Below, in pieces: positions 1 through 64,000 of a DNA stretch of 64,000 bases. The stretch comes from Oricola indica (GTDB lineage: Bacteria; Pseudomonadota; Alphaproteobacteria; Rhizobiales; Rhizobiaceae): contig NZ_JAINFJ010000009.1 of the NCBI RefSeq assembly GCF_019966595.1, forward strand, positions 1-64,000, given 5' to 3'. The position numbers and the translations under genes were made by a program. Each line of letters begins with the position of its first letter. Position 1 is the stretch's first letter. The notes beneath the pieces were generated by a model. That model was not told the DNA's origin and did no database searches. It was given only the letters and a program-made list of their open reading frames with translations.

Positions 1-11
1 GTAAGGGCTGA

Positions 12-131
12 TTGTTTATCAGACCCATCCTCATCGATAAGGAAGAGCATGGAGACGGGAGCTTAAAGCATGTGCTTGAGGTGTTTCCTCACGGTAGCGA
101 CACCAAGTCCAAGGGGGAGAAGGTGGTCTAA
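12..131 (+). CDS. Possible very small island protein (39 aa)
   Basis: A TTG-initiated frame of 39 codons follows a purine-rich TAAGGG at 2-7, only four bases from the TTG. The product would be charged (DKEEHGDG, HGSDTKSKGEKVV) and ends inside a GC-rich hairpin at 113-139. It might equally be the tail of a frameshifted gene, since a TGA lies directly upstream in frame at 9-11. No family is recognised and the call is weak. Confidence 0.2.
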   Translation: MFIRPILIDKEEHGDGSLKHVLEVFPHGSDTKSKGEKVV

Positions 132-139
132 CCTCCCCC
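113..139 (+). terminator. Hairpin, possible terminator
   Basis: GGGGGAG at 113-119 pairs perfectly with CTCCCCC at 133-139 around a 13-base loop. The following bases (ACTTCTTATAG) are only weakly T-rich, so this may be a poor rho-independent terminator. It would end any transcript entering from the left. From 140 to 364 no convincing gene is seen. Confidence 0.25.
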
Positions 140-364
140 ACTTCTTATAGCTGAGTGGACCCGCACTGAGCCCCTTCCTTTTGTGTTTAACCGGACTGGG
201 TTGCTTCCGGCTCCCGAAGCTGGGCGGCCACCTCAAGCACGACACCGCAAGCCAACCGACCTTCTGTGCTCGCGAGGTCTCCAGCCCCTTGCTCCGCCAT
301 CCCGACTCGACCTAAGGCTTTCCACGCGGCGACACTCCACGACCAAGACAGGAGGTCTACCGCC

Positions 365-634
365 GTGTCCAGCCGCCACAAGCGCCGCCCGAAGCTCCTT
401 GAGACGCAAGCCGCCGAGTTCGTCTTCGAGGCCGCCGAGTTCCACCGCAAGCTCTCTAGGCACCTCATTGCATTGAAGCCGCAGGAGGCTCAGTACCGGG
501 CAATCCTTGCGCTGTCCGAAGAGGTCTTTCGTGCCGTGGCGCTGGTCTCAGAGGAGACGCCTCCTTGGGCAGTCTCTAAGCCCTCCGAGTGGTCTCAGAG
601 TGCCATCGGGACAGAGGATGCCGAGGAACAATAG
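365..634 (+). CDS. Small conserved hypothetical protein (89 aa), paralogue of 40361-40597
   Basis: GTG at 365 is chosen because AGGAGG lies at 350-355, nine bases upstream; longer versions begin in frame at 266 but have no such site. The protein is a soluble, helical, basic-to-acidic polypeptide. Residues 3-68 align without gaps to the small protein encoded at 40361-40597 on the other strand, with about 23 identities in 66 positions, including RH.RR, an FV pair, FH, an ALxP block, YRA and a final P.W. The family has no function known to me. Being present both on the island and in the core chromosome suggests it does something useful to a mobile element and to its host. It is followed by a small membrane protein. 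Confidence 0.7.
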   Translation: MSSRHKRRPKLLETQAAEFVFEAAEFHRKLSRHLIALKPQEAQYRAILALSEEVFRAVALVSEETPPWAVSKPSEWSQSAIGTEDAEEQ

Positions 635-697
635 ACCCCCGGCACCCGCTGTGGCAGTCTCCAAGCCGTAACCTAAAGACCGGCCACGTGAGCGGTG

Positions 698-829
698 ATG
701 AGCGGATACGAGAAGTCTCCCGACTATGGTGGCCCCGAGTTCAACCTCAGGCGGACGCTATTCTGGTTTGCCGTTGTGGTGGTCGGAATGGTTGTCATTA
801 AGTGGCTGGTCTTCGGACGGCCTTTTTGA
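698..829 (+). CDS. Small single-pass membrane protein (43 aa)
   Basis: ATG at 698 opens a 43-codon frame. A polar N-terminus of about 20 residues (SGYEKSPDYGGPEFNLRR) is followed by a continuous hydrophobic helix rich in V, F and W (about residues 21-39) and a short FGRPF tail. The composition is typical of real small inner-membrane proteins, with a positive-inside RR before the helix. The ribosome site is weak (GAGCGGTG just upstream). It lies downstream of the 365-634 gene in the same direction. A different frame on the opposite strand (758-925) overlaps it, and one of the two may be spurious; I favour this one. Function unknown. Confidence 0.5.
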   Translation: MSGYEKSPDYGGPEFNLRRTLFWFAVVVVGMVVIKWLVFGRPF

Positions 830-925
830 CTCCTCAAGCGCCATTGTCAGAAGGTAGGTGAGGAAGTCTTTGCGCTCCCTCTTGGAAAGGAATAAAGCGA
901 ATTCGATTGTAGTAGTAAGTTCCAT
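758..925 (-). CDS. Small hypothetical protein (55 aa), overlaps the 698-829 gene
   Basis: ATG at 925 is preceded on the minus strand by a good GAGGG ribosome site seven bases away. The first 35 residues (MELTTTIEFALFLSKRERK followed by DFLTYLLTMALEESKR) look like a helical, regulated small protein, while the last 20 are polar and lie antisense to the transmembrane segment of the 698-829 frame. That antisense part shares codon phase with the other gene, so part of its openness may be a shadow. I cannot assign a family. Both genes could be real as an antisense-overlapping pair. Confidence 0.35.
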   Translation of the reverse strand: MELTTTIEFALFLSKRERKDFLTYLLTMALEESKRPSEDQPLNDNHSDHHNGKPE

Positions 926-1035
926 TGGGTTGCCCTCTAGCTAACCCGATGAAGTTGCGAGGGGTCCGGCGAGTGCTTGTATTGCAATAAGCCGTAGCAA
1001 CTAGTTGTATTGTATGGGGTGTTTGGGGGATTTCG

Positions 1036-1797
1036 ATGAGGTATTTTCGAGCAGCGTTTGGCGTTATTGGTCTGTTCGCTCTTTACGGCTGTGTCACTGA
1101 GACCGCTCAGTTTACACCTCTTGACGGACAAACCGCCTTGGTCCGCGACGGACAGCCCGCGATAGTCTCGAAGAAGCCGGGGTCAATTCTGATCGTGCAA
1201 CCGGCGAAGGAAGGGTTTCCTCAGGGGAGCCGACCCGAGTATGTCATCGGGCTCTTCAATCCTGGGACTGAGCCGCTTGCGTTCTCAGTGGCAAACATCC
1301 GCGTCAAGCAAACGCTGGAGACTGGAAAGCCCCATAAGCTCAAGGTGTTCACCTACGAGCAATTGGTGGCGGAAGAGCGCTCCCGGCAAGTCGCCACGGC
1401 CATCCTTCTTGGGGTAGCCGCTGCCGCTGACTCCTACTCAGCCTCGCAGGCAGGCTACTACAATTCCACATCCACCGTTTACACCCCAAGAGGCACCGCA
1501 GTTGTATCGACCACGGGATATAGCTCAACGGCTGCCGCTATCGCCCAAGCAAGCGCGACGGCAGAGAGCAACGCACGGATGGACAGCGCGATTGAAAGCG
1601 GGCGGCGAAACCTAGCGAACCTGCGCAACACGATCCTGAAGGACCACACGTTGCTTCCCGGCGAATGGTATGGGGGCAAGCTGCAATTCGAGCCTCCCAA
1701 GAAGCAAAGCACGCCGCAGCAAAGCTATCAGATTACCGTCTACATTGGTGGGGACGCTCACGTGTTCGACATCAAGCAGGGTGACCCAACCAAGTAG
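1036..1797 (+). CDS. Putative lipoprotein (253 aa), island cargo
   Basis: The N-terminus MRYFRAAFGVIGLFALYGC is a lipoprotein signal with lipobox LYGC and acylated Cys19. The mature protein has no recognised domain. It contains a central Ala/Ser/Thr/Tyr-rich stretch (about residues 115-185, with ASATAESNARMDSAIESGR) and a C-terminal segment (GEWYGGKLQFEPP, then a short beta-rich tail) resembling an Ig-like or beta-sandwich end. A G-rich ribosome site (GGGGGAT) precedes the ATG. It is transcribed alone, with a 238-base gap before the resolvase start. The lipoprotein could be a surface or periplasmic factor of the island; function unknown. Confidence 0.75.
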   Translation: MRYFRAAFGVIGLFALYGCVTETAQFTPLDGQTALVRDGQPAIVSKKPGSILIVQPAKEGFPQGSRPEYVIGLFNPGTEPLAFSVANIRVKQTLETGKPHKLKVFTYEQLVAEERSRQVATAILLGVAAAADSYSASQAGYYNSTSTVYTPRGTAVVSTTGYSSTAAAIAQASATAESNARMDSAIESGRRNLANLRNTILKDHTLLPGEWYGGKLQFEPPKKQSTPQQSYQITVYIGGDAHVFDIKQGDPTK

Positions 1798-2061
1798 CAT
1801 GGCGGCAATCCCGGACGCGTTCAAAGGGTCGTAAATTCGACATCTGGAGTAAACGTGGCGGCGCTCGCGTTTCCCCCCGTGGCCCCTCCCGCTGCCAGAG
1901 AAAACGATCATAGGTCCCCACCCCATGGCGTGAAGGTGTGCCGGGGGCGTCTTGCCCTTCCTGATTTCGCCTTTCTCGTGGAATTGTCAGGCACAACGTT
2001 CCTTGACGTTTGACAAATGAACTCCTACCTTGGTGCCAGACGCCATTTGGAGGGCCGAACG

Positions 2062-2727
2062 ATGAAGCGATATGTGGTCTACACGCGAGTGAGCACCAAG
2101 GAGCAAGGCAAGAGCGGCCTAGGGCTGGAGGCCCAGGAGCGGGACATTGAGATATTCCTTGAGAACTACTCGGAGGAGCCGTGGGAGGTCATTGGCCGCT
2201 TTCAAGACGTACTATCCGGCAAGAGCGACGACAGGCCCGAACTCATGGCGGCGCTGGAGATGGTCCGGCAGACCGGCGCGGAGCTTCTGGTGTCGAAGCT
2301 GGACCGACTGAGCCGCAAGGTCTCTTTCGTGTCGGCCTTAATGGAAGACCCTAAGGTGCGGTTCCGCGTGGCGCAGATGCCGCAGGCCGATGAATTTCAA
2401 CTCCATGTCTACGCGGCGCTGGCGGAGCAAGAACGGAAGTTCATCTCCAAGCGGACCAAGGCGGCGCTAGCCGCAGCTAAGGAGCGTGGCGTGAAGCTCG
2501 GCGGTCTAAGAGATGAGACCATGCGGCGTAACGAGGTCCTCAAGGAGAAGGCGGACAGGGAAGCGGAGCGCTTGGTAAAGGTTATCCGACCGATGAGAGA
2601 GGGAAGAGCAACCCTCACCACCATAGCGGAGACCTTGCAGGACATGGGGATACCGACCTCAAGGGGCGGACGTTGGACCGCCAAGCAGGTGAGCCGAGCG
2701 CTGGAGCGGATGGAAGCCAAGAAGTGA
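2062..2727 (+). CDS. Serine recombinase, resolvase/invertase family (221 aa)
   Basis: The catalytic domain begins directly with YTRVSTKEQ, containing the nucleophilic serine, followed by the conserved LDRLSR region and the long E helix (LAEQERKFISKRTKAAL). The C-terminal part (IAETLQDMGIPTSRGGRWTA) resembles the DNA-binding recombinase segment rather than a classical Hin helix-turn-helix. ATG at 2062 is preferred over 2017 because GGAGGG lies upstream and the resolvase fold starts at once. Its role may be dimer resolution or excision control of the island. The stop is only two bases from the converging nuclease-like gene. The 263 bases before it hold no visible gene. Confidence 0.9.
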   Translation: MKRYVVYTRVSTKEQGKSGLGLEAQERDIEIFLENYSEEPWEVIGRFQDVLSGKSDDRPELMAALEMVRQTGAELLVSKLDRLSRKVSFVSALMEDPKVRFRVAQMPQADEFQLHVYAALAEQERKFISKRTKAALAAAKERGVKLGGLRDETMRRNEVLKEKADREAERLVKVIRPMREGRATLTTIAETLQDMGIPTSRGGRWTAKQVSRALERMEAKK

Positions 2728-2729
2728 CC

Positions 2730-3833
2730 CTACGTGTCTGCTGTAGGAACGTATTTTCCGGCCAACAGGTCATCAATAACTGACGGATCGGCACCCAAAC
2801 GCCGTGCCGCAGCATGAATCCGCTGGTTGTCCTGCGGGGCTGAGGCCAAGGGATAGCCCCTCCTTGCGGCCTCCTCTGTAATGTGGGTCATCTCCACCAT
2901 CATACTTCTGATTATCAAGTCAGGTGGTTTGATCGGCGTATTCTTGTAGAAAGCAGCAACGCCAAGGACGTAGAGCTCATCCCATTTCGCCAGTAGGCGG
3001 CCTTCGCTCCAGTCAGCCATGTAGGGGTTCCGCCGGTAGTCAAGTCTCCACCGCTCGTGGGCACGCATCCTCTCGGGAACCGGCTCAATCTCTACAAACT
3101 TATTATCCTCGAATTCGGTAGAACCTTTGGGCTCGAAACCATTCCAAGTGCTCCACCGTGCAGCTATCAAATCCAAGACGGCCTGCTTCCACGGATACAG
3201 GTGAAGCTCCGGCCCATCCACCTCTACTATCGGAAAGGTGACACGGCCTTCGTGCATCGCTGCATGGCGCTCCGAAATGTAGATGACCGCATCAATGTGC
3301 CGATATTTGGGGTCGCCAGTTTTGACGCCCCGAGCAAGCTCTCGAAGGAGCAACTGTGAGGTAACCTCAGGATCATATTGTGCGTGATCTTCATTGACCA
3401 GTATCACCACGTTGACGCCGTTGGTCCTCACGCGTCTGTCGTCATGCGCGGCAAGCTGTTTGTTCGCTTTTTGTAGGTGTCGCCCGAAAGGTTTGCCAAG
3501 GCGCTCCACCATCTGGTTTGTCAGCTCATCGCCATCTGGAAGATGTTTTACAATCGACTGTAGCGGCCACTTTCCGAAAAATAGAGGCCAGTTCGGATCA
3601 TTCCTCTTTTCATTCATTTCCGCGTCGAGTCGCGGCTGCGGATCGCCTTCGAGGGTCTTGATTTCCACCACCAAGAGGCCCCGTAAGCATTCGAAGTCTG
3701 GGCGGGTGTATTTATCCCCGTCCAAGTCGAGCGATTTGCCACCCATCGCCGTTTCAAGGAAGCGCTCTATCCGGGGGGTAATTGGCTCTGCATCCCCGGT
3801 TCTTTCAAACCGGTATTCGGGGCGATTATCCAT
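2730..3833 (-). CDS. Uncharacterised protein with PD-(D/E)XK-like nuclease motif (367 aa)
   Basis: Near residue 45-60 the sequence RPDFECLRGLLVVEIKTLE fits the PD-(D/E)xK nuclease signature (PD, then VEIK at a suitable spacing after a hydrophobic strand). The rest is alpha/beta and not recognised: a middle region with NVVILVNEDHAQYDP and a strand-like DAVIYISERH, and a helical C-terminus ending in GADPSVIDDLLAGK. ATG at 3833 is chosen; it overlaps the stop of the upstream winged-helix gene by eight bases (ATGGATAA), so the two are translationally coupled. An island nuclease with its own regulator could serve defence, competition with other elements, or element maintenance. Restriction, Card1-like and VRR-type relatives cannot be separated by eye. 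Confidence 0.55.
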   Translation of the reverse strand: MDNRPEYRFERTGDAEPITPRIERFLETAMGGKSLDLDGDKYTRPDFECLRGLLVVEIKTLEGDPQPRLDAEMNEKRNDPNWPLFFGKWPLQSIVKHLPDGDELTNQMVERLGKPFGRHLQKANKQLAAHDDRRVRTNGVNVVILVNEDHAQYDPEVTSQLLLRELARGVKTGDPKYRHIDAVIYISERHAAMHEGRVTFPIVEVDGPELHLYPWKQAVLDLIAARWSTWNGFEPKGSTEFEDNKFVEIEPVPERMRAHERWRLDYRRNPYMADWSEGRLLAKWDELYVLGVAAFYKNTPIKPPDLIIRSMMVEMTHITEEAARRGYPLASAPQDNQRIHAAARRLGADPSVIDDLLAGKYVPTADT

Positions 3834-4197
3834 CGGACGCAAGCAGGGCTTCCCGGAGTCTCCCCAAGACCTCGCGTCCCTTAGGCGTCAGCCTAGCGAC
3901 CTTCTCCCGCATGTTGTCTGGAGCGATCTCGGTCTCAACAAGGCCCGCTCCAGGTCTCCCACGCCGCACCCCTTTCCCCAAGCTCCTCATGTCATGCGAG
4001 ACCCGCGTGAAGCTCCGCCCTGTAGCCTCGCCAATGGCCCGCAATCGGACGCCCTCGCTCATGTCCTCACGGCTCTCCAGCATCGCGACAGTCAGGAAGG
4101 TGTCCACGTTGGCTGCGGTGAGGTGGCGGCTGGTATCGATGAGGATTTGGTTGGCGCGAAAATAGCTCGTGAGGAGCGCGTTGGGGTCGTTAGTCAT
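3826..4197 (-). CDS. MarR-like winged-helix regulator (123 aa)
   Basis: The order of elements is that of a small MarR-type protein: a helical N-terminus, a first helix pair (DTFLTVAMLESRED), a recognition region (RLRAIGEATGRSFTRVSHDMRSL), a wing (GLVETEIAPDNMREKVARLTPKGREVL) and a C-terminal helix. The RLTPKGREVL block is typical of the MarR wing and following helix. It is first in a two-gene unit with the PD-(D/E)XK-like gene, overlapping it by eight bases, which implies it controls or cooperates with that gene. The ATG overlaps by four bases a very short upstream frame that I do not accept as a gene. Confidence 0.7.
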   Translation of the reverse strand: MTNDPNALLTSYFRANQILIDTSRHLTAANVDTFLTVAMLESREDMSEGVRLRAIGEATGRSFTRVSHDMRSLGKGVRRGRPGAGLVETEIAPDNMREKVARLTPKGREVLGRLREALLASDG

Positions 4198-4311
4198 GGC
4201 CTTACGAGGTCCCTTGGTTCGATGTCTCGGAGTCGCGAAGTTCGAACGACCAGGTCACCACTCGGAGTCCCGATCATTAAAGCTATATGAGAGTCCCGAA
4301 GGTGATTGCCA

Positions 4312-4425
4312 ATGGTGGAGGCGGAGATTGCCAAGCAGAGGGGAGACGGCATGTCTATCCGCAATATCGCTGTGGAGGTGGGGTTCTCAAAGGCGACTGT
4401 GCAGAAGCTGGTCGGAACACCATAG
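4312..4425 (+). pseudogene. Remnant of a resolvase C-terminal helix-turn-helix
   Basis: The 37 codons encode EIAKQRGDGMSIRNIAVEVG followed by FSKATVQKLV, the classical Hin/resolvase-type DNA-binding helix-turn-helix. There is no catalytic domain upstream in this frame (TGA codons at close range), and none is recognisable in the others. It therefore looks like the tail of a second serine recombinase whose front was lost. A stand-alone HTH micro-protein cannot be excluded. An inverted repeat AGCGCC/GGCGCT (4447-4452 and 4461-4466) lies just behind it; no T-tract follows, so I do not call it a terminator. Confidence 0.45.
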
Positions 4426-4502
4426 TTCTCATAGTGGACGGGTAGAAGCGCCATCGTTAAGGCGCTATTGATAGCAGTCCAACAACATGAATAGTGGTAG
4501 TC

Positions 4503-5303
4503 ATGCCAGATCGGGAATTTTTAGAGAGTTACCCTCTCTACCGGAAGTTTCGTTACGAGGTGCCTAATTATACTAATGGGCTATCCAAACCTCGCATTAA
4601 TATGGAGTGTGAAGACTGCGGGAAATTTGAAACCTTCGTCATGGTCAATGATTACTGGGAGGTCACGAGAGTCGTGAACACCTCGACGAGCGGAGAAATT
4701 TTTAGGCTGCAATATGTATGTGCCTCCTGCCAAAAATTCGAAAGATACTTCATAATAAAGATAGACGAGGAACGAGGCTGGATATCTAAAGTTGGACAAT
4801 ATCCACCTTGGAGCGTTAAAACTGACGCCAATCTGTCTGCGCTCTTAGGTGAGCATAAAGACTATCTGGCTTCCGGCTTGATACTGGAGTCTCAGGGGTA
4901 CGGAATAGGGGCGTTCGCGTACTACAGGCGGATTGTCGAAGAGACAATTGATGAGCTCTTATCTGATGTCGGAGAGCTGCTAGCGGGCGAAGAGAAGGAA
5001 ACCTACCTCACAGCACTTTCCGCCGTTAGAAAAACACGAGTTACTGCTGAGAAGATAGACCTAGTTAAAGACCTATTGCCGCCGATATTAAGGCCTGATG
5101 GGATGAATCCACTGAGAGCTCTACACGAGGCGCTCAGCGAAGGCCTCCACGCGCAAACGGACGAAAACTGCCTTACGCAAGCGATGATTATTCGGGAGCT
5201 TCTTGTCTATTTGGCAACCCAACTCGCAGCTAGCCGAAATGCCGCGAAGTCTTTCACCGATAACATGCGAAAGCTCTTGGACGCGAAAACCTCCAAATCC
5301 TAA
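4503..5303 (+). CDS. Zinc-ribbon protein related to DUF4145 (266 aa)
   Basis: An N-terminal zinc ribbon is formed by MECEDCGK (Cys36 and Cys39) and YVCASCQK about 37 residues later. A helical domain follows, with GLILESQGYGIGAFAYYRRI and VEETIDELL, the pattern seen in DUF4145-type proteins (stretches such as GAYRAALVLLRRALE). The C-terminus continues with helices containing LHEALSEGLHAQTDENC. A GTG at 4494 is an alternative start. It stands alone, converging on the integrase with eight bases between stops. DUF4145 modules occur in restriction enzymes and islands, but their activity is not established. A second protein of this general plan is encoded at 6834-7421. Confidence 0.65.
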   Translation: MPDREFLESYPLYRKFRYEVPNYTNGLSKPRINMECEDCGKFETFVMVNDYWEVTRVVNTSTSGEIFRLQYVCASCQKFERYFIIKIDEERGWISKVGQYPPWSVKTDANLSALLGEHKDYLASGLILESQGYGIGAFAYYRRIVEETIDELLSDVGELLAGEEKETYLTALSAVRKTRVTAEKIDLVKDLLPPILRPDGMNPLRALHEALSEGLHAQTDENCLTQAMIIRELLVYLATQLAASRNAAKSFTDNMRKLLDAKTSKS

Positions 5304-5311
5304 ACGCTACA

Positions 5312-6847
5312 CTATCCGGCAATGCTCAGCAGACTCCTTCCTCCATGCAGCCAATGGAAGTCTAGCCGCCCAAGGTCCCATTGCACATAGACCCGGCTGA
5401 ACACCTGAAGCATCGCCGCGTTGGCCGCAGGGTAGTCCAGGTCGGATTTGGAAAGCTCCCTCACCAAGTCCTCAAGGCGCTGCTTGCGGGTAATCGGATT
5501 ACGGACGGCTTCAAGCTCCTCCAGCTTCTCCTCCTCCTCCCGGACCTCAGCGAGCCTAGCCTCAAGCTCCCTGAGCCTTTGCCGGACTCCCTCCGCCTCG
5601 CCTTCCGCAAGGAAGTCCACGAGCTTCTCAATCTGGCCTTGGAGGGTCTCTCGCTCCTCCGCCCGCCGGGCCTTCACGTCTGCTACCGTCTTGGAGCCCC
5701 TTGGTGCGCTCTTCGCTAACTCCGAGGCCTGTCCCACAATGGCGGCCTCAAGGTGGTCGATCCTTACACCGTGATACTCGCAACCGGCTCCCGCCTTGGC
5801 CTTAGTGCAGACTAGGTACGGATGGCCGCATTTAGGCCCGGACCCTTTGTTGACGCGGGTCATGGAGCTCCGGCATCGGGGGCACCGAGCGAGGCCCGCC
5901 AAGAGGTGGGAGACTCCCTTGGAATTCCTTAGCCGCACCGAGGGGGCACGCCGACCCTCCCGCATGGTCTGGACGCGAGCAAAGACCTCAGGCTCCACAA
6001 CATTGGGGAAGTAGTCCTCCACGGGTTCCTGAGGCTTCCTCGTGCGCTTGCCCTCCACGTATTCGATGGTGTGCGGGGTGAACCGACCCACCACCGCCGG
6101 GTTCTCCAGTATCTTCACCACGTAGGAGCGATGCCAGAAGGCCGCCCTCCCGAACGGCTTGACACCATCCTTATTGAGACCATCGGCGATGCCATGAGTC
6201 CCCTTCCCTTCAAGATACTCTCGGAAGATACGCTTCACCACCTCCACCCGCTCTGGGACCACCTCATAGGCCCGCCTGTCCTCGCGAAGCTCCAGCCACC
6301 CCGGAGCAAGCTTGGTCATTGGTCTCTTACGGGATGCATTCGCCCGCTTGGCGGTCCATGCATTGCGGAGGCGGTGGGACTTAGTGGCACTCTCCTCATG
6401 GGCACGGATCAAGATCACCACGGCTTCCAATAGATCAAAGCCGTTACCCTGTGCCGACTCCTCCCCGTAGACCCGCCCTGTGGAAACGGTGACCACACGG
6501 ATGCCGGACTTAATGATGTTTCGGAGAAGCGACACCGCATCCCACGGGTCATCGCGGCTCATGCGGTCCAAGTTCTCCATGAGGAGGTACGAGCCGGGAG
6601 GCACTAGCCCCGTGCGGACGGCTTCAAGGAACTCACCAAGCTTGCCGCCGTGGAGATTGGCACCACGGAACGCGGAGACCCCGAGGTCTAGGAAAGACCT
6701 GTTGTCGAGCTTGAGGCCATGCTCACGGGCGTACCGCGCGGCCCCGTCTGTCTGACGCCTAAAGCTGTCACCACGCTGTTGCTCTGGAGTAGAGAAGCGT
6801 AGGTAGGAAAAGGCGAGCGGGGCAGTCGAAACGCTATGCGTGTTCAT
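5312..6847 (-). CDS. Large serine recombinase, probable island integrase (511 aa)
   Basis: The N-terminal resolvase domain has FSYLRFSTPEQQ with the catalytic serine, LMENLDRMSRDDP and the YGEESA region. It is followed by a Recombinase domain (GIADGLNKDGVKPFGRAAFW), a zinc-ribbon domain with CPRCRSS, CGHPYLVC and a later Cys (about residues 320-370), and a coiled coil rich in E, L and R (about residues 400-460). This is the architecture of phage and ICE serine integrases. ATG at 6847 is chosen because the recombinase fold begins there; it overlaps the upstream DUF4145 gene by 14 bases. Its position 630 bases from the comM junction makes it the likely integrase. Confidence 0.92.
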   Translation of the reverse strand: MNTHSVSTAPLAFSYLRFSTPEQQRGDSFRRQTDGAARYAREHGLKLDNRSFLDLGVSAFRGANLHGGKLGEFLEAVRTGLVPPGSYLLMENLDRMSRDDPWDAVSLLRNIIKSGIRVVTVSTGRVYGEESAQGNGFDLLEAVVILIRAHEESATKSHRLRNAWTAKRANASRKRPMTKLAPGWLELREDRRAYEVVPERVEVVKRIFREYLEGKGTHGIADGLNKDGVKPFGRAAFWHRSYVVKILENPAVVGRFTPHTIEYVEGKRTRKPQEPVEDYFPNVVEPEVFARVQTMREGRRAPSVRLRNSKGVSHLLAGLARCPRCRSSMTRVNKGSGPKCGHPYLVCTKAKAGAGCEYHGVRIDHLEAAIVGQASELAKSAPRGSKTVADVKARRAEERETLQGQIEKLVDFLAEGEAEGVRQRLRELEARLAEVREEEEKLEELEAVRNPITRKQRLEDLVRELSKSDLDYPAANAAMLQVFSRVYVQWDLGRLDFHWLHGGRSLLSIAG

Positions 6848-7421
6848 CGGGCTTTGCAGCAGGAACTTTAGCCGGAAACTCATAGATGAATTTGAGGAGC
6901 ATCTCGATGAAGGTGATTAGCTCGGTGGCATCAGCCTCCGTCATCGCCGGAATCTCGTGAGTGGCCTCATTCCCACGCTTCCGAATGTGATCTACCCAAC
7001 CACGACCATGAGGCGGGACATACCCACTGCTTGAGAGGAATTCGACGTATTGTACAAAGCTCTGTCCAGCGTTCGCCCCTTGAGTAACCGCGATGTTCAT
7101 CAGGAGTTTTCTAGAAGCCAAAACTGAGGCTGTGAACGCACCCACCGAGATGCATCTTCGCGCTTCCACGTACAGCCCATCTACATCGCTTGGAACTTCC
7201 GCAACGTTGTTTCCGGGAGCAACTGCCGGAGTGCGGCTCTCATCGCAGAAGTACGTAGGCTGCTCGCAGAGTGGACAGATATATATATACCCGTTGTCTG
7301 AGTTGCCGGGAATATAGTTTCGGGAGAAGAACCCTTGATTGCTCGCGATTTTGTTTTCACAAAAGCCGCACTGATAACTTATCGACGTTAGGCTCGACCG
7401 ATTTACCCAGTCTGCGTCCAT
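6834..7421 (-). CDS. DUF4145 domain protein (195 aa)
   Basis: A zinc ribbon (YQCGFCENK, then ICPLCEQP, spaced about 30 residues) precedes a DUF4145 helical domain: VEARRCISVGAFTASVLASR, FVQYVEFLSSSGYVPP, then GWVDHIRKRGNEATHEIP with the conserved RKxGNxAxH pattern. Length is normal for the short form of the family. The gene overlaps the start of the integrase by 14 bases, so both are made from one message. Co-expression suggests a role tied to integration, excision or protection of the element, which is inference. It starts only 56 bases from the comM junction. Confidence 0.8.
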   Translation of the reverse strand: MDADWVNRSSLTSISYQCGFCENKIASNQGFFSRNYIPGNSDNGYIYICPLCEQPTYFCDESRTPAVAPGNNVAEVPSDVDGLYVEARRCISVGAFTASVLASRKLLMNIAVTQGANAGQSFVQYVEFLSSSGYVPPHGRGWVDHIRKRGNEATHEIPAMTEADATELITFIEMLLKFIYEFPAKVPAAKPDEHA

Positions 7422-7451
7422 GTTGTCCTCCTATTCCACCGCTAGCGCACA

Positions 7452-7488
7452 ATCAGCATCGTAGGTCTCTTGTCAATAATATGCTGAT
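7452..7488. other. Island/comM junction with inverted repeat (candidate att site)
   Basis: ComM-like translation becomes recognisable at AAT ATG CTG ATG (7478-7489). The octamer ATCAGCAT at 7452-7459 is the exact inverse of ATGCTGAT at 7481-7488, one copy on the island side and one in comM. Large serine recombinases act on short sites with imperfect dyad symmetry and leave a 2-base crossover. The exact crossover cannot be set without the left end. Confidence 0.45.
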
Positions 7489-8377
7489 GGTCGGGCCGCC
7501 CGGATCCGGCAAGTCGATGCTGGCCCAGCGCCTGCCATCGATCCTGCCGCCGCTGACGCCGGCCGAACTGCTCGATGTCTCGATGATCGCCTCGATCGCC
7601 GGCCAGCTTGCCGGCGGCAAATTGTCGGATCGCCGTCCCTTCCGTGCGCCGCATCATTCCGCCTCCATGGCGGCGATGGTCGGTGGCGGGCTGCGCGTCA
7701 AGCCGGGCGAAGTTTCTCTCGCCCACAATGGCGTACTGTTTCTCGACGAGTTTCCCGAATTCACGCCACAGGTGCTCGATTCGCTTCGCCAGCCGCTGGA
7801 GACGGGTGAATGTGTCATCGCCCGCGCCAATCACCGCGTCTCCTATCCGGCGCGCATCCAGCTTGTCGCGGCGATGAATCCGTGCCGCTGCGGCATGGCC
7901 GGTGAGCCCGGTCACACATGCGCGCGCGGGCCGCGCTGCGTCGCCGATTATCAGGCCCGCATCTCCGGCCCGCTGATGGACAGGATCGATCTGCGCGTCG
8001 AGGTTCCCGCCGTCACGCCTGGTGATCTGATACGCTCCCGCCCCGGCGAGCCGAGCGCGTCGGTCGCCAAGCGTGTCGCTGCCGCCCGCGCGATCCAGAC
8101 GGAGCGTTATGAAGCGCTCGCGATAAAGGGCGTCACCACCAACCACCACTGCCCGACGGCACTGATCGAACAGGTCGCGGATGTCGATGCCGGAGGGCTG
8201 CAACTGCTGAGCGATGCCGCCGACAGGATGAAGTTTTCGGCGCGCGCCTATCACCGCATCATGAAGGTTGCCCGCACGCTGGCCGATCTCGATGGTGCGG
8301 CGCAGACGGGCCGCATCCATGTCGCCGAGGCGATTTCCTACCGCATTGCCGGCGAGCGGCTGGCGTCCGCGGCATAG
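7478..8377 (+). pseudogene. comM: comM (Mg-chelatase-like competence protein), 3' part, disrupted
   Basis: From residue 1 of the fragment the sequence is a ComM/YifB AAA+ domain: MLMVGPPGSGKSMLAQRLPS (Walker A), the ISS-like SMIASIAGQL, FRAPHHSAS, Walker B LFLDEFPEF, and the zinc-knuckle-like MNPCRCGMAG with CARGPRC. It ends naturally with a C-terminal Mg_chelatase_C region (FSARAYHRIMKVARTLADLD). About 300 of roughly 510 residues remain; the N-terminal Lon-protease-like half is missing and presumably lies beyond the other end of the island. ComM aids branch migration during natural transformation, so the host would have lost that function unless the element excises. The fragment has no evident start site of its own; ATG 7481 lacks a ribosome site. 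Confidence 0.9.
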
Positions 8378-8399
8378 GTTCTCCAGCCGGACAGCACGG

Positions 8400-9059
8400 T
8401 CATCGCAGGCCAAGCAGGGCCGGAAGCGCCCGCATGTCGTCGAACAGAATGGCGCCCGCATCGGCGAGGCCCTCGGCATCGGTCAGCGGATCGGCGGTGT
8501 AGCCGAAGACGCGCATGCCCGCTGCCTTGCCGGCCAGCGCGCCGGCCGGGCTGTCTTCGATTACCGCGCAGCGTTCGGGCGGATGGCCCAGTTCGCTCGC
8601 GGCAAACAGGAACAGGTCGGGCGCGGGCTTGCCCTTCTCGACCATCCATGCCGAATACAGGACGTTCTCAAACAGTGGCAGGAGCCCTGAAACGCCGAGC
8701 GTCAGGTGCATCTTCTCGACCTTCGCCGATGAGGCGACGCAATAGGGCGTGTCGATGGCGTTCAGATAGAGGATGACCTCGCGCACATGCGGGATGGCCT
8801 CCACGCCGGCGGAAAAAAGGTCCGGCAGGCCGGCCAGCCAGCGGTCGGGGAAATCCGCGCCGAGATCGATCCCTTCTTCCTCCAGCAGAATGTCGCGGAC
8901 GCTCTTCATGGTGCGGCCCATGAAGCGCTTGCGGCATTGTGCCATTGTCAGGTCCAGGCCGTGCTCCGCGATGATCGCTGAAAGCCGCTGATTGGCGACG
9001 GTTTCGGTATCGACGAGCACGCCGTCGCAGTCGAAGATTACAAGTTCGGGGGGTGTCAT
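8400..9059 (-). CDS. HAD-superfamily hydrolase, beta-phosphoglucomutase/GPH-like (219 aa)
   Basis: Motif I is FDCDGVLVDTE with both catalytic aspartates, motif II VASSAK, motif III the KGKPAPDLFLFAA lysine, and motif IV VIEDSPAGALAGKAAGM. This is the class of sugar-phosphate phosphatases and phosphomutases with a helical cap (residues 15-85). The substrate cannot be told by eye. The start at 9059 (MTPPELVIF) is chosen because the fold begins immediately; a longer frame reaches into dut. It lies 13 bases downstream of dut and is likely co-transcribed with it. Confidence 0.88.
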   Translation of the reverse strand: MTPPELVIFDCDGVLVDTETVANQRLSAIIAEHGLDLTMAQCRKRFMGRTMKSVRDILLEEEGIDLGADFPDRWLAGLPDLFSAGVEAIPHVREVILYLNAIDTPYCVASSAKVEKMHLTLGVSGLLPLFENVLYSAWMVEKGKPAPDLFLFAASELGHPPERCAVIEDSPAGALAGKAAGMRVFGYTADPLTDAEGLADAGAILFDDMRALPALLGLR

Positions 9060-9072
9060 TTGGGGGTGTCCG

Positions 9073-9531
9073 TCAGTGGGTGCCCGTCGAGCCGAATCCG
9101 CCACCGCCGCGTGTCGTCCCGGAGGCCAGTTCGCCTTCCGTGACGGCGACCTGCGTGACCGGAGCGATGACCATCTGGGCGATACGCATGCCGCGCGTGA
9201 TTTCGAAGGGATCCGTCCCGTGGTTGATCAGCAGAACTTGCACCTCGCCGCGATAATCGGCGTCGATCGTGCCCGGCGTGTTGAGGCAGGTGATCCCGTG
9301 CTTGAGAGCGAGGCCGGAACGCGGCCGGATCTGGCCTTCGTGGCCGGCCGGAATCTCGAAAACGAAACCGGTCGGCACGAGCGCCCGCGCGCCCGGCTGC
9401 AAGGTCAACCGCATGTCGTCGGCCACAGCCGCGCGTAGATCCATGCCGGCGGCCTCCTCGGTTTCGTAACCGGGAAGGGCGATCCCGTCGCCATGCGGCA
9501 GGCGGATGAGTGTCAGGGTTGGAGACGTCAT
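9073..9531 (-). CDS. dut: Deoxyuridine 5'-triphosphate nucleotidohydrolase (152 aa)
   Basis: dUTPase hydrolyses dUTP to dUMP and pyrophosphate, keeping uracil out of DNA and supplying dTMP synthesis. All family motifs are visible: AGMDLRA (1), [11 protein letters not shown] (2), [13 protein letters not shown] (3), RIAQMVI (4) and the glycine-rich [10 protein letters not shown] (5) at the C-terminus. The length matches trimeric bacterial dUTPases. ATG at 9531 begins [14 protein letters not shown] as in relatives. In many alphaproteobacteria dut sits directly beside coaBC; here coaBC is eight kilobases away, separated by the 9.6-17.3 kb block. Confidence 0.95.
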
Positions 9532-9612
9532 TGCGGCTATCTGCCGCGCCCGCCCGTCTTCCGCAAGCGAAAGACGCAGCAATTCTGTGAGCAACGTCTC
9601 ACATCGGGAGAC

Positions 9613-10080
9613 TCACGCCGCCGCCGCTTCCAGCGCGGCGATGTCGATCTTCTGCATGGTCATCAGCACCGGCCAGACTTTCGACGCCTGCGGGCCGCTG
9701 AAAAGCTCGGCCGCGCGTTTCGGCACGATCTGCCAGGACAGGCCGAACCGGTCCTTGCACCATCCGCACTGGCTTTCCGCGCCGCCGTCGGCGGTGAGCG
9801 CCGCCCACAGGCGGTCTGTCTCCGACTGATCTTCGGTGCTGACCGAGATCGACACGGCTTCGGACAGCTTGAAATGCGGTCCGCCATTGATCGCCTGATA
9901 GGGCGTTCCGGCCAGGGTGAACTCAACCGCAAGCACCTCGCCCGGCTCGCCATGCGTCGCGTTCTCGATATGGCGGCTCACATGGTCGATGCGCGAATCC
10001 GGTATCAGGGAGCAATAGAACTCCGTCGCGGCAAGCGCCCCGTCATCGAACCACAGGCAGGTCTTGACCTTCCGCGTCAT
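9613..10080 (-). CDS. VOC superfamily protein, 3-demethylubiquinone-type domain (155 aa)
   Basis: MTRKVKTCLWFDDGALAATE starts a PhnB-like VOC fold with typical features: FYCSLIPDSRI, VEFTLAGTPYQAINGGPHFK, then LWAALTADGGAESQCGWCKD and RFGLSWQIVP. This subfamily carries the old Pfam label 3-dmu-9_3-mt, although most members do not act in ubiquinone synthesis. It is the last of four same-strand genes (9613-11157) with small gaps. The substrate is unknown; VOC proteins bind metals and act on small molecules such as antibiotics or glutathione adducts. Confidence 0.85.
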   Translation of the reverse strand: MTRKVKTCLWFDDGALAATEFYCSLIPDSRIDHVSRHIENATHGEPGEVLAVEFTLAGTPYQAINGGPHFKLSEAVSISVSTEDQSETDRLWAALTADGGAESQCGWCKDRFGLSWQIVPKRAAELFSGPQASKVWPVLMTMQKIDIAALEAAAA

Positions 10081-10098
10081 GTCGGCGTCCTCCCTGGT

Positions 10099-10452
10099 TC
10101 AGGATCTGGCGATTGTCTCGAAGCCGCCGAAGATCAGCCGCTTTCCGTCGAAGGGCATCTCGCCGAGACGTTCGAAAATCGAGGGATCGTCCTCGAACTT
10201 TTTCCAGCCCGCGTCGCGTGCTTCCTTCGAGGGCCATTCGACCCAGGAGAAGACGACGACCTCGTCATCCTTCTTCTTGACGGCCATCGGAAACGACGTG
10301 ACTTCGCCATCCGGCACCGTCTCACCCCAGCAGTCGACAACGGATGTCGCGCCCAGACTTTTGAAAACCTCGGCGGTGCGTTTCGCATATTCGAGATATG
10401 CCTCTTTTCCATTCGCCGGCGCCGCGGCGACCATTCCGTCTACATAGGTCAT
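10099..10452 (-). CDS. DUF1428 family protein (117 aa)
   Basis: The DUF1428 pattern is clear: MTYVDGMVAAAPANGKEAYL, FKSLGATSVVDCWGETVPDGE, then VVVFSWVEWPSKEARDAGWK and MPFDGKRLIFGGFE. These are dimeric ferredoxin-like alpha/beta-barrel proteins of unknown function (E. coli YbaA-like). It belongs to the VOC-DUF4287-DUF1428-VOC unit, 18 bases from the next gene. Such genes often travel with ArsR-type regulators and SRPBCC proteins; none is next to it here. Confidence 0.88.
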   Translation of the reverse strand: MTYVDGMVAAAPANGKEAYLEYAKRTAEVFKSLGATSVVDCWGETVPDGEVTSFPMAVKKKDDEVVVFSWVEWPSKEARDAGWKKFEDDPSIFERLGEMPFDGKRLIFGGFETIARS

Positions 10453-10484
10453 GATGCTTGTCCTTTAGTGCTTGGCCGCCGAAG

Positions 10485-10715
10485 CTATTGGCTGCCTTCC
10501 TTGTTTGCGCCTTTGAGAAGCGCGACGATCGCCATGGCGTGGCCGTGGCCGAGCCCGAAATCCTGCTTCAGCCAGTCGGTGATCTGCGTCGCCTTCACGC
10601 CCGGGGCGAGCCCGGAGCTGCCGGTGAAGCCTTTTCGGGCGGCCATCGCCTTGAAATCCGCCGGTGATTTGCAGGTCTTGGCCTGTATGTTGTCGAGATA
10701 TGCTCGGAAAGACAT
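10485..10715 (-). CDS. DUF4287 family protein (76 aa)
   Basis: The short protein begins MSFRAYLDNIQAKTCKSPAD and contains GVKATQITDWLKQDFGLGHG and HAMAIVALLK, the full pattern of the DUF4287 domain (a helical module often fused to DUF5655). It lies between the DUF1428 gene and the VOC gene of the same operon. Function is not established. Confidence 0.88.
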   Translation of the reverse strand: MSFRAYLDNIQAKTCKSPADFKAMAARKGFTGSSGLAPGVKATQITDWLKQDFGLGHGHAMAIVALLKGANKEGSQ

Positions 10716-10737
10716 CGGGTTGTCCGCCTCCCTTGCC

Positions 10738-11157
10738 TCAGTTCATCGCCTTGGAACCGGTGAAATTGATCATCCACGGCGTACCGAACCGGTCGGAGAA
10801 CATGGCAAAGCGTTCCGCCCAAAAGGTCTCCTCCAGAGGCATGCGCACGTCACCGTCCCTGGACAGGGCGTTGAAGATCCGCTCTGCCTCCTCAATCGAG
10901 TTCGCCGCCAACGAGATGTTGAAGCCTTGCGGCTTCGTATACCATTCGCCCGGCGCGTCAGAGGCCATGATATTGGCCGAGCCGAGCCGCATGTTCATGT
11001 TCATCACAAGATCGTCGCCGCCGGGCATTCGGCTTTCCGGGTCCGGCGCGTCACCATTCTTGAACACGCTGGTGATCTCGCCGCCGAGCGCCTCGGCATA
11101 GAACGTCATGGCTTCAAGGCAGTTGCCGTCGAAATAGAGATAGATGGTCGGTTCCAT
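10738..11157 (-). CDS. VOC family protein, PhnB-like (139 aa)
   Basis: MEPTIYLYFDGNCLEAMTFY begins the PhnB-like fold; ALGGEITSVFKNGDAP, PGGDDLVMNMNMRLG and the C-terminal RFGTPWMINFTG complete it. The ATG at 11157 is used because homology begins there; a longer open frame runs antisense to prfC and is not believed. It is the first gene of the four-gene unit, with a palindromic operator candidate 50 bases upstream. Some PhnB-like proteins are resistance or detoxification factors, but nothing here identifies the ligand. Confidence 0.86.
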   Translation of the reverse strand: MEPTIYLYFDGNCLEAMTFYAEALGGEITSVFKNGDAPDPESRMPGGDDLVMNMNMRLGSANIMASDAPGEWYTKPQGFNISLAANSIEEAERIFNALSRDGDVRMPLEETFWAERFAMFSDRFGTPWMINFTGSKAMN

Positions 11158-11207
11158 GCGGGTTCCTCTCGCAATGGCTGTGTGGATGAGGCGACTGTAG
11201 ATCGAAG

Positions 11208-11227
11208 ATAGATTGATATCAACGTAT
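11208..11227. promoter_or_regulatory. Palindromic operator candidate upstream of the VOC operon
   Basis: ATAGATTGATATCAACGTAT contains the perfect ten-base palindrome TTGATATCAA flanked by matching ATA/TAT ends. It lies 51-70 bases before the VOC start and about 97 bases before prfC on the other side. Its size and symmetry suit an ArsR/SmtB-type winged-helix dimer, the regulator class that commonly controls VOC/DUF1428/SRPBCC operons. No such regulator gene is in the window. Confidence 0.45.
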
Positions 11228-11323
11228 ATTTGACGAAAAGATGCAGTCGTCGCCCCTCGTGATCGTGTTTGACAGCCGCGCCCGCGCCTGCGAGAAGCGC
11301 GGCAAGTTTTCACGGACACGACC

Positions 11324-12916
11324 ATGGCCGAAAATCTCAAGGACGCCGTCGCGCGCCGTCGCACTTTCGCGATCATTTCCCACCCGGATGCGGGCAAGAC
11401 CACGCTGACCGAAAAGCTGCTGCTGTTCGGCGGTGCGATCCAGCTCGCGGGTGAGGTGAAGGCCAAGCGCAATCGCGTGCAGAGCCGGTCCGACTGGATG
11501 AAGATCGAGCGTGAGCGCGGTATCTCCGTCGTCACCTCGGTGATGACCTTCGAATATGGCGGGCATGTCTTCAACCTGCTGGACACGCCGGGTCACGAGG
11601 ACTTTTCCGACGACACCTATCGCACGCTGACCGCCGTCGATGCCGCCGTTATGGTGATCGACGCCGCGAAGGGCATCGAGCCGCGCACGCTCAAATTGTT
11701 CGAGGTCTGCCGCCTGCGCGATATCCCGATCGTCACCTTCGTCAACAAGATGGACCGCGAAAGCCGCGATCCCTTCGAGATCCTGGACGAGATCGAACAG
11801 AAGCTCGCGCTCGATACCGCGCCTGTGACGTGGCCGATCGGTCGCGCCAAGACCTTCGCCGGAACGTGGAACATGGCCGAGGGCACGATGCGCCGCGAAG
11901 ACGCTCAGGTCGAGCCGGTAAAGGTCAATGGCCCGGAATCGGACGGTGTCTCGGGCCTGCTGCCGGAAAACGAGCGCGAGACCTTCATCGAGGAGGCCGC
12001 GCTCGCGCAGGAAGCCTGCCGCCCCTTCGACAGACAAGCCTTTCTCGAGGGCCATCTGACGCCGGTCTATTTCGGTTCGGCCCTGAAGAACTACGGCGTG
12101 CGCGACCTGATCGAGGCGCTTGGCGATTTCGCGCCGCCGCCGCGCGCCCAGGAAAGTGACAAGCGCGTCATCGAGGCGACCGAGCCGTCACTGACGGCCT
12201 TCGTCTTCAAGATCCAGGCCAATATGGACCCGAACCACCGCGATCGCATCGCCTTCGTACGCGTCTGCTCCGGTTCGCTCGATCGTGGCATGAAGGCGAA
12301 GCTCGTGCGCACCGGCAAGTCGATGACGCTGTCGGCGCCGATGTTCTTCTTCGCCCACCAGAGACAGATCGCCGACAATGCGGTTGCCGGTGACGTGGTC
12401 GGCATTCCGAACCACGGCACGCTTCGCATCGGCGATACGCTGACCGAGGGAGAGGATCTGCTGTTTCGCGGCGTGCCGAACTTCGCGCCGGAAATCCTCC
12501 GCCGCGTCCGCCTCGGCGATGCGATGAAGGCCAAGAAGCTGCGCGAGGCGCTGCAACAGATGGCCGAGGAAGGCGTTGTCCAGCTCTTCGTGCCCGAAGA
12601 CGGCTCGCCGGCTGTTGTCGGCGTGGTCGGCGCGCTGCAGCTCGACGTGCTCAAGGAGCGGCTGAAGCAGGAATACGGTCTGCCGGTCGATTTCGAGGCC
12701 GCGCGTTTCAATGTCTGCCGCTGGATCTCGCATGAGGACCGGGGTCAGCTCGAAACCTTCATGCAGAAACACCGCGCCGCGATTGCACGGGACCTCGACG
12801 GCGACCCTGTTTTTCTCGCCGAGAACGCCTTCTCGCTCAATTACGAGGCCGACCGCGCGCCGGGCATGGTCTTCGACGAAATCAAGGACTATCAGATCCG
12901 CGCCAAGGCCGCCTGA
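11324..12916 (+). CDS. prfC: Peptide chain release factor 3 (530 aa)
   Basis: RF3 is the translational GTPase that removes RF1 and RF2 from the ribosome after peptide release. The G motifs are SHPDAGKTTLTEKLL (G1), the RGISVVTSVM switch (G2), DTPGHEDFSDDTYR (G3) and NKMDRE (G4), followed by domains II and III (FVFKIQANMDPNHRDRIAFV and RPxM-like regions, GAMKAKKLREALQQMAEEG-type helix). Length equals the family norm. The start at 11324 lies in a gap shared with the divergent VOC operon. It is monocistronic. Confidence 0.96.
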   Translation: MAENLKDAVARRRTFAIISHPDAGKTTLTEKLLLFGGAIQLAGEVKAKRNRVQSRSDWMKIERERGISVVTSVMTFEYGGHVFNLLDTPGHEDFSDDTYRTLTAVDAAVMVIDAAKGIEPRTLKLFEVCRLRDIPIVTFVNKMDRESRDPFEILDEIEQKLALDTAPVTWPIGRAKTFAGTWNMAEGTMRREDAQVEPVKVNGPESDGVSGLLPENERETFIEEAALAQEACRPFDRQAFLEGHLTPVYFGSALKNYGVRDLIEALGDFAPPPRAQESDKRVIEATEPSLTAFVFKIQANMDPNHRDRIAFVRVCSGSLDRGMKAKLVRTGKSMTLSAPMFFFAHQRQIADNAVAGDVVGIPNHGTLRIGDTLTEGEDLLFRGVPNFAPEILRRVRLGDAMKAKKLREALQQMAEEGVVQLFVPEDGSPAVVGVVGALQLDVLKERLKQEYGLPVDFEAARFNVCRWISHEDRGQLETFMQKHRAAIARDLDGDPVFLAENAFSLNYEADRAPGMVFDEIKDYQIRAKAA

Positions 12917-13051
12917 CCGCCGGTTGGCACGATGCGCTGTTCTGCCGCGCAAAGGCAGAAAGCTATGTCTTTGTTCCAGGCGGTCGGATGACTATCTGAG
13001 GCATGAACACAGATTTTGCGCCTTGGCGCGGTAACCGAAAAGGAGAGTATG

Positions 13052-13705
13052 ATGAGCCTTCGTATCAACGACACAGTGCCGGACTTCACCGCAGAAACCA
13101 GCGAGGGAACGATCAGCTTCCATGACTGGATCGGCGATTCCTGGGCCATCCTGTTTTCGCATCCGAAGGATTTCACGCCCGTTTGCACCACCGAATTCGG
13201 TGCCGTCGCGCGCCTCGACGACGAGTGGACCAAGCGCAACACCAAGGTGATCGGCATCTCCGTCGATGGCGTCGAGGAACACAAGCAGTGGAAGAGCGAT
13301 ATCGAATCCTATGCCGGACTGCCGGCGAAGTTCCCGATCATCGCCGATACCGACCTCGCGGTCTCCAAGGCCTTCGACATGCTGCCCGCTGAATATTACC
13401 TTCCGGGCACGCCGACGCCGGCCGATAGCCAGACCGTGCGATCCGTGTTCATCATCGGTCCCGACAAGAAGCTGAAACTGTCGATGACCTACCCGATGAC
13501 CGTCGGCCGCAACTTCGCCGAGGTTCTTCGCGCGCTTGATGCGCTGCAGACATCGACGAAAAACGCTGTCGCGACGCCGGCGGACTGGAAGATCGGCGAA
13601 CCGATCATCATTCCGACCTCGGTCAATGACGAGGCGGCGAAAGAGAAGTTCGGCGAATTCGAGACGATCTTCCCGTATCTGCGCAAGGCAAACCTGCCGG
13701 GCTGA
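13052..13705 (+). CDS. 1-Cys peroxiredoxin, Prx6 subfamily (217 aa)
   Basis: The protein reduces peroxides through Cys45 in DFTPVCTTEFG; the usual Prx6 partners (HPKDFTPVCTTE, a later R and the long C-terminal domain with GWKIGE-like sequence ADWKIGEPIIIP) are present and the typical resolving cysteine is absent. ATG 13052 is preferred over the adjacent ATG 13049, because AGGAG at 13041-13045 is then six bases away. A strong rho-independent terminator follows. It has its own promoter region of about 130 bases. Confidence 0.93.
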   Translation: MSLRINDTVPDFTAETSEGTISFHDWIGDSWAILFSHPKDFTPVCTTEFGAVARLDDEWTKRNTKVIGISVDGVEEHKQWKSDIESYAGLPAKFPIIADTDLAVSKAFDMLPAEYYLPGTPTPADSQTVRSVFIIGPDKKLKLSMTYPMTVGRNFAEVLRALDALQTSTKNAVATPADWKIGEPIIIPTSVNDEAAKEKFGEFETIFPYLRKANLPG

Positions 13706-13727
13706 TATCGGGTCGCATCAAGTTTGG

Positions 13728-13755
13728 AACCGGCGGCATTGTCCGCCGGTTTTTT
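13728..13755 (+). terminator. Rho-independent terminator after the peroxiredoxin gene
   Basis: AACCGGCGG (13728-13736) and CCGCCGGTT (13743-13751) form a nine-base-pair stem with a six-base loop CATTGT, followed by TTTT. This is the clearest terminator in the window. Confidence 0.92.
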
Positions 13756-13801
13756 CTTGCGCGGTTCTGACATCGCCGACGCGCCGGGTTAAGGGAATGG
13801 C

Positions 13802-14986
13802 ATGAAGTCTCGCCGCTACGATGTCGTCATTCTCGGAGCCGGAGCCGCCGGTTTGTTCTGCGGCGTGGAAGCCGCTAGGCGCGGCCGTGCCGTGCTCGTC
13901 GTCGATCATGCGCGACAGCCCGGAGAAAAGATCCGGATTTCAGGTGGAGGCCGCTGCAACTTCACCAACATCCATGCGTCGCCGGCCAACTTCCTCTCCG
14001 CCAACCCGCATTTTTGCATTTCGGCCCTGAAGCGGTTCACCGCCGCCGATTTCCTCGCCCGCGTGGAGGAACGCGGCATAGCCTGGCACGAGAAGACGCT
14101 CGGTCAGCTGTTCTGCGACGGCTCGGCAAGACAGATCGTCGACATGTTGACCGACGATCTCGTGCAGGCCGGCGGAACGCTCGAACTCTCGACAAGCGTC
14201 GACGAGATCACGCGGCCGGGCGCAGCATTCGAATTGCGCCTGTCCACGGGCCCGGTCTCCTGCGCGTCGCTTGTGATCGCGACCGGCGGCAAATCGATCC
14301 CGAAAATGGGCGCGACCGGTTTCGCCTATCGTGTCGCCGAGCAATTCGGCCTTGCTGTCACCGAAACCCGGCCGGGTCTCGTCCCGCTGACATTCGAACC
14401 GAACCTCCTGGAGCGTATCAAGCCGCTGGCGGGCGTCAGCACGGAGGCGCGCGTTGCCCATGGCGGGACGAGCTTCGACGAGGCGTTGCTGTTTACCCAT
14501 CGCGGCCTCTCGGGCCCGGCGATCCTGCAAATCTCGAGTTACTGGCGCGAAGGCGACGCGATCAGCGTCGATCTGGCGCCGGGCGATGATGTTTTCGCGA
14601 TCCTGCGCGAAGCCCGCCAGTTGGCCGGCAAACAGGAGGCCCAGACCGTCCTCGCTAGAACGCTGCCGAAGGCGCTGGCGCAATTTATCGTCACAGAGGC
14701 AGGCGCCTCGGGCACGCTGGCGGAACTGAACGACGCCGCGCTGCGCCGTATCGCCGACACGATTCATCGCTGGAAGGTCAAGCCGTCCGGCTCGGAAGGC
14801 TATCGCACGGCCGAAGTAACGCTGGGCGGCATTGACACGGCCGGCCTCGATCAGAAAACGATGGAATCGAAATCGGTTCCGGGACTTCATGTCATCGGCG
14901 AGGCTGCCGATGTTACCGGCTGGCTCGGCGGCTACAATTTCCAGTGGGCCTGGTCGTCCGGCTGGGCGGCGGGACAGGCGGTCTAG
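13802..14986 (+). CDS. BaiN/HI0933-family FAD-dependent oxidoreductase (394 aa)
   Basis: The Rossmann start YDVVILGAGAAGLFCGVEAA, the characteristic GEKIRISGGGRCNFTN, the FTHRGLSGPAILQIS insertion and the C-terminal VTLGGIDTAGLDQKTMESK with GEAADVTGWLGGYNFQWAW mark this flavoprotein family (HI0933, YhiN, BaiN). Members are related to bile-acid dehydrogenating enzymes, but most are of unknown role. The AAGGGAA ribosome site precedes ATG 13802. The converging membrane-protein gene ends eight bases after its stop. Confidence 0.92.
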   Translation: MKSRRYDVVILGAGAAGLFCGVEAARRGRAVLVVDHARQPGEKIRISGGGRCNFTNIHASPANFLSANPHFCISALKRFTAADFLARVEERGIAWHEKTLGQLFCDGSARQIVDMLTDDLVQAGGTLELSTSVDEITRPGAAFELRLSTGPVSCASLVIATGGKSIPKMGATGFAYRVAEQFGLAVTETRPGLVPLTFEPNLLERIKPLAGVSTEARVAHGGTSFDEALLFTHRGLSGPAILQISSYWREGDAISVDLAPGDDVFAILREARQLAGKQEAQTVLARTLPKALAQFIVTEAGASGTLAELNDAALRRIADTIHRWKVKPSGSEGYRTAEVTLGGIDTAGLDQKTMESKSVPGLHVIGEAADVTGWLGGYNFQWAWSSGWAAGQAV

Positions 14987-14993
14987 ATACCCG

Positions 14994-15590
14994 TCAACGT
15001 TTCAGATCGCCTCTTATCTGCTTGAGGTTCGCGCGATAGGTCTCGGCGTCCCCGTAATCGACAAACGCCTCGAAATGGTCATGCGGATCGGCGCTTCGGC
15101 GGGCATGCTTGATCGGGCACCAATATTGTTCCGTACGCCCGGCCACCTCGCGCACATAGGCGATCAGCCCGTTGGCATAACCGCAATAGACGCAGTTCAG
15201 CTTCTCGATCCCGTTCAGATAGGCGAGATGCTGCCGGTCGACGATGATGTGGTCGCGCCGGCGCACAAGCGGGATCCCGTAAATCCGGAAACAGACATGC
15301 TGGTAGAGCGTCACGGCCGCATCGAGAAAGACCAGCGGCACAATCAGCCCGTAGATCAGCGGTGCCGACAGGATGAAGCCGAGCGGCGCGCCGACGATGT
15401 ATTTCACCAGTCCGATGCGATAGCGCCGCTGCAATTCGCGGATATCGCGTTCGAAACGCACCTTGCCGCGATGCAGCGTATAGCGGAAATGTTCGCGCTG
15501 TTCGGCGAGCTCCGTTTCGAATTCGGATTCGATCTCCTGCCGCGTGGCGCTCAACCGCGCCTGCAGGTCTTCGAGAACGGAACGTCCCAT
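14994..15590 (-). CDS. Conserved membrane protein with CxxC motif (198 aa)
   Basis: An N-terminal helix of about 60 residues, rich in E, R and Q and probably coiled-coil (LSATRQEIESEFETELAEQR), precedes two membrane segments around residues 68-100 (LVKYIVGAPLGFILSAPLIY and GLIVPLVFLDAAVTLYQHV). A cytoplasmic or periplasmic tail has LNCVYCGYANGL and WCPIKHARRSADPHDHFEAF, which could hold a metal or an iron-sulfur site. I know no function. ATG 15590 is chosen; GTG 15596 is an alternative with GAGGTG closer by. It converges on the BaiN-like gene. Confidence 0.72.
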   Translation of the reverse strand: MGRSVLEDLQARLSATRQEIESEFETELAEQREHFRYTLHRGKVRFERDIRELQRRYRIGLVKYIVGAPLGFILSAPLIYGLIVPLVFLDAAVTLYQHVCFRIYGIPLVRRRDHIIVDRQHLAYLNGIEKLNCVYCGYANGLIAYVREVAGRTEQYWCPIKHARRSADPHDHFEAFVDYGDAETYRANLKQIRGDLKR

Positions 15591-15691
15591 CGTCACACCT
15601 CATTTCGACAATGGGTGGACGATAGCACCGGGTGACCGATTGTCGATCCGGAAGAAATGGCCGCCGGATGGAGTGCCGGCGGCCATAAGTC

Positions 15692-16609
15692 CTAAACGGT
15701 GGCGGATTCCCGGATGAAGGAGCCGCTGCGAAGGTCGCGGAACGCCTGTTCCAGTTCCTCGCGGGTGTTCATCACGATCGGCCCGTGCCAGGCGACCGGC
15801 TCCTTGATCGGCGCGCCGGAAACGAGCAGGAAACGCACGCCTTGCTCGCCCGACTGCACGACGATCTCGTCACCGGTTCCGAAAACCACGAGCGTGCGGT
15901 TGCCCGACATGTCGCGCATATGGACTTCCTCGCCGCCGATTTCCTTTTCCACCAGAACGCCGAACGGTTTCGACGCGTCGCGGAAAGTCGCGGAGCCGGC
16001 GAAGATGTAGGCGAAAGCCGAGCGATAGGTGTCGATGGGCAATACCTTGCGGGTGTTCGGCGGAATCGAGATATCCAGATATTGCGGATCCGCCGCGACG
16101 CCATCGACCGGGCCGCGCTTGCCCCAGAACTCGCCAACCACGACACGCACGCGCGTTCCGTCGTCATCGATGATCTCGGGAATGTCGGTGGCGCCGATAT
16201 CCTGGTAGCGCGGGGTCGTCATCTTCAGGCTCGACGGCAAATTCGCCCAGAGCTGGAAGCCGTGCATGCGGCCGCGAAAATCGCCCTTCGGCATCTCCTG
16301 GTGCATGATGCCCGAACCGGCGGTCATCCATTGTACGGAGCCGGGGCCGAGCGTGCCTGAATTGCCGAGGCTGTCGGCATGGTCGACCGAGCCTTCCAGC
16401 ACATAGGTGATGGTCTCGATGCCGCGATGCGGGTGCCACGGAAAGCCGGCCTGGTAATCCTGCGGACGGTCATTGCGAAAATCGTCCATCATCAGGAAAG
16501 GGTCGGTCATTGACGGATCGCCGAAACCGAAGACGCGCTCCAGCTTGACGCCGGCGCCTTCCAGGGCGGACTGCGTGCCGGAAATATGTTTCACGGGTCG
16601 AATGGACAT
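15692..16609 (-). CDS. Pirin family protein (305 aa)
   Basis: A bicupin of the pirin type: FPWHPHRGIETITYVLEGSV and DHADSLGN supply the metal-binding histidines and glutamate, then WMTAGSGIMHQEMP and GFQLWANLPSSLK, with a second cupin toward the C-terminus (AFRDLRSGSFI tail). Bacterial pirins include quercetin 2,3-dioxygenases; the natural substrate is unknown. ATG at 16609 follows AGGAG at proper spacing, so the in-frame extension to 16750 is not used. It is divergent from the EcfG-promoted small gene. Confidence 0.92.
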   Translation of the reverse strand: MSIRPVKHISGTQSALEGAGVKLERVFGFGDPSMTDPFLMMDDFRNDRPQDYQAGFPWHPHRGIETITYVLEGSVDHADSLGNSGTLGPGSVQWMTAGSGIMHQEMPKGDFRGRMHGFQLWANLPSSLKMTTPRYQDIGATDIPEIIDDDGTRVRVVVGEFWGKRGPVDGVAADPQYLDISIPPNTRKVLPIDTYRSAFAYIFAGSATFRDASKPFGVLVEKEIGGEEVHMRDMSGNRTLVVFGTGDEIVVQSGEQGVRFLLVSGAPIKEPVAWHGPIVMNTREELEQAFRDLRSGSFIRESATV

Positions 16610-16711
16610 TTGGGGTCTCCTTGTTGCCCATAAGATAGGACGTTTCAGCCGTCGTTCACAGATTCCCGTATTGCGGACGCATTGTTCAGTCTCGGTGAAC
16701 GCCGCACTCTT

Positions 16712-16736
16712 GGAACTTCGTTGGGGCCGATCCGTT
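16712..16736 (+). promoter_or_regulatory. EcfG (general stress sigma factor) promoter
   Basis: GGAAC at 16712-16716 and CGTT at 16733-16736 are separated by exactly 16 bases, matching the alphaproteobacterial EcfG consensus GGAAC-N16/17-CGTT. It points toward the small gene at 16769, whose ATG lies 32 bases beyond the -10 element with an AAGGAG site in between. Confidence 0.75.
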
Positions 16737-16768
16737 TTGCTCTCAGACAAAAACGAAAGGAGACGACG

Positions 16769-17032
16769 ATGTTCGACAGACCGGACCTTTCTTCCGAAGC
16801 CGACATGACGCCGGAAGCGATCGTGGCGGATAGCTTCTTCTCACGCGAGGAGAAACTGGCGCGTCTGCGCGACATGAAGCACGAGCTTTCCCGCAAGGCG
16901 GCTGACGGTACCGCCAGTATCGATGCGGTCGAAAACCGCATGGCCGCGATCAACATGGCCGTCTCGGAGGTCAAGCACGAACAGGCCGATGACGATACCG
17001 GGCAGGCGTTGGGGCGCATGCCGAACGCCTGA
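16769..17032 (+). CDS. Small stress-associated hypothetical protein (87 aa)
   Basis: A soluble, helical protein with MTPEAIVADSFFSREEKLAR and LRDMKHELSRKA, then a second helix (AVENRMAAINMAVSEVKHEQ). No cysteine or membrane segment is present. AAGGAG at 16757-16762 precedes the ATG. The strong GGAAC-N16-CGTT promoter makes it a likely member of the general stress regulon, many of whose members are small proteins of unknown function. It converges on the Lrp remnant with four bases between stops. Confidence 0.78.
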   Translation: MFDRPDLSSEADMTPEAIVADSFFSREEKLARLRDMKHELSRKAADGTASIDAVENRMAAINMAVSEVKHEQADDDTGQALGRMPNA

Positions 17033-17036
17033 CAGC

Positions 17037-17297
17037 TTAAACAGCCTCCAGCGGAACGCCCCTGTTTTCCTTGATCTCCTCCATCACGAAGGAGGCCGAG
17101 ACATCGGCGGGCGGCACTGCGCGGATCAGTTTCTGGTAGAAACTATCAGAGGCAGGCATGTCCGCGACCCGCACCTTCAGCATGTAGTCGAGGTCGCCGC
17201 TCATTCGGTAGGCTTCGACCACATGCGGGATCGTGGCGACCGCGCGGCGGAACTTCTCCACACTCGCATTCACAACCGCTTCGGCTGAAACCGATCG
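17037..17297 (-). pseudogene. Lrp/AsnC ligand-binding domain remnant (about 78-86 codons)
   Basis: The frame encodes FRRAVATIPHVVEAYRMSGD followed by LDYMLKVRVADMPAS, the core of the RAM/AsnC effector-binding domain, and ends normally (FVMEEIKENRGVPLEAV). The N-terminal helix-turn-helix and the first beta strand are absent: upstream the same frame runs directly into the stop codon of coaBC. A GTG at 17273 could start a 78-residue product, but without the first strand the fold would be incomplete, so I treat it as a truncated gene. Free-standing RAM proteins do exist and are the alternative. Confidence 0.6.
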
Positions 17298-18785
17298 TCA
17301 GTCCGCCAGGGTTTCGGCGACCAGCGTCGCCAGCCGCGCCGCGACCTCGTCCTTGGTCATTTCGGGCCACGGATCAGCGCCGTCTGCCGACAGGAGCGTG
17401 ATGCGATTCCGGTCGCCCCCCATCACGCCGGTTCCGCCGATGCCGCTGTCGGGCGAGACATCATTGGCAACAATATAGTCAGCCCCTTTTCGCTTCAGCT
17501 TGGCGCTGCCATGTTCGACCAGCTTTTCCGTCTCGGCGGCAAAGCCGATGACGAGGCGCGGCCTGAGCGTTTCGTGATTGCCAATCCCGGCAAGGATATC
17601 CGGATTCTCGGTCAACGGCAGGTGCGAGGGGCCCTTGCCGCCTTCCTTCTTCATCTTCTCTCCGGCTTCGGTCGCCGCGCGCCAGTCCGCCACGGCGGCT
17701 GCGAAAATCGCCGCGTCGGCGGGCAGGTTGCTTTCCACCGCATCGCGCATCTGCCGGGCGGTTTCGACATGTGTCGTGGAAACGCCTGCCGGATCGGCGA
17801 TCGTCACCGGACCCGCGACGAGCCGGACATCCGCGCCGAGCCGGGCCAGTGCCGCCGCGATGGCGTGGCCCTGCTTTCCGGACGACCGGTTGGCGATATA
17901 GCGCACCGGATCGATCGGTTCATGCGTCGGTCCGGAGGTCACGATGATTCTCTTTCCGGCCAGCGGCTTCGGAGATGCGTCCAGCATCGCTTCTATCGCC
18001 GCGACGATCTCCAGCGCTTCGGCCATGCGCCCGGTGCCGGCTTCGCCCGACTCGGCCATCTCGCCTGAATTCGGGCCGACAAAGCCGATCCCGTCCGCTT
18101 CGAGCATGGTGCAGTTTCGAACGGTCGCCGGGTGGCTCCACATATGCGGGTTCATCGCCGGCGCGATCAGGACCGGCGACCCCGCCGCGAGCAGGATGGT
18201 CGAGGCAAGGTCGTTGGCGAGCCCCGCCGCCATTTTCGCCATCAGGTCGGCGGTCGCCGGCGCGACGACGATCAGGTCTGTTTCGCGCGCCAGCCGGATG
18301 TGGCCGACATCCTGCTCGTCCTCCCGGTCGAACAGTTCCGTGAAAACCCTGTCTGCGGCGAGTGCGCCTACCGACAGCGGCGTCACGAACTCGGTCGCCG
18401 CCTTCGTCATCACCGGCCTTACTGACGCGCCGCGCTCGCGCAGGCGGCGGATCAGGTCGAGGCACTTGTAGGCAGCGATGCCGCCGCCGATGATCAGCAG
18501 GATGCGCTTGTCTTTTACGGGGCTATGTTCGATTCCCATCGATACCGGCGTCCGATCGTCGCGTGTTCCGGTCATGTCGCGGCCTTGCAGGTCGAGCAAT
18601 TGTTGCGAAGTCGCGCCGATGGCTTCGGCCACTTTTTCGATCATGTCGGCGCGGATGGTCTGTTTCTTGCCGACGATCAGGTCGCGAAGGTAGGAACGCT
18701 CCAACCCTGCTTCCAGCGCGGCGGTTACCGGGCGCTTGTTTAGCTCAGATAACCGCTTTTTGACAAATTTTCCGATCTTGGACAT
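17298..18785 (-). CDS. coaBC: CoaBC bifunctional enzyme with N-terminal HTH domain (495 aa)
   Basis: CoaBC makes 4'-phosphopantetheine: CoaB joins cysteine to 4'-phosphopantothenate using CTP and CoaC decarboxylates the product with FMN. The CoaC half has ILLIIGGGIAAYKCLDLIRR, VVAPATADLMAKMAAGLAND and PAMNPHMW; the CoaB half has VTSGPTHEPIDPVRYIANRS, SSGKQGHAIA and PDILAGIG. Unusually, residues 1-66 form an XRE-like helix-turn-helix (KFVKKRLSELNKRPVTAALE, ERSYLRDLIVGKKQTIRADM, then VAEAIGATSQQLLDL). A classical CoaBC would start at Met71 or Met83, neither of which has a good ribosome site. A perfect palindrome lies 8-24 bases before the ATG. Upstream are ubiB and ubiE on the same strand. Confidence 0.9.
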   Translation of the reverse strand: MSKIGKFVKKRLSELNKRPVTAALEAGLERSYLRDLIVGKKQTIRADMIEKVAEAIGATSQQLLDLQGRDMTGTRDDRTPVSMGIEHSPVKDKRILLIIGGGIAAYKCLDLIRRLRERGASVRPVMTKAATEFVTPLSVGALAADRVFTELFDREDEQDVGHIRLARETDLIVVAPATADLMAKMAAGLANDLASTILLAAGSPVLIAPAMNPHMWSHPATVRNCTMLEADGIGFVGPNSGEMAESGEAGTGRMAEALEIVAAIEAMLDASPKPLAGKRIIVTSGPTHEPIDPVRYIANRSSGKQGHAIAAALARLGADVRLVAGPVTIADPAGVSTTHVETARQMRDAVESNLPADAAIFAAAVADWRAATEAGEKMKKEGGKGPSHLPLTENPDILAGIGNHETLRPRLVIGFAAETEKLVEHGSAKLKRKGADYIVANDVSPDSGIGGTGVMGGDRNRITLLSADGADPWPEMTKDEVAARLATLVAETLAD

Positions 18786-18792
18786 GGGTTAT

Positions 18793-18809
18793 TTCCAACT
18801 AAGTTGGAA
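18793..18809. promoter_or_regulatory. Perfect palindrome at the coaBC start (candidate operator)
   Basis: TTCCAACTAAGTTGGAA is an eight-base inverted repeat with a single central base, placed immediately before the coaBC start codon in the 58-base gap after ubiB. On the minus strand a TTGGAT element (-35-like) and an AAATAA element (-10-like) flank it with 17 bases between, so a repressor bound here would sit in the promoter spacer. The HTH domain carried by CoaBC itself is the obvious candidate ligand; that is inference. Confidence 0.6.
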
Positions 18810-18843
18810 TAATCCAATCACAGAATGACTGTGCCGTAAAGAT

Positions 18844-20421
18844 TTAGCTCACTTGCCAGGCGATCCAAAGCGCCGCCAGCGCGATAATCCAGAGCGCGAC
18901 CCGTCCCGAGCGGGATTCCCGCGCCTCGGCCTTGCCGATGGCGTTGACCGTTTCGGGATCGAGTTTCATGCCGTGTTCGGCCATGTCGCCCACCTCGTGC
19001 GAGAGGCGTTCGGTGCGTTCGGCCAGATCCGGCAGCGTGCGTGCCAGCCGGCCCAGCGATTCCAGCCCGTTCCGGGCATCGGCCAGCATCGCGCCCGGTC
19101 CCAGATTGCGCGCGATCCAGTCGCCGACCACCGGTTCCGACGCCTTCCACATGTTGAAGCGCGGATTGAGCGCACGTGCGTTGCCCTCGACCACGACCAT
19201 CGTCTTTTGCAGCAGAAGCAGCTCAGGCCGCGTCTGCATGTCGAAAATATCCGTCACCTCGAACAAAAGCGTCAGAAGGTTGGCCATCGAGATCGTCTCG
19301 GCCGGTTGTCCGTGGATCGGCTCGCCGATGGCGCGGATCGCCTGCGCGAAGGCTTCGACATCCTGGTGCGGCGGTACGTAGCCCGCCTCGAAATGCACCT
19401 GCGCGACGCGCTGGAAATCCCGCGTGATGAACCCGTACAGGATTTCGGCGAGGAACCGCCGTTCCTTAAGGCCGATTCGTCCGGCGATACCGAGATCGAC
19501 GGCGACGATATCGCCTTTCGGATCGACGAAGAGATTGCCCGGGTGCATGTCGGCGTGGAAGAAGCCGTCGCGCATGGCGTGGCGAAGGAAGTTCTGCACC
19601 ACTGCGTCGGCCAGTCGATCGAGATCGTGACCGGCCGCGCGCAGCGCGTCGATTTCGGACATCTTGATGCCGTCGACCCAATCGAGCGTCAGCACATCAC
19701 GCCCTGTGCGCAGCCAGTCGACCGTGGGCAGGCGGAAACCCGGATCGTCTTTCGTGTTCTCGCCCATCTCCGACAATGCTGCGGCCTCGAGCCTCAGATC
19801 CATCTCGATCTTGGTCGATTGCGCCAGCGTCTCGGCGATGGCTACCGGGCGCAGGCGCCGCGAGGCAGGAATGTACTTTTCCTGCATTTGCGCAAACAGG
19901 AAGAACGTGTCGAGATCGCGTGCGAAACGCTGTCTGACACCCGGCCGAATGACCTTGACCGCGACCTTCCGCGTGGTTCCATCCGGATCGCGCACCGTGG
20001 CCGGATGAACCTGCGCGATGGAGGCGGCAGCCACCGGCTCACCGATCTCGACAAACAGCTCCGACACCGACTGACCCAGAGAATCCTCGATCCGTCGGAT
20101 CGAGTCCTCCATCGGGAAGCTTTCCATGCGGTCCTGCAGATGCGCGAGGTCGAGCGCAAGATCAAGGCCGATGACGTCCGGTCGCGTCGCGAGGAACTGC
20201 CCCAGCTTGGCATAGGAGGGACCGAGCCTGGCGATCGCCCGCGTCATGCGCTCGGCATTGTCGAGCGAGCGGCTGCGCTTGCGCGCCAGCGCACTGGCGA
20301 CGCCATGCGCGGTTGCCGCGGGACCGGTCAGCCCGTTCGCGGGAAAGCCCGCGATCACGCCTTCGCGCGCGAGCACCCAGCCGGCGCGGATCATCCGCAA
20401 TGTCGCCATGAGGGTGTTCAT
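18844..20421 (-). CDS. ubiB: UbiB, ABC1-type atypical kinase/ATPase (525 aa)
   Basis: UbiB is an ATPase that helps ubiquinone precursors reach the biosynthetic complex at the membrane. The KxGQ motif is in ARLGPSYAKLGQFLATRPD, followed by AAASIAQVHPAT, KVAVKVIRPGV, the catalytic GFFHADMHPGNLFV and the VAVDLGIAGRIG metal-binding loop. A C-terminal membrane anchor (VALWIIALAALWIAWQV) ends the protein. Four bases separate it from ubiE, which is upstream in the same transcript. Confidence 0.95.
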   Translation of the reverse strand: MNTLMATLRMIRAGWVLAREGVIAGFPANGLTGPAATAHGVASALARKRSRSLDNAERMTRAIARLGPSYAKLGQFLATRPDVIGLDLALDLAHLQDRMESFPMEDSIRRIEDSLGQSVSELFVEIGEPVAAASIAQVHPATVRDPDGTTRKVAVKVIRPGVRQRFARDLDTFFLFAQMQEKYIPASRRLRPVAIAETLAQSTKIEMDLRLEAAALSEMGENTKDDPGFRLPTVDWLRTGRDVLTLDWVDGIKMSEIDALRAAGHDLDRLADAVVQNFLRHAMRDGFFHADMHPGNLFVDPKGDIVAVDLGIAGRIGLKERRFLAEILYGFITRDFQRVAQVHFEAGYVPPHQDVEAFAQAIRAIGEPIHGQPAETISMANLLTLLFEVTDIFDMQTRPELLLLQKTMVVVEGNARALNPRFNMWKASEPVVGDWIARNLGPGAMLADARNGLESLGRLARTLPDLAERTERLSHEVGDMAEHGMKLDPETVNAIGKAEARESRSGRVALWIIALAALWIAWQVS

Positions 20422-20425
20422 GTGC

Positions 20426-21202
20426 TCAGAGCTTCCAACCCGAATGCAGCGCTGCGATCCCGCCGGTATAGTTGGTATAGGTCACCCTGGAGAATCCCGC
20501 ATTGCGGATCATTGCCGCGAAATTCTCCTGATTTGGGAATTTAGCGATCGATTCCACGAGGTAGCGATAAGGCTCGCCGTCGCCGGTCACTGCCTGGCCG
20601 ATACGCGGGATCGCGTTGAACGACCATTTCTCGTAGAGCGTTTCGAGAAGCGGTGCATCCACCTCGGAAAACTCGAGACACAGGAAGCGCCCGCCGCGTT
20701 TCAGCACGCGGTAGGCCTCGCCGAGCGCCTTGGGTATATCCGGCACGTTGCGGATACCGAAGGCGATTGTGTAGGCATCGAAACTCCCGTCCTCGAAGGG
20801 CAGGTCTTCGGCATTGGCCTCGACGAATGCCAGATTGTCGGCCAGCCCGCGCTTCTCCGCCCGTTCGCGCCCGACCTCCAGCATCGAACCGTTGATGTCG
20901 AGCACATCGACCTGGGCATTGCCGCGGGATGCCTCGACGATGCGAAAGGCAATGTCGCCCGTGCCGCCGGCGACGTCCAGCGAGTGCCAAGGCCGGTCTT
21001 TCGGCGGGTTGAGCGCCGTCACCATGGCGTCCTTCCAGACGCGATGCATCCCGGCCGACATCAGGTCGTTCATCACGTCGTAGCGTTGCGCCACCTTGTG
21101 GAACACGTCGTTGACGCGGCCCTGCTTTTCGCCTTCGCCCACCTGCGCGAAGCCGAACGACGTTCTCATCGCGCCGCCCGCTGTGGTTCTCGATTGCGAC
21201 AT
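20426..21202 (-). CDS. ubiE: Ubiquinone/menaquinone C-methyltransferase (258 aa)
   Basis: This SAM-dependent enzyme methylates the demethyl ring of ubiquinone and menaquinone precursors. The family signature [18 protein letters not shown], motif [36 protein letters not shown] and [20 protein letters not shown] are all present, with a C-terminal FTNYTGG-like [17 protein letters not shown]. It starts the ubiE-ubiB-coaBC run on the minus strand. The ATG at 21202 gives a 16-residue N-terminal extension ahead of the usual start. Confidence 0.95.
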
Positions 21203-21324
21203 GGGTCTGATCCGTTCGTGATGCCTCGGTTTTCAGGAACGTAGCCTATGCAGGCAAACGGGGCCATTGCGCAAGCCGTGCCATCATGTCACGGAGATTT
21301 GCCCTTTACGCGGAGATGTCGCCC

Positions 21325-22287
21325 ATGGTCCTGAAAGCGGAAATCCACTGTCACATTGAAGGTGCGGCGAGTCCCGCTCTTGTCGAGGAACAGGCACGCA
21401 AATACGGCGTCGACATTTCCGCCATCATTCGAGACGGCTCCTATGTCTGGTCGGATTTCACGACCTTCCTGCGTGCCTATGACGTCGCGTCGATGCTGTT
21501 CCGCTGCGAGGAGGATTACGCGCTTCTTGCCGAGACCTATCTCGCCGACTTGGCCGGACAGGGCGCGATCTACTCTGAAGTCTTCATTTCCACCGACCAC
21601 GCCGTCAATGCGGGGCTGACACCGCACGCATACATAACCGGTCTTGCTGAGGGCATTCGCCGCGCGCGGGAAAAATACGGCATCGAAGGACGGATGATCG
21701 CGACCGGTCTCCGCCATGAGGGCCCGGAAGCCGTGGAGCGGGCCGCCCGCTATATCGCCGCCAACCCGCACCCCCTCGTGACCGGTTTCGGAATGGCCGG
21801 TGACGAGCGCATGCATGCGCCGGAGGATTTCGCGCGCGCCTTCGATATCGCACGCGATGCCGGGCTCGGTATCACCGTTCACGCCGGGGAACTCGTCGGG
21901 GCCGAAAGCGTGCGCGGCGCGCTCGATCATCTGCGGCCGTCGCGTATCGGCCATGGCGTGCGCGCCATCGAGGATGCGGCCCTGGTGCGTCGTCTTGCAG
22001 ACGAAGGTGTCGTGCTCGAGGTCTGCCCGGGCTCCAACATCGCACTGTCGGTCTTCCCCTCATACGGAGATCATCCTTTCCCTGCACTGCGCGACGCCGG
22101 CGTGAAGGTGACTTTGTCGTCGGACGACCCGCCCTTCTTCCACACGTCGCTCGCCGCTGAATACGAGATCGCGCGGACGCATTTCGGCCTCGACGATGAC
22201 GCCCTGTTGGCTGTCACCCGGACCGCGCTCGAAGCGGCATTTGTCGACGAGGAAACGCGCAGGGAGCTGCTCGCCCGCCTCGGCTGA
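21325..22287 (+). CDS. add: Adenosine deaminase (320 aa)
   Basis: The enzyme hydrolyses adenosine to inosine and ammonia in purine salvage. [10 protein letters not shown] provides the two N-terminal zinc histidines, then TVHAGE, the catalytic IGHGVRA and the [10 protein letters not shown] aspartates complete the metallo-hydrolase site. ATG 21325 has GGAG nine bases away; upstream ATGs at 21286 and 21316 lack a suitable site. It is divergent from ubiE. The sequence is closer to the adenosine deaminase-like bacterial group; activity on adenine cannot be excluded. Confidence 0.9.
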
Positions 22288-22388
22288 CGGTTTGAGCCTT
22301 GGATAGCGGTCGATGACGGCTTCTTGCGGCTTTTCCCGCCGGTCGCGTGCCGCTAGGGTGACCGCACCATTCTTCTGCGAGGCACCCC

Positions 22389-23018
22389 ATGGACAGCGTC
22401 ACCGTCGTCGATCACCCGCTCGTGCAGCACAAGCTCACCTTCATGCGCAAGAAGGAGTCCTCGACGGCCGGGTTCAGGCGGCTGTTGCGCGAGATTTCGC
22501 TTCTGCTCTGTTACGAGGTGACACGCGAACTGCCGATGACGATGGAAACGATCGAGACACCGCTGGCCGAGATGCGGTCGCCGGTGCTCGAAGGCAAGAA
22601 GCTCGTTTTCGCCTCTGTGCTGCGTGCCGGCAACGGCCTGCTTGAAGGCATGCTCGATCTCGTTCCATCCGCCCGGGTCGCCCATATCGGTCTCTATCGA
22701 GACCATGAGACGCTGGAGCCGGTCGAATACTATTTCAAGGCACCGGAAGACCTCTCCGACCGCCTTGTCATCGTCGTTGACCCGATGCTGGCGACCGCCA
22801 ATTCGGCCATCGCGGCAATCGCAAAACTGAAGGAACGTGGCGCAAAGGACTTGCGCTTCGTCTGCCTGCTCGCCGCGCCCGAGGGCGTGAAGAAGTTTAC
22901 CGAGGCGCACCCTGACGTGCCGATCGTCACCGCGTCGATCGACGAACGCCTGAACGAGAAGGGCTATATCGTTCCCGGTCTCGGCGACGCCGGCGACCGC
23001 ATGTACGGCACGAAGTAG
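22389..23018 (+). CDS. upp: Uracil phosphoribosyltransferase (209 aa)
   Basis: Upp converts uracil and PRPP to UMP. The start [19 protein letters not shown], the [16 protein letters not shown] helix, [13 protein letters not shown], the PRPP loop [18 protein letters not shown] and the uracil-binding [20 protein letters not shown] tail are all canonical, and the length is exact. It follows add by 101 bases in the same direction. With the cdd-to-deoA operon further right it belongs to a nucleoside salvage region. Confidence 0.97.
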
Positions 23019-23047
23019 CGGCCCGGCCGCTCCGACAGAGTGTTGCG

Positions 23048-24091
23048 ATGGGCAATGCCATGCCTGACGAAAGACCTCGCCTGACGCCGTCGCAACAGCG
23101 GTTGCTCTGCCGATTGGCGGATCCGGAAGGCGGGCCGCTGGCAGCGGATGCGTTTCCCGTCGCGGAAATCGAACCGGTCCTGCATGCCGCGCGCGACCAC
23201 AATGTCGAGCCGGTCGTGCTTCGCAAGATCGCCGGGATCGGACTGTCGGACAACGCGGAATTCGAGCACTACCGCTCATCGGCCGTCAGGGACCGCATGT
23301 TCCTGTCGGCGGTCACCAAGGCGCTGGCGGATCAGGCTTCGCGCATCGCGCGGGCGCTGGGCGAGGCAGGCGTTCCATATGCCCTGATCAAGGGCCAAGC
23401 CTTCGCCGAGGAGTTGTATCCCGACCCGTCGGACCGCCCCTATTCGGATATCGACATCCTTCTGCCGAGAGCTGCGTTGGCGCGCGCCGGGGAGATCATG
23501 CAAACGCTCGATTTCGTCCAGTTCAAGCGCCAGCATTTCGACAAGTCCGAGGCCAACGAGGAACAGAAATGGGGATATGGGGGCGACACCTCCCTTCTCG
23601 CCGAACTGCATACCGATATCGTTCATGTCCCGGCTTTGCGACGCCGGGTGTCTTTCGGGTTCGATGAGTATGATCTGGCGCGCGGCGGCGGCCTGTGGCC
23701 TGCCGCCGGGCATTTTGTCGTCGCGGTCATACATGCCGCCGCGGGCCACAAGTTCCATCAGCTCCGGCTGCTTGTCGATGTGCTTCAGGCGACTCGCAAA
23801 CTGTCCGACGACAGCCTGCGCCATTTGGCGGACACCGTCTCGCGCCTGCACATCCAGCCCGAAGTCTCGATGTCGCTATCGCTGATCGACGGCCTTTTTC
23901 CGCAGGCGCTTCCCGATGGCCGGATAAAGGTCATTCGCGACGCGCTTCGCCTGCCTTCCTGCTGGAAAATCGTCACGCCTCAGGCGGTGCTGGAAGCGAC
24001 GGGCGAAGGCTACTGGCGTTCGAAATTCCTGCGCCACGCATTCCGCTATTACCAGATGACACTCGCGCCGAGGCGAAGCCTGGGAGCTTGA
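23048..24091 (+). CDS. Nucleotidyltransferase family protein (347 aa)
   Basis: The central part carries an NTP_transf_5-type minimal nucleotidyltransferase core: PYALIKGQAFAEELY then DRPYSDIDILLPRA with the paired aspartates. Long helices surround it (residues 70-110 and 230-330). This family accompanies PqqD-like proteins and HprK-like kinases in several RiPP and exopolysaccharide-linked clusters, including some lasso peptide loci; its acceptor is not known. It starts 29 bases after upp and faces the kinase/GT fusion gene with an 11-base gap. ATG 23060 is an alternative start. I place it in the precursor-modification cassette. Confidence 0.8.
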   Translation: MGNAMPDERPRLTPSQQRLLCRLADPEGGPLAADAFPVAEIEPVLHAARDHNVEPVVLRKIAGIGLSDNAEFEHYRSSAVRDRMFLSAVTKALADQASRIARALGEAGVPYALIKGQAFAEELYPDPSDRPYSDIDILLPRAALARAGEIMQTLDFVQFKRQHFDKSEANEEQKWGYGGDTSLLAELHTDIVHVPALRRRVSFGFDEYDLARGGGLWPAAGHFVVAVIHAAAGHKFHQLRLLVDVLQATRKLSDDSLRHLADTVSRLHIQPEVSMSLSLIDGLFPQALPDGRIKVIRDALRLPSCWKIVTPQAVLEATGEGYWRSKFLRHAFRYYQMTLAPRRSLGA

Positions 24092-24102
24092 GGCAATTCC
24101 GG

Positions 24103-26502
24103 CTAGGCCTTTGCGTAGTGCTCCTGACCCTTGAAATTCGCTTGTGTGGTCAGTTCCGGCTGGATAGCGAGCATCGGCTCGGTGAGTAATTTTCGCACAT
24201 CCAGGCGGCCAAGATATTGATCGATGCCGTGATGTATTTTGAGCCAGGACGCCATTGAATCGTGATCGTCGGGAAGGTCTCCCAGTATGCGGTCAAAAAC
24301 CGTATGATTCACCGCGTAGGACTGCAGGCTCGTTAGGAATTTCGCTTCACGGAACATGCTGCTGCCCGGAACCATATCGAAATCCCTGCCCCATACGGTT
24401 GCGCCGAGATAAAGCAGGTCCCAGTCGGTCTTTTCGAGCTCGTCCATAACGACCGGCATGAACTCCATGATCCGGTCATGAAAGATGACGTCATCCTCGA
24501 AGATGAATACGTTTCTCAAACCGCGCTGCCGGGCGTCAGCGATGATCGCGCGATGAGAAAGCGCGCAGCCGATATGGTGATTTTCCGGGGTCTTGATAGC
24601 GGGCAACCGCTTGACCAGCCGGGAGATGCCGATTTTCTCGAAACGCTTGTCGACGGCGGCATACCGGTCGGATCGATCATCGAGATTTATGCACCGTAGT
24701 GCATCGAAGCGGTTGAACGGATTCTGAAGTTCGACATCGATCTCCTCCATTGCGCGCTTGGTGAATTCCTTTCCGAGCAGTTCGCCGAAATGACTTTCTA
24801 TTGGTCCCTCGTCGAGGCCGAGTTCGCGATGACCGATTATGTAATTCCGGATTCTGTCTTCCCAGATCGGCCTGTATGGGATTCCCATCGGCCGTTGAAA
24901 ACGGTGCAGCCATCTCAGAAATGGCAGGCACAGCGTTCGGTCGCCCCGCTGTCGGAATTTTTCGTGAATGTAGCCTTCTTCGCCGCCGAAGCCGCGGAAC
25001 TTCAAGTTGAATCCTGGCCAACTGTCGCGTTTGCACACAAACAGCCCGAGACCTTGCATCGGAACCTCGAAGGGCTCGGCATCAACATCCCTTGCCCTTT
25101 CGTCGACGCCCCACGTGCCGTACATTCCATTGTTCCACTCCGGCTTGAAATGCGTGGAAATCTGATCCAGCCAGTCATAAATCAACGGACCCTGATACAA
25201 ATCAGTGCTGTCGGGATGTGCGTCGAGAAAGTCCATAAGGCGTTTGAGAACGCCGGGCGGGAGCAGCACATGACAATCCATGCACAGCACGAAATCGCCG
25301 CTGGCTTCGGAAAAAACGACATCCCTGATTGCCGTACCTGACTGACCGGTAAAGGGGACGTAGCGGAGGGTCTTACAGTGGTTCTCGAGTGCCTTGAGAT
25401 CATCGCCGCATGGTCCGTCCGGGTGATTGTCGATGACGAGAAACTCGATATCGTCCATCAACTCCGGATTGTTCAGGCGTAACGACTGCAGTGTGAAATA
25501 GACACCGTCGAAATCGTCGTAAGTCGCCATCCCGATTGTCAGTTTGAATTTCCCTCGCGACGGGGTCGCCGCATTCACTTTCGTCGGAGCACGCACGGGA
25601 GGAGCGGCCTGGACGGATGGTAAAGCCTGATTTTGTCCAAAGGCAGAGTGGATCCTGTGCCAGGATTTCGGGTCAGGCGCGTTCTCGATGATATCGTCGA
25701 TGACATCTTCGAGAACCCCTTCCAGCTGTCCGAATTCTCCATAACGGAGTTCAAAGGCGGGGGTCGAATTGGCGATCTGGGCCAGGCTTGCGAGGCCACC
25801 ATCGGCCAGATTTGCCCCGTTCAAATTGTTTTCGAGCAGGCGCAAAGCGGCCTGGCTGGGACTCAGTGGGCGAATTGAGATATCGGCATCCGCGTGGAAG
25901 GCCGGAAAAATGATCGCACCTGGCGTCAGAGTTTTGCCGGAATATTCGCTCGGAATGGCAACGTGGCTCTTGTCGCCAAATGAATGCTGGTTCGAATTGT
26001 CGAAACCATCTTCTTCAAGCGCCCTGACTGAATCCGCCCGTAGCACCAATGGCCTGCGAAACGGTGTGACTTGCAACGGGTCGGCCAATGGGACGAAGAC
26101 GATCTCGTCCGTGCAATATCGGAAGCCGTTTGTCGCCAACCAGGCTGTCAGCGTGGATTTACCGGCACCGGAAATACCTGCGACAAGAATTGCCTTGCCC
26201 TGCCGCTCAACGGCCGCCGCATGAAGTATGACGCCTTTGGACTGATCGGTCACCAGGCCTCGAATGACCGCATCCATGGCGAATTCGGGTAGGTCGCTCG
26301 CCTTCAGGTCCGGCACTGGTGGCGAAAAAGGGGTCTCGATAAGAAACGAATCGTCACCAGTCTGCGTGATCGAAACCGAGTGGTTGGCGGTGACGTCGAA
26401 CGCCCTTTGGTATCCGAACAGATACCCGGCCATTTCACCAAAGATATCCGGAACTGTCAGAGAAACCGTCTGACCGGCTAGTTCGATGAGCAACTCAGGC
26501 AT
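24103..26502 (-). CDS. HprK-like kinase / GT2 / GT25 three-domain fusion (799 aa)
   Basis: Three enzymes appear in one chain. Residues 1-285 form an HPr-kinase-like domain: GVILHAAAVE, Walker A GISGAGKST (109-117), the YCTDEIVFVP aspartate-glutamate and an FRRPLVLR stretch. A 30-residue proline/alanine-rich linker follows. Residues 318-560 are a GT2-fold glycosyltransferase with LTIGMATYDD, EFLVIDNHPDGP, the DxH-type metal motif MDCH (409-411) and GFGGEEGYIHEKF; DxH and GGE also occur in eukaryotic polypeptide GalNAc-transferases. Residues 598-799 are GT25-like: ALRCINLDDRSDRY, GCALSHRAI and the FIFEDD motif (668-671). GT25 also includes collagen galactosyltransferases. The gene lies behind the Thr-rich precursor gene on the same strand, with a terminator between them. 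Protein or peptide glycosylation is inference; lipopolysaccharide or capsule sugars are the alternative. Confidence 0.82.
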   Translation of the reverse strand: MPELLIELAGQTVSLTVPDIFGEMAGYLFGYQRAFDVTANHSVSITQTGDDSFLIETPFSPPVPDLKASDLPEFAMDAVIRGLVTDQSKGVILHAAAVERQGKAILVAGISGAGKSTLTAWLATNGFRYCTDEIVFVPLADPLQVTPFRRPLVLRADSVRALEEDGFDNSNQHSFGDKSHVAIPSEYSGKTLTPGAIIFPAFHADADISIRPLSPSQAALRLLENNLNGANLADGGLASLAQIANSTPAFELRYGEFGQLEGVLEDVIDDIIENAPDPKSWHRIHSAFGQNQALPSVQAAPPVRAPTKVNAATPSRGKFKLTIGMATYDDFDGVYFTLQSLRLNNPELMDDIEFLVIDNHPDGPCGDDLKALENHCKTLRYVPFTGQSGTAIRDVVFSEASGDFVLCMDCHVLLPPGVLKRLMDFLDAHPDSTDLYQGPLIYDWLDQISTHFKPEWNNGMYGTWGVDERARDVDAEPFEVPMQGLGLFVCKRDSWPGFNLKFRGFGGEEGYIHEKFRQRGDRTLCLPFLRWLHRFQRPMGIPYRPIWEDRIRNYIIGHRELGLDEGPIESHFGELLGKEFTKRAMEEIDVELQNPFNRFDALRCINLDDRSDRYAAVDKRFEKIGISRLVKRLPAIKTPENHHIGCALSHRAIIADARQRGLRNVFIFEDDVIFHDRIMEFMPVVMDELEKTDWDLLYLGATVWGRDFDMVPGSSMFREAKFLTSLQSYAVNHTVFDRILGDLPDDHDSMASWLKIHHGIDQYLGRLDVRKLLTEPMLAIQPELTTQANFKGQEHYAKA

Positions 26503-26527
26503 TTTGCCAGCCGTATGCAGTCTTCCA

Positions 26528-26559
26528 AAAACAAGATGGCCAGCAAAATGCCGGCCATC
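26528..26559 (-). terminator. Terminator/attenuator between precursor and fusion enzyme
   Basis: On the minus strand GATGGCC and GGCCATC (26553-26559 and 26535-26541) form a seven-base-pair stem around 11 bases, followed by TTGTTTTT. It lies after the precursor stop and before the kinase/GT start. Partial read-through would give much precursor and little enzyme, as in many RiPP operons. Confidence 0.65.
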
Positions 26560-26611
26560 GCGATATAATCGCTAAAGCAGTCTGATCAGTTTTCGATCAA
26601 TTCCCTTACGC

Positions 26612-26836
26612 CTAGGTGGGCGTCGTGGTTACAGTCGTCGAAGTGGTCGTGGCCGTAGTCCCGGTCGTAACAGTGGTCGGCGGCGCGGAAGAAGCCGCAT
26701 GCGCCGGCGTGATCACCGAATCGACGATTGGCTTTGTCCACTTGCCCGGCAACATGACTGCCGTTGCGACGCCGCCGATAGCGACCGTTGTCATCACCTG
26801 CCTGCGGCTGATGTTCTTTTTGTTGCCTTCCGACAT
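26612..26836 (-). CDS. Tat-type secreted precursor with Thr-rich mucin-like tail (74 aa)
   Basis: AAGGGG precedes ATG 26836. Residues 1-47 form a signal or leader: a charged start (EGNKKN), SRRQVM at 10-15 resembling a twin-arginine motif, a hydrophobic stretch and WTKPIVDSVITPAHA ending at Ala47, a good AxA signal peptidase site. The predicted mature part (48-74) has 27 residues, 15 of them threonine and three serine, with prolines at 52, 53 and 73: a mucin-like, unfolded sequence with many O-glycosylation or phosphorylation acceptors. It is followed by a terminator and then the kinase/GT2/GT25 fusion gene. Divergently transcribed is a PqqD-like protein. I propose it as the substrate of the fusion enzyme. 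Confidence 0.75.
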   Translation of the reverse strand: MSEGNKKNISRRQVMTTVAIGGVATAVMLPGKWTKPIVDSVITPAHAASSAPPTTVTTGTTATTTSTTVTTTPT

Positions 26837-27067
26837 GGACTACCCCTTATTGAAATCTTGTGGCTTTGTTACGAATGCCCCAAAGCCCTTAACGTCAGGT
26901 AACATCGCATGGGGGACGCGGCAAGTTCGAAATCTTGTTGTTCGAGACGAAAGCCCTTGTCGGCAGCCAAAATGGTTGACGGGAGACGCCTTGGCGTTGG
27001 AGTTACCGGATGAAATCACGATCCGTGAATGAATGCATCCATTGAACCGAACGAGCAGAGCAGGACC

Positions 27068-27355
27068 ATGACCGCAAACGAATCAGGCGGAAAGCTGACG
27101 CGCAATGAAGCCTTCTATACGGTGGAAATGGATGGCAACACGCTGCTCTACCGCCCGACATCGCAGAACGCCGTTCATCTGGATTCCGTCGCCTCGTTGA
27201 TCTGGAAAATGTGCGACGGCACGCGCACCGCCGGGGAACTGGCGGGTGAACTGGCCGAAATCTATCCGGAAAGCGCGGATACCGTGAAATCGGACGTGCT
27301 TGAGACGGTCAAGACGTTGCTGCAGAGCGGAGCGATATCGGCCGGCGGTGCCTGA
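27068..27355 (+). CDS. PqqD-family protein (95 aa)
   Basis: The compact winged-helix PqqD fold is recognisable: FYTVEMDGNTLLYRPTSQNA, VHLDSVASLIWKMCDGTRTA, the helices GELAGELAEIYPESADTVKS and VLETVKTLLQSGAI. PqqD-type domains bind leader peptides and hand them to modifying enzymes. Start choice is uncertain: ATG 27029 would add 13 residues. The gene is divergent from the Thr-rich precursor, sharing a promoter region of about 190 bases. Together they suggest a leader-dependent modification pathway. Confidence 0.85.
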   Translation: MTANESGGKLTRNEAFYTVEMDGNTLLYRPTSQNAVHLDSVASLIWKMCDGTRTAGELAGELAEIYPESADTVKSDVLETVKTLLQSGAISAGGA

Positions 27356-27495
27356 TTCGCCTCTGATCACGTTGAATCGCTCAATTTTCCGGTGGTTCGC
27401 TGTTGAAGCGTTAACCGCCTTTCGGGAATTGGCGGCCGTTTAACCGGTGAAAAAGCGCGGCATGCGAAAACGCCTTCGGCAAGGAGGCCGCGCCG

Positions 27496-28044
27496 ATGTT
27501 GCGCTATCTTTTCATCGTTGTTTCCGTGTCGATTTCCGCGCTCGGCGTGGTGTCGTTCCTGAACGACAATCCGCATGTCGTGGACACGGCCGCGATCGCG
27601 CTGAAAGATCGCGTGGAAGCCGATTCCGCCCGCCGCGCCGCGGTAAAATCGAAAGAACCGGTCCGCGCATGGTCCGGCACTGAACGTCTTCGTGCGGACG
27701 CGCGCGGCCACTACATCGCCGAATTCAGCCTGAATTCGCGTCGTGTCACCGGCGTCGTCGATACCGGCGCGACGATGATCGCCATGAACCGGTCGCAGGC
27801 GCGCAGGGCGGGCATTCATGTTTCACCTTCCGAGTTCATCTACACCGTCAACACAGCCAACGGTTCGACGAAGGCCGCGCGCGCCATCGTGCGAGAGGTG
27901 CGTCTGAGCTCAATTCGCGTGCGTGACGTCGAGGCGATGATTCTGGAAGACGATTCGCTCAACATCGTGCTGATCGGAATGAGCTTCCTCAAGCGTCTGC
28001 GAAACTTCGAATTCTCCAATGGCCAGCTGGTGATGAAGCTCTGA
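27496..28044 (+). CDS. Retropepsin-like aspartic protease, TIGR02281 type (182 aa)
   Basis: An N-terminal membrane anchor (YLFIVVSVSISALGVVSFL) is followed by a clan AA aspartic protease domain: VTGVVDTGATMIAMNRSQAR with catalytic DTGA, then a conserved LIGMSFLKRL near the C-terminus. Such proteins probably dimerise through a retropepsin fold. AAGGAGG at 27481-27487 lies nine bases before the ATG. The gene is 140 bases behind the PqqD-like gene on the same strand; the family is common in Hyphomicrobiales outside such cassettes, so membership in the precursor system is unproved. Confidence 0.88.
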   Translation: MLRYLFIVVSVSISALGVVSFLNDNPHVVDTAAIALKDRVEADSARRAAVKSKEPVRAWSGTERLRADARGHYIAEFSLNSRRVTGVVDTGATMIAMNRSQARRAGIHVSPSEFIYTVNTANGSTKAARAIVREVRLSSIRVRDVEAMILEDDSLNIVLIGMSFLKRLRNFEFSNGQLVMKL

Positions 28045-28063
28045 CGATCGGCGCCCCGTCCTG

Positions 28064-29146
28064 TCAGTGTTGCTCGGCCGTTTCTCCGGCAATCCGGATC
28101 AGCGCCTTCGCCCAGGCGAGCGGGGCGTCGAACGGGACGTCGTGCCCGGCGCTTTGGACGATGGTCAGGCTCTTGTCCGGCGCATCCAGCTCGCCGGCGT
28201 AATCCTCGACGAGGCTGACCGGGGTCTGGTGGTCTTCCATCCCCATGATGAAATGCACCGGGATCGGCGATTTCGGAAAGTCCTCGAAAAGGTTGTAGTT
28301 GAGCGCCTGCGGGATCACCGCGCGTTGCGAGAACTCCAGGCCCTGCGTGTAACTGCCGACTTCGGCCGGCGTGTAATAGGGGCTCTGGCCGCTGCTGGCG
28401 TAGTCCTGATAGGCGTCCCACAGGCCTTCGGTGTGAATGTCGCCACCGCCGAACGTATCGAGCAGCTCGTTCTTGACGGCGATATCGCCGAAATCGGCCG
28501 GATCGAACGGTTCGATTGCCGCCAGCCGCTCCAGCGCGTCCTGATCGCCGGCCTTCTTGGCCTCCGCCTTCACCCACTCATATCCAAGCGTCTGGCTGCG
28601 GCGCCAATCGACCCGTTCGCTGGTCGCGACGAAGGCGTGAAATGGCGAACTTTCGCGCTGCAGCGTCAGGAAGCCGAGCGCGCTTCCCCAGGAGACGCCG
28701 GTCAGGAAAATCCTGTTCTTGCCGAAACGCCGACGAAGAAGATCGGCAAGTTCCAGCGTATCATCGACATAGGATGCGATGTCGAGATCCTCGGTCGTCA
28801 GCCCGGAGGAGAACGATTTGCCCGCGCCGCGCTGGTCCCAGTGCACCACCACGAAACTGGATTCCAGTTCGGTCGTGTGGAACAGATCCACCCAGGGCAT
28901 CATCGAGGCGCCCGGCCCGCCATGCAGTACGAGCAGCACCGGTTTGTTGCGGTCGCGCCCACGGATCAGAACCCACTGACCGATGCCGCCGAGATTGAGT
29001 TTTTCAAGGGAAACGACGGCGTTTGGCAAGGGATTGCCCGCTTCGTCGACGATTTGCGGCAGATCGCCCGTATCCTGCGCGAAGCCGCCGACAACAAGCA
29101 GGAAAAGAAAGACGACGGCGCTGGTCGCGACGGAAACCACTCGCAT
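28064..29146 (-). CDS. Exported alpha/beta hydrolase, proline iminopeptidase-like (360 aa)
   Basis: A signal peptide (VATSAVVFLFLLVVGGFAQ) starts the protein. The hydrolase core has LLVLHGGPGASMMPWVD, HWDQRGAGKSFS, the nucleophile elbow GVSWGSALGFL, an aspartate in IMGMEDHQTPVSL and the histidine in QSAGHDVP. The HGGPG and WDQRG signatures are those of proline iminopeptidase and related S33 peptidases. A periplasmic place is expected. It converges on the TIGR02281 gene with a 19-base gap and could trim peptides, but nothing ties it to a substrate. Confidence 0.9.
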   Translation of the reverse strand: MRVVSVATSAVVFLFLLVVGGFAQDTGDLPQIVDEAGNPLPNAVVSLEKLNLGGIGQWVLIRGRDRNKPVLLVLHGGPGASMMPWVDLFHTTELESSFVVVHWDQRGAGKSFSSGLTTEDLDIASYVDDTLELADLLRRRFGKNRIFLTGVSWGSALGFLTLQRESSPFHAFVATSERVDWRRSQTLGYEWVKAEAKKAGDQDALERLAAIEPFDPADFGDIAVKNELLDTFGGGDIHTEGLWDAYQDYASSGQSPYYTPAEVGSYTQGLEFSQRAVIPQALNYNLFEDFPKSPIPVHFIMGMEDHQTPVSLVEDYAGELDAPDKSLTIVQSAGHDVPFDAPLAWAKALIRIAGETAEQH

Positions 29147-29271
29147 CGATTTGCCCCGTATTCGAATGCCGCCCTCCCACCCGGACGCGGCTCGCCCGGG
29201 ACTTTAAGGTCCGGGGCAGACGGATTCAACGCGGACGGCGCCATTCTCTCCGGAGACGCGCCGGAGACGGT

Positions 29272-30585
29272 CTAGCCGACGATCCGTTCGGCGACCGGCT
29301 CGGCAACCTCGGGTTCGGCCTCGGAGATCACATAGGCGGCAAGTATCGCGTCGCGCGCGACGGCGAGCGATGCCTCGTCACGCGCATGCACAACCGCCAG
29401 GGGCGCGCCCTTCTCGACGGCGGTTCCGGTGTCGATGAGACCGGTAATCCCGACCGCATGGTCGATCTTGTCCTCCGACCGCCGTCTTCCTCCGCCCAGT
29501 TCGACCACCGCGATGCCGATGTCGCGGGTCGAGATCGAGGCGACATGGCCGGCTTCGGGCGCATCCACGGTTGCGGTCAATGCCGCTTTTTCCAGATGCG
29601 CCGCATGGTTCTCGACGAAATCGGACGGACCGCCCAGCACATGCACCATTTTGCCGAACGTCTCTGCTGCCGCGCCGCTGTTCAGCGCATCGCGGGCACG
29701 TGAGAGCGCGGTTGCCGGCGAGGAGTCCAGTTCCGAAACCACGAGCATTTCGGCGGCGAGCGCCAGCGTCACGGTTTCCAGCCGCGGGTCGCGATGCACT
29801 CCGGTGAGGAACTCCACCGCATTCGTCACTTCCACCGCATTGCCGGCCGCCGATGCCAGTGGCTGGTTCATGTCGGTCATCAGTGCGGTCGTCTGCGTGC
29901 CGGCGCCATTGGCGACCTTGACGAGCGTCTTCGCCAGCTCCCGCGCCTTGTCGTAATCCGCTATGAAGGCGCCGTTGCCGAATTTCACGTCCAGCACCAG
30001 AGAGCCGAGCCCGGCCGCGAGCTTTTTCGAAAGGATCGAGGCCGTGATGAGCTGGATGCTCTCGACCGTCGCGGTCACGTCGCGCACTCCGTAGAAGCGC
30101 TTGTCGGCGGGCGCCAGATCGGCCGTCTGGCCGATGATCGCGCAACCGGCTTCCTCGACAGCGCGCCGGAACAGCGCATTGTCGGGCTGTGTCGTGTAAC
30201 CGGGGATGGAATCCATCTTGTCGAGCGTGCCGCCGGTGTGGCCAAGCCCGCGCCCGGAGATCATCGGCACACCCAGCCCGCAGGCTGCGGCGATCGGCGC
30301 CAGCATCAGCGAGACATTGTCGCCCACGCCGCCCGTCGAGTGCTTGTCGCAGATCGGCCGGTCGATTCCCGACCAGTCGAGCACATCCCCGGAGTCGCGC
30401 ATGGACAAGGTCAGCGCCACGGTCTCATCCGCCGAAAGCCCGTTAAAAAACACTGCCATGGCGAAAGCCGAGATCTGCGCGTCGGTCACCGAACCGTCGG
30501 TGATGCCACGCACGAACTCCGCGATGGCATCCGCCGCGAGGTCGCCGCCATCGCGCTTTCGCCGAATGAATTCCTGGGCCAGCAT
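29272..30585 (-). CDS. deoA: Thymidine phosphorylase (437 aa)
   Basis: DeoA phosphorolyses thymidine to thymine and 2-deoxyribose-1-phosphate. The family signature SGRGLGHTGGTLDKMDSIPG, CDKHSTGGVGDN and VLDVKFGNGAF are present and the length is normal (residues 1-437). It is the last gene of the cdd-punA-deoC-ALDH16-deoA operon, 16 bases behind ALDH16. A phosphopentomutase gene (deoB), needed to pass the sugar to DeoC, is not in the window. An AAGGAC site precedes the ATG. Confidence 0.96.
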   Translation of the reverse strand: MLAQEFIRRKRDGGDLAADAIAEFVRGITDGSVTDAQISAFAMAVFFNGLSADETVALTLSMRDSGDVLDWSGIDRPICDKHSTGGVGDNVSLMLAPIAAACGLGVPMISGRGLGHTGGTLDKMDSIPGYTTQPDNALFRRAVEEAGCAIIGQTADLAPADKRFYGVRDVTATVESIQLITASILSKKLAAGLGSLVLDVKFGNGAFIADYDKARELAKTLVKVANGAGTQTTALMTDMNQPLASAAGNAVEVTNAVEFLTGVHRDPRLETVTLALAAEMLVVSELDSSPATALSRARDALNSGAAAETFGKMVHVLGGPSDFVENHAAHLEKAALTATVDAPEAGHVASISTRDIGIAVVELGGGRRRSEDKIDHAVGITGLIDTGTAVEKGAPLAVVHARDEASLAVARDAILAAYVISEAEPEVAEPVAERIVG

Positions 30586-30601
30586 GAAAAGTCCTTTTCG
30601 G

Positions 30602-32995
30602 TCAGACGCCGAACGGCGTCCAGATCGTCTTGATGCGTGTCGCCCGGAACAGGAACTCTTCGCCTTCGCCCTGTTCGGCGTCGAACCAGTCCCGCGCCTT
30701 GCCGTTATTCGCCCAGACGGGTTTCAGATTGCCGGCGGATTCGCGCTCGGCCTTTGCCGTGCCATCGGCCGATCCGAAATACCAGAGCGCCGCGATGTCA
30801 TCGTGTTTCGCCATCGTGTCGGCCAGCGTATCGCGGTCGCCCGTCACGATGTTGACGACGCCGCCCGGTACGTCGGACGTGTCGAGAACCTGATAGAGAT
30901 CGCACGCCGCAAGCGGTTGCAGCGGTGACGGCGTGACGACGACCCGGTTGCCCATGGCAATCGCCGGCATGACCAGCGACACGAAGGAGAGCAGCGGCGC
31001 TTCGTCCGGACAGGAAATACCCATTACCTCGTAAGGCTCGTTGAGTGCGAGCGAGAGCATTCGCGCCGTCGGCGCGCGCACCGCGCCGTCATATTTGTCC
31101 GCCCATGCAGCGTAATGCATGATTCGAGCGACGGAGGCGTCCACCTCGCGTTTGGCCGCCGTCGCGGACGCTCCGGCTTCCGCCAGCCTTTCCGAAAATT
31201 CCTTTGCGCGAAGTTCGAGGTTCTCGGCGAGGAAATAGAGCACCTGTGCCCGTCCGTGGCCGGTCATGCCACTCCAGCCCGCTGCCTTGTGCGCGGCTTC
31301 GACGGCATTGCGGATGTCCTTGCGGTTGCCCAGGCCGACTTCGGCGAGGTGCTTTCCGCCTTTGCCCGTCACCGGGTAGGAGTAGCCCGAGTCCGGCCGC
31401 GCCTGCTTGCCGCCGACATACATTTTCACGGTCCGGTCAAGGCTGACGCCATCCCCGCCAGGCCCGGGCACCGGCGCGGGAAGCGGGTCGGAGGCCGGCA
31501 GGGCCTTCGCCTTTTTCTGCCAGGCGGGCACGAGGTATTCGAGCATCCCCTCGCTACCGCCTTCGCGGCCGTAGCCGCTTTCCTTGTAGCCGCCGAAACC
31601 GGCCGCCGCATCGAACAGGTTGGTGGAGTTGATCCAGACCACACCCGCCTTCACCTTGCGCGCCGTATCGAAGGCCTCGTCGAGATTCTGCGACCAGATC
31701 GAGGCTGCGAGCCCGTAGCGGGAATTGTTGGCGAGCTGAACCGCTTCGCCCGGCGTGCGAAAGGTCATCGAGGCGAGCACCGGCCCGAACACCTCTTCCT
31801 GCGCCAGTGTCGAAGCCGGCGAAACATGGGTGAACAGGGTGGGCGGAAAGAAGCAGCCTTCGTTGTCGCCGGTGATCCGGTCGGCCCAGCTCGGCTGCCA
31901 CAGGGCCGCGCCTTCCTCGATGCCCGCCTTCACCTTCGCCGCGATCTGCTCGACCTGAACCGGCGCAACGACCGCCCCCATGTCCATCGCCTTGTCGAGC
32001 GGGTCGCCGACGCGCAGTTTTTCCATGCGCGCCTTCAGTTTCTCGTGGAAGCGGTCGGCGATGCCTTCCTGCACAATGGCGCGCGAGCCCGCGCAGCACA
32101 CTTCGCCCTGGTTGAACCAGATCGCGTCGACCACGCCTTCTACCGCCGCGTCGATATCGGCGTTGTCGAAGACGATGAAGGGCGACTTGCCGCCGAGTTC
32201 CAGCGAGAGCTTCTTGCCCGACCCGGCGGTCTGGCGGCGCAATATGCGGCCGACCTCGGTCGAACCGGTGAAGGCCAGCTTGGCGACGTCTTCATGCGCG
32301 GCGAGCGCCGCGCCTGCCTCGCCGTCGCCGTTGACGAGGTTGAAGACGCCGGCCGGCAGGCCCGCCTCCATGCAGATTTCGGCAAATGCGAGCGCCGTCA
32401 GCGGCGTGTGTTCGGCCGATTTCAACACCACGGTACAGCCCGCGGCCAGTGCCGGCGCGACCTTCCAGGAAAGCATCAGTAGCGGGAAATTCCACGGGAT
32501 GATCTGACCGCAGACGCCCACCGCCTCATGGCCGGGAAACGACCGGTCGCGAAGTTCCGCCCATCCGGCGTGATGATAGAAATGCCGGGCGACCAGCGGG
32601 ATGTCGATATCGCGCGTCTCCCGGATCGTCTTGCCGTTGTCGAGCGTTTCCAGCACGGCGAGAAAGCGCGCATGTTTCTGGACATGGCGCGCCAGCGCAT
32701 AGAGATGCCGCGCCCTCTGATTGCAAGACAAGGCCTGCCACTTCTTCGACGCCTTGTCCGCGGCGGCGACGGCTTCATCGATGTCCTTCGCATTACCAAG
32801 CGCGACTTTCGCCAGCGGCGCGCCATTGGCGGGATTGCTGGCGGCGAAGGTTTTCTTGCCGGGTTTGGTAAAGTCGCCGCCGATGAAATGGCCGAAGCCG
32901 TTGCTGTGTTTTTCCAGCCAGGCGCGCACGTCTTTCGCGTCCTCGGGTGCCGGGCCATACTCCATCGTGTCGAGAATGTTGCTGATGTCGTTCAT
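30602..32995 (-). CDS. Tandem aldehyde dehydrogenase, ALDH16 type (797 aa)
   Basis: Two ALDH domains lie in one chain. The first (residues 1-490) is complete, with the NAD-binding GSTEVG, LELGGKSPFIVFDNAD and the catalytic cysteine region FNQGEVCCAGSRAI. The second (500-797) is shortened and lacks a catalytic cysteine; its end reads WANNGKARDWFDAEQGEGEEF. This is the arrangement of bacterial ALDH16, where the second domain is a structural partner. Its place between deoC and deoA suggests that it oxidises an aldehyde of deoxyribose catabolism, acetaldehyde being the DeoC product. That substrate is inference. A GAGGGA site precedes the ATG; deoC ends ten bases upstream. Confidence 0.9.
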   Translation of the reverse strand: MNDISNILDTMEYGPAPEDAKDVRAWLEKHSNGFGHFIGGDFTKPGKKTFAASNPANGAPLAKVALGNAKDIDEAVAAADKASKKWQALSCNQRARHLYALARHVQKHARFLAVLETLDNGKTIRETRDIDIPLVARHFYHHAGWAELRDRSFPGHEAVGVCGQIIPWNFPLLMLSWKVAPALAAGCTVVLKSAEHTPLTALAFAEICMEAGLPAGVFNLVNGDGEAGAALAAHEDVAKLAFTGSTEVGRILRRQTAGSGKKLSLELGGKSPFIVFDNADIDAAVEGVVDAIWFNQGEVCCAGSRAIVQEGIADRFHEKLKARMEKLRVGDPLDKAMDMGAVVAPVQVEQIAAKVKAGIEEGAALWQPSWADRITGDNEGCFFPPTLFTHVSPASTLAQEEVFGPVLASMTFRTPGEAVQLANNSRYGLAASIWSQNLDEAFDTARKVKAGVVWINSTNLFDAAAGFGGYKESGYGREGGSEGMLEYLVPAWQKKAKALPASDPLPAPVPGPGGDGVSLDRTVKMYVGGKQARPDSGYSYPVTGKGGKHLAEVGLGNRKDIRNAVEAAHKAAGWSGMTGHGRAQVLYFLAENLELRAKEFSERLAEAGASATAAKREVDASVARIMHYAAWADKYDGAVRAPTARMLSLALNEPYEVMGISCPDEAPLLSFVSLVMPAIAMGNRVVVTPSPLQPLAACDLYQVLDTSDVPGGVVNIVTGDRDTLADTMAKHDDIAALWYFGSADGTAKAERESAGNLKPVWANNGKARDWFDAEQGEGEEFLFRATRIKTIWTPFGV

Positions 32996-33005
32996 GACGC
33001 GTCCC

Positions 33006-34031
33006 TCAGGCGATGCCGTGCCGGTCGGCCGACGAATAGCGGCCGGTGACGAAATGCTCGATCTGGCGTTCGATGTCGCCGAGCAGCGAGCTTGCGCCGA
33101 AGCGGAAGAGATCGGGTTTCAGCCAGGGGTCGCCCAGTTCCTCCTTCATCAGGATCAGCCAGGCGATCGCGTCCTTGGCGGTGCGAATGCCGCCGGCAGG
33201 CTTGAAGCCGCAGACATTGCCCGTCGCTTCCAGGAAATCCCGCACCGAACGCACCATGACGAGGCTCACCGGAAGCGTCGCGTTCACTGCCTCCATGCCG
33301 GTTGACGTCTTGACGAAATCCGCACCTGCCATCATCGCGACCATCGAGGCCTTGTAGACATTGGTGAGGGTTTTCAGTTCCCCGGTCGCGAGGATCGCCT
33401 TCATATGCGCCTCGCCGCAGGTCTCGCGCATTTCGCGCACTTCCTCGTAGAGCGCGGTCCAGTTGCCGGTCAGGACATGACGGCGGGAGATCACGATATC
33501 GATCTCGTGCGCGCCGTGATCGACCGCGTATCGGATCTCGGCGAGCCGGTCGCGCATCGGCGTTAGCCCGGCCGGAAAGCCTGTCGCCACCGAGGCCACG
33601 GGAACGCCGGATCCTTCCAGGGCGCTCACCGCCGGTGCGACCATCTCCGGATAGACGCAGACCGCGCCGGTCGTCAGCCGCCGGCCTTCGAGGCCGAGCG
33701 CCTTGACGAGATCGGCGCGCAGCGGATTGCGTGCCTTGGCGCAAAGCCGCTCGACACGCCCGGGCGTGTCGTCGCCCGCCAGTGTCGTCAGGTCGATGCA
33801 TTCGATGGCGCGCAGCAGCCAAGCCGCCTGCCACTCCTTCTTGACCGTGCGTCGCGTCGTCAGCGCCGCGGTCCGGCGCTCGGCCGCCGACAGGTTGACC
33901 GAGATGTTCTCGAACAGGTCGGGCCGGAAATCCGTTCCCGTGTTGCGCGCGCGGGTCGCCGCAAGAGAAACCAGTTGCGATCCCGTCGCGCTCTTTGCGC
34001 CGGTTTCCGCCGTCTCCGCCATGGATGTCAT
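33006..34031 (-). CDS. deoC: Deoxyribose-phosphate aldolase (341 aa)
   Basis: DeoC cleaves 2-deoxyribose-5-phosphate into acetaldehyde and glyceraldehyde-3-phosphate. The core has AVCVYPEMVAPAVSAL, VATGFPAGL, AHEIDIVISRRHVLTGNW, MKAILATGELKTLTNVYKAS, the Schiff-base lysine in GADFVKTSTGME and CGFKPAGGIRT. It is of the longer type 2 form with an N-terminal extension of about 60 residues. ATG 34031 overlaps the punA stop by four bases (ATGA), which also shows that the much longer frame to 34295 is not used. Confidence 0.95.
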   Translation of the reverse strand: MTSMAETAETGAKSATGSQLVSLAATRARNTGTDFRPDLFENISVNLSAAERRTAALTTRRTVKKEWQAAWLLRAIECIDLTTLAGDDTPGRVERLCAKARNPLRADLVKALGLEGRRLTTGAVCVYPEMVAPAVSALEGSGVPVASVATGFPAGLTPMRDRLAEIRYAVDHGAHEIDIVISRRHVLTGNWTALYEEVREMRETCGEAHMKAILATGELKTLTNVYKASMVAMMAGADFVKTSTGMEAVNATLPVSLVMVRSVRDFLEATGNVCGFKPAGGIRTAKDAIAWLILMKEELGDPWLKPDLFRFGASSLLGDIERQIEHFVTGRYSSADRHGIA

Positions 34032-34825
34032 TGCATGTCCCCGATGGCCCGCGTCAGGATCGCCTGCAGCTTCCCGCCGCCGATCGGCGCCATGTCCTTG
34101 GTCTCGGTATGCGACAGTTCCCCGCCGGTCATCCCGGCTCCGTAATTGGTGATGACCGAACAGGCGGCGCATGACAGGCCGAGGAAACGCCCCAGGATGA
34201 CCTCCGGCACGGTCGACATGCCGACCGCGTCCGCACCCATCGTCTGGGCCATGCGGATTTCCGCCGGTGTTTCGAAGCTTGGCCCGGAAAACCACATATA
34301 GACGCCATGGCCGATGGCGATGCCTTCGTCCTCGGCCGCTTTTTCGATGCGCTGGCGCAACTCCGTGTCATAGGCCGACGTCATGCCGACGAAACGCGCA
34401 TCGCTCTCTTCGCCGATCAGCGGGTTGGTGCCGGAGAAATTGATGTGGTCGGTGATCAGCATCACCGAACCGGGCGGCAGGTCCTCGCGCAGCGAACCGG
34501 CGGCGTTGGTCAGGATCAGCTTCTCGATGCCGAGGCCCTTGAGAACCTCCAGAACCGGTCGCATCGCTGCCGCGTCGCCCTTTTCGTAGTAATGCACGCG
34601 GCCGGACAGAAGCAGCACCGGCGTGCCGCCGATTGAACCCGCCACGACTTCGCCGGCATGGCCGCTGACGCCGCTTTCCGGGAAGCCCTGCAGGGTCGAA
34701 TAGGGCACGTGAACGGCGTTCTCGACGGCTTTCACCAGACCGCCCAGCCCGGATCCGAGCACGAGCGCAACGCGCGGGACGAGGCCGTTCAGCGCCTCGA
34801 TGATGGTGTCGCTCGCCGTCTTCAT
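34028..34825 (-). CDS. Purine nucleoside phosphorylase, trimeric PunA/XapA type (265 aa)
   Basis: It phosphorolyses purine (deoxy)nucleosides to base and (deoxy)ribose-1-phosphate. Family markers are ALVLGSGLGGLV, GFPESGVSGHAGEVV, LSGRVHYYEKGD, ILTNAAGSLREDLPPGSVML and HINFSGTNPL, with the C-terminal AVGMSTVPEVILG and VITNYGAGM. Both ends overlap neighbours by four bases (cdd upstream, deoC downstream), so the three are translationally coupled. The symbol punA would be apt, but xapA-like members also exist. Confidence 0.93.
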   Translation of the reverse strand: MKTASDTIIEALNGLVPRVALVLGSGLGGLVKAVENAVHVPYSTLQGFPESGVSGHAGEVVAGSIGGTPVLLLSGRVHYYEKGDAAAMRPVLEVLKGLGIEKLILTNAAGSLREDLPPGSVMLITDHINFSGTNPLIGEESDARFVGMTSAYDTELRQRIEKAAEDEGIAIGHGVYMWFSGPSFETPAEIRMAQTMGADAVGMSTVPEVILGRFLGLSCAACSVITNYGAGMTGGELSHTETKDMAPIGGGKLQAILTRAIGDMQ

Positions 34826-35220
34826 GTCGACAGGATCTCCGTCTTGAACCCGAGTGGCAGGAGGTCGACCATGGTTATCGTTTTGGTGATGCCGGCCTGG
34901 TCGGTCAGGTGCACGCGGGCATCCGGTGGGGCGAATTCGGCGAGCCTCTGCCGGCAGCCGCCACAGGGCGTGCATTCGTCGAGCCGTTCCGCCGTGACGC
35001 AGATATCGGTGATCCTGCCGCCGCCGCCCATCACGTAATGCCCCAGCGCGGTCGTTTCTGCGCACCAGCCTTCCGGAAAGCTCACCACCTCGATATTCGC
35101 GCCGGTGAAGACCCGTCCGTCCTCGGTCAGGATCGCCGCTCCGACGGGAAATTTCGAATAGGGCGAATGTGTCTTCGCCATGGCCTCGCGCGCAGCCGAA
35201 AAAAGGTCGTCCAGTGTCAT
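34822..35220 (-). CDS. cdd: Cytidine deaminase (132 aa)
   Basis: Cdd deaminates cytidine and deoxycytidine to (deoxy)uridine. The zinc site is formed by NIEVVSFPEGWCAETTALGH (cysteine and glutamate) and CTPCGGCRQRLAEF. The N-terminus AAREAMAKTHSPYSKFPVGA is typical and the length matches the tetrameric class. It is the first gene of the salvage operon and overlaps the next by four bases. A longer frame toward 35943 is antisense to slyX and the SLC13 gene and is rejected. Confidence 0.96.
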   Translation of the reverse strand: MTLDDLFSAAREAMAKTHSPYSKFPVGAAILTEDGRVFTGANIEVVSFPEGWCAETTALGHYVMGGGGRITDICVTAERLDECTPCGGCRQRLAEFAPPDARVHLTDQAGITKTITMVDLLPLGFKTEILST

Positions 35221-35433
35221 TCCGTTGTGTCCCGGCGGTATCCGGCCGCCGATACCGGCCCGCGCTCGGACGCGCGGGAATTTGAGGTTCCGCCGCGACC
35301 GTAGCACGGCTTTGCGCCGATTCCAGCCGCGAAAAGGCGCCGTTACCCGCGATGTCGCATTGCGCGCAATGCTAGTCCCTTTCCGCAACTCCCGGACCCC
35401 GCTAGAATGAAAGGTGACCGCAGGGAGATGCGC

Positions 35434-35646
35434 ATGGCCAAAAGCGACACGGATCGGCTGGACGAATTGGAAATCCTCGCCGCCCATCAGGCGCGCATCA
35501 TCGAGGATCTGAACGATACGGTGATCCGGCAGGGCCGCGCGATCGACCGCCTCGAACGCCTGGTCGAGGCGCTTGTCGAACGTTTCAGGACGGTAGAGGA
35601 GCAGGTTCAGTCCGGTGTTCCCGTCGCCAAACCGCCGCATTGGTAA
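35434..35646 (+). CDS. slyX: SlyX family protein (70 aa)
   Basis: Small coiled-coil protein of the SlyX family: RLDELEILAAHQARIIEDLN and the following VIRQGRAIDRLERLVEALVE heptads end in VAKPPHW, the family tail PPHW/Y. GGGAG at 35423-35427 sets the ATG at 35434; upstream codons in frame are not needed. Function is unknown even in E. coli. It is followed closely by the SLC13 permease. Confidence 0.9.
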   Translation: MAKSDTDRLDELEILAAHQARIIEDLNDTVIRQGRAIDRLERLVEALVERFRTVEEQVQSGVPVAKPPHW

Positions 35647-35664
35647 CCCGGGGTCGTCGATTCG

Positions 35665-37461
35665 ATGCCTGACTTGATGGAATACGGCGTCGTTGCGCCG
35701 TCTGTCGTCGCGCTCGTCATCCTGGCGATGCTGGTGGCTTTCGTCGCCGAATGGCGTCCGCCGGAAATCACGGCAGGTGTCGCCGTGTCGGTGCTGCTGG
35801 TCACCGGCATTCTCGACATTTCCGATGTTCTCGGCGTTCTGTCGTCGAGCGCGCCGGCGACGATCGGGGCAATGTTCGTCCTGTCGGCGGCGCTGATCCG
35901 CACGGGCGCGATCGAGCGCTTCGCCCGTTTCGTCACCACCCATGCGCGAACCTCGCCCATGGTCGCCTATCTGGCATTCCTCGTGGCGGTGGCCGCGGCC
36001 TCCGCCTTCATGAACAACACACCGCTGGTCATGCTGATGATCCCGGTCGCGACCTCGATGGCCCGCGAGATGGGAGAATCCCCGTCGCGCATCCTGATCC
36101 CGCTGTCCTATGCGGCGATCCTTGGCGGCACCTGCACATTGATCGGAACCTCGACCAACCTGTTGGTAGACGGCGTCTCACGCGACCTCGGCCTTGAGCC
36201 CTTCCATATTCTCGAAATCGCGCCTGTCGGCATCGTCATCACGCTGCTCGGCATCGCCGCAATGATGCTCGGGCGCCGATTGCTGCCGGATCGCGAGACG
36301 GTTTCGGGTGTCGCGGGGTCGCCTGCGGACCGCAAGTTCATCGTCCAGGCGGTGATCGACGAGGACTCGCCTCATGTCGGCGCGCTGGTGCGCTCGATCG
36401 GAGCCTTCAACAGGCCGGATCGACGTCTGGTCGACGTTATTCGCGCCAATGTCTCGCTGCGCCGCGAACTCGACGAGACCGCGCTGGAAGCGGGCGACAT
36501 CGTCGTCCTGCGCACGCCGGTCGCCGAAATCCTTTCGATGAAGGAAGAGAGCGGCGTGACGCTTGGCGCGGCGAGCCGCATCCATCAGACTGCCGCGCGC
36601 TCCTCGGCGGTTGTCGAGATCCTGATCGGTCCCGGCGCGCGCGTGCTCGGCCGCACCTTGCGGCATTTGCGGCTTTGGCGGCGCTACGGCGTCTACCCCA
36701 TGGCGCTGCATCGCGGCGGCATGAACATGGCGGACAGTTTCGAGACCACGCCGCTGACCGTCGGCGACACGCTTCTGGTGGAGGGCGCCCCGGAAGACCT
36801 CGCCCGTTTCGCCGAAGACAACAATCTCGTCAATGTCGCACAGCCGAGCGTTCGCGGTTTTCGGCGCGCCAAAGCGCCATTGGCGATCGCCATCACGGCA
36901 AGCGTGGTTGTCGGCGCGGCCGCTGGCGTCATGCCGATTGCCGCACTCGCGCTAATCGGCGCGGTGCTGGTTCTCGTCTTGCGCTGCGTCGAGGTCGACG
37001 AGGCTGTGCAATCTGTCGATTGGCGCGTGCTCGGTCTGATCTTCGCGATGCTGTCTGTCGGCGTGGCGATGGATCGCACGGGCCTGGTTCGCATTGTCGT
37101 GGATGCCGCCGCGCCGCTGCTCGCCGGATTTCCGCCGCTGGTCGCGCTCGCCGCCGTCTATATCCTGGCGACCGTGCTGACCGAGATCGTCACAAACAAC
37201 GCGGTTGCCGTCATTGTCACGCCTGTCGCGGTCGGTCTTGCCGCAACGCTGGGTCTCGACGCGCGGCCTTTCGTCGTTGCGGTCATGGTTGCAGCCTCTG
37301 CAAGCTTCATGACGCCCATCGGCTATCAGACCAACACCTTGGTGTACAATGCCGGTGGCTACCGTTTCTCCGACTTCCTGCGTCTTGGATTCCTGATGGA
37401 TATGACGACGTTTGTTTCCGCAATGATTGTTATTCCGATGGTTTGGCCGCTGACCGATTGA
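35665..37461 (+). CDS. SLC13/DASS-type permease with TrkA_C domains (598 aa)
   Basis: Sodium/anion symporter of the divalent anion family. The N-terminal membrane half has FMNNTPLVMLMIPVA and the substrate hairpin GGTCTLIGTSTNLLV; the second half has TNNAVAVIVTPVAVG and MTPIGYQTNTLVYNAGGY. Between them about residues 225-395 form two cytosolic RCK_C (TrkA_C) modules (VLRTPVAEIL, TVGDTLLVEGAPEDL). Likely ions are sulfate, dicarboxylate or similar; the sequence does not decide. It starts 19 bases after slyX. Length is typical of the TrkA_C-containing members. Confidence 0.9.
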   Translation: MPDLMEYGVVAPSVVALVILAMLVAFVAEWRPPEITAGVAVSVLLVTGILDISDVLGVLSSSAPATIGAMFVLSAALIRTGAIERFARFVTTHARTSPMVAYLAFLVAVAAASAFMNNTPLVMLMIPVATSMAREMGESPSRILIPLSYAAILGGTCTLIGTSTNLLVDGVSRDLGLEPFHILEIAPVGIVITLLGIAAMMLGRRLLPDRETVSGVAGSPADRKFIVQAVIDEDSPHVGALVRSIGAFNRPDRRLVDVIRANVSLRRELDETALEAGDIVVLRTPVAEILSMKEESGVTLGAASRIHQTAARSSAVVEILIGPGARVLGRTLRHLRLWRRYGVYPMALHRGGMNMADSFETTPLTVGDTLLVEGAPEDLARFAEDNNLVNVAQPSVRGFRRAKAPLAIAITASVVVGAAAGVMPIAALALIGAVLVLVLRCVEVDEAVQSVDWRVLGLIFAMLSVGVAMDRTGLVRIVVDAAAPLLAGFPPLVALAAVYILATVLTEIVTNNAVAVIVTPVAVGLAATLGLDARPFVVAVMVAASASFMTPIGYQTNTLVYNAGGYRFSDFLRLGFLMDMTTFVSAMIVIPMVWPLTD

Positions 37462-37601
37462 TATTGTGCATTATTGCGGCGCCTTATTCTTTTTTAATTG
37501 GCGGATAAATTCTCGAAAGCTTGAAGTTATTGTCTGGAAATATGAGGGTTTCTGTCCGAATTTCATTACGGATTTCGATAGTTATTTCTTGCTGGTTTAT
37601 C

Positions 37602-37630
37602 TTGGCTAAAAAGTGCATCTAGTATATATA
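37602..37630 (+). promoter_or_regulatory. Sigma70-type promoter of the luxR-like gene
   Basis: TTGGCT (37602-37607) and TATATA (37625-37630) are separated by 17 bases in an AT-rich intergenic block (37462-37673), 44 bases upstream of the regulator ATG. The remaining bases of that block contain no gene. Confidence 0.45.
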
Positions 37631-37673
37631 TTATCCGGGTCGCATTCCCGGTCTCGCTTCGGGGGGTAGCCAG

Positions 37674-38450
37674 ATGCAAGATATCCGAAGATTGCATGGT
37701 GACGAGGACACGCATGGAGCTGCGACCAAGTTAACCGGTGAATCTGTCGAGGCAGTCAGGCAGATCGCGGGCGCCCGCACCAGCTACGACATTTTCAAGA
37801 TATTAAAGAACTACCTTCCCGCCTTTGGCCTCGATTATTTTATCGTTTTCGTTTCGCGAGACGACGGGGAAACCAAGCTCGATGACAGGGTTGTTCTCAC
37901 CAATTGGGACAGCGAAGTAATCCACCGCTGCATGGACGAGGACTATTATCACTGGTCCTTTGTCCAGGAATTGCGCAATTCGGTCTTGCCCGAAGTCAAG
38001 TCGTTGACCCGTTATCTTGAAAACGGCGACGAAGCGGACAATCCGGAACTCGGCAAATTCCTTTTGGCGCGCGGTTACAATGCATTCGTTCATCTGCCGG
38101 CGCGCAGCAGCATCGGGCGCGTCGGGATGATTTCCTTTGCCGGCCGGCGCGACGATGTGGGTATTGGCGAGATGATGCAGCTCAATTTCGTCGCGGAACA
38201 TGCATTCGAACAGTTGATCCGCATCGTCGGTGATGTTGACGCACGCGAGAATCCTCTCAGCGAACGTGAGATCGAATGCCTGAAGGCGGCGGCGCGGGGA
38301 TTCAGCGTGGCGGAAACCAGCGACCGCGTCGGAATCACCACGCACACGGTCAATTATCACCTCGCCAACGCGCAGAAAAAGCTTGAAGCGCGCAACAAGC
38401 TGCAAGCTGTCGTCAACGCGATACAGCATGGCTGGCTCGGAAAGTACTGA
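37674..38450 (+). CDS. LuxR family regulator with autoinducer-binding domain (258 aa)
   Basis: The C-terminal domain is a classical GerE HTH: NPLSEREIECLKAAARGFSV, then ETSDRVGITTHTVNYHLANA and QKKLEARNKLQAVV. The N-terminal 180 residues resemble the autoinducer-binding domain (FGLDYFIVFVSRDD, LARGYNAFVHLPARSSIGRV). The canonical motif of AHL receptors (W..Y, then D-P) is altered: the stretch NWDSEVIHRCMDEDYYHWSF has no DP pair. No luxI synthase is in the window, so it may be a LuxR solo responding to another signal or to none. A G-rich ribosome site precedes the ATG. It converges on a YadA-like adhesin gene. Confidence 0.9.
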   Translation: MQDIRRLHGDEDTHGAATKLTGESVEAVRQIAGARTSYDIFKILKNYLPAFGLDYFIVFVSRDDGETKLDDRVVLTNWDSEVIHRCMDEDYYHWSFVQELRNSVLPEVKSLTRYLENGDEADNPELGKFLLARGYNAFVHLPARSSIGRVGMISFAGRRDDVGIGEMMQLNFVAEHAFEQLIRIVGDVDARENPLSEREIECLKAAARGFSVAETSDRVGITTHTVNYHLANAQKKLEARNKLQAVVNAIQHGWLGKY

Positions 38451-38475
38451 GCTTCGCGTAGAATTGCGTAATCAA

Positions 38476-38511
38476 AAAGCCCGCGCGTTTCACCGGATAC
38501 GCACGGGCTTT
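38476..38511. terminator. Bidirectional terminator between luxR-like and adhesin genes
   Basis: AAAGCCCG (38476-38483) pairs with CGGGCTTT (38504-38511), extended after one mismatch by GCGT/ACGC. A-rich and T-rich flanks on the two strands suit termination of both converging transcripts. Confidence 0.75.
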
Positions 38512-38553
38512 CCTTCTGACCGGGACCCGAGTTGCCCCGTGTCATGAAAGGGT

Positions 38554-40122
38554 TCAGAATTCGCCGGACAGGCCGGCGCGCGCGCCGGGCACGCCGGTTG
38601 CGTTCAGGCTCATCGCTGCATTGAAACTCACAGGTGTGCTTCCGGGCAGCCGGTGCGCCACGGCGAAGCCGGACGCCCATTCTCCCTTGAACGTTGCCAC
38701 ATTCGCCGCCCAGGTCGTGCGTCCCGGCGCCGATGGCATCGGTGCCTGCGCCATCGCCATGGCGGCCGCGATACCCTGCCGCGATTCGGTACGCACGTCG
38801 TCGATCCGGTTGCTGAGTTCGGTAACGTCGCTGTCGAAATTGTTGATGATATCGGCCAGCAGGTCTTCGGCTGCGACGGTTGCGAGATTGCCGCCTGCGT
38901 CCGAGGTCACGATACCGACCGGACCGGATTGCGCCGCCAGGCTCGCCGCCGAGGAGACGCCCGACATGGTGTATGTGTTGGCTGCCGTGCCGAAGCTCAT
39001 TTGCCCGACGCGGGTCGTCGTCGCGCCTGCGCCGATGGCCGTGGATCCGTCTTCGTCGGCGGTTGCGCCCGCGCCTACGGCGGTCGCACTGGCCCCTCCG
39101 GCGGATGCCGATGTGCCATAGGCCGTGGCCTCCGCGCCTCCGGCGCTCGATCCGTAGCCGGTGGCCAGCGCGTCATCGCCGGTGGCGCTTGCGTCCGCGT
39201 AGCCGTTCGTGTTGTTGGCCGCGATCACGCCGAAGCCGCTGTCGAGCGCCGCCAGCGCCGATCCGACGTCGTTGTAGACCGATCCCCGGATCGTATAGCT
39301 CGGACCGGTGAAAATCCCCGTTGTGGCGTCGAAGCCCGCACCGCCGCCGATCGCGCCTGCAAGATCGTTCCCCACGGAGCGCAGCTGACGCAGATTGACC
39401 GCATCGGTGTCCTCGGTGCCGCCGGCGACATTGGTGATCTGCCGTTCGCTGCCGGCCGAACCGACGGAGAAGGCGCCTGCCGTCGATGCGACAGCCGTTC
39501 CGGAGAAGTCTTCCGCGCCGCCGCCCATGCCGTCACGATCGGCCGTCGAATCCGCGCCGATCGCAACTCCGCCTTCCGCGGTTGTCGACGAATCTCTTCC
39601 GATCGCCACGCCATCGACCGCATCCACCGACCCTCGCAAACCGAGCGCAATCGCGCTGGTGGCGGTCGGGTCCGTGTCGGCATCGTTGCCGATGGCGATC
39701 GAGTTGATTTCGCCTGCATTGGCCAGGGGATTGGATGTGCCGCCCAGCGAACTGACCGTGCCGCCGCCGATCGCGATACCGGCATTCTCGTCGATGACGA
39801 TATCGTCTGCGACCAGATTGCAATTGTCCGAACTCGTCACCGGATTGTTGTCTTCGTCGAGAACTGTCAGTCCGATATTCTCCTGGCTCAGGACATCGAC
39901 GATATTGGTGTTCACATCGCCGATGATCGCGTTGAGCACTGGATCGAGCAGCCCTGAAAGCAGGCCGGATGACGTGTCGGTCACCGAATTGAGCAGCGGC
40001 ATGTCCACGCTGAGCCCGGTACAAACATCGACCAGCGATTGCGCCTTGGCGGGCGAGAAAGTTGAAAAGGCGCCGATCGCAATGAGCGATGACGCTGCGG
40101 CCAGTCTGAATCGGTACGGCAT
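38554..40122 (-). CDS. YadA-like trimeric autotransporter adhesin (522 aa)
   Basis: The protein begins with a signal peptide (LAAASSLIAIGAFSTFSPAK, then AQS). The head consists of YadA-type repeats with SAIALGLRGSV, GVAIGRDSS, GGVAIGADST and later ATAVGAGATA, each carrying the xxAxG motif. A neck follows (RQITNVAGGTEDTDAVNLRQ), then a coiled coil (DVTELSNRIDDVRTESRQG) and the C-terminal four-strand anchor (GEWASGFAVAHRLPG, VSFNAAMSLN). It is a small member of the family, similar in plan to the Brucella BtaE/BtaF adhesins, and likely sits in the outer membrane. It faces the LuxR-like gene across a shared terminator. Confidence 0.93.
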   Translation of the reverse strand: MPYRFRLAAASSLIAIGAFSTFSPAKAQSLVDVCTGLSVDMPLLNSVTDTSSGLLSGLLDPVLNAIIGDVNTNIVDVLSQENIGLTVLDEDNNPVTSSDNCNLVADDIVIDENAGIAIGGGTVSSLGGTSNPLANAGEINSIAIGNDADTDPTATSAIALGLRGSVDAVDGVAIGRDSSTTAEGGVAIGADSTADRDGMGGGAEDFSGTAVASTAGAFSVGSAGSERQITNVAGGTEDTDAVNLRQLRSVGNDLAGAIGGGAGFDATTGIFTGPSYTIRGSVYNDVGSALAALDSGFGVIAANNTNGYADASATGDDALATGYGSSAGGAEATAYGTSASAGGASATAVGAGATADEDGSTAIGAGATTTRVGQMSFGTAANTYTMSGVSSAASLAAQSGPVGIVTSDAGGNLATVAAEDLLADIINNFDSDVTELSNRIDDVRTESRQGIAAAMAMAQAPMPSAPGRTTWAANVATFKGEWASGFAVAHRLPGSTPVSFNAAMSLNATGVPGARAGLSGEF

Positions 40123-40360
40123 ACTCGTATCCCCGGTGAAACCCCAACCGGATGAAGTGAGCCACGGGCATGCTTAGCAGGCGGATAAACGGGAACTGTA
40201 TTTACAAGCTGTCGTGAAGTCCTGCGTAAATGTTCAGGATAAAAAAGTATGAACTGTTAAGCCGTGTAAAGACTCAATACAAAATAACCCGGCCAATTTC
40301 ACTGTGATAATTCATAGGATTGGCGAAAATGCCGCTCACTGCCCGGTTGGCGTGAAGAGC

Positions 40361-40597
40361 TCAGCGCGGATAGGCGCCGGGCTGCACCTTGCACCAATCG
40401 GGATCGTCACCTGTCACGTCGAGGATTGCCTGGCGCAATGCCGCCGTTAGCGTATGCACTGCCCTGTAGTCGGGACCACGCGGTTCCAGCGCATGAAGAT
40501 AGCCTGCGAGGCCGTGATGAAATTTCGTGATGTCGCCCACGAACCGGGCGCGTTCGATTTCGGTCATGGACCGGCGGCGTGTGTGGCGTCGTACCAT
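40361..40597 (-). CDS. Small conserved hypothetical protein (78 aa), paralogue of 365-634
   Basis: A GGGGAG site precedes ATG 40597. The sequence starts MVRRHTRRRSMTEIERARF, has the FHHGLAGYLHALEPRGPDYR block and ends DPDWCKVQPGAYPR. It aligns without gaps to the small island protein at 365-634 over about 66 residues (some 35% identity). The upstream segment of about 320 bases (40598-40915) holds only a possible 28-residue membrane peptide. Function unknown. Confidence 0.75.
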   Translation of the reverse strand: MVRRHTRRRSMTEIERARFVGDITKFHHGLAGYLHALEPRGPDYRAVHTLTAALRQAILDVTGDDPDWCKVQPGAYPR

Positions 40598-40699
40598 CGG
40601 GATCTCCCCGTGATATGTATCGCCGCGACATACCGATGCCGCGAAACCGTCCGGCGATCAACCACCAGCGGCAACACAATCGGACGTCATTTTGTCGGA

Positions 40700-40786
40700 T
40701 CAGTACGGTTCGCGCTGCAACAGCAATGCCGATACCAGCAAACCCGAGACAAACGCGATCACCGCGAACCCAATCAACCAGACCAT
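40700..40786 (-). CDS. Possible 28-residue membrane peptide
   Basis: ATG 40786 opens MVWLIGFAVIAFVSGLLVSA followed by LLLQREPY and a stop. One hydrophobic helix with a charged tail is the usual shape of bacterial small membrane proteins. A G-rich stretch (GTGGGTGGG) precedes it. No family is known. Elsewhere in 40598-40915 I see no gene. Confidence 0.35.
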   Translation of the reverse strand: MVWLIGFAVIAFVSGLLVSALLLQREPY

Positions 40787-40915
40787 CGTAACCCACCCAC
40801 TCGATGTCGGCAGCATGATCGCCGCCCCGGGTTAATCGAGCGTGAACCGCATTGAAGCTTGCGGCCTGTCGCGGCTTTTGGTTTGCTTTTCCGGGGTTTT
40901 GAGGGGTGTCAGCCG

Positions 40916-41494
40916 ATGTTTCGCAAGGTTCTTGCCGTTATCCTCCTGCTGTCATGCGCGGCATGCAGCATCGTATCCGACAAGCGCCTGATTCCGCTCG
41001 GCGAATCGGTATTCCCACTGCCGGCGAAGGCGCTGCTGGTGTCGTTCGGCGAGGGGCGCGAATCGAGCGCGTCGCGCATCAGCCGCAACGGCCGGTCCTA
41101 TGTGATGCCCGCGCCGCAAAATGACGGCCGGGACCTGAAAATCCCGGTGACCTTCTACAGGGGCCCCTCGGGTTTTCTTGTCGCCGAGGCGGAAGGCCGC
41201 AGCAAGGACAGGTCCGGATTTCACTACGTGCTCGCAAGAGTCGAGGGCGACGTGTTGACGCTTTATACGATCGACAACGCCGAAGACCTGGAAATCTTCG
41301 GCGAACTCACCGGCGGCCGCTTTCTGCAATCGCTGAAAATATCCAGCCGCAGCAATCTCTATGGCGCGTTCAGCGCCATGATCGCCAACCCCGATACGCT
41401 GATGACGGAACTGGGCCGGCTGAAGATTTTCGATCTTGCCCGCAAGGACGCATCGGCCGCCGCCGAACGGTTCGCCGCAAGTCAAGGCGAATGA
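40916..41494 (+). CDS. Putative lipoprotein (192 aa)
   Basis: The signal MFRKVLAVILLLSCAACSIV contains two candidate lipoprotein cysteines (14 in LLSC, 17 in AAC). The mature domain is a beta-rich unit of unknown function (VTFYRGPSGFLVAEAEGRSK, FHYVLARVEGDVLTLYTIDN). ATG 40916 is used because the signal starts there; the frame is open for 19 more codons upstream. It is not similar to the island lipoprotein beyond the signal. Confidence 0.78.
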   Translation: MFRKVLAVILLLSCAACSIVSDKRLIPLGESVFPLPAKALLVSFGEGRESSASRISRNGRSYVMPAPQNDGRDLKIPVTFYRGPSGFLVAEAEGRSKDRSGFHYVLARVEGDVLTLYTIDNAEDLEIFGELTGGRFLQSLKISSRSNLYGAFSAMIANPDTLMTELGRLKIFDLARKDASAAAERFAASQGE

Positions 41495-41661
41495 ATTAGC
41501 CGGTAGGTCACGGTTCGTCTCGGAAAAATACGGCAAATAGTAATAATTGCCGTAGGGAAACATGGTGCGTATCCTGTTCCAACATATGAAATGACCAAGC
41601 CTTACTCGGGGTAAGATGCCCGGATAGACATTTCATAGGCATCCGTTGCGGGGGATTTGCC

Positions 41662-42222
41662 ATGACGATCAGAATTCCGGTTCGGGAAACGCTGGCTGTT
41701 TTCCTGTTCATATCAGCCCCGGTCCTTGCGCAAACGCAGGCGGATCAGGGCCCGGAGACACCTCCAGAGCAGATCGAGACGCAGCAGACCGGAGGCGGCG
41801 GCGCGGCTCCACCGGCTCCCGCGCCGCCTCCCTGTACCTGCTATTGCCTGGTCAATTGGGGAGCGGCCATCGCCGCACCCCATGTGCCGACAAATACCTT
41901 CACGACGACGAATTGGTTCGCGCCGCCGCCGACGCAGACCGAGACCGAGGACGGCGACGAGTTCTGGGACGCGAATACGAACAAGAAGGACTACAACTGC
42001 GCCACAAAACAGGTCACGCTGGTAACGCCCGACACGCCCAATCTCGTGCACAACACCTACCGCCGTACCCGCAGCCGAACGCTTGGTATCACTGGTTGGG
42101 GTGCATGGACGGCCTGGACGGCGCCGGCCAACACAGGCAACCTGGCCAATGCCGCCGCTCTCGCCACATCCGCGCCGCCGCAAACGCCGATCTGTATCGC
42201 CCAGGGCGTGCCCTGTCCGTAA
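41662..42222 (+). CDS. Secreted hypothetical protein, proline-rich with cysteines (186 aa)
   Basis: A signal peptide (VRETLAVFLFISAPVLAQ) is followed by a proline-, glycine- and threonine-rich segment (GGGGAAPPAPAPPPCTCYC) with clustered cysteines, a central acidic part (TETEDGDEFWDANTNKKDY) and a Cys-containing tail (PICIAQGVPCP). No domain is recognised. GGGGGAT precedes the ATG. It is followed 30 bases later by another unknown gene, and the pair precedes tRNA-Ser. The Cys pattern suggests disulfides in the periplasm or outside. Confidence 0.7.
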   Translation: MTIRIPVRETLAVFLFISAPVLAQTQADQGPETPPEQIETQQTGGGGAAPPAPAPPPCTCYCLVNWGAAIAAPHVPTNTFTTTNWFAPPPTQTETEDGDEFWDANTNKKDYNCATKQVTLVTPDTPNLVHNTYRRTRSRTLGITGWGAWTAWTAPANTGNLANAAALATSAPPQTPICIAQGVPCP

Positions 42223-42252
42223 CGGAGAGACGGGTTTCTGGGGGAAAGCGAA

Positions 42253-42762
42253 ATGGCCAAATACACCGTCGATGACGAATGCTGCAGAAATATCGACGCC
42301 TATATCAAACAGACCCAGTCGACCGTCGATACGCTCGTGCAAATCCATTCGAGCCATGATTTCTCGGACGGAAAGAGTTTCAACAAGGTCCTGAAGGAAT
42401 ACGGGCTGGGCGTCGAGGCGGTCGCAGGCGGCGGCATGTCGTCGTCGGCCGCGAAGAAGGCCGAGTGCTACAAGGAAGTCATCCGCGAGATCGAATCGAG
42501 TACCACCATCAACGTGACGATGGCGATCCAGCTGGCCCTGATCGGCGGGCACGGTTACTACAATCCCGTTTCCTGGCTGATCCACGACAAGGGCTATGCC
42601 CATGCACAGTGGATGCTGACCCGGCTGGTGATCGAAATCACGCGTGTGTCCTGGAAGCTCGCCAAGCTGAAGCAGATCAAGGACCTGTGCAAGAAGCGCC
42701 GCGCCGCCGCAGGGGAGAACAAGGCGGACGGCAAGGGCAGGTCCGAAGGGAAGGGCGAATAG
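42253..42762 (+). CDS. Hypothetical protein (169 aa), partner of 41662-42222
   Basis: No signal peptide is seen. The sequence is helical with [20 protein letters not shown] at the start, a hydrophobic middle ([20 protein letters not shown]) and a strongly basic C-terminus ([20 protein letters not shown]). It could be a membrane-associated or DNA-binding protein. A GGGGGAAAGCG stretch precedes the ATG. Thirty bases separate it from the secreted protein gene, so they are probably one operon. Function unknown. Confidence 0.68.
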
Positions 42763-42786
42763 GTGCGTTTGGCTCGATGGGGGAAA

Positions 42787-42876
42787 TGGCGGTGAGACAG
42801 GGATTCGAACCCTGGAGACGGTTCCCCGCCTACACGCGTTCCAGGCGTGCGCCTTCAACCACTCGGCCACCTCACC
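42787..42876 (-). tRNA. tRNA-Ser (anticodon GGA), CCA encoded
   Basis: The minus-strand sequence begins GGTGAGGTGGCCGAGTGGTT, has an anticodon loop CTGGAAC giving GGA, a long class II variable arm (TGTAGGCGGGGAACCGTCTC), the GGTTCGAATCC T-arm and a closing CTCACC stem, discriminator G and encoded CCA (42787-42789). Length is 87 bases without CCA. Genes for tRNA-Ser are common integration targets, but no integrase flanks this one. Confidence 0.96.
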
Positions 42877-43097
42877 GTTATCCGCCTGGCCCGGACGGTT
42901 GCTGTCGGGCGCGGGGACGGGTCCGTCCACGGTGGCGGCAATATAGTCGGAACGCTTGGCGGTTCAACTCCCCATTTGTCTCTTTTTTCATGCTTTCGAA
43001 CAAGCGATCCGCCGGCCTCGCTCAAAGGCGCATTGCCATGTCGCCGGGCGTTTCGTATTGACGCTGAGGCGCCAGATTTGCCATCGCCCGATTGACC

Positions 43098-43421
43098 ATG
43101 ATCCGCTTTTTTCTGAAGACCCTCTCTTTCATTGCCTTTGCCATCGCGCTGATGTTCATCGTCATCGATGCGACGCGGTCGATCGGCGTGTCCAGTATCG
43201 TGTTCACGCCCTTCGGCGAGAGTCTAGAACTGGTCATTCCGACGCTTCTTGAAACGTTCCGGGACTGGCTGGCCGGCGCCGCTCCCGAATTTGTGAGCGA
43301 TCCGCTGCTTGTTTCGCTGTTCGCCCTGCCCACATTTGCCGTGTTCGCCGTTCTTGCGCTCCTGCTCTACGCATTGGGCCGCAAGCCGCCGGAGAAGGGC
43401 CTCAAGCGCCGCCCGCGCTAG
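43098..43421 (+). CDS. Two-pass membrane protein (107 aa)
   Basis: Two hydrophobic segments ([18 protein letters not shown], about residues 9-27, and [20 protein letters not shown], about 75-96) flank a middle region with [16 protein letters not shown]. The basic tail ([14 protein letters not shown]) would stay in the cytoplasm. It precedes msrA by 25 bases in the same direction. Homologous short proteins are found beside msrA or exopolysaccharide genes in related bacteria as far as I recall, but no function is established. Confidence 0.75.
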
Positions 43422-43446
43422 GCCGTCCTTTCAAGGGAGAGCCGCC

Positions 43447-44097
43447 ATGTTTCTGTCCAGCCTGTTCGAGAAGAAGACGAAAATGCCCGATGCCGCGCAG
43501 GCGCTGCCGGGCCGCGACGAGCCGCTGCCGACCGCGACGCATCACTTCGTCAACGGCATGCCGCTCAAGGGTCCGTGGCCGGACGGCATGGAGGTCGTCT
43601 ATTTCGGCATGGGCTGTTTCTGGGGCGCTGAACGCCTGTTCTGGAAGCTCGACGGCGTCTACGTCACCGCGGTGGGCTATGCTGGCGGCCTGACGCCGAA
43701 CCCGACCTACCAGGAAACGACGACCGGCCTGACCGGCCACGCGGAAGTCGTGATGGTCGTCTTCGACCCGGCAAAGATCAGCCTGCAGAAATTGCTGGAG
43801 ACCTTCTGGGAAGAGCACGACCCGACACAGGGCATGCGCCAGGGCAACGATGTCGGCACCACCTACCGTTCGGCGATCTACGCGACCAGTGACGAACAAC
43901 TGGCTGCCGTGCAGGCCAGCCGCGATGCTTACCAGGCGGCGCTGAAGGGCGCCGGTATAGCCGCGCCGATCACCACCGAGATCGCGCCGGCGCCGCAATT
44001 CTTCTACGCCGAGGACTATCACCAGCAATATCTGGCGAAGAACCCGGGCGGCTACTGCGGATTGCAGGGCACCGGCGTTTCCTGCGTAGGCGGTTGA
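43447..44097 (+). CDS. msrA: Peptide methionine sulfoxide reductase MsrA (216 aa)
   Basis: MsrA reduces S-methionine sulfoxide in proteins. The catalytic motif [15 protein letters not shown] puts the active cysteine at 57, followed by [20 protein letters not shown] and [18 protein letters not shown] with resolving cysteines near the end (GYCG, SCVG). The N-terminus carries about 45 residues before the fold, as in other long alphaproteobacterial MsrA proteins. GGGAG lies upstream of ATG 43447. Confidence 0.96.
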
Positions 44098-44168
44098 ACG
44101 GGGCTGATTTTTTCGCGGTCTCGTGTCATTGAGCGCCGCAAATATCCTTTTGGCCCGAGGAAAGCCCC

Positions 44169-45056
44169 ATGACCGCCTCGCAGCACACCGTCCGTGTCGC
44201 CAGCGTCCAGTTCGCCGCCCGGCAGACGGATTCGCCCGACGCCTTTTTTGACCGGATCGCGACCTATGTTCGATCCGCCGGTGACTATGGCGCGGATTTC
44301 GTGTGTTTTCCGGAACATTTTACGCTGCAGCTGCTGTCCGGCGCATCCTCCATGGTGCCCGCCGGCGAGGCGATCGACCGGCTGAGCGAATACACGCCGC
44401 TTCTGAAAGAGCGCCTTGCAGCGCTTGCCCGCGAGCATGACGTCAACATCATCGGCGGCTCGCACGCGACGATATTCGAAGGCGAGGCGCACAACATCAC
44501 CTTCGTGGCGTTGCGGGACGGCACGCTGCATGCGCGCCACAAGCTGCACCCGACGCCCGATGAGAAGGCCGTCTGGAACATCCGCGGCGGCGCATCGGCT
44601 GAGCCCGTCGAGACCGATCGCGGCCCGGTCGGCGTGATGATCTGCTACGACAGCGAGTTTCCCGAGATGGGCCGGCATCTCACCGATGCCGGCGCAAGCC
44701 TGTTCTTCGTGCCCTATTGCACCGACACGCGGCACGGCCATTTGCGGGTGCGCTATTGCTGTCACGCCCGCACGGTTGAAAACCAGTGCTATGTCGTGAC
44801 GTCCGGCCTCGTGGGCACGGTGCCGAATGTCGCCAATATGGATATCAATTTCGCGCAGTCGGCGGTGCTTACGCCGTCGGATCACCCCTTCGCGCGCGAC
44901 GGGATCGCGGCCGAGGCGACCGAGAATGCCGAGATGATGATCGTCGCCGATCTCGATCTCGACCGGCTCGAAACCGCGCGGGCGCGCGGTTCCGTTCGCA
45001 ATCTGCATGACCGGCGGCCGGAACTCTACCGCGTCGATTGGCGCGGCGAGGGCTAG
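44169..45056 (+). CDS. Carbon-nitrogen hydrolase, nitrilase superfamily (295 aa)
   Basis: The catalytic triad is visible: Glu49 in CFPEHF, Lys125 in HARHKLHPTP and Cys159 in VMICYDSEFPE. The N-terminal VRVASVQFAARQTDSPDAFF is typical of the superfamily. It may be an amidase, N-carbamoylputrescine amidase-like or omega-amidase-like enzyme; the C-terminal AEMMIVADLDLDRLETARAR does not decide. It is 71 bases behind msrA on the same strand. Confidence 0.92.
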   Translation: MTASQHTVRVASVQFAARQTDSPDAFFDRIATYVRSAGDYGADFVCFPEHFTLQLLSGASSMVPAGEAIDRLSEYTPLLKERLAALAREHDVNIIGGSHATIFEGEAHNITFVALRDGTLHARHKLHPTPDEKAVWNIRGGASAEPVETDRGPVGVMICYDSEFPEMGRHLTDAGASLFFVPYCTDTRHGHLRVRYCCHARTVENQCYVVTSGLVGTVPNVANMDINFAQSAVLTPSDHPFARDGIAAEATENAEMMIVADLDLDRLETARARGSVRNLHDRRPELYRVDWRGEG

Positions 45057-45066
45057 CCGCCGCGCG

Positions 45067-45756
45067 TCAGCTGTCGCCCATGCGTCGCCACATCGTGACC
45101 GCCGTGCCGTCCGCGAGCGTGCCGGAGAAGTAGTTGATACCGTCGCGCTTCATGCTGGCCACGACCGTCTTGCGGTCCGGTGCGAGCAGCTGGAACGGCG
45201 CGTCGTAACCGGTGAAGCTGTGTCCGAGCGTCCAGTTCGCCGCGCCGGCGACCAGCGAAGAGCAGCCTTTCGGCTTCAACCGGCCCTTGTTGGACGATTG
45301 CATGCGCATATTGGTGCCCGAGCTGATGTCGATCTGGCAGCCGCAATCCTGCGAGCCGTCCGTGATCATCCATGTGCCCTTGAGATCCTGCTCGGTGCGG
45401 ATCTGGTCGCGGGCGATGCCGCCGGCGATGGCGCCGCCCAACCCGCCGCCGAGGCGGCCGCCGATACCGGCGATCACGTTGCGCCCCGCATTGCGGGCGA
45501 CGTTCTTGCCGACGGCGTTCTTGGCGAAATCGGCGCCCTTGGCCGGCTTTGGCGGCGGCCCCCCGGCCAGCGCGATCGAGCATTGACCGCCGGCCGCGGC
45601 GTCGGCATTCGCGGCCTGTGTCGTCTCTTCTGCAAGTGAAAGTGATGGATTGTCAGCGCCGGCGGAAGCGTCGGCTCCCGGCAGCGACATGCTTTGACAA
45701 GACGCAACTATTGCTGCGGCGCCCGTGAGCGCCGCCAGGCGTTTCAGGTTTTTCAT
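45067..45756 (-). CDS. Lipoprotein with AprI/Inh (Omp19-like) domain (229 aa)
   Basis: Signal MKNLKRLAALTGAAAIVASC has Cys20 as lipidation site. A glycine-zipper segment (GIGGRLGGGLGGAIAGGIAR) precedes a C-terminal AprI/Inh-type beta-barrel: LKGTWMITDGSQDCGCQIDI, LKPKGCSSLVAGAANWTLG, then VASMKRDGINYFSGTLADG. The same domain occurs in protease inhibitors and in the Brucella outer-membrane lipoprotein Omp19. The glycine zipper suggests membrane insertion. It converges on the nitrilase-family gene with ten bases between stops. Confidence 0.85.
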   Translation of the reverse strand: MKNLKRLAALTGAAAIVASCQSMSLPGADASAGADNPSLSLAEETTQAANADAAAGGQCSIALAGGPPPKPAKGADFAKNAVGKNVARNAGRNVIAGIGGRLGGGLGGAIAGGIARDQIRTEQDLKGTWMITDGSQDCGCQIDISSGTNMRMQSSNKGRLKPKGCSSLVAGAANWTLGHSFTGYDAPFQLLAPDRKTVVASMKRDGINYFSGTLADGTAVTMWRRMGDS

Positions 45757-45834
45757 GGGTAGCTCCCCGTTCCCAGTACACGGAATGTAAAAGACTGAAA
45801 TCGGGCGCTATCAAGGCGTTGTGTACTGCCGGCC

Positions 45835-46131
45835 TCAAAGGTTCCCCGCGCTCCGCGTACGGAGTTTTTCGAGTTCCTTTGCCGCGTTGACATGCATCGG
45901 CAGCCGGGAAGCCCACTCCACGTCGCCGCGGTGGATGCCGAGATCGCGATAGACCCAGTCATCCTTGCCGGCCAGTGTCATGAACGCGGCCCGGTCGCGG
46001 CGCTGCCGGTGCCAGCGCAGCAACGCCGAGACAGTACCGCCAGCGGCTGACGCAGCCAGCTTTGCGAGGGTGACGATGATGCTGCCGTCATTGCGCGGTT
46101 GGTGAGCCTGTTCGAATTCGATCGTGGTCAT
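45835..46131 (-). CDS. DUF1127 family protein (98 aa)
   Basis: The DUF1127 motif is LLRWHRQRRDRAAFMTLAGK followed by WVYRDLGIHRGDVEWASRLP (an RRRxxRxxLxxLxDxxLxDIGL-type motif). The first 40 residues are an extended N-terminus. AAGGAG lies before ATG 46131. It is divergent from the LysR regulator gene and shares its 135-base promoter region. In Brucella, VtlR activates small DUF1127 proteins with this arrangement. Other DUF1127 proteins bind RNA or affect phosphate and carbon metabolism. Confidence 0.9.
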   Translation of the reverse strand: MTTIEFEQAHQPRNDGSIIVTLAKLAASAAGGTVSALLRWHRQRRDRAAFMTLAGKDDWVYRDLGIHRGDVEWASRLPMHVNAAKELEKLRTRSAGNL

Positions 46132-46211
46132 TGTCCGTCTCCTTTGTTCGGGGCGGTTGTTTCTCGTGTCGTCCGCCGTGGTCTGGACAATGCTCGCGAA
46201 GCATGGTTCAA

Positions 46212-46229
46212 TCAAACGAATAGATTTGA
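46212..46229. promoter_or_regulatory. Inverted repeat in the LysR/DUF1127 intergenic region
   Basis: TCAAA (46212-46216) and TTTGA (46225-46229) form an inverted repeat with eight bases between them, 37 bases before the LysR ATG. Divergent LysR systems usually bind such dyads to regulate themselves and the partner gene. The repeat is short, so this is only a candidate. Confidence 0.35.
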
Positions 46230-46266
46230 CGCGATCATTCAGAAAACTTGAACTGAGGCTGACCCC

Positions 46267-47163
46267 ATGAATGCTCCGAGTGCAAGACCGGCCCTGGCGC
46301 AGGCGCCAGCCGATATCGATCTCCTGCGCACCTTTCTGGCGATTGCCGAGACAGGCAGTTTTTCCAAGGCCGCGGAACGCGTCTTCCGCACGCCGTCAGC
46401 CGTGTCCATGCAGGTCAAGAAGCTGGAGGAAACGCTCGGCACATCGGTCTTCGAGCGCGATTCCCGTTCGGTGAAGCTCACCCAGAGCGGTGAGATGCTG
46501 GTCAGCTATGCGCGCCGCATACTCGCGCTTTCAAACGAGATGATGGCGCGCTTCGTCATGCCGGAGATGGAAGGCACGGTCTGCCTCGGCGCGCCCGACG
46601 ACTATGGCGAGCGTATCATGCCGCAAGTCCTGAAGCGTTTCGCCGAGACGCACCCGAACGTGCAGGTCAACGTGATCATCGAGACCAGCGATCTTCTCAT
46701 CAAGCGCTTCGAGAACGGCCAGCTCGACGTGATGGTTTATACCGCCCAGTCGCAGCAGCTGGAGGAGGGCGCGCAGGTGCTGCTCGAGGAGGATCTCGTC
46801 TGGGCCGGCGTGCGCGGCGGCTGTGCGTGGGAACGCGATCCCCTGCCGCTATCCATGTGGGAGGAAGGTTGCGCCTGGCGGTCCGGCGCGGTGCAGGCGC
46901 TGACCGAAGTCGGCCGCAGTTACCGAACCGCTTACATGACGGCGCACACCCAGGCCCAGCGTGCCGCGATAGCCTCCGATCTCGCCATCGCGCCCTTCCC
47001 GAAGAGCTTCATCTCCGAGCCGTTGATCGAACTCGGCGAAAAGCAGGGCCTGCCGAAGCTCTGCAAATACCAGATTCGCATGCGGGTGAAGGACAATCCC
47101 GGCTGCTGCTCGCGCGCCGTCGCCGACCACGTCACCGCCTGTTTCGACGAGATGTGCGGCTGA
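46267..47163 (+). CDS. LysR family regulator, VtlR/LsrB-like (298 aa)
   Basis: The winged-helix domain reads DIDLLRTFLAIAETGSFSKA, ERVFRTPSAVSMQVKKLEET and LTQSGEMLVSYARRIL. The effector domain has FAETHPNVQVNVIIETSDLL and GLPKLCKYQIRMRVKDNPGC, unusually rich in cysteine. The divergent DUF1127 gene and the overall plan match VtlR of Brucella and LsrB of rhizobia, which link cell envelope or metal stress to small-protein expression; identity with them needs a phylogeny. Confidence 0.87.
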   Translation: MNAPSARPALAQAPADIDLLRTFLAIAETGSFSKAAERVFRTPSAVSMQVKKLEETLGTSVFERDSRSVKLTQSGEMLVSYARRILALSNEMMARFVMPEMEGTVCLGAPDDYGERIMPQVLKRFAETHPNVQVNVIIETSDLLIKRFENGQLDVMVYTAQSQQLEEGAQVLLEEDLVWAGVRGGCAWERDPLPLSMWEEGCAWRSGAVQALTEVGRSYRTAYMTAHTQAQRAAIASDLAIAPFPKSFISEPLIELGEKQGLPKLCKYQIRMRVKDNPGCCSRAVADHVTACFDEMCG

Positions 47164-47228
47164 TCGCGCGATATCATGCATGGCAAACCGATCCCTGATT
47201 CCTATCTTGGAATCAAGGAGATACGGAA

Positions 47229-47586
47229 ATGTCGGTACTTGCGAACAAATGGTTCCACGATGAGGCGGCGGCTTTCGAGCATTGTCCTATCCGCGCATTG
47301 CGCAGCTGTTCGCCAAGCATGAACGTGTCGCGCACCGCAAGAAAGAATAGGTTCGCGGCGAGTTCACACGGACGCGATTTAATGCTTCTTTTCGATTTTC
47401 AAACGCGGCATGACGGGCGTGTACTGGCATTGCGCGGAACACCATCTGTACCGCTATCTCGCGGAATTCGATTTCCGTTATTCGAGCCGCATCAAGCTTG
47501 GCATTGACGACAAGGAGCGCGCCGAGCGCATCCTTTTGGGCGTCAAAGATCGCCGCCTTACATATAGACCTTTCGCAAGTGTATGA
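47229..47586 (+). pseudogene. IS1595-family (ISXO2-like) transposase relic
   Basis: The start MSVLANKWFHDEAAAFEHC is the typical N-terminus of IS1595-type transposases, which have a zinc ribbon and a DDE domain. It then jumps, after an internal deletion of well over 100 codons, to the C-terminal part: RIAQLFAKHERVAHRKKE, a stop, VRGE, a frame change, HTDAI, another stop, CFFSIFKRGM and finally GVYWHCAEHHLYRYLAEFDF with LTYRP. At least two stops and one frameshift show it is dead. AAGGAG precedes the start. Terminal repeats were not identified with confidence. Confidence 0.85.
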
Positions 47587-47698
47587 AAACGTTGAGATAA
47601 CGCTGAATTACTTGCGAAAAGCGCGGGGCGATACTCGAAATGATTTGCCATGTCAAGATAGAATCACTAGATTCTTAATAGGTTAACTTGCGTTTGGC

Positions 47699-48286
47699 AT
47701 GGAAATGGACATCGCGGATTTCGCTACCAAGGCTGTTTACAAAGTTGAACTTTCTGGCGGCCAACGTCGCCTTAAAGAAGCGATCCTCTATGTCTGCAAG
47801 AAATCCAACGAAATGGAGAGATTTGGCGCGATCAAGTTGAACAAGATTCTATGGCGCGCAGATTTCCGGGCTTATTACGACCGCCAGATTCCTGTGACGG
47901 GAAGACAGTATCAACGAATCGCCTTAGGCCCGGCCCCTGTCGAAATGCCTCCCCTAATCAATGAGCTTCTTCGTGATGAATTGCTGGAGATAAAGCCAAC
48001 GGACGTTGGCGGCTTTATAGAGAAACGCCATATTGCTTTGGCCGACCCCGTTACAAATCTTTTCAGCCGCGAAGATCTGGATTATCTTGATGAGGCGATT
48101 ACTCACTATTGGGGCATGACTGGCGCTGAGACTAGTGATGAGTCGCACGGCGTTGCATGGAGAACGCGGGAAAATGGCGACCCAATGCCATATCAAACGT
48201 CGTTTTTCGAAGATGCGCCGCTGTCAAATGATCACTTGCGACGGCTCACACGCCTTGGTCGCGAAAGGGGTTGGACGTCTAACTAA
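47699..48286 (+). CDS. Panacea/SocA-domain antitoxin-like protein (195 aa)
   Basis: Residues about 20-140 match the Panacea (SocA, DUF4065) pattern: RRLKEAILYVCKKSNEMERF, GAIKLNKILWRADFRAYYDR, ITGRQYQRIALGPAPVEMPP-like block with PVTGRQYQRI, and a glycine/proline stretch after it. The KL.KIL.. and GPxP features are the signature of the family. Panacea domains serve as antitoxins for many unrelated toxins. A small gene follows with TAATG overlap, as in toxin-antitoxin operons. It lies in an AT-richer patch beside an IS relic, between the LysR gene and DUF3307. Confidence 0.82.
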   Translation: MEMDIADFATKAVYKVELSGGQRRLKEAILYVCKKSNEMERFGAIKLNKILWRADFRAYYDRQIPVTGRQYQRIALGPAPVEMPPLINELLRDELLEIKPTDVGGFIEKRHIALADPVTNLFSREDLDYLDEAITHYWGMTGAETSDESHGVAWRTRENGDPMPYQTSFFEDAPLSNDHLRRLTRLGRERGWTSN

Positions 48287-48555
48287 TGCGCCAAATCATC
48301 GCTTCGAGCGGCTTTGACGAAGCGGTGATCGCGCTGGGCGGCTACCGAGCCATTGATTTGGCTATGGAGCCGTTAATCGACGGGCTAATCCGTGACCCTT
48401 ATGGGTTTCCATCCTTCGAAAGCGATCTGATTTCCTTTCGATACGTTAGGACAAAAAGAGTAGGTATAGTGCCGGCGTTGGTTTTCGTCTTCTCGATAGA
48501 CGGAGATAAGAACGTGGTATTGGAACATGTCGAAGAAGACACAAACCCAAGCTGA
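48286..48555 (+). CDS. Putative toxin, RelE/ParE-like small protein (89 aa)
   Basis: The ATG overlaps the antitoxin stop by one base (TAATG), giving strict coupling. The sequence shows a helical first half (SGFDEAVIALGGYRAIDLAM, then EPLIDGLIRDPYGFP) and a beta-rich second half (LISFRYVRTKRVGIVPALVF, VFSIDGDKNVVLEHVEED), the layout of RelE/ParE-like toxins and relatives. No catalytic residue can be named with certainty. Panacea partners vary widely, so this may be a new toxin type. No signal or membrane segment is present. Confidence 0.65.
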   Translation: MRQIIASSGFDEAVIALGGYRAIDLAMEPLIDGLIRDPYGFPSFESDLISFRYVRTKRVGIVPALVFVFSIDGDKNVVLEHVEEDTNPS

Positions 48556-48663
48556 TTGTCTGTAGTCGTCCTACAATTTGCCAGTATCAATCTGAAACTG
48601 CGAATATTGTTAGAAACTAATCGATTTTCACGGGTTTGTAAAAGATAACGTCCGGCTGATCGT

Positions 48664-49404
48664 TCAGAAAAGCCCGGCCGCCCACACCGCCAGATAGGCG
48701 ATGCCGACGGCCCAGCCGAGGCTCGCGAAGGCCGACAGCATCGCATACTCCGCCCGTTTTCTATCGTTTGCTCCGCGCAACTCGCCGAACGCCATGATCG
48801 CGCGGGCGGCGATGACGAGGCCGGCGGCAAGCGGCTGTCCCATCACGATGAAAACGAAGACCGGTAGCCGTTCCAGCTGGCCGATGGCGCGCGCGCCCTT
48901 TTTCAGCCCGGCCTCGAACTCGAACCCGTCGATTTCTTCGCCGAAGGGCTTGAGGAACAGTTCCACCGCATAGGTGCCCGCCAGAACGGCGATGATGAAG
49001 CCGGAGCCGAGCATCATCGCGGACAGGACGGCCGAAAGCTGGTCCGGCGTCAGGTGGCTATAAATCAGCGAGCGGGACAGGTCCGCCGGCCAGAGAATCG
49101 AGACGGCGGCGACGACCACGATATGCGCCGCCTGATCGGCAAGGAACCAGGCAAGATTGAACGTGCCTTTGCGCGACTTGAACAGGTCGATGCAGAAATG
49201 CGTGACCGCGATTGTCGCGATGATCGCCGGCGCAAAGAAGCCGAGCACCACCACCGCCGTACCCGCGATGATCGCGATATGGATCGACAGGATCGGGATC
49301 TGGCCCTTCCTGATCGCGATACGCTCCGGCTGCAGCGGAAAGTCGCCGAGCAGATGCGCGAAAAGAAGCACTGTGAAGGTCTGCAGAATCGCCGCGGCGT
49401 TCAT
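48664..49404 (-). CDS. DUF3307 membrane protein (246 aa)
   Basis: An integral membrane protein with six or more hydrophobic segments. The N-terminal LLFAHLLGDFPLQPERIAIR matches the DUF3307 signature (HLxGDFxLQ); an internal THFCIDLFKSRKG-like helix follows the second pair. It lies 13 bases behind polA on the same strand and is likely co-transcribed. Function is unknown; related proteins are linked with SatD-like nucleotide sensing in other bacteria. Confidence 0.85.
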   Translation of the reverse strand: MNAAAILQTFTVLLFAHLLGDFPLQPERIAIRKGQIPILSIHIAIIAGTAVVVLGFFAPAIIATIAVTHFCIDLFKSRKGTFNLAWFLADQAAHIVVVAAVSILWPADLSRSLIYSHLTPDQLSAVLSAMMLGSGFIIAVLAGTYAVELFLKPFGEEIDGFEFEAGLKKGARAIGQLERLPVFVFIVMGQPLAAGLVIAARAIMAFGELRGANDRKRAEYAMLSAFASLGWAVGIAYLAVWAAGLF

Positions 49405-49417
49405 GGCGTCGGTCAAC

Positions 49418-52339
49418 TCAGTGCGCCTCGTCCCAATTGTCCGCCGCGGACGCATCGACATGAAGCGGCACGGCCATCTGGATCGCCGGCAGCGCGGCGT
49501 TTTCCATGACATGGCGCACCACCTCGATCGTCTCGTCGACCTCTCCTTCCGGCGCTTCGAAGATCAGTTCGTCATGGACCTGTAGCAGCATCCGGGCCGA
49601 CAGCTTCGCATCGGCCAGGGCGCCCTCCATGCGGATCATCGCGCGGCGGATGATGTCGGCGGCCGACCCCTGGATCGGTGCGTTGATCGCCGCGCGTTCG
49701 TTGAAGGCACGCATCTGCGGATTGGAGGACTTGATTTCCGGGTAATGGGCGCGCCGTCCGAAGATCGTTTCGACATAGCCATGCTCGCGCGCGAACGCCT
49801 TGGTCGCGTCCATGTAGTCCTTGATGCCCGGGAAGCGCTCGAAATAGGTCTTGATATAGGCGCCCGCCTCGGACCGCTCGATGCCGAGCTGGTTGGCCAG
49901 GCCGAAGGCCGAGATGCCGTAGATGATGCCGAAATTGATCGCCTTGGCGCGCCGCCGCACTTCCGAGGGCATGCCTTCCACAGGGACACCGAACATCTCG
50001 GACGCGGTCATGGCGTGGATGTCGATGCCGTCCGCGAAGGCCTGCTTCAATTGCGTGATGTCGGCGACATGGGCGAGCACCCGCAGCTCGATCTGGCTGT
50101 AGTCGGCCGAGATCAGCTTGTTGCCCTTCTCGGCGATGAAGGCCGTGCGGATGCGCCGTCCCTCCGTCGTCCGGATCGGGATGTTCTGCAGGTTCGGCTC
50201 CGACGAAGCGAGTCGTCCGGTCGAGGTCGCCGCCAGCGAATAGGAGGTGTGGACCCGCTTGGTCTCCGGATTGATATAATCGGGCAGGGCGTCGGTGTAG
50301 GTGGATTTCAGCTTGGTGAGCTGTCGCCAATCGACAATCCGGCGCGGCAGTTCGTGGCCCTCGGCGGCGAGGTCTTCCAGCAGTTGCGCGCCGGTCGCCC
50401 ACTGGCCGGATTTCGTCTTCGTGCCGCCCGGCAGTCCCATCTTGCCGAACAAGATCTCGCCGAGTTGCCGGGGCGATCCGACATTGAACTTTTCGCCGGC
50501 GAGTTCGTGGATCTCGTCTTCGATCGCGGCGGCCTTCTGTGCGAACTCGCCGGAAAGGCGGCTCAGGATCTGCCGGTCGACGGAGATGCCGCGCGCCTCC
50601 ATGCGCGCCAGCACCGCCACAAGCGGCCGCTCCAGACGCTCATAGACATGCATCAGGCCCCGGGCGAGCACCTGCGGTTTCAGCACCCGCCAGAGGCGCA
50701 GCGTGATGTCGGCGTCCTCGGCGGCGTAGCGGGTCGCCGTTTCCAGGTCGATCATGTCGAAGGTCAGCGCCTTCTTGCCGGTGCCGGCGATGTCCTTGAA
50801 CGCGATTGGCTGGTGGCCGAGCCAGCGGTCGGACAGGGCATCCATGCCGTGGCCGCCGGTGCCGGCATCGACGACATAGGAGAGCAGCATCGTATCGTCG
50901 AGCGAGGCGATCTCGATGCCGTAGCGCCGCATCACCAGCCAGTCATATTTGAGGTTCTGCCCGACCACGAGGATCGACGGGTCTTCCAGCAGCGTCTTCA
51001 ATCGCTCCAGCGCGGCATCCGCCGGAATTTGGTTTTCCAGCAGCCCGCCGCCCAGAAGGTCGCCATTGCCGGACTTGTGGTTGAGCGGCACATAGGCCGC
51101 CTCGCCGGGCGTCGAGCACAGCGAGAAACCGGCCAGTTCGGCCTGCATCGCGTCGAGCGAATTGGTCTCGGTGTCGAAGGCGACGACACCCGCGTCGCGT
51201 GCTTTCGCGATCCATTCATCGAGCGTCTCGATGTCCCGGATGCAGACATAGGCCTCGCGATCGAACTTTGCCGCGGCCGCCGCGTCGGCGCGGGCTTGTG
51301 CATGCGCTCCCGGGGTCAGGGCGTCATCCTCCGACGCATCGGCCGGGGCACCGTCCCGTTCCTTTGCCGTCCCCTCGTCGAGATCCGGCCCGTGCGCCTT
51401 CGCGCCAGCCTCAACCTCGATCGCCGCCGCGTCCACCTCGTTGACCTCGGTGCCGGTGGCTTCCGCCACGCGCCGGGTCAGCGTGTTGAATTCCATCGCT
51501 TTCAGGAAGCCGATCAGCTTCGGGCCGTCCTGCGGCTCGAGCTTCAGCCCGTCGAGATCGATATCGAGCGGCGTGTCGGTCTTCAGCGTCACCAGTTCCC
51601 GCGAGAGCCGCGCCTGGTCGGCGAATTCGATCAGGTTTTCGCGCCTCTTGTTCTGCTTGATCTCCGAGGCGCGTTCCAGAAGCGTGTCGAGATCGCCATA
51701 TTCCTCCAGCAGCTGCGCCGCTGTCTTCGGCCCGATTCCGGGAACGCCGGGCACATTGTCGGTCGAATCGCCGTTCAGCGCCTGCAGGTCGATCATCTTC
51801 TCCGGACCGACGCCGAACTTCTCGATGACCTCGGCAATGCCGATCTGCTTGTCCTTCATCGAATCGTACATCGACACATGGTCGGAGACGAGTTGCATCA
51901 GGTCCTTGTCCGACGAGATGATCGTCGTATGCGCGCCGACCTTCTCGGCCTGGCGCGCATAGGTCGCGATGATGTCGTCGGCCTCGTAGCCCTCGACCTC
52001 GATACAGGGCAGGTTGAAGGCGCGCGTCGCCTCGCGAATCAGCCCGAATTGCGGGACCAGATCTTCCGGCGGCTCGGACCGATTCGCCTTGTATTCGGGA
52101 TAGAGTTCCTTGCGGAAAGTCTTCGAGGAATAATCGAAGATCACCGCGAAATGGCTCGGCGTCACGCCGACATCCGTGTCGCGGGCGTCCTGCAGCAGTT
52201 TCCAGAGCATGTTGCAGAAACCGGCGACAGCGCCGACCGGCAGCCCGTCGGATTTGCGTGTCAGCGGCGGAAGCGCATGAAAAGCCCGGAAGATATAGGC
52301 CGATCCGTCGACCAGGAAGAGGTGATCGTCTTTGTTCAT
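49418..52339 (-). CDS. polA: DNA polymerase I (973 aa)
   Basis: All three modules are present. The 5'-3' exonuclease begins FLVDGSAYIFRAFHALPPLT and has YEADDIIATYA and DSTDNVPGVPGIGPKTA. The 3'-5' exonuclease has AFDTETNSLD with both acidic residues, so proofreading is probably active, and YAAEDADITLRLW. The polymerase has STGRLASSEPNLQNIPIRT, ADYSQIELRVLAHV, RRRAKAINFGIIYGISAFGL and the C-terminal LQVHDELIFE. An acidic, Ala-rich linker of about 40 residues separates the first two. ATG 52339 is preferred; the frame is open to 52381. polA repairs DNA and removes RNA primers. Confidence 0.97.
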   Translation of the reverse strand: MNKDDHLFLVDGSAYIFRAFHALPPLTRKSDGLPVGAVAGFCNMLWKLLQDARDTDVGVTPSHFAVIFDYSSKTFRKELYPEYKANRSEPPEDLVPQFGLIREATRAFNLPCIEVEGYEADDIIATYARQAEKVGAHTTIISSDKDLMQLVSDHVSMYDSMKDKQIGIAEVIEKFGVGPEKMIDLQALNGDSTDNVPGVPGIGPKTAAQLLEEYGDLDTLLERASEIKQNKRRENLIEFADQARLSRELVTLKTDTPLDIDLDGLKLEPQDGPKLIGFLKAMEFNTLTRRVAEATGTEVNEVDAAAIEVEAGAKAHGPDLDEGTAKERDGAPADASEDDALTPGAHAQARADAAAAAKFDREAYVCIRDIETLDEWIAKARDAGVVAFDTETNSLDAMQAELAGFSLCSTPGEAAYVPLNHKSGNGDLLGGGLLENQIPADAALERLKTLLEDPSILVVGQNLKYDWLVMRRYGIEIASLDDTMLLSYVVDAGTGGHGMDALSDRWLGHQPIAFKDIAGTGKKALTFDMIDLETATRYAAEDADITLRLWRVLKPQVLARGLMHVYERLERPLVAVLARMEARGISVDRQILSRLSGEFAQKAAAIEDEIHELAGEKFNVGSPRQLGEILFGKMGLPGGTKTKSGQWATGAQLLEDLAAEGHELPRRIVDWRQLTKLKSTYTDALPDYINPETKRVHTSYSLAATSTGRLASSEPNLQNIPIRTTEGRRIRTAFIAEKGNKLISADYSQIELRVLAHVADITQLKQAFADGIDIHAMTASEMFGVPVEGMPSEVRRRAKAINFGIIYGISAFGLANQLGIERSEAGAYIKTYFERFPGIKDYMDATKAFAREHGYVETIFGRRAHYPEIKSSNPQMRAFNERAAINAPIQGSAADIIRRAMIRMEGALADAKLSARMLLQVHDELIFEAPEGEVDETIEVVRHVMENAALPAIQMAVPLHVDASAADNWDEAH

Positions 52340-52516
52340 GGCCAATGCCATAGCGCGGGCCGGACAAGCCGTCCATTCCAAACGCGGCGTGTTGCGGTTC
52401 GCCCGATGGCGAAAACGTGATCGCCATTCGCGCGGTCCTTACCCTTTATAAACCCTGTTCGGTTGGTTATTGTCGCTTACCCAAGGGGCAGGACAGCGAG
52501 CGAATCGGAGTTTGCC

Positions 52517-54406
52517 GTGATTTCCAGGAATATTCTGAAACTTTGCCTGACTGCGGCGATCGCCGTTCCGGCCGTGCCCGTCATGTCGGTGACATCACAG
52601 GCGCAGGTCCAGCTGCATGAATTGCTGTTCGGCATCAATCGCCGCGACGACAGGCGAAGGCAGCGCGAAACGCGCGAAAGAGAAGTACAGCAGGTGCAGC
52701 GTCGTGCCGCCGCGCCGGTCAAGCGCGTCACCGGGCCGCGCTATTATTCATACCAGCCCGCAGCGCTGACCACGGTCACGGTCGCGTCGCTTCTGCCCGA
52801 CACGGTCGAGGCCGGGGGGCTGGAGCCCAGCCTCGATTTCGAGGCCACCCGCTTCGCCGAGGCGATCCGGCTCGCACCCGACACGTCGATCGCGATGGAA
52901 AAGGCCGTCGCCGACGCGCTCAAGGCGCATTACGCGGAGAACCCGAAATTCATCTGGTCGCGCGGCAGCAGCGTGACCGAACACGCCAAGGCCGTCGCCG
53001 CCCTTCTCGAGAAAGCGGGCGATCACGGGCTTGAGGCATCGGAATATTCCGTCGCCGTACCGCGTGACGGCTGGTCGATGGATGATCCCGCCGGCCGCAC
53101 GGCTGACATGCTCGCCTTCGAGATGAAGATGTCGGCGCGCGCCGTGCGCTACGCCATGGATATCAAGGACGGCGCGGTCATTCCCGACAAGCTCTCCGGC
53201 TATCACGATTTCCCGCTGCCGCGCCTGGCCGCCGACAAGGCGATCGGCATTCTTTCGCGGACCGCCGATCCGGCGGCATGGCTACAGACGCTTGAGCCGC
53301 GCCAGCCCGAATATGCCGAACTCAAGGCCGAACTGGCGGATCTGAGGACCCAGGACGTCGAGGAAATCGTCATCCCCGACGGGACCTTCGTGAAGGTCGG
53401 CCAGACGGAAGAGGCCCTGCCGCTGATCATGAAGGCGCTTCGCAAGCGCGTCAGCGAGGAAGCGCGCACGAAACACGCGGCGACGTTCGCCGAATATCTC
53501 GGCGGCGAGGAATACACCCACGAGATCGCTGAACTCGTGCAGGATTTTCAGCGCGAGAACGGTCTCGTTCCCGACGGGATCGTGGGCCGGAACACGGTTT
53601 CCCATCTGAGCGATGTCGGCCATGCCTCGAAGATCGAGCGCATCGAGATGGCGCTGGAGCGCCTGCGCTGGCACCCGGAGGAATTCGGCGTCCGCCACGT
53701 ACTGATCAACCAGCCGGCTTTCCGCGCAAGCTATTTCGAGAATGACAAGACGAAGCTCTCGATGCGCGCCATCATCGGCAAGAAGTCGAACCAGACGTCG
53801 TTCTTCTTCGATGAGGTCGAACGGGTGGTCTACAATCCCTATTGGGGCGTTCCGCAATCGATCATCGTCAACGAAATGTTGCCGAAGCTCCATCGCGATC
53901 CGAGCTATCTCGACCGTGCCGGTTACGAGGTAACCAATGCATCAGGCCGCCGGGTTTCGTCGGCCAGCGTCAACTGGTGGAATTACTCGACCAGCCGGCC
54001 TTACAGCGTGCGCCAGAAGCCAGGACCGTCGAACGCGCTTGGCAAGGTGAAGATCCTGTTCCCCAACAAGCATGCCATCTACATGCATGACACGCCGTCG
54101 CGGAACCTCTTCGAACGCGACATGCGGGCGCTCAGCCACGGTTGCGTTCGCCTGCAGCAGCCGCAGGCGATGGCGGCCGCCGTGCTCGGCAAGACCGAGG
54201 ATTACGTGCATGGCAGGATCGCCGCCGGCGGTGGCGAAAAGGCGGAGGAAGTTCCGGAGAAGATTCCGGTCTTCATCTCCTATTACACAGCATGGCCGAA
54301 CGAGGCCGGTGAAGTGGAGTACTTCACCGACATCTATGACCGTGACGTGCATCTGGAGCGGGCGCTCAAGGCCGTGCATGAATCGCGCGGCAGCGTCGAT
54401 TCCTAG
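52517..54406 (+). CDS. L,D-transpeptidase, YcbB/LdtD type (629 aa)
   Basis: A GTG start at 52517 has GGAG six bases away and opens on a signal peptide ([20 protein letters not shown]). A basic, Gln/Arg-rich linker leads to a scaffold helix domain, a peptidoglycan-binding domain ([20 protein letters not shown]) and the YkuD catalytic domain with [25 protein letters not shown] and the active-site motif [12 protein letters not shown]. YcbB-type enzymes make 3-3 crosslinks in peptidoglycan, so this enzyme acts in the periplasm. Its stop shares the palindrome CTAG with the stop of the converging RlpA-like gene. Confidence 0.93.
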
Positions 54407-54762
54407 CTGGTCGTGGAAATGCAGACAGGCGCGTGACCGGAGCGGATCATACCGATCCGGCTGGCCGCCGCCTTGGAGAGATCGATAATCCGGCCCTTGA
54501 TGAAGGGCCCGCGATCGTTGATGCGCACCACGACGGACTTGCCCGTCGATTTGTTCGTGACCTTGACCTTGGTGCCGAAGGGCAGCGTCTTGTGCGCCGC
54601 CGTCATCTGCGCCGGGTTCATCATTTCGCCGGACGCGGTGCGCGAATGAAGCGCATACCATGAAGCGCCGCCGCACTGGGCCGAAGCCGGAACCGTTGCC
54701 GAAACCACGCAAAGCGTTGCCGTCGCGGCCAGGAAGGCCGTGCCGAAGAATTTGGATTTCAC
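54403..54762 (-). CDS. Septal ring lytic transglycosylase RlpA-like protein (119 aa)
   Basis: After a signal peptide ([20 protein letters not shown], then PASA) comes a double-psi beta barrel: [35 protein letters not shown]-like [20 protein letters not shown], and [20 protein letters not shown]. RlpA enzymes cleave denuded glycan strands at the septum; many short forms exist without the SPOR domain. A GTG at 54762 is the start, with a GGGG site upstream; the frame open to 54849 is not used. It overlaps the converging transpeptidase by three bases. Confidence 0.88.
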
Positions 54763-54848
54763 TTGTTTACCCCGTTTGAGACGGGGGACGTCGGGATGGA
54801 ACCGGGGCCTTCGAGGCGCTTCAGGGTACCGTCCGGGCGTTCCCCGCA

Positions 54849-55715
54849 CTAATGCCAGTTACCTTGCGCCCACATACTCGACAGGGCCGTCTTGTAGTCG
54901 CTGTGGGCGAAAGCGAAACCGGCCTGTTTAAGCTTCGCGTTCGAGACGCGCTTGCATTCCCCGTAAAAGGATCGTGCCATGGGCGAAATTGTGGCGGTCT
55001 CGAAGTCGATTGCGGGCGGCAAATCAACTTTCATTAAAGACGCTGCATATTCGACAACATCCTGAGGCGGTGCCGGCAGGTCGTCCGTGACATTGAAAAC
55101 GCCGCCGATACGCCGTTCACCAAGGAAATCGAGCGCCCGCGCAATGTCCTCGACATGGATGCGGTTGAATACCTGGCCCGGCTTGATCAGCCGCTTCGCG
55201 GTGCCCCGTTCCAGATTGACGAAGGTGTTTCGGCCGGGGCCGTAGATACCCGAAAGCCGAAGGATCGCCAGGGGTTTGCCGGCCATGTCCGCGAGGTCCT
55301 GCCACGCCATCTCGGCGGCGAGCCTTTGCGACGAGCGTTGCGAGACGGGCCGGCATTCGGCCTCTTCGTCGATCCACGCGCCGTCATGATCGCCATAAAC
55401 GCCGACGGTCGAGAGGTAGCCGATCCATTCGAGCTTCGGCAAAGTCGCGATCCGGTCGCCGAGTGCATCCAGCACCGGGTCGCCCTCGTCGCCGGGTCCG
55501 ATCGAAATCACCAGATGCGTCGTCTCCTCCAGCGCCGAGGCAAGCTCCGGCGCGACCGCTGTTCCGTCGAACACATGCGGTACGAGCCCGATGGCGCGCA
55601 ACGCGTCCGCCTTCTCCTGCGTCCGCGTCGTGCCGTGGACGGTCTTGCCGCGCGCGGCCATCAGGCGGCCGAAGGCCTGGCCGGAAAAACCCGCACCGAA
55701 GATGAAAATCGTCAT
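54849..55715 (-). CDS. NAD(P)-dependent epimerase/dehydratase-like SDR (288 aa)
   Basis: An extended SDR begins [20 protein letters not shown], a Rossmann start with a GxGxxG-like spacing. The middle has [20 protein letters not shown] with a serine and YGxxxK-like remains, and [34 protein letters not shown]. Its substrate is unknown. ATG 55715 overlaps the queG stop by four bases (ATGA), so both are coupled. This SDR-queG-gst grouping is common in Hyphomicrobiales. Confidence 0.87.
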
Positions 55716-56839
55716 GAGGTCGCCTCTTTCCATTCGTCGAGCACCGTCGGGTCCGTTTCGCGCGTCGCGTGCAGATCGCGCAACCCCGCCATGCGGTCTT
55801 TCGCCAGATTTCCAAGTGCCCAGACGGCCGCGCCGCGCACGGTCGGGTCGGGATCGGCCAGATGAGGCTCGACATGCCTGGCGAGGCCCGGCGTCTCGCT
55901 GTTTCCCGCCGCGATCAGCACGTTGCGGATGAACCGGTCGCGGCCGATCCGCTTGATTGGCGATCCGGAAAAAAGGGCACGAAACGCCGTATCGTCGAGT
56001 GCCAGCAGGTCTTCGAGCGCCGGGTTCTTCAGATCGTCGCGCGCCATGAGCTTCGATTCTCTCGCCGCGCTGGCGAACTTGTTCCACGGACAGACGGCAA
56101 GGCAGTCGTCGCAGCCATAGATGCGATTGCCCATCGCCTTGCGAAACTCGGCCGGGACAGGTCCCGCGTGTTCGATGGTCAGATAGGAGATGCAGCGTCG
56201 CGCATCGAGCCGGTAGGGTTCGGGAAAAGCACCGGTCGGGCAGATGTCGAGGCAGGCGCGGCACGAGCCGCAGTGGTCTGTCTCCGGCGCGTCGAGCGGC
56301 AACTCCATGTCGGTGAAGATCGAGCCGATGAAGAACCATGAGCCGAGCGCACGGCTGACCAGGTTGGTGTGCTTGCCTTGCCAGCCGAGACCGGCGGCCT
56401 CGCCGAGCGGCTTTTCCATCACCGGCGCGGTGTCGATGAAAACCTTGACGTCCGCGCCCGTCTTTGCCGCGAACCGGCCGGCGACCTGCTTCAGTTTGCC
56501 CTTGATGACATCGTGGTAGTCGCGGTTTTGCGCATAGACCGAAATCGTCGCGCGGTCATGTTTGTCCAGCGCCGCCAGCGGCGCATCGCTGTCTTCCGGC
56601 CCGTAATTCATCGCCGCGAGAACGACCGTTTTCGCATCGGGCCACAGTGTTCTGGGGTCGGCGCGGCGGGCCTCGGTTTCCTCCATCCAGCCCATCGTCC
56701 CGTGATGGCCGGCGCGCAGGAACTCCCGCAGCCGGGGTGCGGCGTGCGGAATGGAATCGGCGCGCGTCATCCGAACGTCCGAGAAACCCTCGGACTGCAG
56801 ATCATCGATCAATCCCTGTCTGGCGCGTTGCGGCGTCAT
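55712..56839 (-). CDS. queG: Epoxyqueuosine reductase (375 aa)
   Basis: QueG reduces epoxyqueuosine to queuosine in tRNA anticodons using cobalamin and two [4Fe-4S] clusters. The clusters are bound by DHCGSCRACLDICPTGAFPE and GCDDCLAVCPWNKF. The N-terminal region has FLRAGHHGTMGWM and VLAAMNYGP, and GEAAGLGWQGKHTNLVSR is the conserved central block. C-terminal HEAT-like repeats (ADPDPTVRGAAVWALGNLAK) are usual. The start at 56839 begins at the usual helix; the frame opens to 56875 through a TTG. Confidence 0.95.
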   Translation of the reverse strand: MTPQRARQGLIDDLQSEGFSDVRMTRADSIPHAAPRLREFLRAGHHGTMGWMEETEARRADPRTLWPDAKTVVLAAMNYGPEDSDAPLAALDKHDRATISVYAQNRDYHDVIKGKLKQVAGRFAAKTGADVKVFIDTAPVMEKPLGEAAGLGWQGKHTNLVSRALGSWFFIGSIFTDMELPLDAPETDHCGSCRACLDICPTGAFPEPYRLDARRCISYLTIEHAGPVPAEFRKAMGNRIYGCDDCLAVCPWNKFASAARESKLMARDDLKNPALEDLLALDDTAFRALFSGSPIKRIGRDRFIRNVLIAAGNSETPGLARHVEPHLADPDPTVRGAAVWALGNLAKDRMAGLRDLHATRETDPTVLDEWKEATS

Positions 56840-56893
56840 CGCGTGATCATGCCCGTCGCGGCGGCCATGCTTCAAGCACGGCTTTACCGCAGC

Positions 56894-57583
56894 CTAGAAA
56901 TCGAGGTCGGCGTAATGCGGCGCGGGCGGCAGGCGGCGGACCCGGTCGGCCAGCAATTCGCGGAAGGAGGGGCGCGATTTCATCCGCTGATACCAGTCGC
57001 GGGCGGCCGGTTCGGCGGCCCAGTCGATCTCGCCGAGATAGTCGAGCACGCTCACGGTCGCGCCGGCGGCAAGGTCGGCGGCCGTCAGCCGGTCTCCGGC
57101 CAGCCAGTCGCGGCTGTGCGCCAGCCATCCAAGGTAGCGCATGTGCTGGCGGATATTGCTGCGCGCCGCGCGCAACACGGCGGAGTCGGGTGCGCCTCCG
57201 CCTTCGGCCGTCGTCATCTGCAGCTTGAATACGCGTTCGCGCGCCAGGGCACGCGTCACGTCGGCTTCCGCCTTGACGAGGAACCAGTCGATCAGCCGGC
57301 GCACTTCGGCGCGTTCGAGCGGCGAGCCCGGCATCAGCCGCTTGTCGCGCATGATCGGGCCGCGCGTCTCGTCGAGATACTCGGAAATGGCGAAAGCGCC
57401 GACGACCGGCGGTCCGGCTTCGCTGACCAGGACCGGAAGCGTGCCCGCCGGGTTGATCTGCATGAATTCCGGCCGCCGCGCCCAGGGCAGTTCCTCCTGC
57501 AGGTCGGGCGCCTCGCCATATTCGCCGAGCGTCAGCCGGACGAAACGCGAAGGGGCAGACATCGGATGATGGAAAAGCAACAT
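56894..57583 (-). CDS. Glutathione S-transferase (229 aa)
   Basis: The thioredoxin-like N-terminal domain reads LLFHHPMSAPSRFVRLTLGE with the catalytic serine/tyrosine region, EFMQINPAGTLPVLV with the cis-proline, and VGAFAISEYLDET for the glutathione contacts. The C-terminal helical domain has GDRLTAADLAAGATVSVLDY. It lies 54 bases upstream of queG on the same strand. Class and substrate are uncertain; the grouping with queG recurs across alphaproteobacteria. Confidence 0.9.
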   Translation of the reverse strand: MLLFHHPMSAPSRFVRLTLGEYGEAPDLQEELPWARRPEFMQINPAGTLPVLVSEAGPPVVGAFAISEYLDETRGPIMRDKRLMPGSPLERAEVRRLIDWFLVKAEADVTRALARERVFKLQMTTAEGGGAPDSAVLRAARSNIRQHMRYLGWLAHSRDWLAGDRLTAADLAAGATVSVLDYLGEIDWAAEPAARDWYQRMKSRPSFRELLADRVRRLPPAPHYADLDF

Positions 57584-57652
57584 GGTATCGGTGGGGCCTG
57601 TTTTGCTGCGCCGTATCTATTCGACTGGCTCTGCCTTAGCAATTGGGCCGCA

Positions 57653-58585
57653 TCAGGGAGCAAAGGATTCGATATCGGCGAGCGTCGGAAGATCGGCTCC
57701 GCGCCGCGTGCAGGTGAGCGCCGCGGCCTTGACGGCGAAACCGGCCATCGCCGCCATGTCGGCGCCACGCGCCAGCCCCTTTCGTGTCAGGCCCTGCGCG
57801 CCGAGCCAGTGCAGGCACGCCGCCTGGAATGTGTCGCCCGCGCCAACCGTATCGGCGACCTGCACGGAAATGCCCGGCACGCGCAATTCGGTGCCTTCGG
57901 CGGAAAAGACAAGAGCGCCGTCCATGCCGAGCGTGACGCAGACGAGGTCCACGCCATTCGCCAGCGCGTCGGCGGCGAAACTGTCCGGCGTCGCGCCGAG
58001 CTGCGCGACATCCTCGTCGCTCGCCTTCACGAAGGCAGCGGCCTTCGTCATCGCGGCGACGCGCGCACGCCAGATCTCGATGTCCGGCTCGATCATCGTG
58101 CGCAGGTTCGGATCGTAGGAAACGAAGCGGTCGGTTCCCTCGCGCGCGGCGAGCGTGGCGAGTGCTGTCGCCGTCGGCTCGATGACGGTGGAATAGGACC
58201 CGAAATGGATCACACGCACGGCCGGGTCGAGCGTTCCCGGCAGGTCGTCGACCGTGACCGAGCAATCGGCTGTGCTGTCGGTGTAGAACACGTAGTCGGC
58301 GCTGTTGTCTTCCTTCAGGCCGATCATCGCGAGCGTCGTGTTCTGCCGTGTTTCCACGCATGGGGTCGAGTCGATATTGTTGGCTTTCATAAAGCCAGCG
58401 ATTCGCCGCCCGAACATGTCGGTCGAGACCCGCGTGAAGAAACGCGAATGGTTTCCCATGCGTGCCAGTCCGAGCGCCACGTTGAGCGGCGATCCGCCGA
58501 CATGGCCGTCGATCGAGATCCCGTGCGGATCGGAGGACGGCGCGGTGAACATGTCGAATAGGCTATCGCCGCAGCACAGATACAT
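57653..58585 (-). CDS. PfkB-family sugar kinase, fructokinase-like (310 aa)
   Basis: Ribokinase-fold kinase: CCGDSLFDMFTAPSSDPHGI and HVGGSPLNVALGLARMGNHS form the substrate site, LGMDGALVFSAEGTELRV follows, and the second signature VQVADTVGAGDTFQAACLHW holds the catalytic aspartate. Fructose, or a related ketose, is the likely substrate. It is 35 bases behind a Gfo/Idh/MocA oxidoreductase gene on the same strand, suggesting a catabolic pathway for one sugar. No sugar transporter is nearby. Confidence 0.9.
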   Translation of the reverse strand: MYLCCGDSLFDMFTAPSSDPHGISIDGHVGGSPLNVALGLARMGNHSRFFTRVSTDMFGRRIAGFMKANNIDSTPCVETRQNTTLAMIGLKEDNSADYVFYTDSTADCSVTVDDLPGTLDPAVRVIHFGSYSTVIEPTATALATLAAREGTDRFVSYDPNLRTMIEPDIEIWRARVAAMTKAAAFVKASDEDVAQLGATPDSFAADALANGVDLVCVTLGMDGALVFSAEGTELRVPGISVQVADTVGAGDTFQAACLHWLGAQGLTRKGLARGADMAAMAGFAVKAAALTCTRRGADLPTLADIESFAP

Positions 58586-58620
58586 CGGGGCACTTTCGGT
58601 TTGGCCGCGGCGAAGCGCGG

Positions 58621-59715
58621 TTACAGATGCACGACACCGCCTTCCCGGATCGACCGTTCGGCGGCAGCGCCCATTTCTACCGCCCTCGCGCCGTCATGCA
58701 AGGTTACTTCCGGTTTGCCTCCCTCGCGGACCAGCCGGTTGAACCTTTCGTGCTGGAAATAGGTGCCGCCATGATGGTCGCCGGCGCGCAGCAGGTGTTC
58801 CTCGACATGCACCGCCTCGCGCTTCGGCGTTTTCGCCGCGCGGGGCGAGACGATCACTTCGGAGGCACGCTCCGCGCCGCCCGGCCAGAACCGCGCCGGA
58901 CCGGGGACGACAGCCTCGATCTTGCCCGCGTCGCCCGTCACCGACACCTGTTCCTGGAAGTAGGAGCCCTCCGCGAACATGCACAAATCGAGCGCCGCGC
59001 GCATGCCGTTTGCGAAGTCGACGACGACGAAGGCGTTATCGATCACGTCGGGCCGCTCGCCGCCGTGGTCTTCGTCCTTGTGGTTCACGTCCTGCGCTCC
59101 GGAGGCGAACAGCCGCACCGGCTCGCTTTGCGTGATCAGCCGCATCAGGTCGAAGAAATGGCAGCATTTTTCCACCATCGTACCGCCCGAGCGCGCCGAA
59201 AACCGGTTCCAGTGGCCAACCTTGGTCAGGAAGGGAAAGCGATGTTCGACGATTGAAAGCATCTTCGGATTGCCGGCCTCGCCGGCCCGGACCATTTCGA
59301 TCAGCCGCGCCACGGGCGGCATGTAACGATATTCCATCGCGACCCAGACCGGCGCGTCGCGGCTCTCGGCCTTCGCCGCCAAGGCGCGGGCGGCCTCCGC
59401 AATCGAGGCCGATGGTTTCTCCAGCAGAACCGGTAACCGTGTCGAGAGGATATCCTCCATCACCGCCGCATGCGTTTCGTTCGGACTTGCGACCACGACT
59501 GCATCGACATCGCCGGAAGACAGCAAGTCTCGATAATCGGCGAAGCTCTTTATGCCGGCAAACCCGTTCTGTCCGCAAAGCACCGCAGCGGCGTTGCGCA
59601 TGCCTTCGTCGGGATCGGCGATGGCCGCGACTTCGGCATCCGCCAGCAGGGCAATGTTGCGGATATGCTCCTGCCCCATCATGCCGGTCCCGATGATGGC
59701 GTAGCGTGTCGGCAT
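58621..59715 (-). CDS. Gfo/Idh/MocA family oxidoreductase (364 aa)
   Basis: The NAD(P)-binding domain starts YAIIGTGMMGQEHIRNIALL and has VVVASPNETHAAVM and LLEKPSASI, the EKP motif typical of the family. The C-terminal domain has VGHWNRFSARSGGTMVEKCC with a conserved GG and a histidine in CCHFFDLMRLI. A GGGAGGG site precedes ATG 59715. The substrate may be an inositol, glucose or other polyol. Its partner is the PfkB kinase downstream. Confidence 0.92.
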   Translation of the reverse strand: MPTRYAIIGTGMMGQEHIRNIALLADAEVAAIADPDEGMRNAAAVLCGQNGFAGIKSFADYRDLLSSGDVDAVVVASPNETHAAVMEDILSTRLPVLLEKPSASIAEAARALAAKAESRDAPVWVAMEYRYMPPVARLIEMVRAGEAGNPKMLSIVEHRFPFLTKVGHWNRFSARSGGTMVEKCCHFFDLMRLITQSEPVRLFASGAQDVNHKDEDHGGERPDVIDNAFVVVDFANGMRAALDLCMFAEGSYFQEQVSVTGDAGKIEAVVPGPARFWPGGAERASEVIVSPRAAKTPKREAVHVEEHLLRAGDHHGGTYFQHERFNRLVREGGKPEVTLHDGARAVEMGAAAERSIREGGVVHL

Positions 59716-59827
59716 GGAATGTGTCCCTCCCGGGCTTCGATTGGCCCGATTGAGCGACTTACCGCGCTCTTCGCTCGTCGGCAAGAAAAAGTGTATCAAT
59801 CGTGAATGAATTTGCGCTTGCGGCGGG

Positions 59828-60436
59828 TTACGCCGATCCGTGGATGCGCAAAAGTTTCGCCACCGCGCGGGCCGCTCGCGCCTCCGTTTCCTCGCGGTCC
59901 GGCGGCGGGGCCACTCCGATAACCCGGCGTATCTGCAAGTCGCCGATCAGGAGATTGATATAGGTTTCCGCCGCCTCGGCCGGTGTCCCGTCGGTCAGCG
60001 TCCCGTCCCGGAACGCCTTTTCGAAAAGGTCCTTGAGAAGCGGGAAGATCGCTTCGCGACCATGTTCGGCGATGGTGCTGCCAAGCGTCGCCGTTTCGAA
60101 AACATCCCCCGCTGCCGCCCGGTTCAAGGCCACGGCTTTTTCGCTTGTGACGATCGCGAGGAGAAGGGGTCCGAGCCGTGATAGCGCTTCGATGGGATCG
60201 CTGTTGTCGGAGAGGGCTTTTTCGAGCAGGTCGCGCGCATCGCGCGCATTGTCCTCGACAAGTGTCCTGAACAGCCCCTGCTTGTTGCCGAACCATTTGT
60301 AGAGCGTCTCGTTTGAGGCCTTTGCGCGCCGCGCGATCTCCAGCATCGATGCGGCCTTGTATCCCTTCTCCGCCAGGATCTCGAATGCCGCTTCCTTGAT
60401 GGCGGCCCGCCGCCGCGCCGCGTAGTCGCCGCTCAT
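59828..60436 (-). CDS. TetR family regulator (202 aa)
   Basis: The DNA-binding domain is AIKEAAFEILAEKGYKAASM followed by LEIARRAKASNETLYKWFGN with the usual recognition helix. The ligand-binding domain (residues 60-200) contains TAEAAETYINLLIGDLQIRR-like TPAEAAETYINLLIGDLQI. GGAG precedes ATG 60436. Divergent is a DUF6920 gene, and between them lie two matched inverted repeats, so this protein likely represses itself and the neighbour. Confidence 0.93.
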   Translation of the reverse strand: MSGDYAARRRAAIKEAAFEILAEKGYKAASMLEIARRAKASNETLYKWFGNKQGLFRTLVEDNARDARDLLEKALSDNSDPIEALSRLGPLLLAIVTSEKAVALNRAAAGDVFETATLGSTIAEHGREAIFPLLKDLFEKAFRDGTLTDGTPAEAAETYINLLIGDLQIRRVIGVAPPPDREETEARAARAVAKLLRIHGSA

Positions 60437-60462
60437 CGTCTTCTCCAATGTCTTGACAAATC

Positions 60463-60506
60463 CGTAAACAATTATACGTATCTGTCAAATCGTACAAAAG
60501 ATTACG
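60463..60506. promoter_or_regulatory. Two tandem TetR operator candidates
   Basis: CGTA-N8-TACG occurs twice: 60463-60478 and 60491-60506, starting 28 bases apart. Both lie in the 93-base region between the divergent tetR and DUF6920 genes. The second copy lies 24 bases before the DUF6920 ATG. The exact repetition of the arms and spacer argues for two dimer sites. Confidence 0.65.
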
Positions 60507-60529
60507 TTTTGAATTATCGGAGAAACACC

Positions 60530-61381
60530 ATGCGCATGAAAAACGCCGCCCTGATCGTCCTTGCAGGACTCGTCGCTGTGCCGACCGTCTGGATCGGCTG
60601 GTCCGCATGGTCTCTGCGTGCTGAAATTTCCGGCCGCGAGGACGCCGTTGTCGCGGACGCGCGAGACCGCGCCGCTTCATTCGACGCCGCCGCCATGCAA
60701 AGCCTGCCCGCGCCCGTTCGCCGCTACTTCGATTTCGTCTTTCCCGATGGTCCGCCGGTCGACATAGTCTCGGTCGCGGTGGATATGAGCGGAGAATTCC
60801 GCCGCCCGTTGATGGAGAAATTCGAACCGACCACAGCGCGGCAGGTCGCTTCGACGCGCAAGCCGGACCTTGTCTTTTCGGCCGACACGCCGATCATCGG
60901 TCCGGTGTGGGCCGTCGCCTACGACATCTTCGTGGATGGCGAGATGGAGATGGGCGCGAAACTGCTTTCGACGCTGCGTGTCGTCGACGAGAAGGGGACG
61001 CCCGAACTCAATCGCATCTCCCTGCGCCGCTGGTTGCTGGAAAGCCCTGCATGGCCCATGGCCTTGCTGCCGGGTGGCCCGGTTGAATGGCAACCGATCG
61101 ATGATCGCCATGCCCGTGCTGTCGTCAGCGCCTATGGTTTTCAGGCCGCGATGATCGCCACCTTCCGCGACGACGGAAGCCTTGCGGCCTTCGACGCCGA
61201 GGAGGATGGCGACCTGACGACGCCTTATCACGGTTCGGGCGAGCACACCGTCAGGTCGGATTACCGCCTGGTGGAGGGCGTCCGGATCCCGATGTCATTT
61301 ATGATCGCCCGCGCAGCTGACGGAGAAATCCATCCCTTCTGGGAAGGCCGCATCACCTCGATCCGCTTCATTCGAGACTGA
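60530..61381 (+). CDS. DUF6920/DUF6544-type exported or membrane-anchored protein (283 aa)
   Basis: An N-terminal membrane segment (AALIVLAGLVAVPTVWIGWS) precedes a domain with the family feature SLPAPVRRYFDFVFPDG, VDMSGEFRR and the following beta-rich barrel-like part (PVEWQPIDDRHARAVVSAYG, FRDDGSLAAFDAEEDGDLTT). The C-terminal stretch (VEGVRIPMSFMIARA) ends with GRITSIRF. These proteins are related to lipid-binding or membrane domain families; activity is unknown. CGGAGAA precedes the ATG. TetR control is likely. Confidence 0.8.
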   Translation: MRMKNAALIVLAGLVAVPTVWIGWSAWSLRAEISGREDAVVADARDRAASFDAAAMQSLPAPVRRYFDFVFPDGPPVDIVSVAVDMSGEFRRPLMEKFEPTTARQVASTRKPDLVFSADTPIIGPVWAVAYDIFVDGEMEMGAKLLSTLRVVDEKGTPELNRISLRRWLLESPAWPMALLPGGPVEWQPIDDRHARAVVSAYGFQAAMIATFRDDGSLAAFDAEEDGDLTTPYHGSGEHTVRSDYRLVEGVRIPMSFMIARAADGEIHPFWEGRITSIRFIRD

Positions 61382-61402
61382 GGTGATCATGCCGGGGCAC
61401 AG

Positions 61403-62938
61403 TCATGGCGTCCGGTTACGCGCAGGCGCGGTGTCGGTGGCGGTCGCAAGATCGCGGTCGAGCCTGTCCTTGCGGATGCGCTGGCTGGGCGTCCGCTCGA
61501 AACTCGCCACCGCCTTCCAGTAGCGCGGCACGTGATGCGGCGGCATGGTGTCCCGGGACCATGCCGCGAGGCCCTCGGGATCGAAGGCCGATCCTTCGCG
61601 CATCGTGACGAAACACAGGATGTCGTGCTCGCCGATCTCCGCCGCGACGCCGACAACGGCACTTTCCGCGATATCGGGATGCGCCGCCAAGGCAGTCTCG
61701 ACCTCCCAGGCCGAAATGTTCTCGCCACGCCTGCGAAGCGAATCTGACAGCCTTCCTAGAAAGTAAAGGTTGCCGTCCGCGTCCAACCTTCCGAGATCGC
61801 CCGTATGCAGCCTTCCATCGCGCAACAGCCCGGCGGTCGCTTCCGGCGCATTCAGGTAGCCGGGCGTGAACAGGCCCGGATAGGCGGTCGTCACGGTGAT
61901 TTCCCCTTGTGCGCCGGCCGCGACGGCTCCCCCGTCATCACCGCATAGCGCGACCTCGAACCATGGCACCGCCGTGCCGGTCGAACCGACCGTGCCGGAG
62001 CGGTTGATCGTGGTGAAACTGGAGGCTTCGGTCATGCCGTAGACCTCGCGGATCGGGATTGCGAATCGCGCCTCGAAGGCGCGCCAGATCTCCGGCCGGC
62101 AGCCGCCGCCAAAGGCGATCTCGACCGGGTGGTCCCGGTCGTCGGCGCGCGGCGGGGCCTTGAGCAGGATTTCAAGGATTCCGCCAAGATAATGCAGCTT
62201 TGTGACGCCCTCGGCGCGCACGGTCGGCCACAGGCCGCTCGCGCTGAACCGTTCGACCATCACCAGCCTTGCGCGGTGGACCAGCGCCATGACGAGAACC
62301 TGCGCCCCGCCGATATGATGCAATGGCTCCCACATCAGGAACACATCGCCATCGCTGCAGTCGGAAGCGAGCGCCGTTCCGGCGGCTGACGCGACCAGCA
62401 TGCGCTCGGTCACCTGCACGCCCTTGGGCGGCCCAGAAGTGCCCGAGGTGAACATGATCGTCCGAACGTCGTCCGGGCGGATCACGGGCAGCGTCGCCTC
62501 GCCGGGCTCCGCGTGGGTGTCGAATCGCCAGCCGTCGGTCACGAGGATTTCGATTGATCCGTCCGGCATGGCGGTGCGTAGGGGCTCGACCGCATCCTGA
62601 TGGGCGTAGGCGAGAACCGGCCGCGCAACACCAAGCGCATGGGCGAGGGAAGGACCGCGCGCCTGCGGATTGAGGGGAATCCAGAGCGCGCCGGCCATCG
62701 CAATGCCGCAAAACAGCGCCGCATGGTTCGGGCCGTTGCCGAGCATGGTCGCGACAGGGTCGCCCGGACCGATCCCGCGACCGACGAGATCGGCGGCAAT
62801 CGCCCGGGCCTGTCGCGCAACTTCGCCGATGGTGATCTGCCGATCACCCGCAGTCAGGATGATCCGGTCCGGTTCGTCGCGCTCGCAGGCGGCCAGCAAC
62901 GCGCCGACGGTTGTCTCGAATGGCGGCGAGGCTGCCAT
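61403..62938 (-). CDS. AMP-binding acyl-CoA ligase (511 aa)
   Basis: Adenylate-forming enzyme: the P-loop TIMFTSGTSGPPKGVQVTER, EVYGMTEASS, GDLGRLDADGNLYFLGRLSD and the hinge RRRGENISAWEVE are present, with the C-terminal catalytic lysine in RTPSQRIRKDRL. It would activate a carboxylic acid to its CoA thioester. The gene is coupled to an enoyl-CoA hydratase upstream; ATG 62953 would overlap that stop by eight bases, while 62938 starts seven bases after it. The exact acid is unknown. Confidence 0.92.
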   Translation of the reverse strand: MAASPPFETTVGALLAACERDEPDRIILTAGDRQITIGEVARQARAIAADLVGRGIGPGDPVATMLGNGPNHAALFCGIAMAGALWIPLNPQARGPSLAHALGVARPVLAYAHQDAVEPLRTAMPDGSIEILVTDGWRFDTHAEPGEATLPVIRPDDVRTIMFTSGTSGPPKGVQVTERMLVASAAGTALASDCSDGDVFLMWEPLHHIGGAQVLVMALVHRARLVMVERFSASGLWPTVRAEGVTKLHYLGGILEILLKAPPRADDRDHPVEIAFGGGCRPEIWRAFEARFAIPIREVYGMTEASSFTTINRSGTVGSTGTAVPWFEVALCGDDGGAVAAGAQGEITVTTAYPGLFTPGYLNAPEATAGLLRDGRLHTGDLGRLDADGNLYFLGRLSDSLRRRGENISAWEVETALAAHPDIAESAVVGVAAEIGEHDILCFVTMREGSAFDPEGLAAWSRDTMPPHHVPRYWKAVASFERTPSQRIRKDRLDRDLATATDTAPARNRTP

Positions 62939-62945
62939 GCGCCTG

Positions 62946-63722
62946 CTATCCATGCTTGATGCCGCCGCGTGCGGCGAGGAAGTCGCGCGTCGCCGCTTGT
63001 GGTTCGCCCGCATCGAAGGATTCGCGGTGGTGGCGTTTGGCGGCCGCGACGGCATCGTCCAGCCCGGCCTCGAGAACCTCGAAAAAGCGCCGCTTGATCA
63101 GCCGCATCGCCGTCTGGGGCTTCGCGCCGAGCTCCGTTGCGATTTCCAGCGATTTCGCCATGACGTTTTCCCGCTCGACCACGTGATGCAGCACGCCAAG
63201 TCCGAGCGCTTCGTCGGCTTTCATCAACCGACCGGTCAGCGTCAGTTCGATCGTGCGCGACAGACCGAGGATCTCACGCATGATCCAGGGGCCCGTGATC
63301 GAGGCGATACCCGAATTGATCTCCGGCTGGCCCATTCGCACGCCGGGATGACCGACGCGGATGTCGGTCAGAAGCGCGAACTGGAACGCCGACCCGGCCG
63401 TTACGCCGTTGATCGCCGCGATAACGGGCTTTTCCAGCGAACGCACCGCGCGATAGAGCGTGTGGAATTCCTCGATCCAGATTTCCGCACGGTCGGAATC
63501 GAAATCCGTCGCTTCGTTCAGGTCCTGTCCGGCGCTGAAGGCCCGATCGCCGGCGCCGGTGATGACCACGGCGCGCACCGTGTCTTCGGTGCCTGCATGC
63601 TGCAGCGCCGCGACAAGCGCGTCGCGCATCGGCGTATCCCATGCGTTCAACCGGTCCGGCCGGTTCAGCGTGATGGTCAGCACGCCGTCGGCGAGGGAGG
63701 TGAGAATAGAGTCGTTATGCAT
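62946..63722 (-). CDS. Enoyl-CoA hydratase/isomerase (258 aa)
   Basis: Crotonase family: ITLNRPDRLNAWDTPMRDAL, the oxyanion region GDRAFSAGQDLNEA and the second motif AINGVTAGSAFQFALLTDIR followed by QPEINSGIASITG. The usual second catalytic glutamate occurs in the QPEIN stretch; the first is not obvious, so hydratase activity is uncertain and isomerase or decarboxylase activity possible. It starts at 63722 and is translated directly before the acyl-CoA ligase, forming a two-gene degradation unit. Confidence 0.92.
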   Translation of the reverse strand: MHNDSILTSLADGVLTITLNRPDRLNAWDTPMRDALVAALQHAGTEDTVRAVVITGAGDRAFSAGQDLNEATDFDSDRAEIWIEEFHTLYRAVRSLEKPVIAAINGVTAGSAFQFALLTDIRVGHPGVRMGQPEINSGIASITGPWIMREILGLSRTIELTLTGRLMKADEALGLGVLHHVVERENVMAKSLEIATELGAKPQTAMRLIKRRFFEVLEAGLDDAVAAAKRHHRESFDAGEPQAATRDFLAARGGIKHG

Positions 63723-63797
63723 GAAGAAATGCCGTCCCGGTTCATGTCGGAGACGGCAAATCAATCAGATCGTCATGCGGGCGGCAAGCCGCGCGGT

Positions 63798-64000
63798 TCA
63801 GGCGCCGCGCCGCTTCGCCTTGAGCTCGAGCCTGCGCCTGTGGAGGATCGGCTCGGTGTAGCCTGACGGCTGCTTGCGCCCTTCCAGAACGAGCTCGAGC
63901 GCCGCCTGGAAGGCGACCGAATCGTCGAAATTCGGCGCCATCGGCTGATAGTTGGGATCGCCCGCATTCTGCCGATCGACGACTTCCGCCATCTTCTTCA
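63798..64000 (-). CDS. glcB: Malate synthase G, C-terminus only (partial)
   Basis: The visible 67 codons match the extreme C-terminus of malate synthase [61 protein letters not shown]. The frame is open to the window edge, so the rest of the gene lies to the right. The enzyme condenses acetyl-CoA and glyoxylate to malate in the glyoxylate bypass. It precedes the enoyl-CoA hydratase, with a 75-base gap. Confidence 0.85.

Follow-up and report, generated by a model that had tools for sequence, protein, structure and literature searches.

Dense O-glycosylation of Thr/Ser/Pro repeats is a hallmark of eukaryotic mucins, and the GT27 enzymes of mucin-type O-glycosylation usually carry a C-terminal ricin-type lectin domain. 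In glycocins and serine-rich repeat glycoproteins, a ribosomal peptide or a Ser/Thr-rich protein is glycosylated in the cytoplasm before export, by transferases and exporters other than those considered here. The abstract of PMC5504323 states that metazoan-like O-GalNAc glycosylation of Ser/Thr does not occur in bacteria, and the mucin-type claim developed below is therefore directly testable. For the RRE (PqqD)-dependent RiPPs, recognition sequences of the W/Y/LxxP type are described in passages of PMC12710340, and RRE-glycosyltransferase fusions are flagged in one phrase each in parts of that paper and of PMC7470986. The terms HprK and kinase are absent from the main texts of both, and neither a Tat-type nor a mucin-like precursor is mentioned in section 10 of PMC7470986 or in section 7 and further passages of PMC12710340. 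The phosphorylated or phosphoglycosylated lasso peptides paeninodin and pseudomycoidin are paired, in an excerpt of PMC8498205, with an HPr-kinase homologue and a nucleotidyltransferase. A literature search found no description of a cassette such as the one reported here.

The window is the whole stretch of 64,000 nucleotides from Oricola indica that was analysed. Its positions 23048-27355 are filled by genes for an NTP_transf_5 protein, an HprK-GT2-GT25 fusion, a 74-aa Tat-type peptide and a divergently encoded PqqD. We think it probable that this cassette makes a mucin-like O-glycopeptide, whose tail would be O-glycosylated in the cytoplasm under PqqD guidance before export; activity, acceptors and linkage are inferred. 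The support for this reading consists of anatomy, predicted fold, motif conservation and co-occurrence, with no chemistry. All four open reading frames of the initial annotation are present where it had placed them, and Pfam/NCBIfam matches bear out their identities. The features are as follows.

23048..24091, + strand: NTP_transf_5 nucleotidyltransferase-like protein, 347 aa (PF14907 88.3 bits, cut-off 31.2, residues 40-284)
24103..26502, - strand: 799-aa fusion of HprK-like, GT2 (GalNAc-transferase-like predicted fold) and GT25 domains (Pfam/NCBIfam matches, AF2 model)
25711..26334, - strand: HprK-like domain, residues 57-264, Walker A intact by regex (TIGR04352 E 5e-29)
24718..25557, - strand: GT2 domain, GalNAc-transferase-like, with D409-x-H411, GGEE and W531-x-H533 motifs (profile against PDB, model, Foldseek, motif counts)
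24133..24726, - strand: GT25 domain (PF01755 35.2 bits; procollagen galactosyltransferase 1 E 4e-5)
26612..26836, - strand: precursor peptide, 74 aa (ORF; AAGGGG at 26843-26848 upstream of ATG)
26696..26836, - strand: Tat-type leader, residues 1-47, with RR, hydrophobic stretch, WTKP and PAHA (TIGR01409 18.4 bits; A4 alignment)
26729..26740, - strand: WxxP, residues 33-36, proposed PqqD recognition motif (leader comparison and RRE literature)
26615..26695, - strand: Thr-rich tail, 27 residues, proposed O-glycosylated part (15 Thr, 3 Ser)
26535..26559, - strand: terminator-like hairpin between the peptide and fusion genes (11-pair stem, then TTGTTTTTGG)
27029..27355, + strand: PqqD-like (RRE) protein, 108 aa (PF05402 53.3 bits, cut-off 23.4)

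The PqqD start is ambiguous, being 27029 or, in frame, 27068. Terminator-like sites are no more numerous than chance would give, since the scan gave 8 for the region and 4.9 (sd 2.7) for shuffled sequence. The cassette is an insertion between upp and the gene for a TIGR02281 protease, which lie ~120-170 bp apart in two congeners. It resembles the lasso systems in its HPr-kinase homologue and nucleotidyltransferase, but has a Tat leader and, in place of a single C-terminal Ser, many Thr; identity as a lasso peptide was rejected, with no B protease or C cyclase match among the four cassette genes in Pfam/NCBIfam. The NCBIfam models TIGR04352, TIGR04248 and TIGR04249 (HprK-related kinase A/SynChlorMet) match the HprK and PqqD proteins at E 5e-29, 5e-7 and 2e-7, but with scores far under their cut-offs (101.3/200, 29.8/100 and 30.5/125 bits). 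Full membership of TIGR04352 is thus not met, and its cut-off was exceeded in none of 297 genomes drawn from the window's order; the HprK part also falls below the Pfam cut-off for Hpr_kinase_C (15.9 against 33.3 bits). PQQ-biosynthesis PqqD (TIGR03859) was rejected likewise, at 32.5 bits against a cut-off of 46.

A genome scan yielded 80 further loci beyond the window, making 81 GT2 loci in all, from many phyla. Like RRE-dependent RiPPs, the cassette combines PqqD, a short precursor with a conserved leader and WxxP, and modifying enzymes nearby. Two marks of that class are met: a PqqD-fold protein is encoded with the precursor, and a conserved leader (invariant RR, W, P and PAHA in alignment A4) is joined to variable tails. 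The Tat-type leader proposed earlier scores above the TIGR01409 cut-off of 16.7 bits, and the ORF sequence agrees with the composition then given for the 74-residue precursor and its tail. Thr codons after PAHA are mixed (ACG 6, ACC 5, ACT 4), so the tail is not a simple one-codon DNA repeat. That the peptide itself is beyond chance follows from congener G005, where three tandem homologues with a shared leader and differing T/S/P-rich tails adjoin that genome's own fusion gene, and from the 46 leader-type peptides found in 31 of the 81 GT2 loci. The invariant columns across the 16 leaders of A4 are R, R, P, W, P, P, A, H and A, and WxxP occurs in 45/45 distinct leader peptides against 1/46 other RR-type N-termini, in a comparison that is partly circular. 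Of the 46 leader peptides, 37 reach 60% T/S/P or more over a stretch of 20 aa (or over the whole tail), many of them as tandem repeats, and the tails of the other 9 are poor in these residues. PqqD lies within 4 kb of, or is fused to, the GT2 gene in 49/81 loci (fused to GT2 in 10/81 proteins), and in L027, L038, L042, L044, L053 and L083 it is fused to an RR-type/Tat leader and a T/S/P tail. The leader is conserved far better than the tail, which lends some support to a reading in which the tail serves as a spacer and the target of PqqD and the enzymes is the leader or a different protein. We regard this as extremely unlikely, as tail composition follows the presence of GT2, and T/S/P-rich C-termini are also found on proteins that have N-termini judged Sec-like by eye and are encoded beside HprK-GT2 genes (L060, L063, L064, L066, L075 and L078).

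The GT2 domain scores 36.1 bits for Glycos_transf_2 (Pfam cut-off 23.3) in the 799-aa protein. The AF2 model of the whole fusion has a mean pLDDT of 90.9, and the GT2 domain one of 94.7. When this domain model was compared with the PDB by Foldseek, the best 50 of 1608 matches were all polypeptide GalNAc-transferases (best E 1e-13), and the predicted GT-A fold thus appears closest to these enzymes; the likeness comes from a model and has no control fold for comparison. Of 73 non-redundant GT2 domains, two truncated ones were excluded, and the remaining 71 all have DxH and the GGE glutamate, with a later His in 68/71. This later His, which aligns by eye with GHIYR of GalNAc-T10 in the A2 profile alignment, presumably binds metal as in GT27, and the DxH and later His expected of GT27 are both found. 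The likeness to GT27 extends over predicted fold, the positions of DxH, GGE and the later His, and the Thr/Ser/Pro-rich repeat acceptors proposed here. The cassette enzyme differs in being bacterial, in being fused to HprK, PqqD or GT25 and accompanied by PqqD, in its inferred action in the cytoplasm before export, and in having no ricin-type lectin domain in Pfam up to E 1, a feature of GT27 that is thus not met.

The evidence from profile searches is less specific. Against the PDB, the A2 GT2 profile has as its best match 6h1j, a probable beta-1,3-GlcNAc-transferase, and GalNAc-T10 comes second at E 7e-5; yet GalNAc-transferases are also found with A6, an alignment of ordinary GT2s, at best E 5.3e-11 after 30 other sequences. 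A second control, A5, did not reach them in its profile search, but because A6 does, the link by sequence is not specific. These results, together with the GT2-fused epimerases described below, would suit PqqD-guided glycosylation of the tail with a sugar or stereochemistry unlike mucin O-GalNAc (e.g. O-Gal, O-Glc or O-GlcNAc), the resemblance to GalNAc-transferases being one of fold only. We consider this distinctly unlikely in view of the uniform structural matches and of DxH in 71/71 domains, where the two control alignments have D-x-D or DDD at the invariant aspartates. The neighbouring epimerases speak on both sides. Genes resembling UDP-hexose 4-epimerases are found at 10/81 loci, either at most 3.2 kb from GT2 or fused to it, and their gate residues are Ser in 3, Ala in 4 (all Rhodococcus), Val in 1 and Leu in 2, the small Ser and Ala, which tell against that alternative, together making 7/10. 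Leu at the gate, found in the epimerases fused to GT2 in L076 and L088, fits UDP-Gal only, according to a passage of PMC6668579. The genome to which the window belongs has a single galE-family gene, with Ile at the gate by eye.

The GT25 domain passes the Glyco_transf_25 cut-off of 24 bits and so meets the requirement for GT25 membership. It matches COLGALT1 by sequence, and the order of the two glycosyltransferase domains aligns with that protein over 571 columns (E 2.6e-19); the two-domain units do not superpose as one body, since the rmsd is about 22 and TM about 0.2. Both GT2 and GT25 (LPS biosynthesis) share family names with polysaccharide enzymes; the neighbour clusters also include one of GT4-like glycosyltransferases, present in 3 loci, and additional GT2 ones, found in 3 and 4 loci. 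The glycosyltransferases might therefore build surface polysaccharide or lipopolysaccharide, with Thr-rich proteins as bystanders or anchors, but this seems very improbable. Among the 25 neighbour clusters listed, epimerases, sulfotransferases and other glycosyltransferases were recognised by eye and no polysaccharide polymerase, flippase or lipid-carrier transferase was; moreover, T/S/P-rich ORFs are concentrated at GT2, and PqqD-GT2 and PqqD-tail fusions exist. The glycosyltransferases accompany PqqD and peptides, so conservation with lipopolysaccharide genes alone, which would have refuted the initial annotation, was not seen. Sulfotransferase-like genes occur at 10/81 loci, no more than 1.7 kb from GT2 or fused to it (one a weak partial match), and in L021 a single chain joins HprK, GT2, GT25 and Sulfotransfer_2.

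The association of peptide and enzyme holds across genomes. It had been suggested that homologous clusters be searched for Tat-type peptides with T/S/P-rich C-termini, and such peptides were found: 55/81 loci have a T/S/P-rich ORF, either leader-type or signal-bearing, no more than 3 kb from GT2, as do 43 of the 49 with PqqD. Strict T/S/P-rich ORFs, which follow an upstream hydrophobic run, number 51 in the 424 kb that lie up to 3 kb from GT2 and 8 in the 562 kb farther out (binomial P 6e-12), or 25 against 1 when those overlapped by a longer ORF are left out. They occur in 43/81 GT2 loci against 2/20 HprK loci without this GT2 (Fisher P 3e-4), although these controls come from the window's order only and the GT2 loci span many phyla. 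No candidate ORF of the broader kind was found within 3 kb in 26/81 loci, a strict match is missing in 24 of the 57 loci whose flanks extend 2 kb or more on each side, and no candidate at all is present at the three Labrys loci L068, L070 and L080, whose flanks are complete.

In the mechanism we propose, PqqD would bind the precursor leader, probably at WxxP, and hand the precursor to the fusion enzyme. The GT2 domain would act in the cytoplasm, the site of nucleotide sugars, and attach an initial sugar, be it GalNAc, Gal or another, to many of the tail's Thr/Ser residues, and GT25 may add a second; HprK and NTP_transf_5 could put phosphate or a phospho-linked sugar onto some residues. The peptide, modified beforehand, would leave by the Tat route and be cleaved after AHA. 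The PqqD-leader contact, the acceptor residues, the order of steps, export by Tat rather than Sec, and the roles of GT25, HprK and NTP_transf_5 are all inferred. If the scheme is true, it describes a new class of ribosomal glycopeptide, and dense glycosylation of Thr/Ser/Pro repeats is also performed by compact, leader-guided bacterial cassettes. It is possible, although we stop short of favouring the idea, that bacteria of several phyla have their own mucin-type O-glycosylation, in which a GT2 family with the GT27 fold and metal site is directed by PqqD to secreted proteins and peptides that bear mucin-like tandem repeats, with extension by GT25, occasional sulfation and donor epimerases in some loci. 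Such a family may be a sister group or the source of eukaryotic GT27 and, if so, offers a route to asking where GT27 originated; single-chain enzymes like that of L021, with kinase-like, two transferase and sulfotransferase domains, might then make mucin-like polymers in E. coli.

The tail had originally been predicted to be O-glycosylated and/or phosphorylated before export. Homologous peptides, the GalNAc-transferase-like predicted fold and DxH support the former, without chemistry, and the phosphorylation part is weaker. Phosphorylation by HprK could nevertheless be the main modification, with NTP_transf_5 then adding a hexose to the phosphate, on the model of pseudomycoidin, and the glycosyltransferases only decorating; the window does have both NTP_transf_5 and an HprK with Walker A. 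We judge this unlikely. The lasso kinases described in an excerpt of PMC8498205 act on one C-terminal Ser, whereas the tails here carry many Thr. Phosphorylation is not universal either, because 6 of the 34 fused HprK domains give no Walker A match (regex) and 47/81 GT2 proteins have no fused HprK. Within 4 kb, HprK is absent in 35/81 loci and NTP_transf_5 in 52/81 (contig ends included), NTP_transf_5 homologues being present in 29/81, window included. Furthermore, at HprK/NTP_transf_5 loci without GT2 the Tat-type peptides are Gly/His-rich or nearly tail-less, and a Gly/His-rich one stands in place of the T/S/P-rich ORF in 6/20 GT2-free HprK loci (L015, L139, L142, L147, L148 and L155).

Also in keeping with glycosylation of such tails, the GT2-free locus L013, which has a Ser/Pro-rich Tat peptide, encodes a PF11397 GlcNAc glycosyltransferase (E 1.2e-67), a family that we take to include peptide GlcNAc-transferases.

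The cassette most likely works like mucin-type O-glycosylation, an activity that is untested, with Thr/Ser/Pro (T/S/P)-rich peptide tails modified in the cytoplasm under the guidance of PqqD before export. Inspection of the open reading frames (ORFs) bore out all four genes where the initial annotation had placed them. These genes, a hairpin and the surrounding interval are as follows.

23018-27496, interval between upp and the TIGR02281 protease gene (congener loci: L163 4610-8174, L167 7403-8411, also L165 and L166)
23048-24091, forward strand, NTP_transf_5 gene
24103-26502, reverse strand, HprK-GT2-GT25 fusion of 799 residues
26535-26559, reverse strand, terminator-like hairpin of 11 pairs with a T-rich tail, between the peptide and fusion genes
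26612-26836, reverse strand, peptide of 74 residues
27029-27355, forward strand, PqqD-like protein

The gap between upp and the TIGR02281-type protease gene is 4.5 kb in the window; among congeners it measures about 120 bp in G004, about 170 bp in G003, 0.9 kb in G002, 1.0 kb in G005 and 3.6 kb in G001. The cassette genes had no match in this region of the five congeners examined (G001-G005). Because the size of the gap varies among congeners and the cassette is absent there, the cassette is an insertion at a variable site. Its neighbors, presumably ubiB, add, upp and deoA (named from reading their sequences, without a database search), have a GC content of 0.62-0.66 compared with 0.55 for the fusion, 0.58 for pqqD, 0.61 for the peptide and 0.63 for NTP_transf_5, so only part of the cassette is distinct in GC. 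Elsewhere the interval holds other large ORFs, of 677 and 438 residues in G001 and 314 residues in G005. The TIGR02281 aspartic protease, which adjoins PqqD, was considered as the peptide-processing enzyme and rejected, because it is found near upp in all five congeners examined, each without the cassette there. Congener G005 has two loci, both away from the upp site. In the first, three Tat-type T/S/P-rich peptides are encoded in tandem alongside NTP_transf_5, PqqD and an HprK-GT2-GT25 fusion; the second encodes PqqD, HprK-GT2, NTP_transf_5 and a Thr/Glu-rich peptide.

Across the window's genome and 150 relatives (151 in all), the fusion was matched in seven, with the GT2 part covered in three, the window included. 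A collection of 84,980 species was scanned with alignment A1 by means of two patterns from the GT2 domain, and from the 95 relatives found the best 80 loci were kept, giving 81 with the window. Judged by record title, the kept loci come from Alpha- and Gammaproteobacteria, from Desulfobulbaceae with their relatives, from Acidobacteria and Actinobacteria, from one member of Bacteroidota and from other groups. Our own HMMs, counting best domains only, placed GT2 in all 81 loci (by construction), PqqD in 49, GT25 in 47, HprK in 46 and NTP_transf_5 in 29; they also identified 46 leader-type peptides, spread over 31 loci. The GT2 protein is GT2-GT25 in 32 loci, HprK-GT2 in 28, PqqD-GT2-GT25 in seven, HprK-GT2-GT25 in six, GT2 alone in five, PqqD-GT2 in two and GT2-GT25-PqqD in one. 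Loci paired within one genome (L019/L039, L038/L044, L045/L051, L059/L088 and L075/L089) are not independent, nor are L036 and L041, whose peptides are near-identical; L140 is the same as L025, and L152-L154 are L068, L070 and L080, each counted once. The HprK-GT2 protein at L012 (9329-11146) does not retain the P-loop motif, and neither a leader peptide nor PqqD was found in the 18 kb covered. A class-wide search for the leader was positive in one of 385 genomes, namely the window's own, and the positive controls among relatives' genomes gave four matches in G005, one in G089 and one weak match in G111 (E 0.008). This rarity figure is soft, as only 17 candidates were scored in listed genomes with many first-look candidates.

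Alignment A2 comprised 71 of 73 non-redundant GT2 domains, the truncated L072 and L081 being left out, and the domain model built from it had a mean pLDDT of 94.7. Every one of the best 50 among its 1608 PDB matches is a polypeptide GalNAc-transferase, with E values from 1e-13 to 4e-11 and TM scores by query of 0.62-0.73 for those 50 listed. DxH and the glutamate of GGE are conserved in 71 of 71 domains and a later His in 68 of 71; in a profile alignment with GalNAc-T10 the three motifs align with DSH, GGE and GHIYR. In GalNAc-transferases, DxH and this later His are metal ligands. The top match of the GT2 sequence profile is a probable GlcNAc-transferase, with GalNAc-T10 second (E 7e-5). As controls, one alignment of ordinary GT2 domains (A6) also reaches GalNAc-transferases, behind 30 other sequences, and another (A5) has no GalNAc-transferase match by profile. 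The link to these enzymes by sequence profile should not be over-read. The GT25 domain is similar in sequence to procollagen galactosyltransferase 1. A model of the full fusion (pLDDT 90.9) aligns with COLGALT1 over both domains, but the two domains have no common orientation (rmsd about 22).

Tails of the leader-type peptides are T/S/P-rich, often in tandem repeats and at times beyond a longer stretch, and the part after the leader is at most 187 residues. A segment of at least 60% T/S/P is present in 37 of the 46 and absent from nine. Under a strict criterion applied to all ORFs of at least 50 residues (T/S/P at least 70% over 20 residues, Arg at most 7%, a hydrophobic run upstream), 51 ORFs were found in the 424 kb within 3 kb of a GT2 gene versus eight in the 562 kb beyond (P 6e-12). 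Such ORFs are present in 43 of 81 loci; of the 57 loci flanked by 2 kb or more on each side, 33 have one. The strict set was not pruned by hand and doubtful ORFs remain, for example L027 11457, L095 10581 and one in control locus L016. An earlier Tat-based criterion gave 45 near GT2 versus five beyond. Any candidate substrate, by either criterion or as a leader-type peptide regardless of tail composition, occurs in 55 of 81 loci: 43 of 49 with PqqD versus 12 of 32 without. One Tat-type candidate, an antisense-like ORF (L066 7068-7625), was left out of the final counts.

In loci of Rhodococcus and Ilumatobacter, tails of this kind follow other Tat-like leaders, and in L027, L038, L042, L044, L053 and L083 a PqqD domain and a Tat-plus-tail part are joined in one protein. 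Near HprK-GT2 loci without PqqD (L060, L063, L064, L066, L075 and L078) are proteins with Sec-like N-termini, judged by eye, and T/S/P-rich C-termini. The secreted proteins of L060, L064, L066 and L075, which adjoin HprK-GT2, are mutually related and by eye outer-membrane-like, with a T/S/P-rich C-terminal tail.

As a natural control, 20 HprK loci without this GT2, only from the window's order, were inspected. A strict T/S/P ORF lies near HprK in two of them, L016 and L013, the former doubtful because it is overlapped with longer ORFs. The L013 peptide (7312-7617) is of the Ser/Pro-rich Tat type with a WTKP/PAHA leader as in GT2 loci, and its locus encodes HprK, PqqD and, in place of GT2, a PF11397 GlcNAc glycosyltransferase (7761-9011), possibly a second enzyme type for the same job. 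Six GT2-free loci, L015 (9823-10095), L139, L142, L147, L148 and L155, have a short Gly/His-rich Tat-type peptide, and in L138 and L144 the Tat-type peptide is nearly tail-less; no convincing peptide was seen in the remaining 10 of the 20. Tail chemistry thus appears to track the enzyme, as far as a single order can show. The Gly/His-rich Tat-type peptides at loci with HprK and NTP_transf_5 form a sister peptide family whose product is unknown.

Recognition sequences of the W/Y/LxxP type are reported for many RREs (PMC12710340). The WxxP of the leader follows the hydrophobic stretch and precedes the PAHA cleavage-type site; it is invariant (45 of 45), a count that is partly circular because the search profile for the peptides itself contains WxxP. 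By inference, PqqD would dock at this motif, the GT2 domain would put a sugar on the tail, GT25 would then extend the sugar and Tat would export the product; TatC is encoded in the window's genome. By analogy with lasso peptides, for which these additions are described (PMC8498205), HprK and NTP_transf_5 may contribute phosphate and phospho-hexose. Neither protein is universal among the GT2 loci. The hairpin between the peptide and fusion genes could let the peptide be made in larger amounts than the enzyme, but in a hairpin scan of the region the site count was not above shuffles. A run of at least four T occurs in 13 of 22 same-strand peptide-enzyme intergenes, and in L021 and L037 the T's can be seen to come after a clear stem.

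We assign the system to a new class among PqqD-guided peptide modifications rather than to GT27, since it has no lectin domain and its activity is only inferred. RRE-glycosyltransferase fusions have been named, without this system in the sections consulted (PMC7470986, PMC12710340). No description of it is among the literature matches listed, which cover subscription journals and bioRxiv thinly.

In eight loci a UDP-hexose 4-epimerase-like gene lies at most 3.2 kb away, and L076 and L088 have one fused to GT2; another at L092, 7 kb off, was excluded from the count. Small Cys or Ser versus bulky Tyr or Leu at one epimerase position has been tied to UDP-GalNAc use (PMC6668579). Located by regular expression, this residue is Ser in three, Ala in four (all Rhodococcus), Val in one and Leu in two. 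A single galE-family gene is present in the window's genome, with Ile at the gate position by eye. Sulfotransferase-like genes are within 1.7 kb or fused in 10 loci, L043 with only a weak partial match, and in L021 a single chain comprises HprK, GT2, GT25 and Sulfotransfer_2. Three more proteins of L036 (5398-6528, 9554-10687 and 10694-11701) end in a C-terminal PqqD domain, one with a GT-like and one with a PIG-L-like N-terminal part, both under Pfam cut-offs. Inside the cassette of L025, an AraC-type regulator (4626-6101) carries PqqD as its C-terminal domain and perhaps senses a leader.
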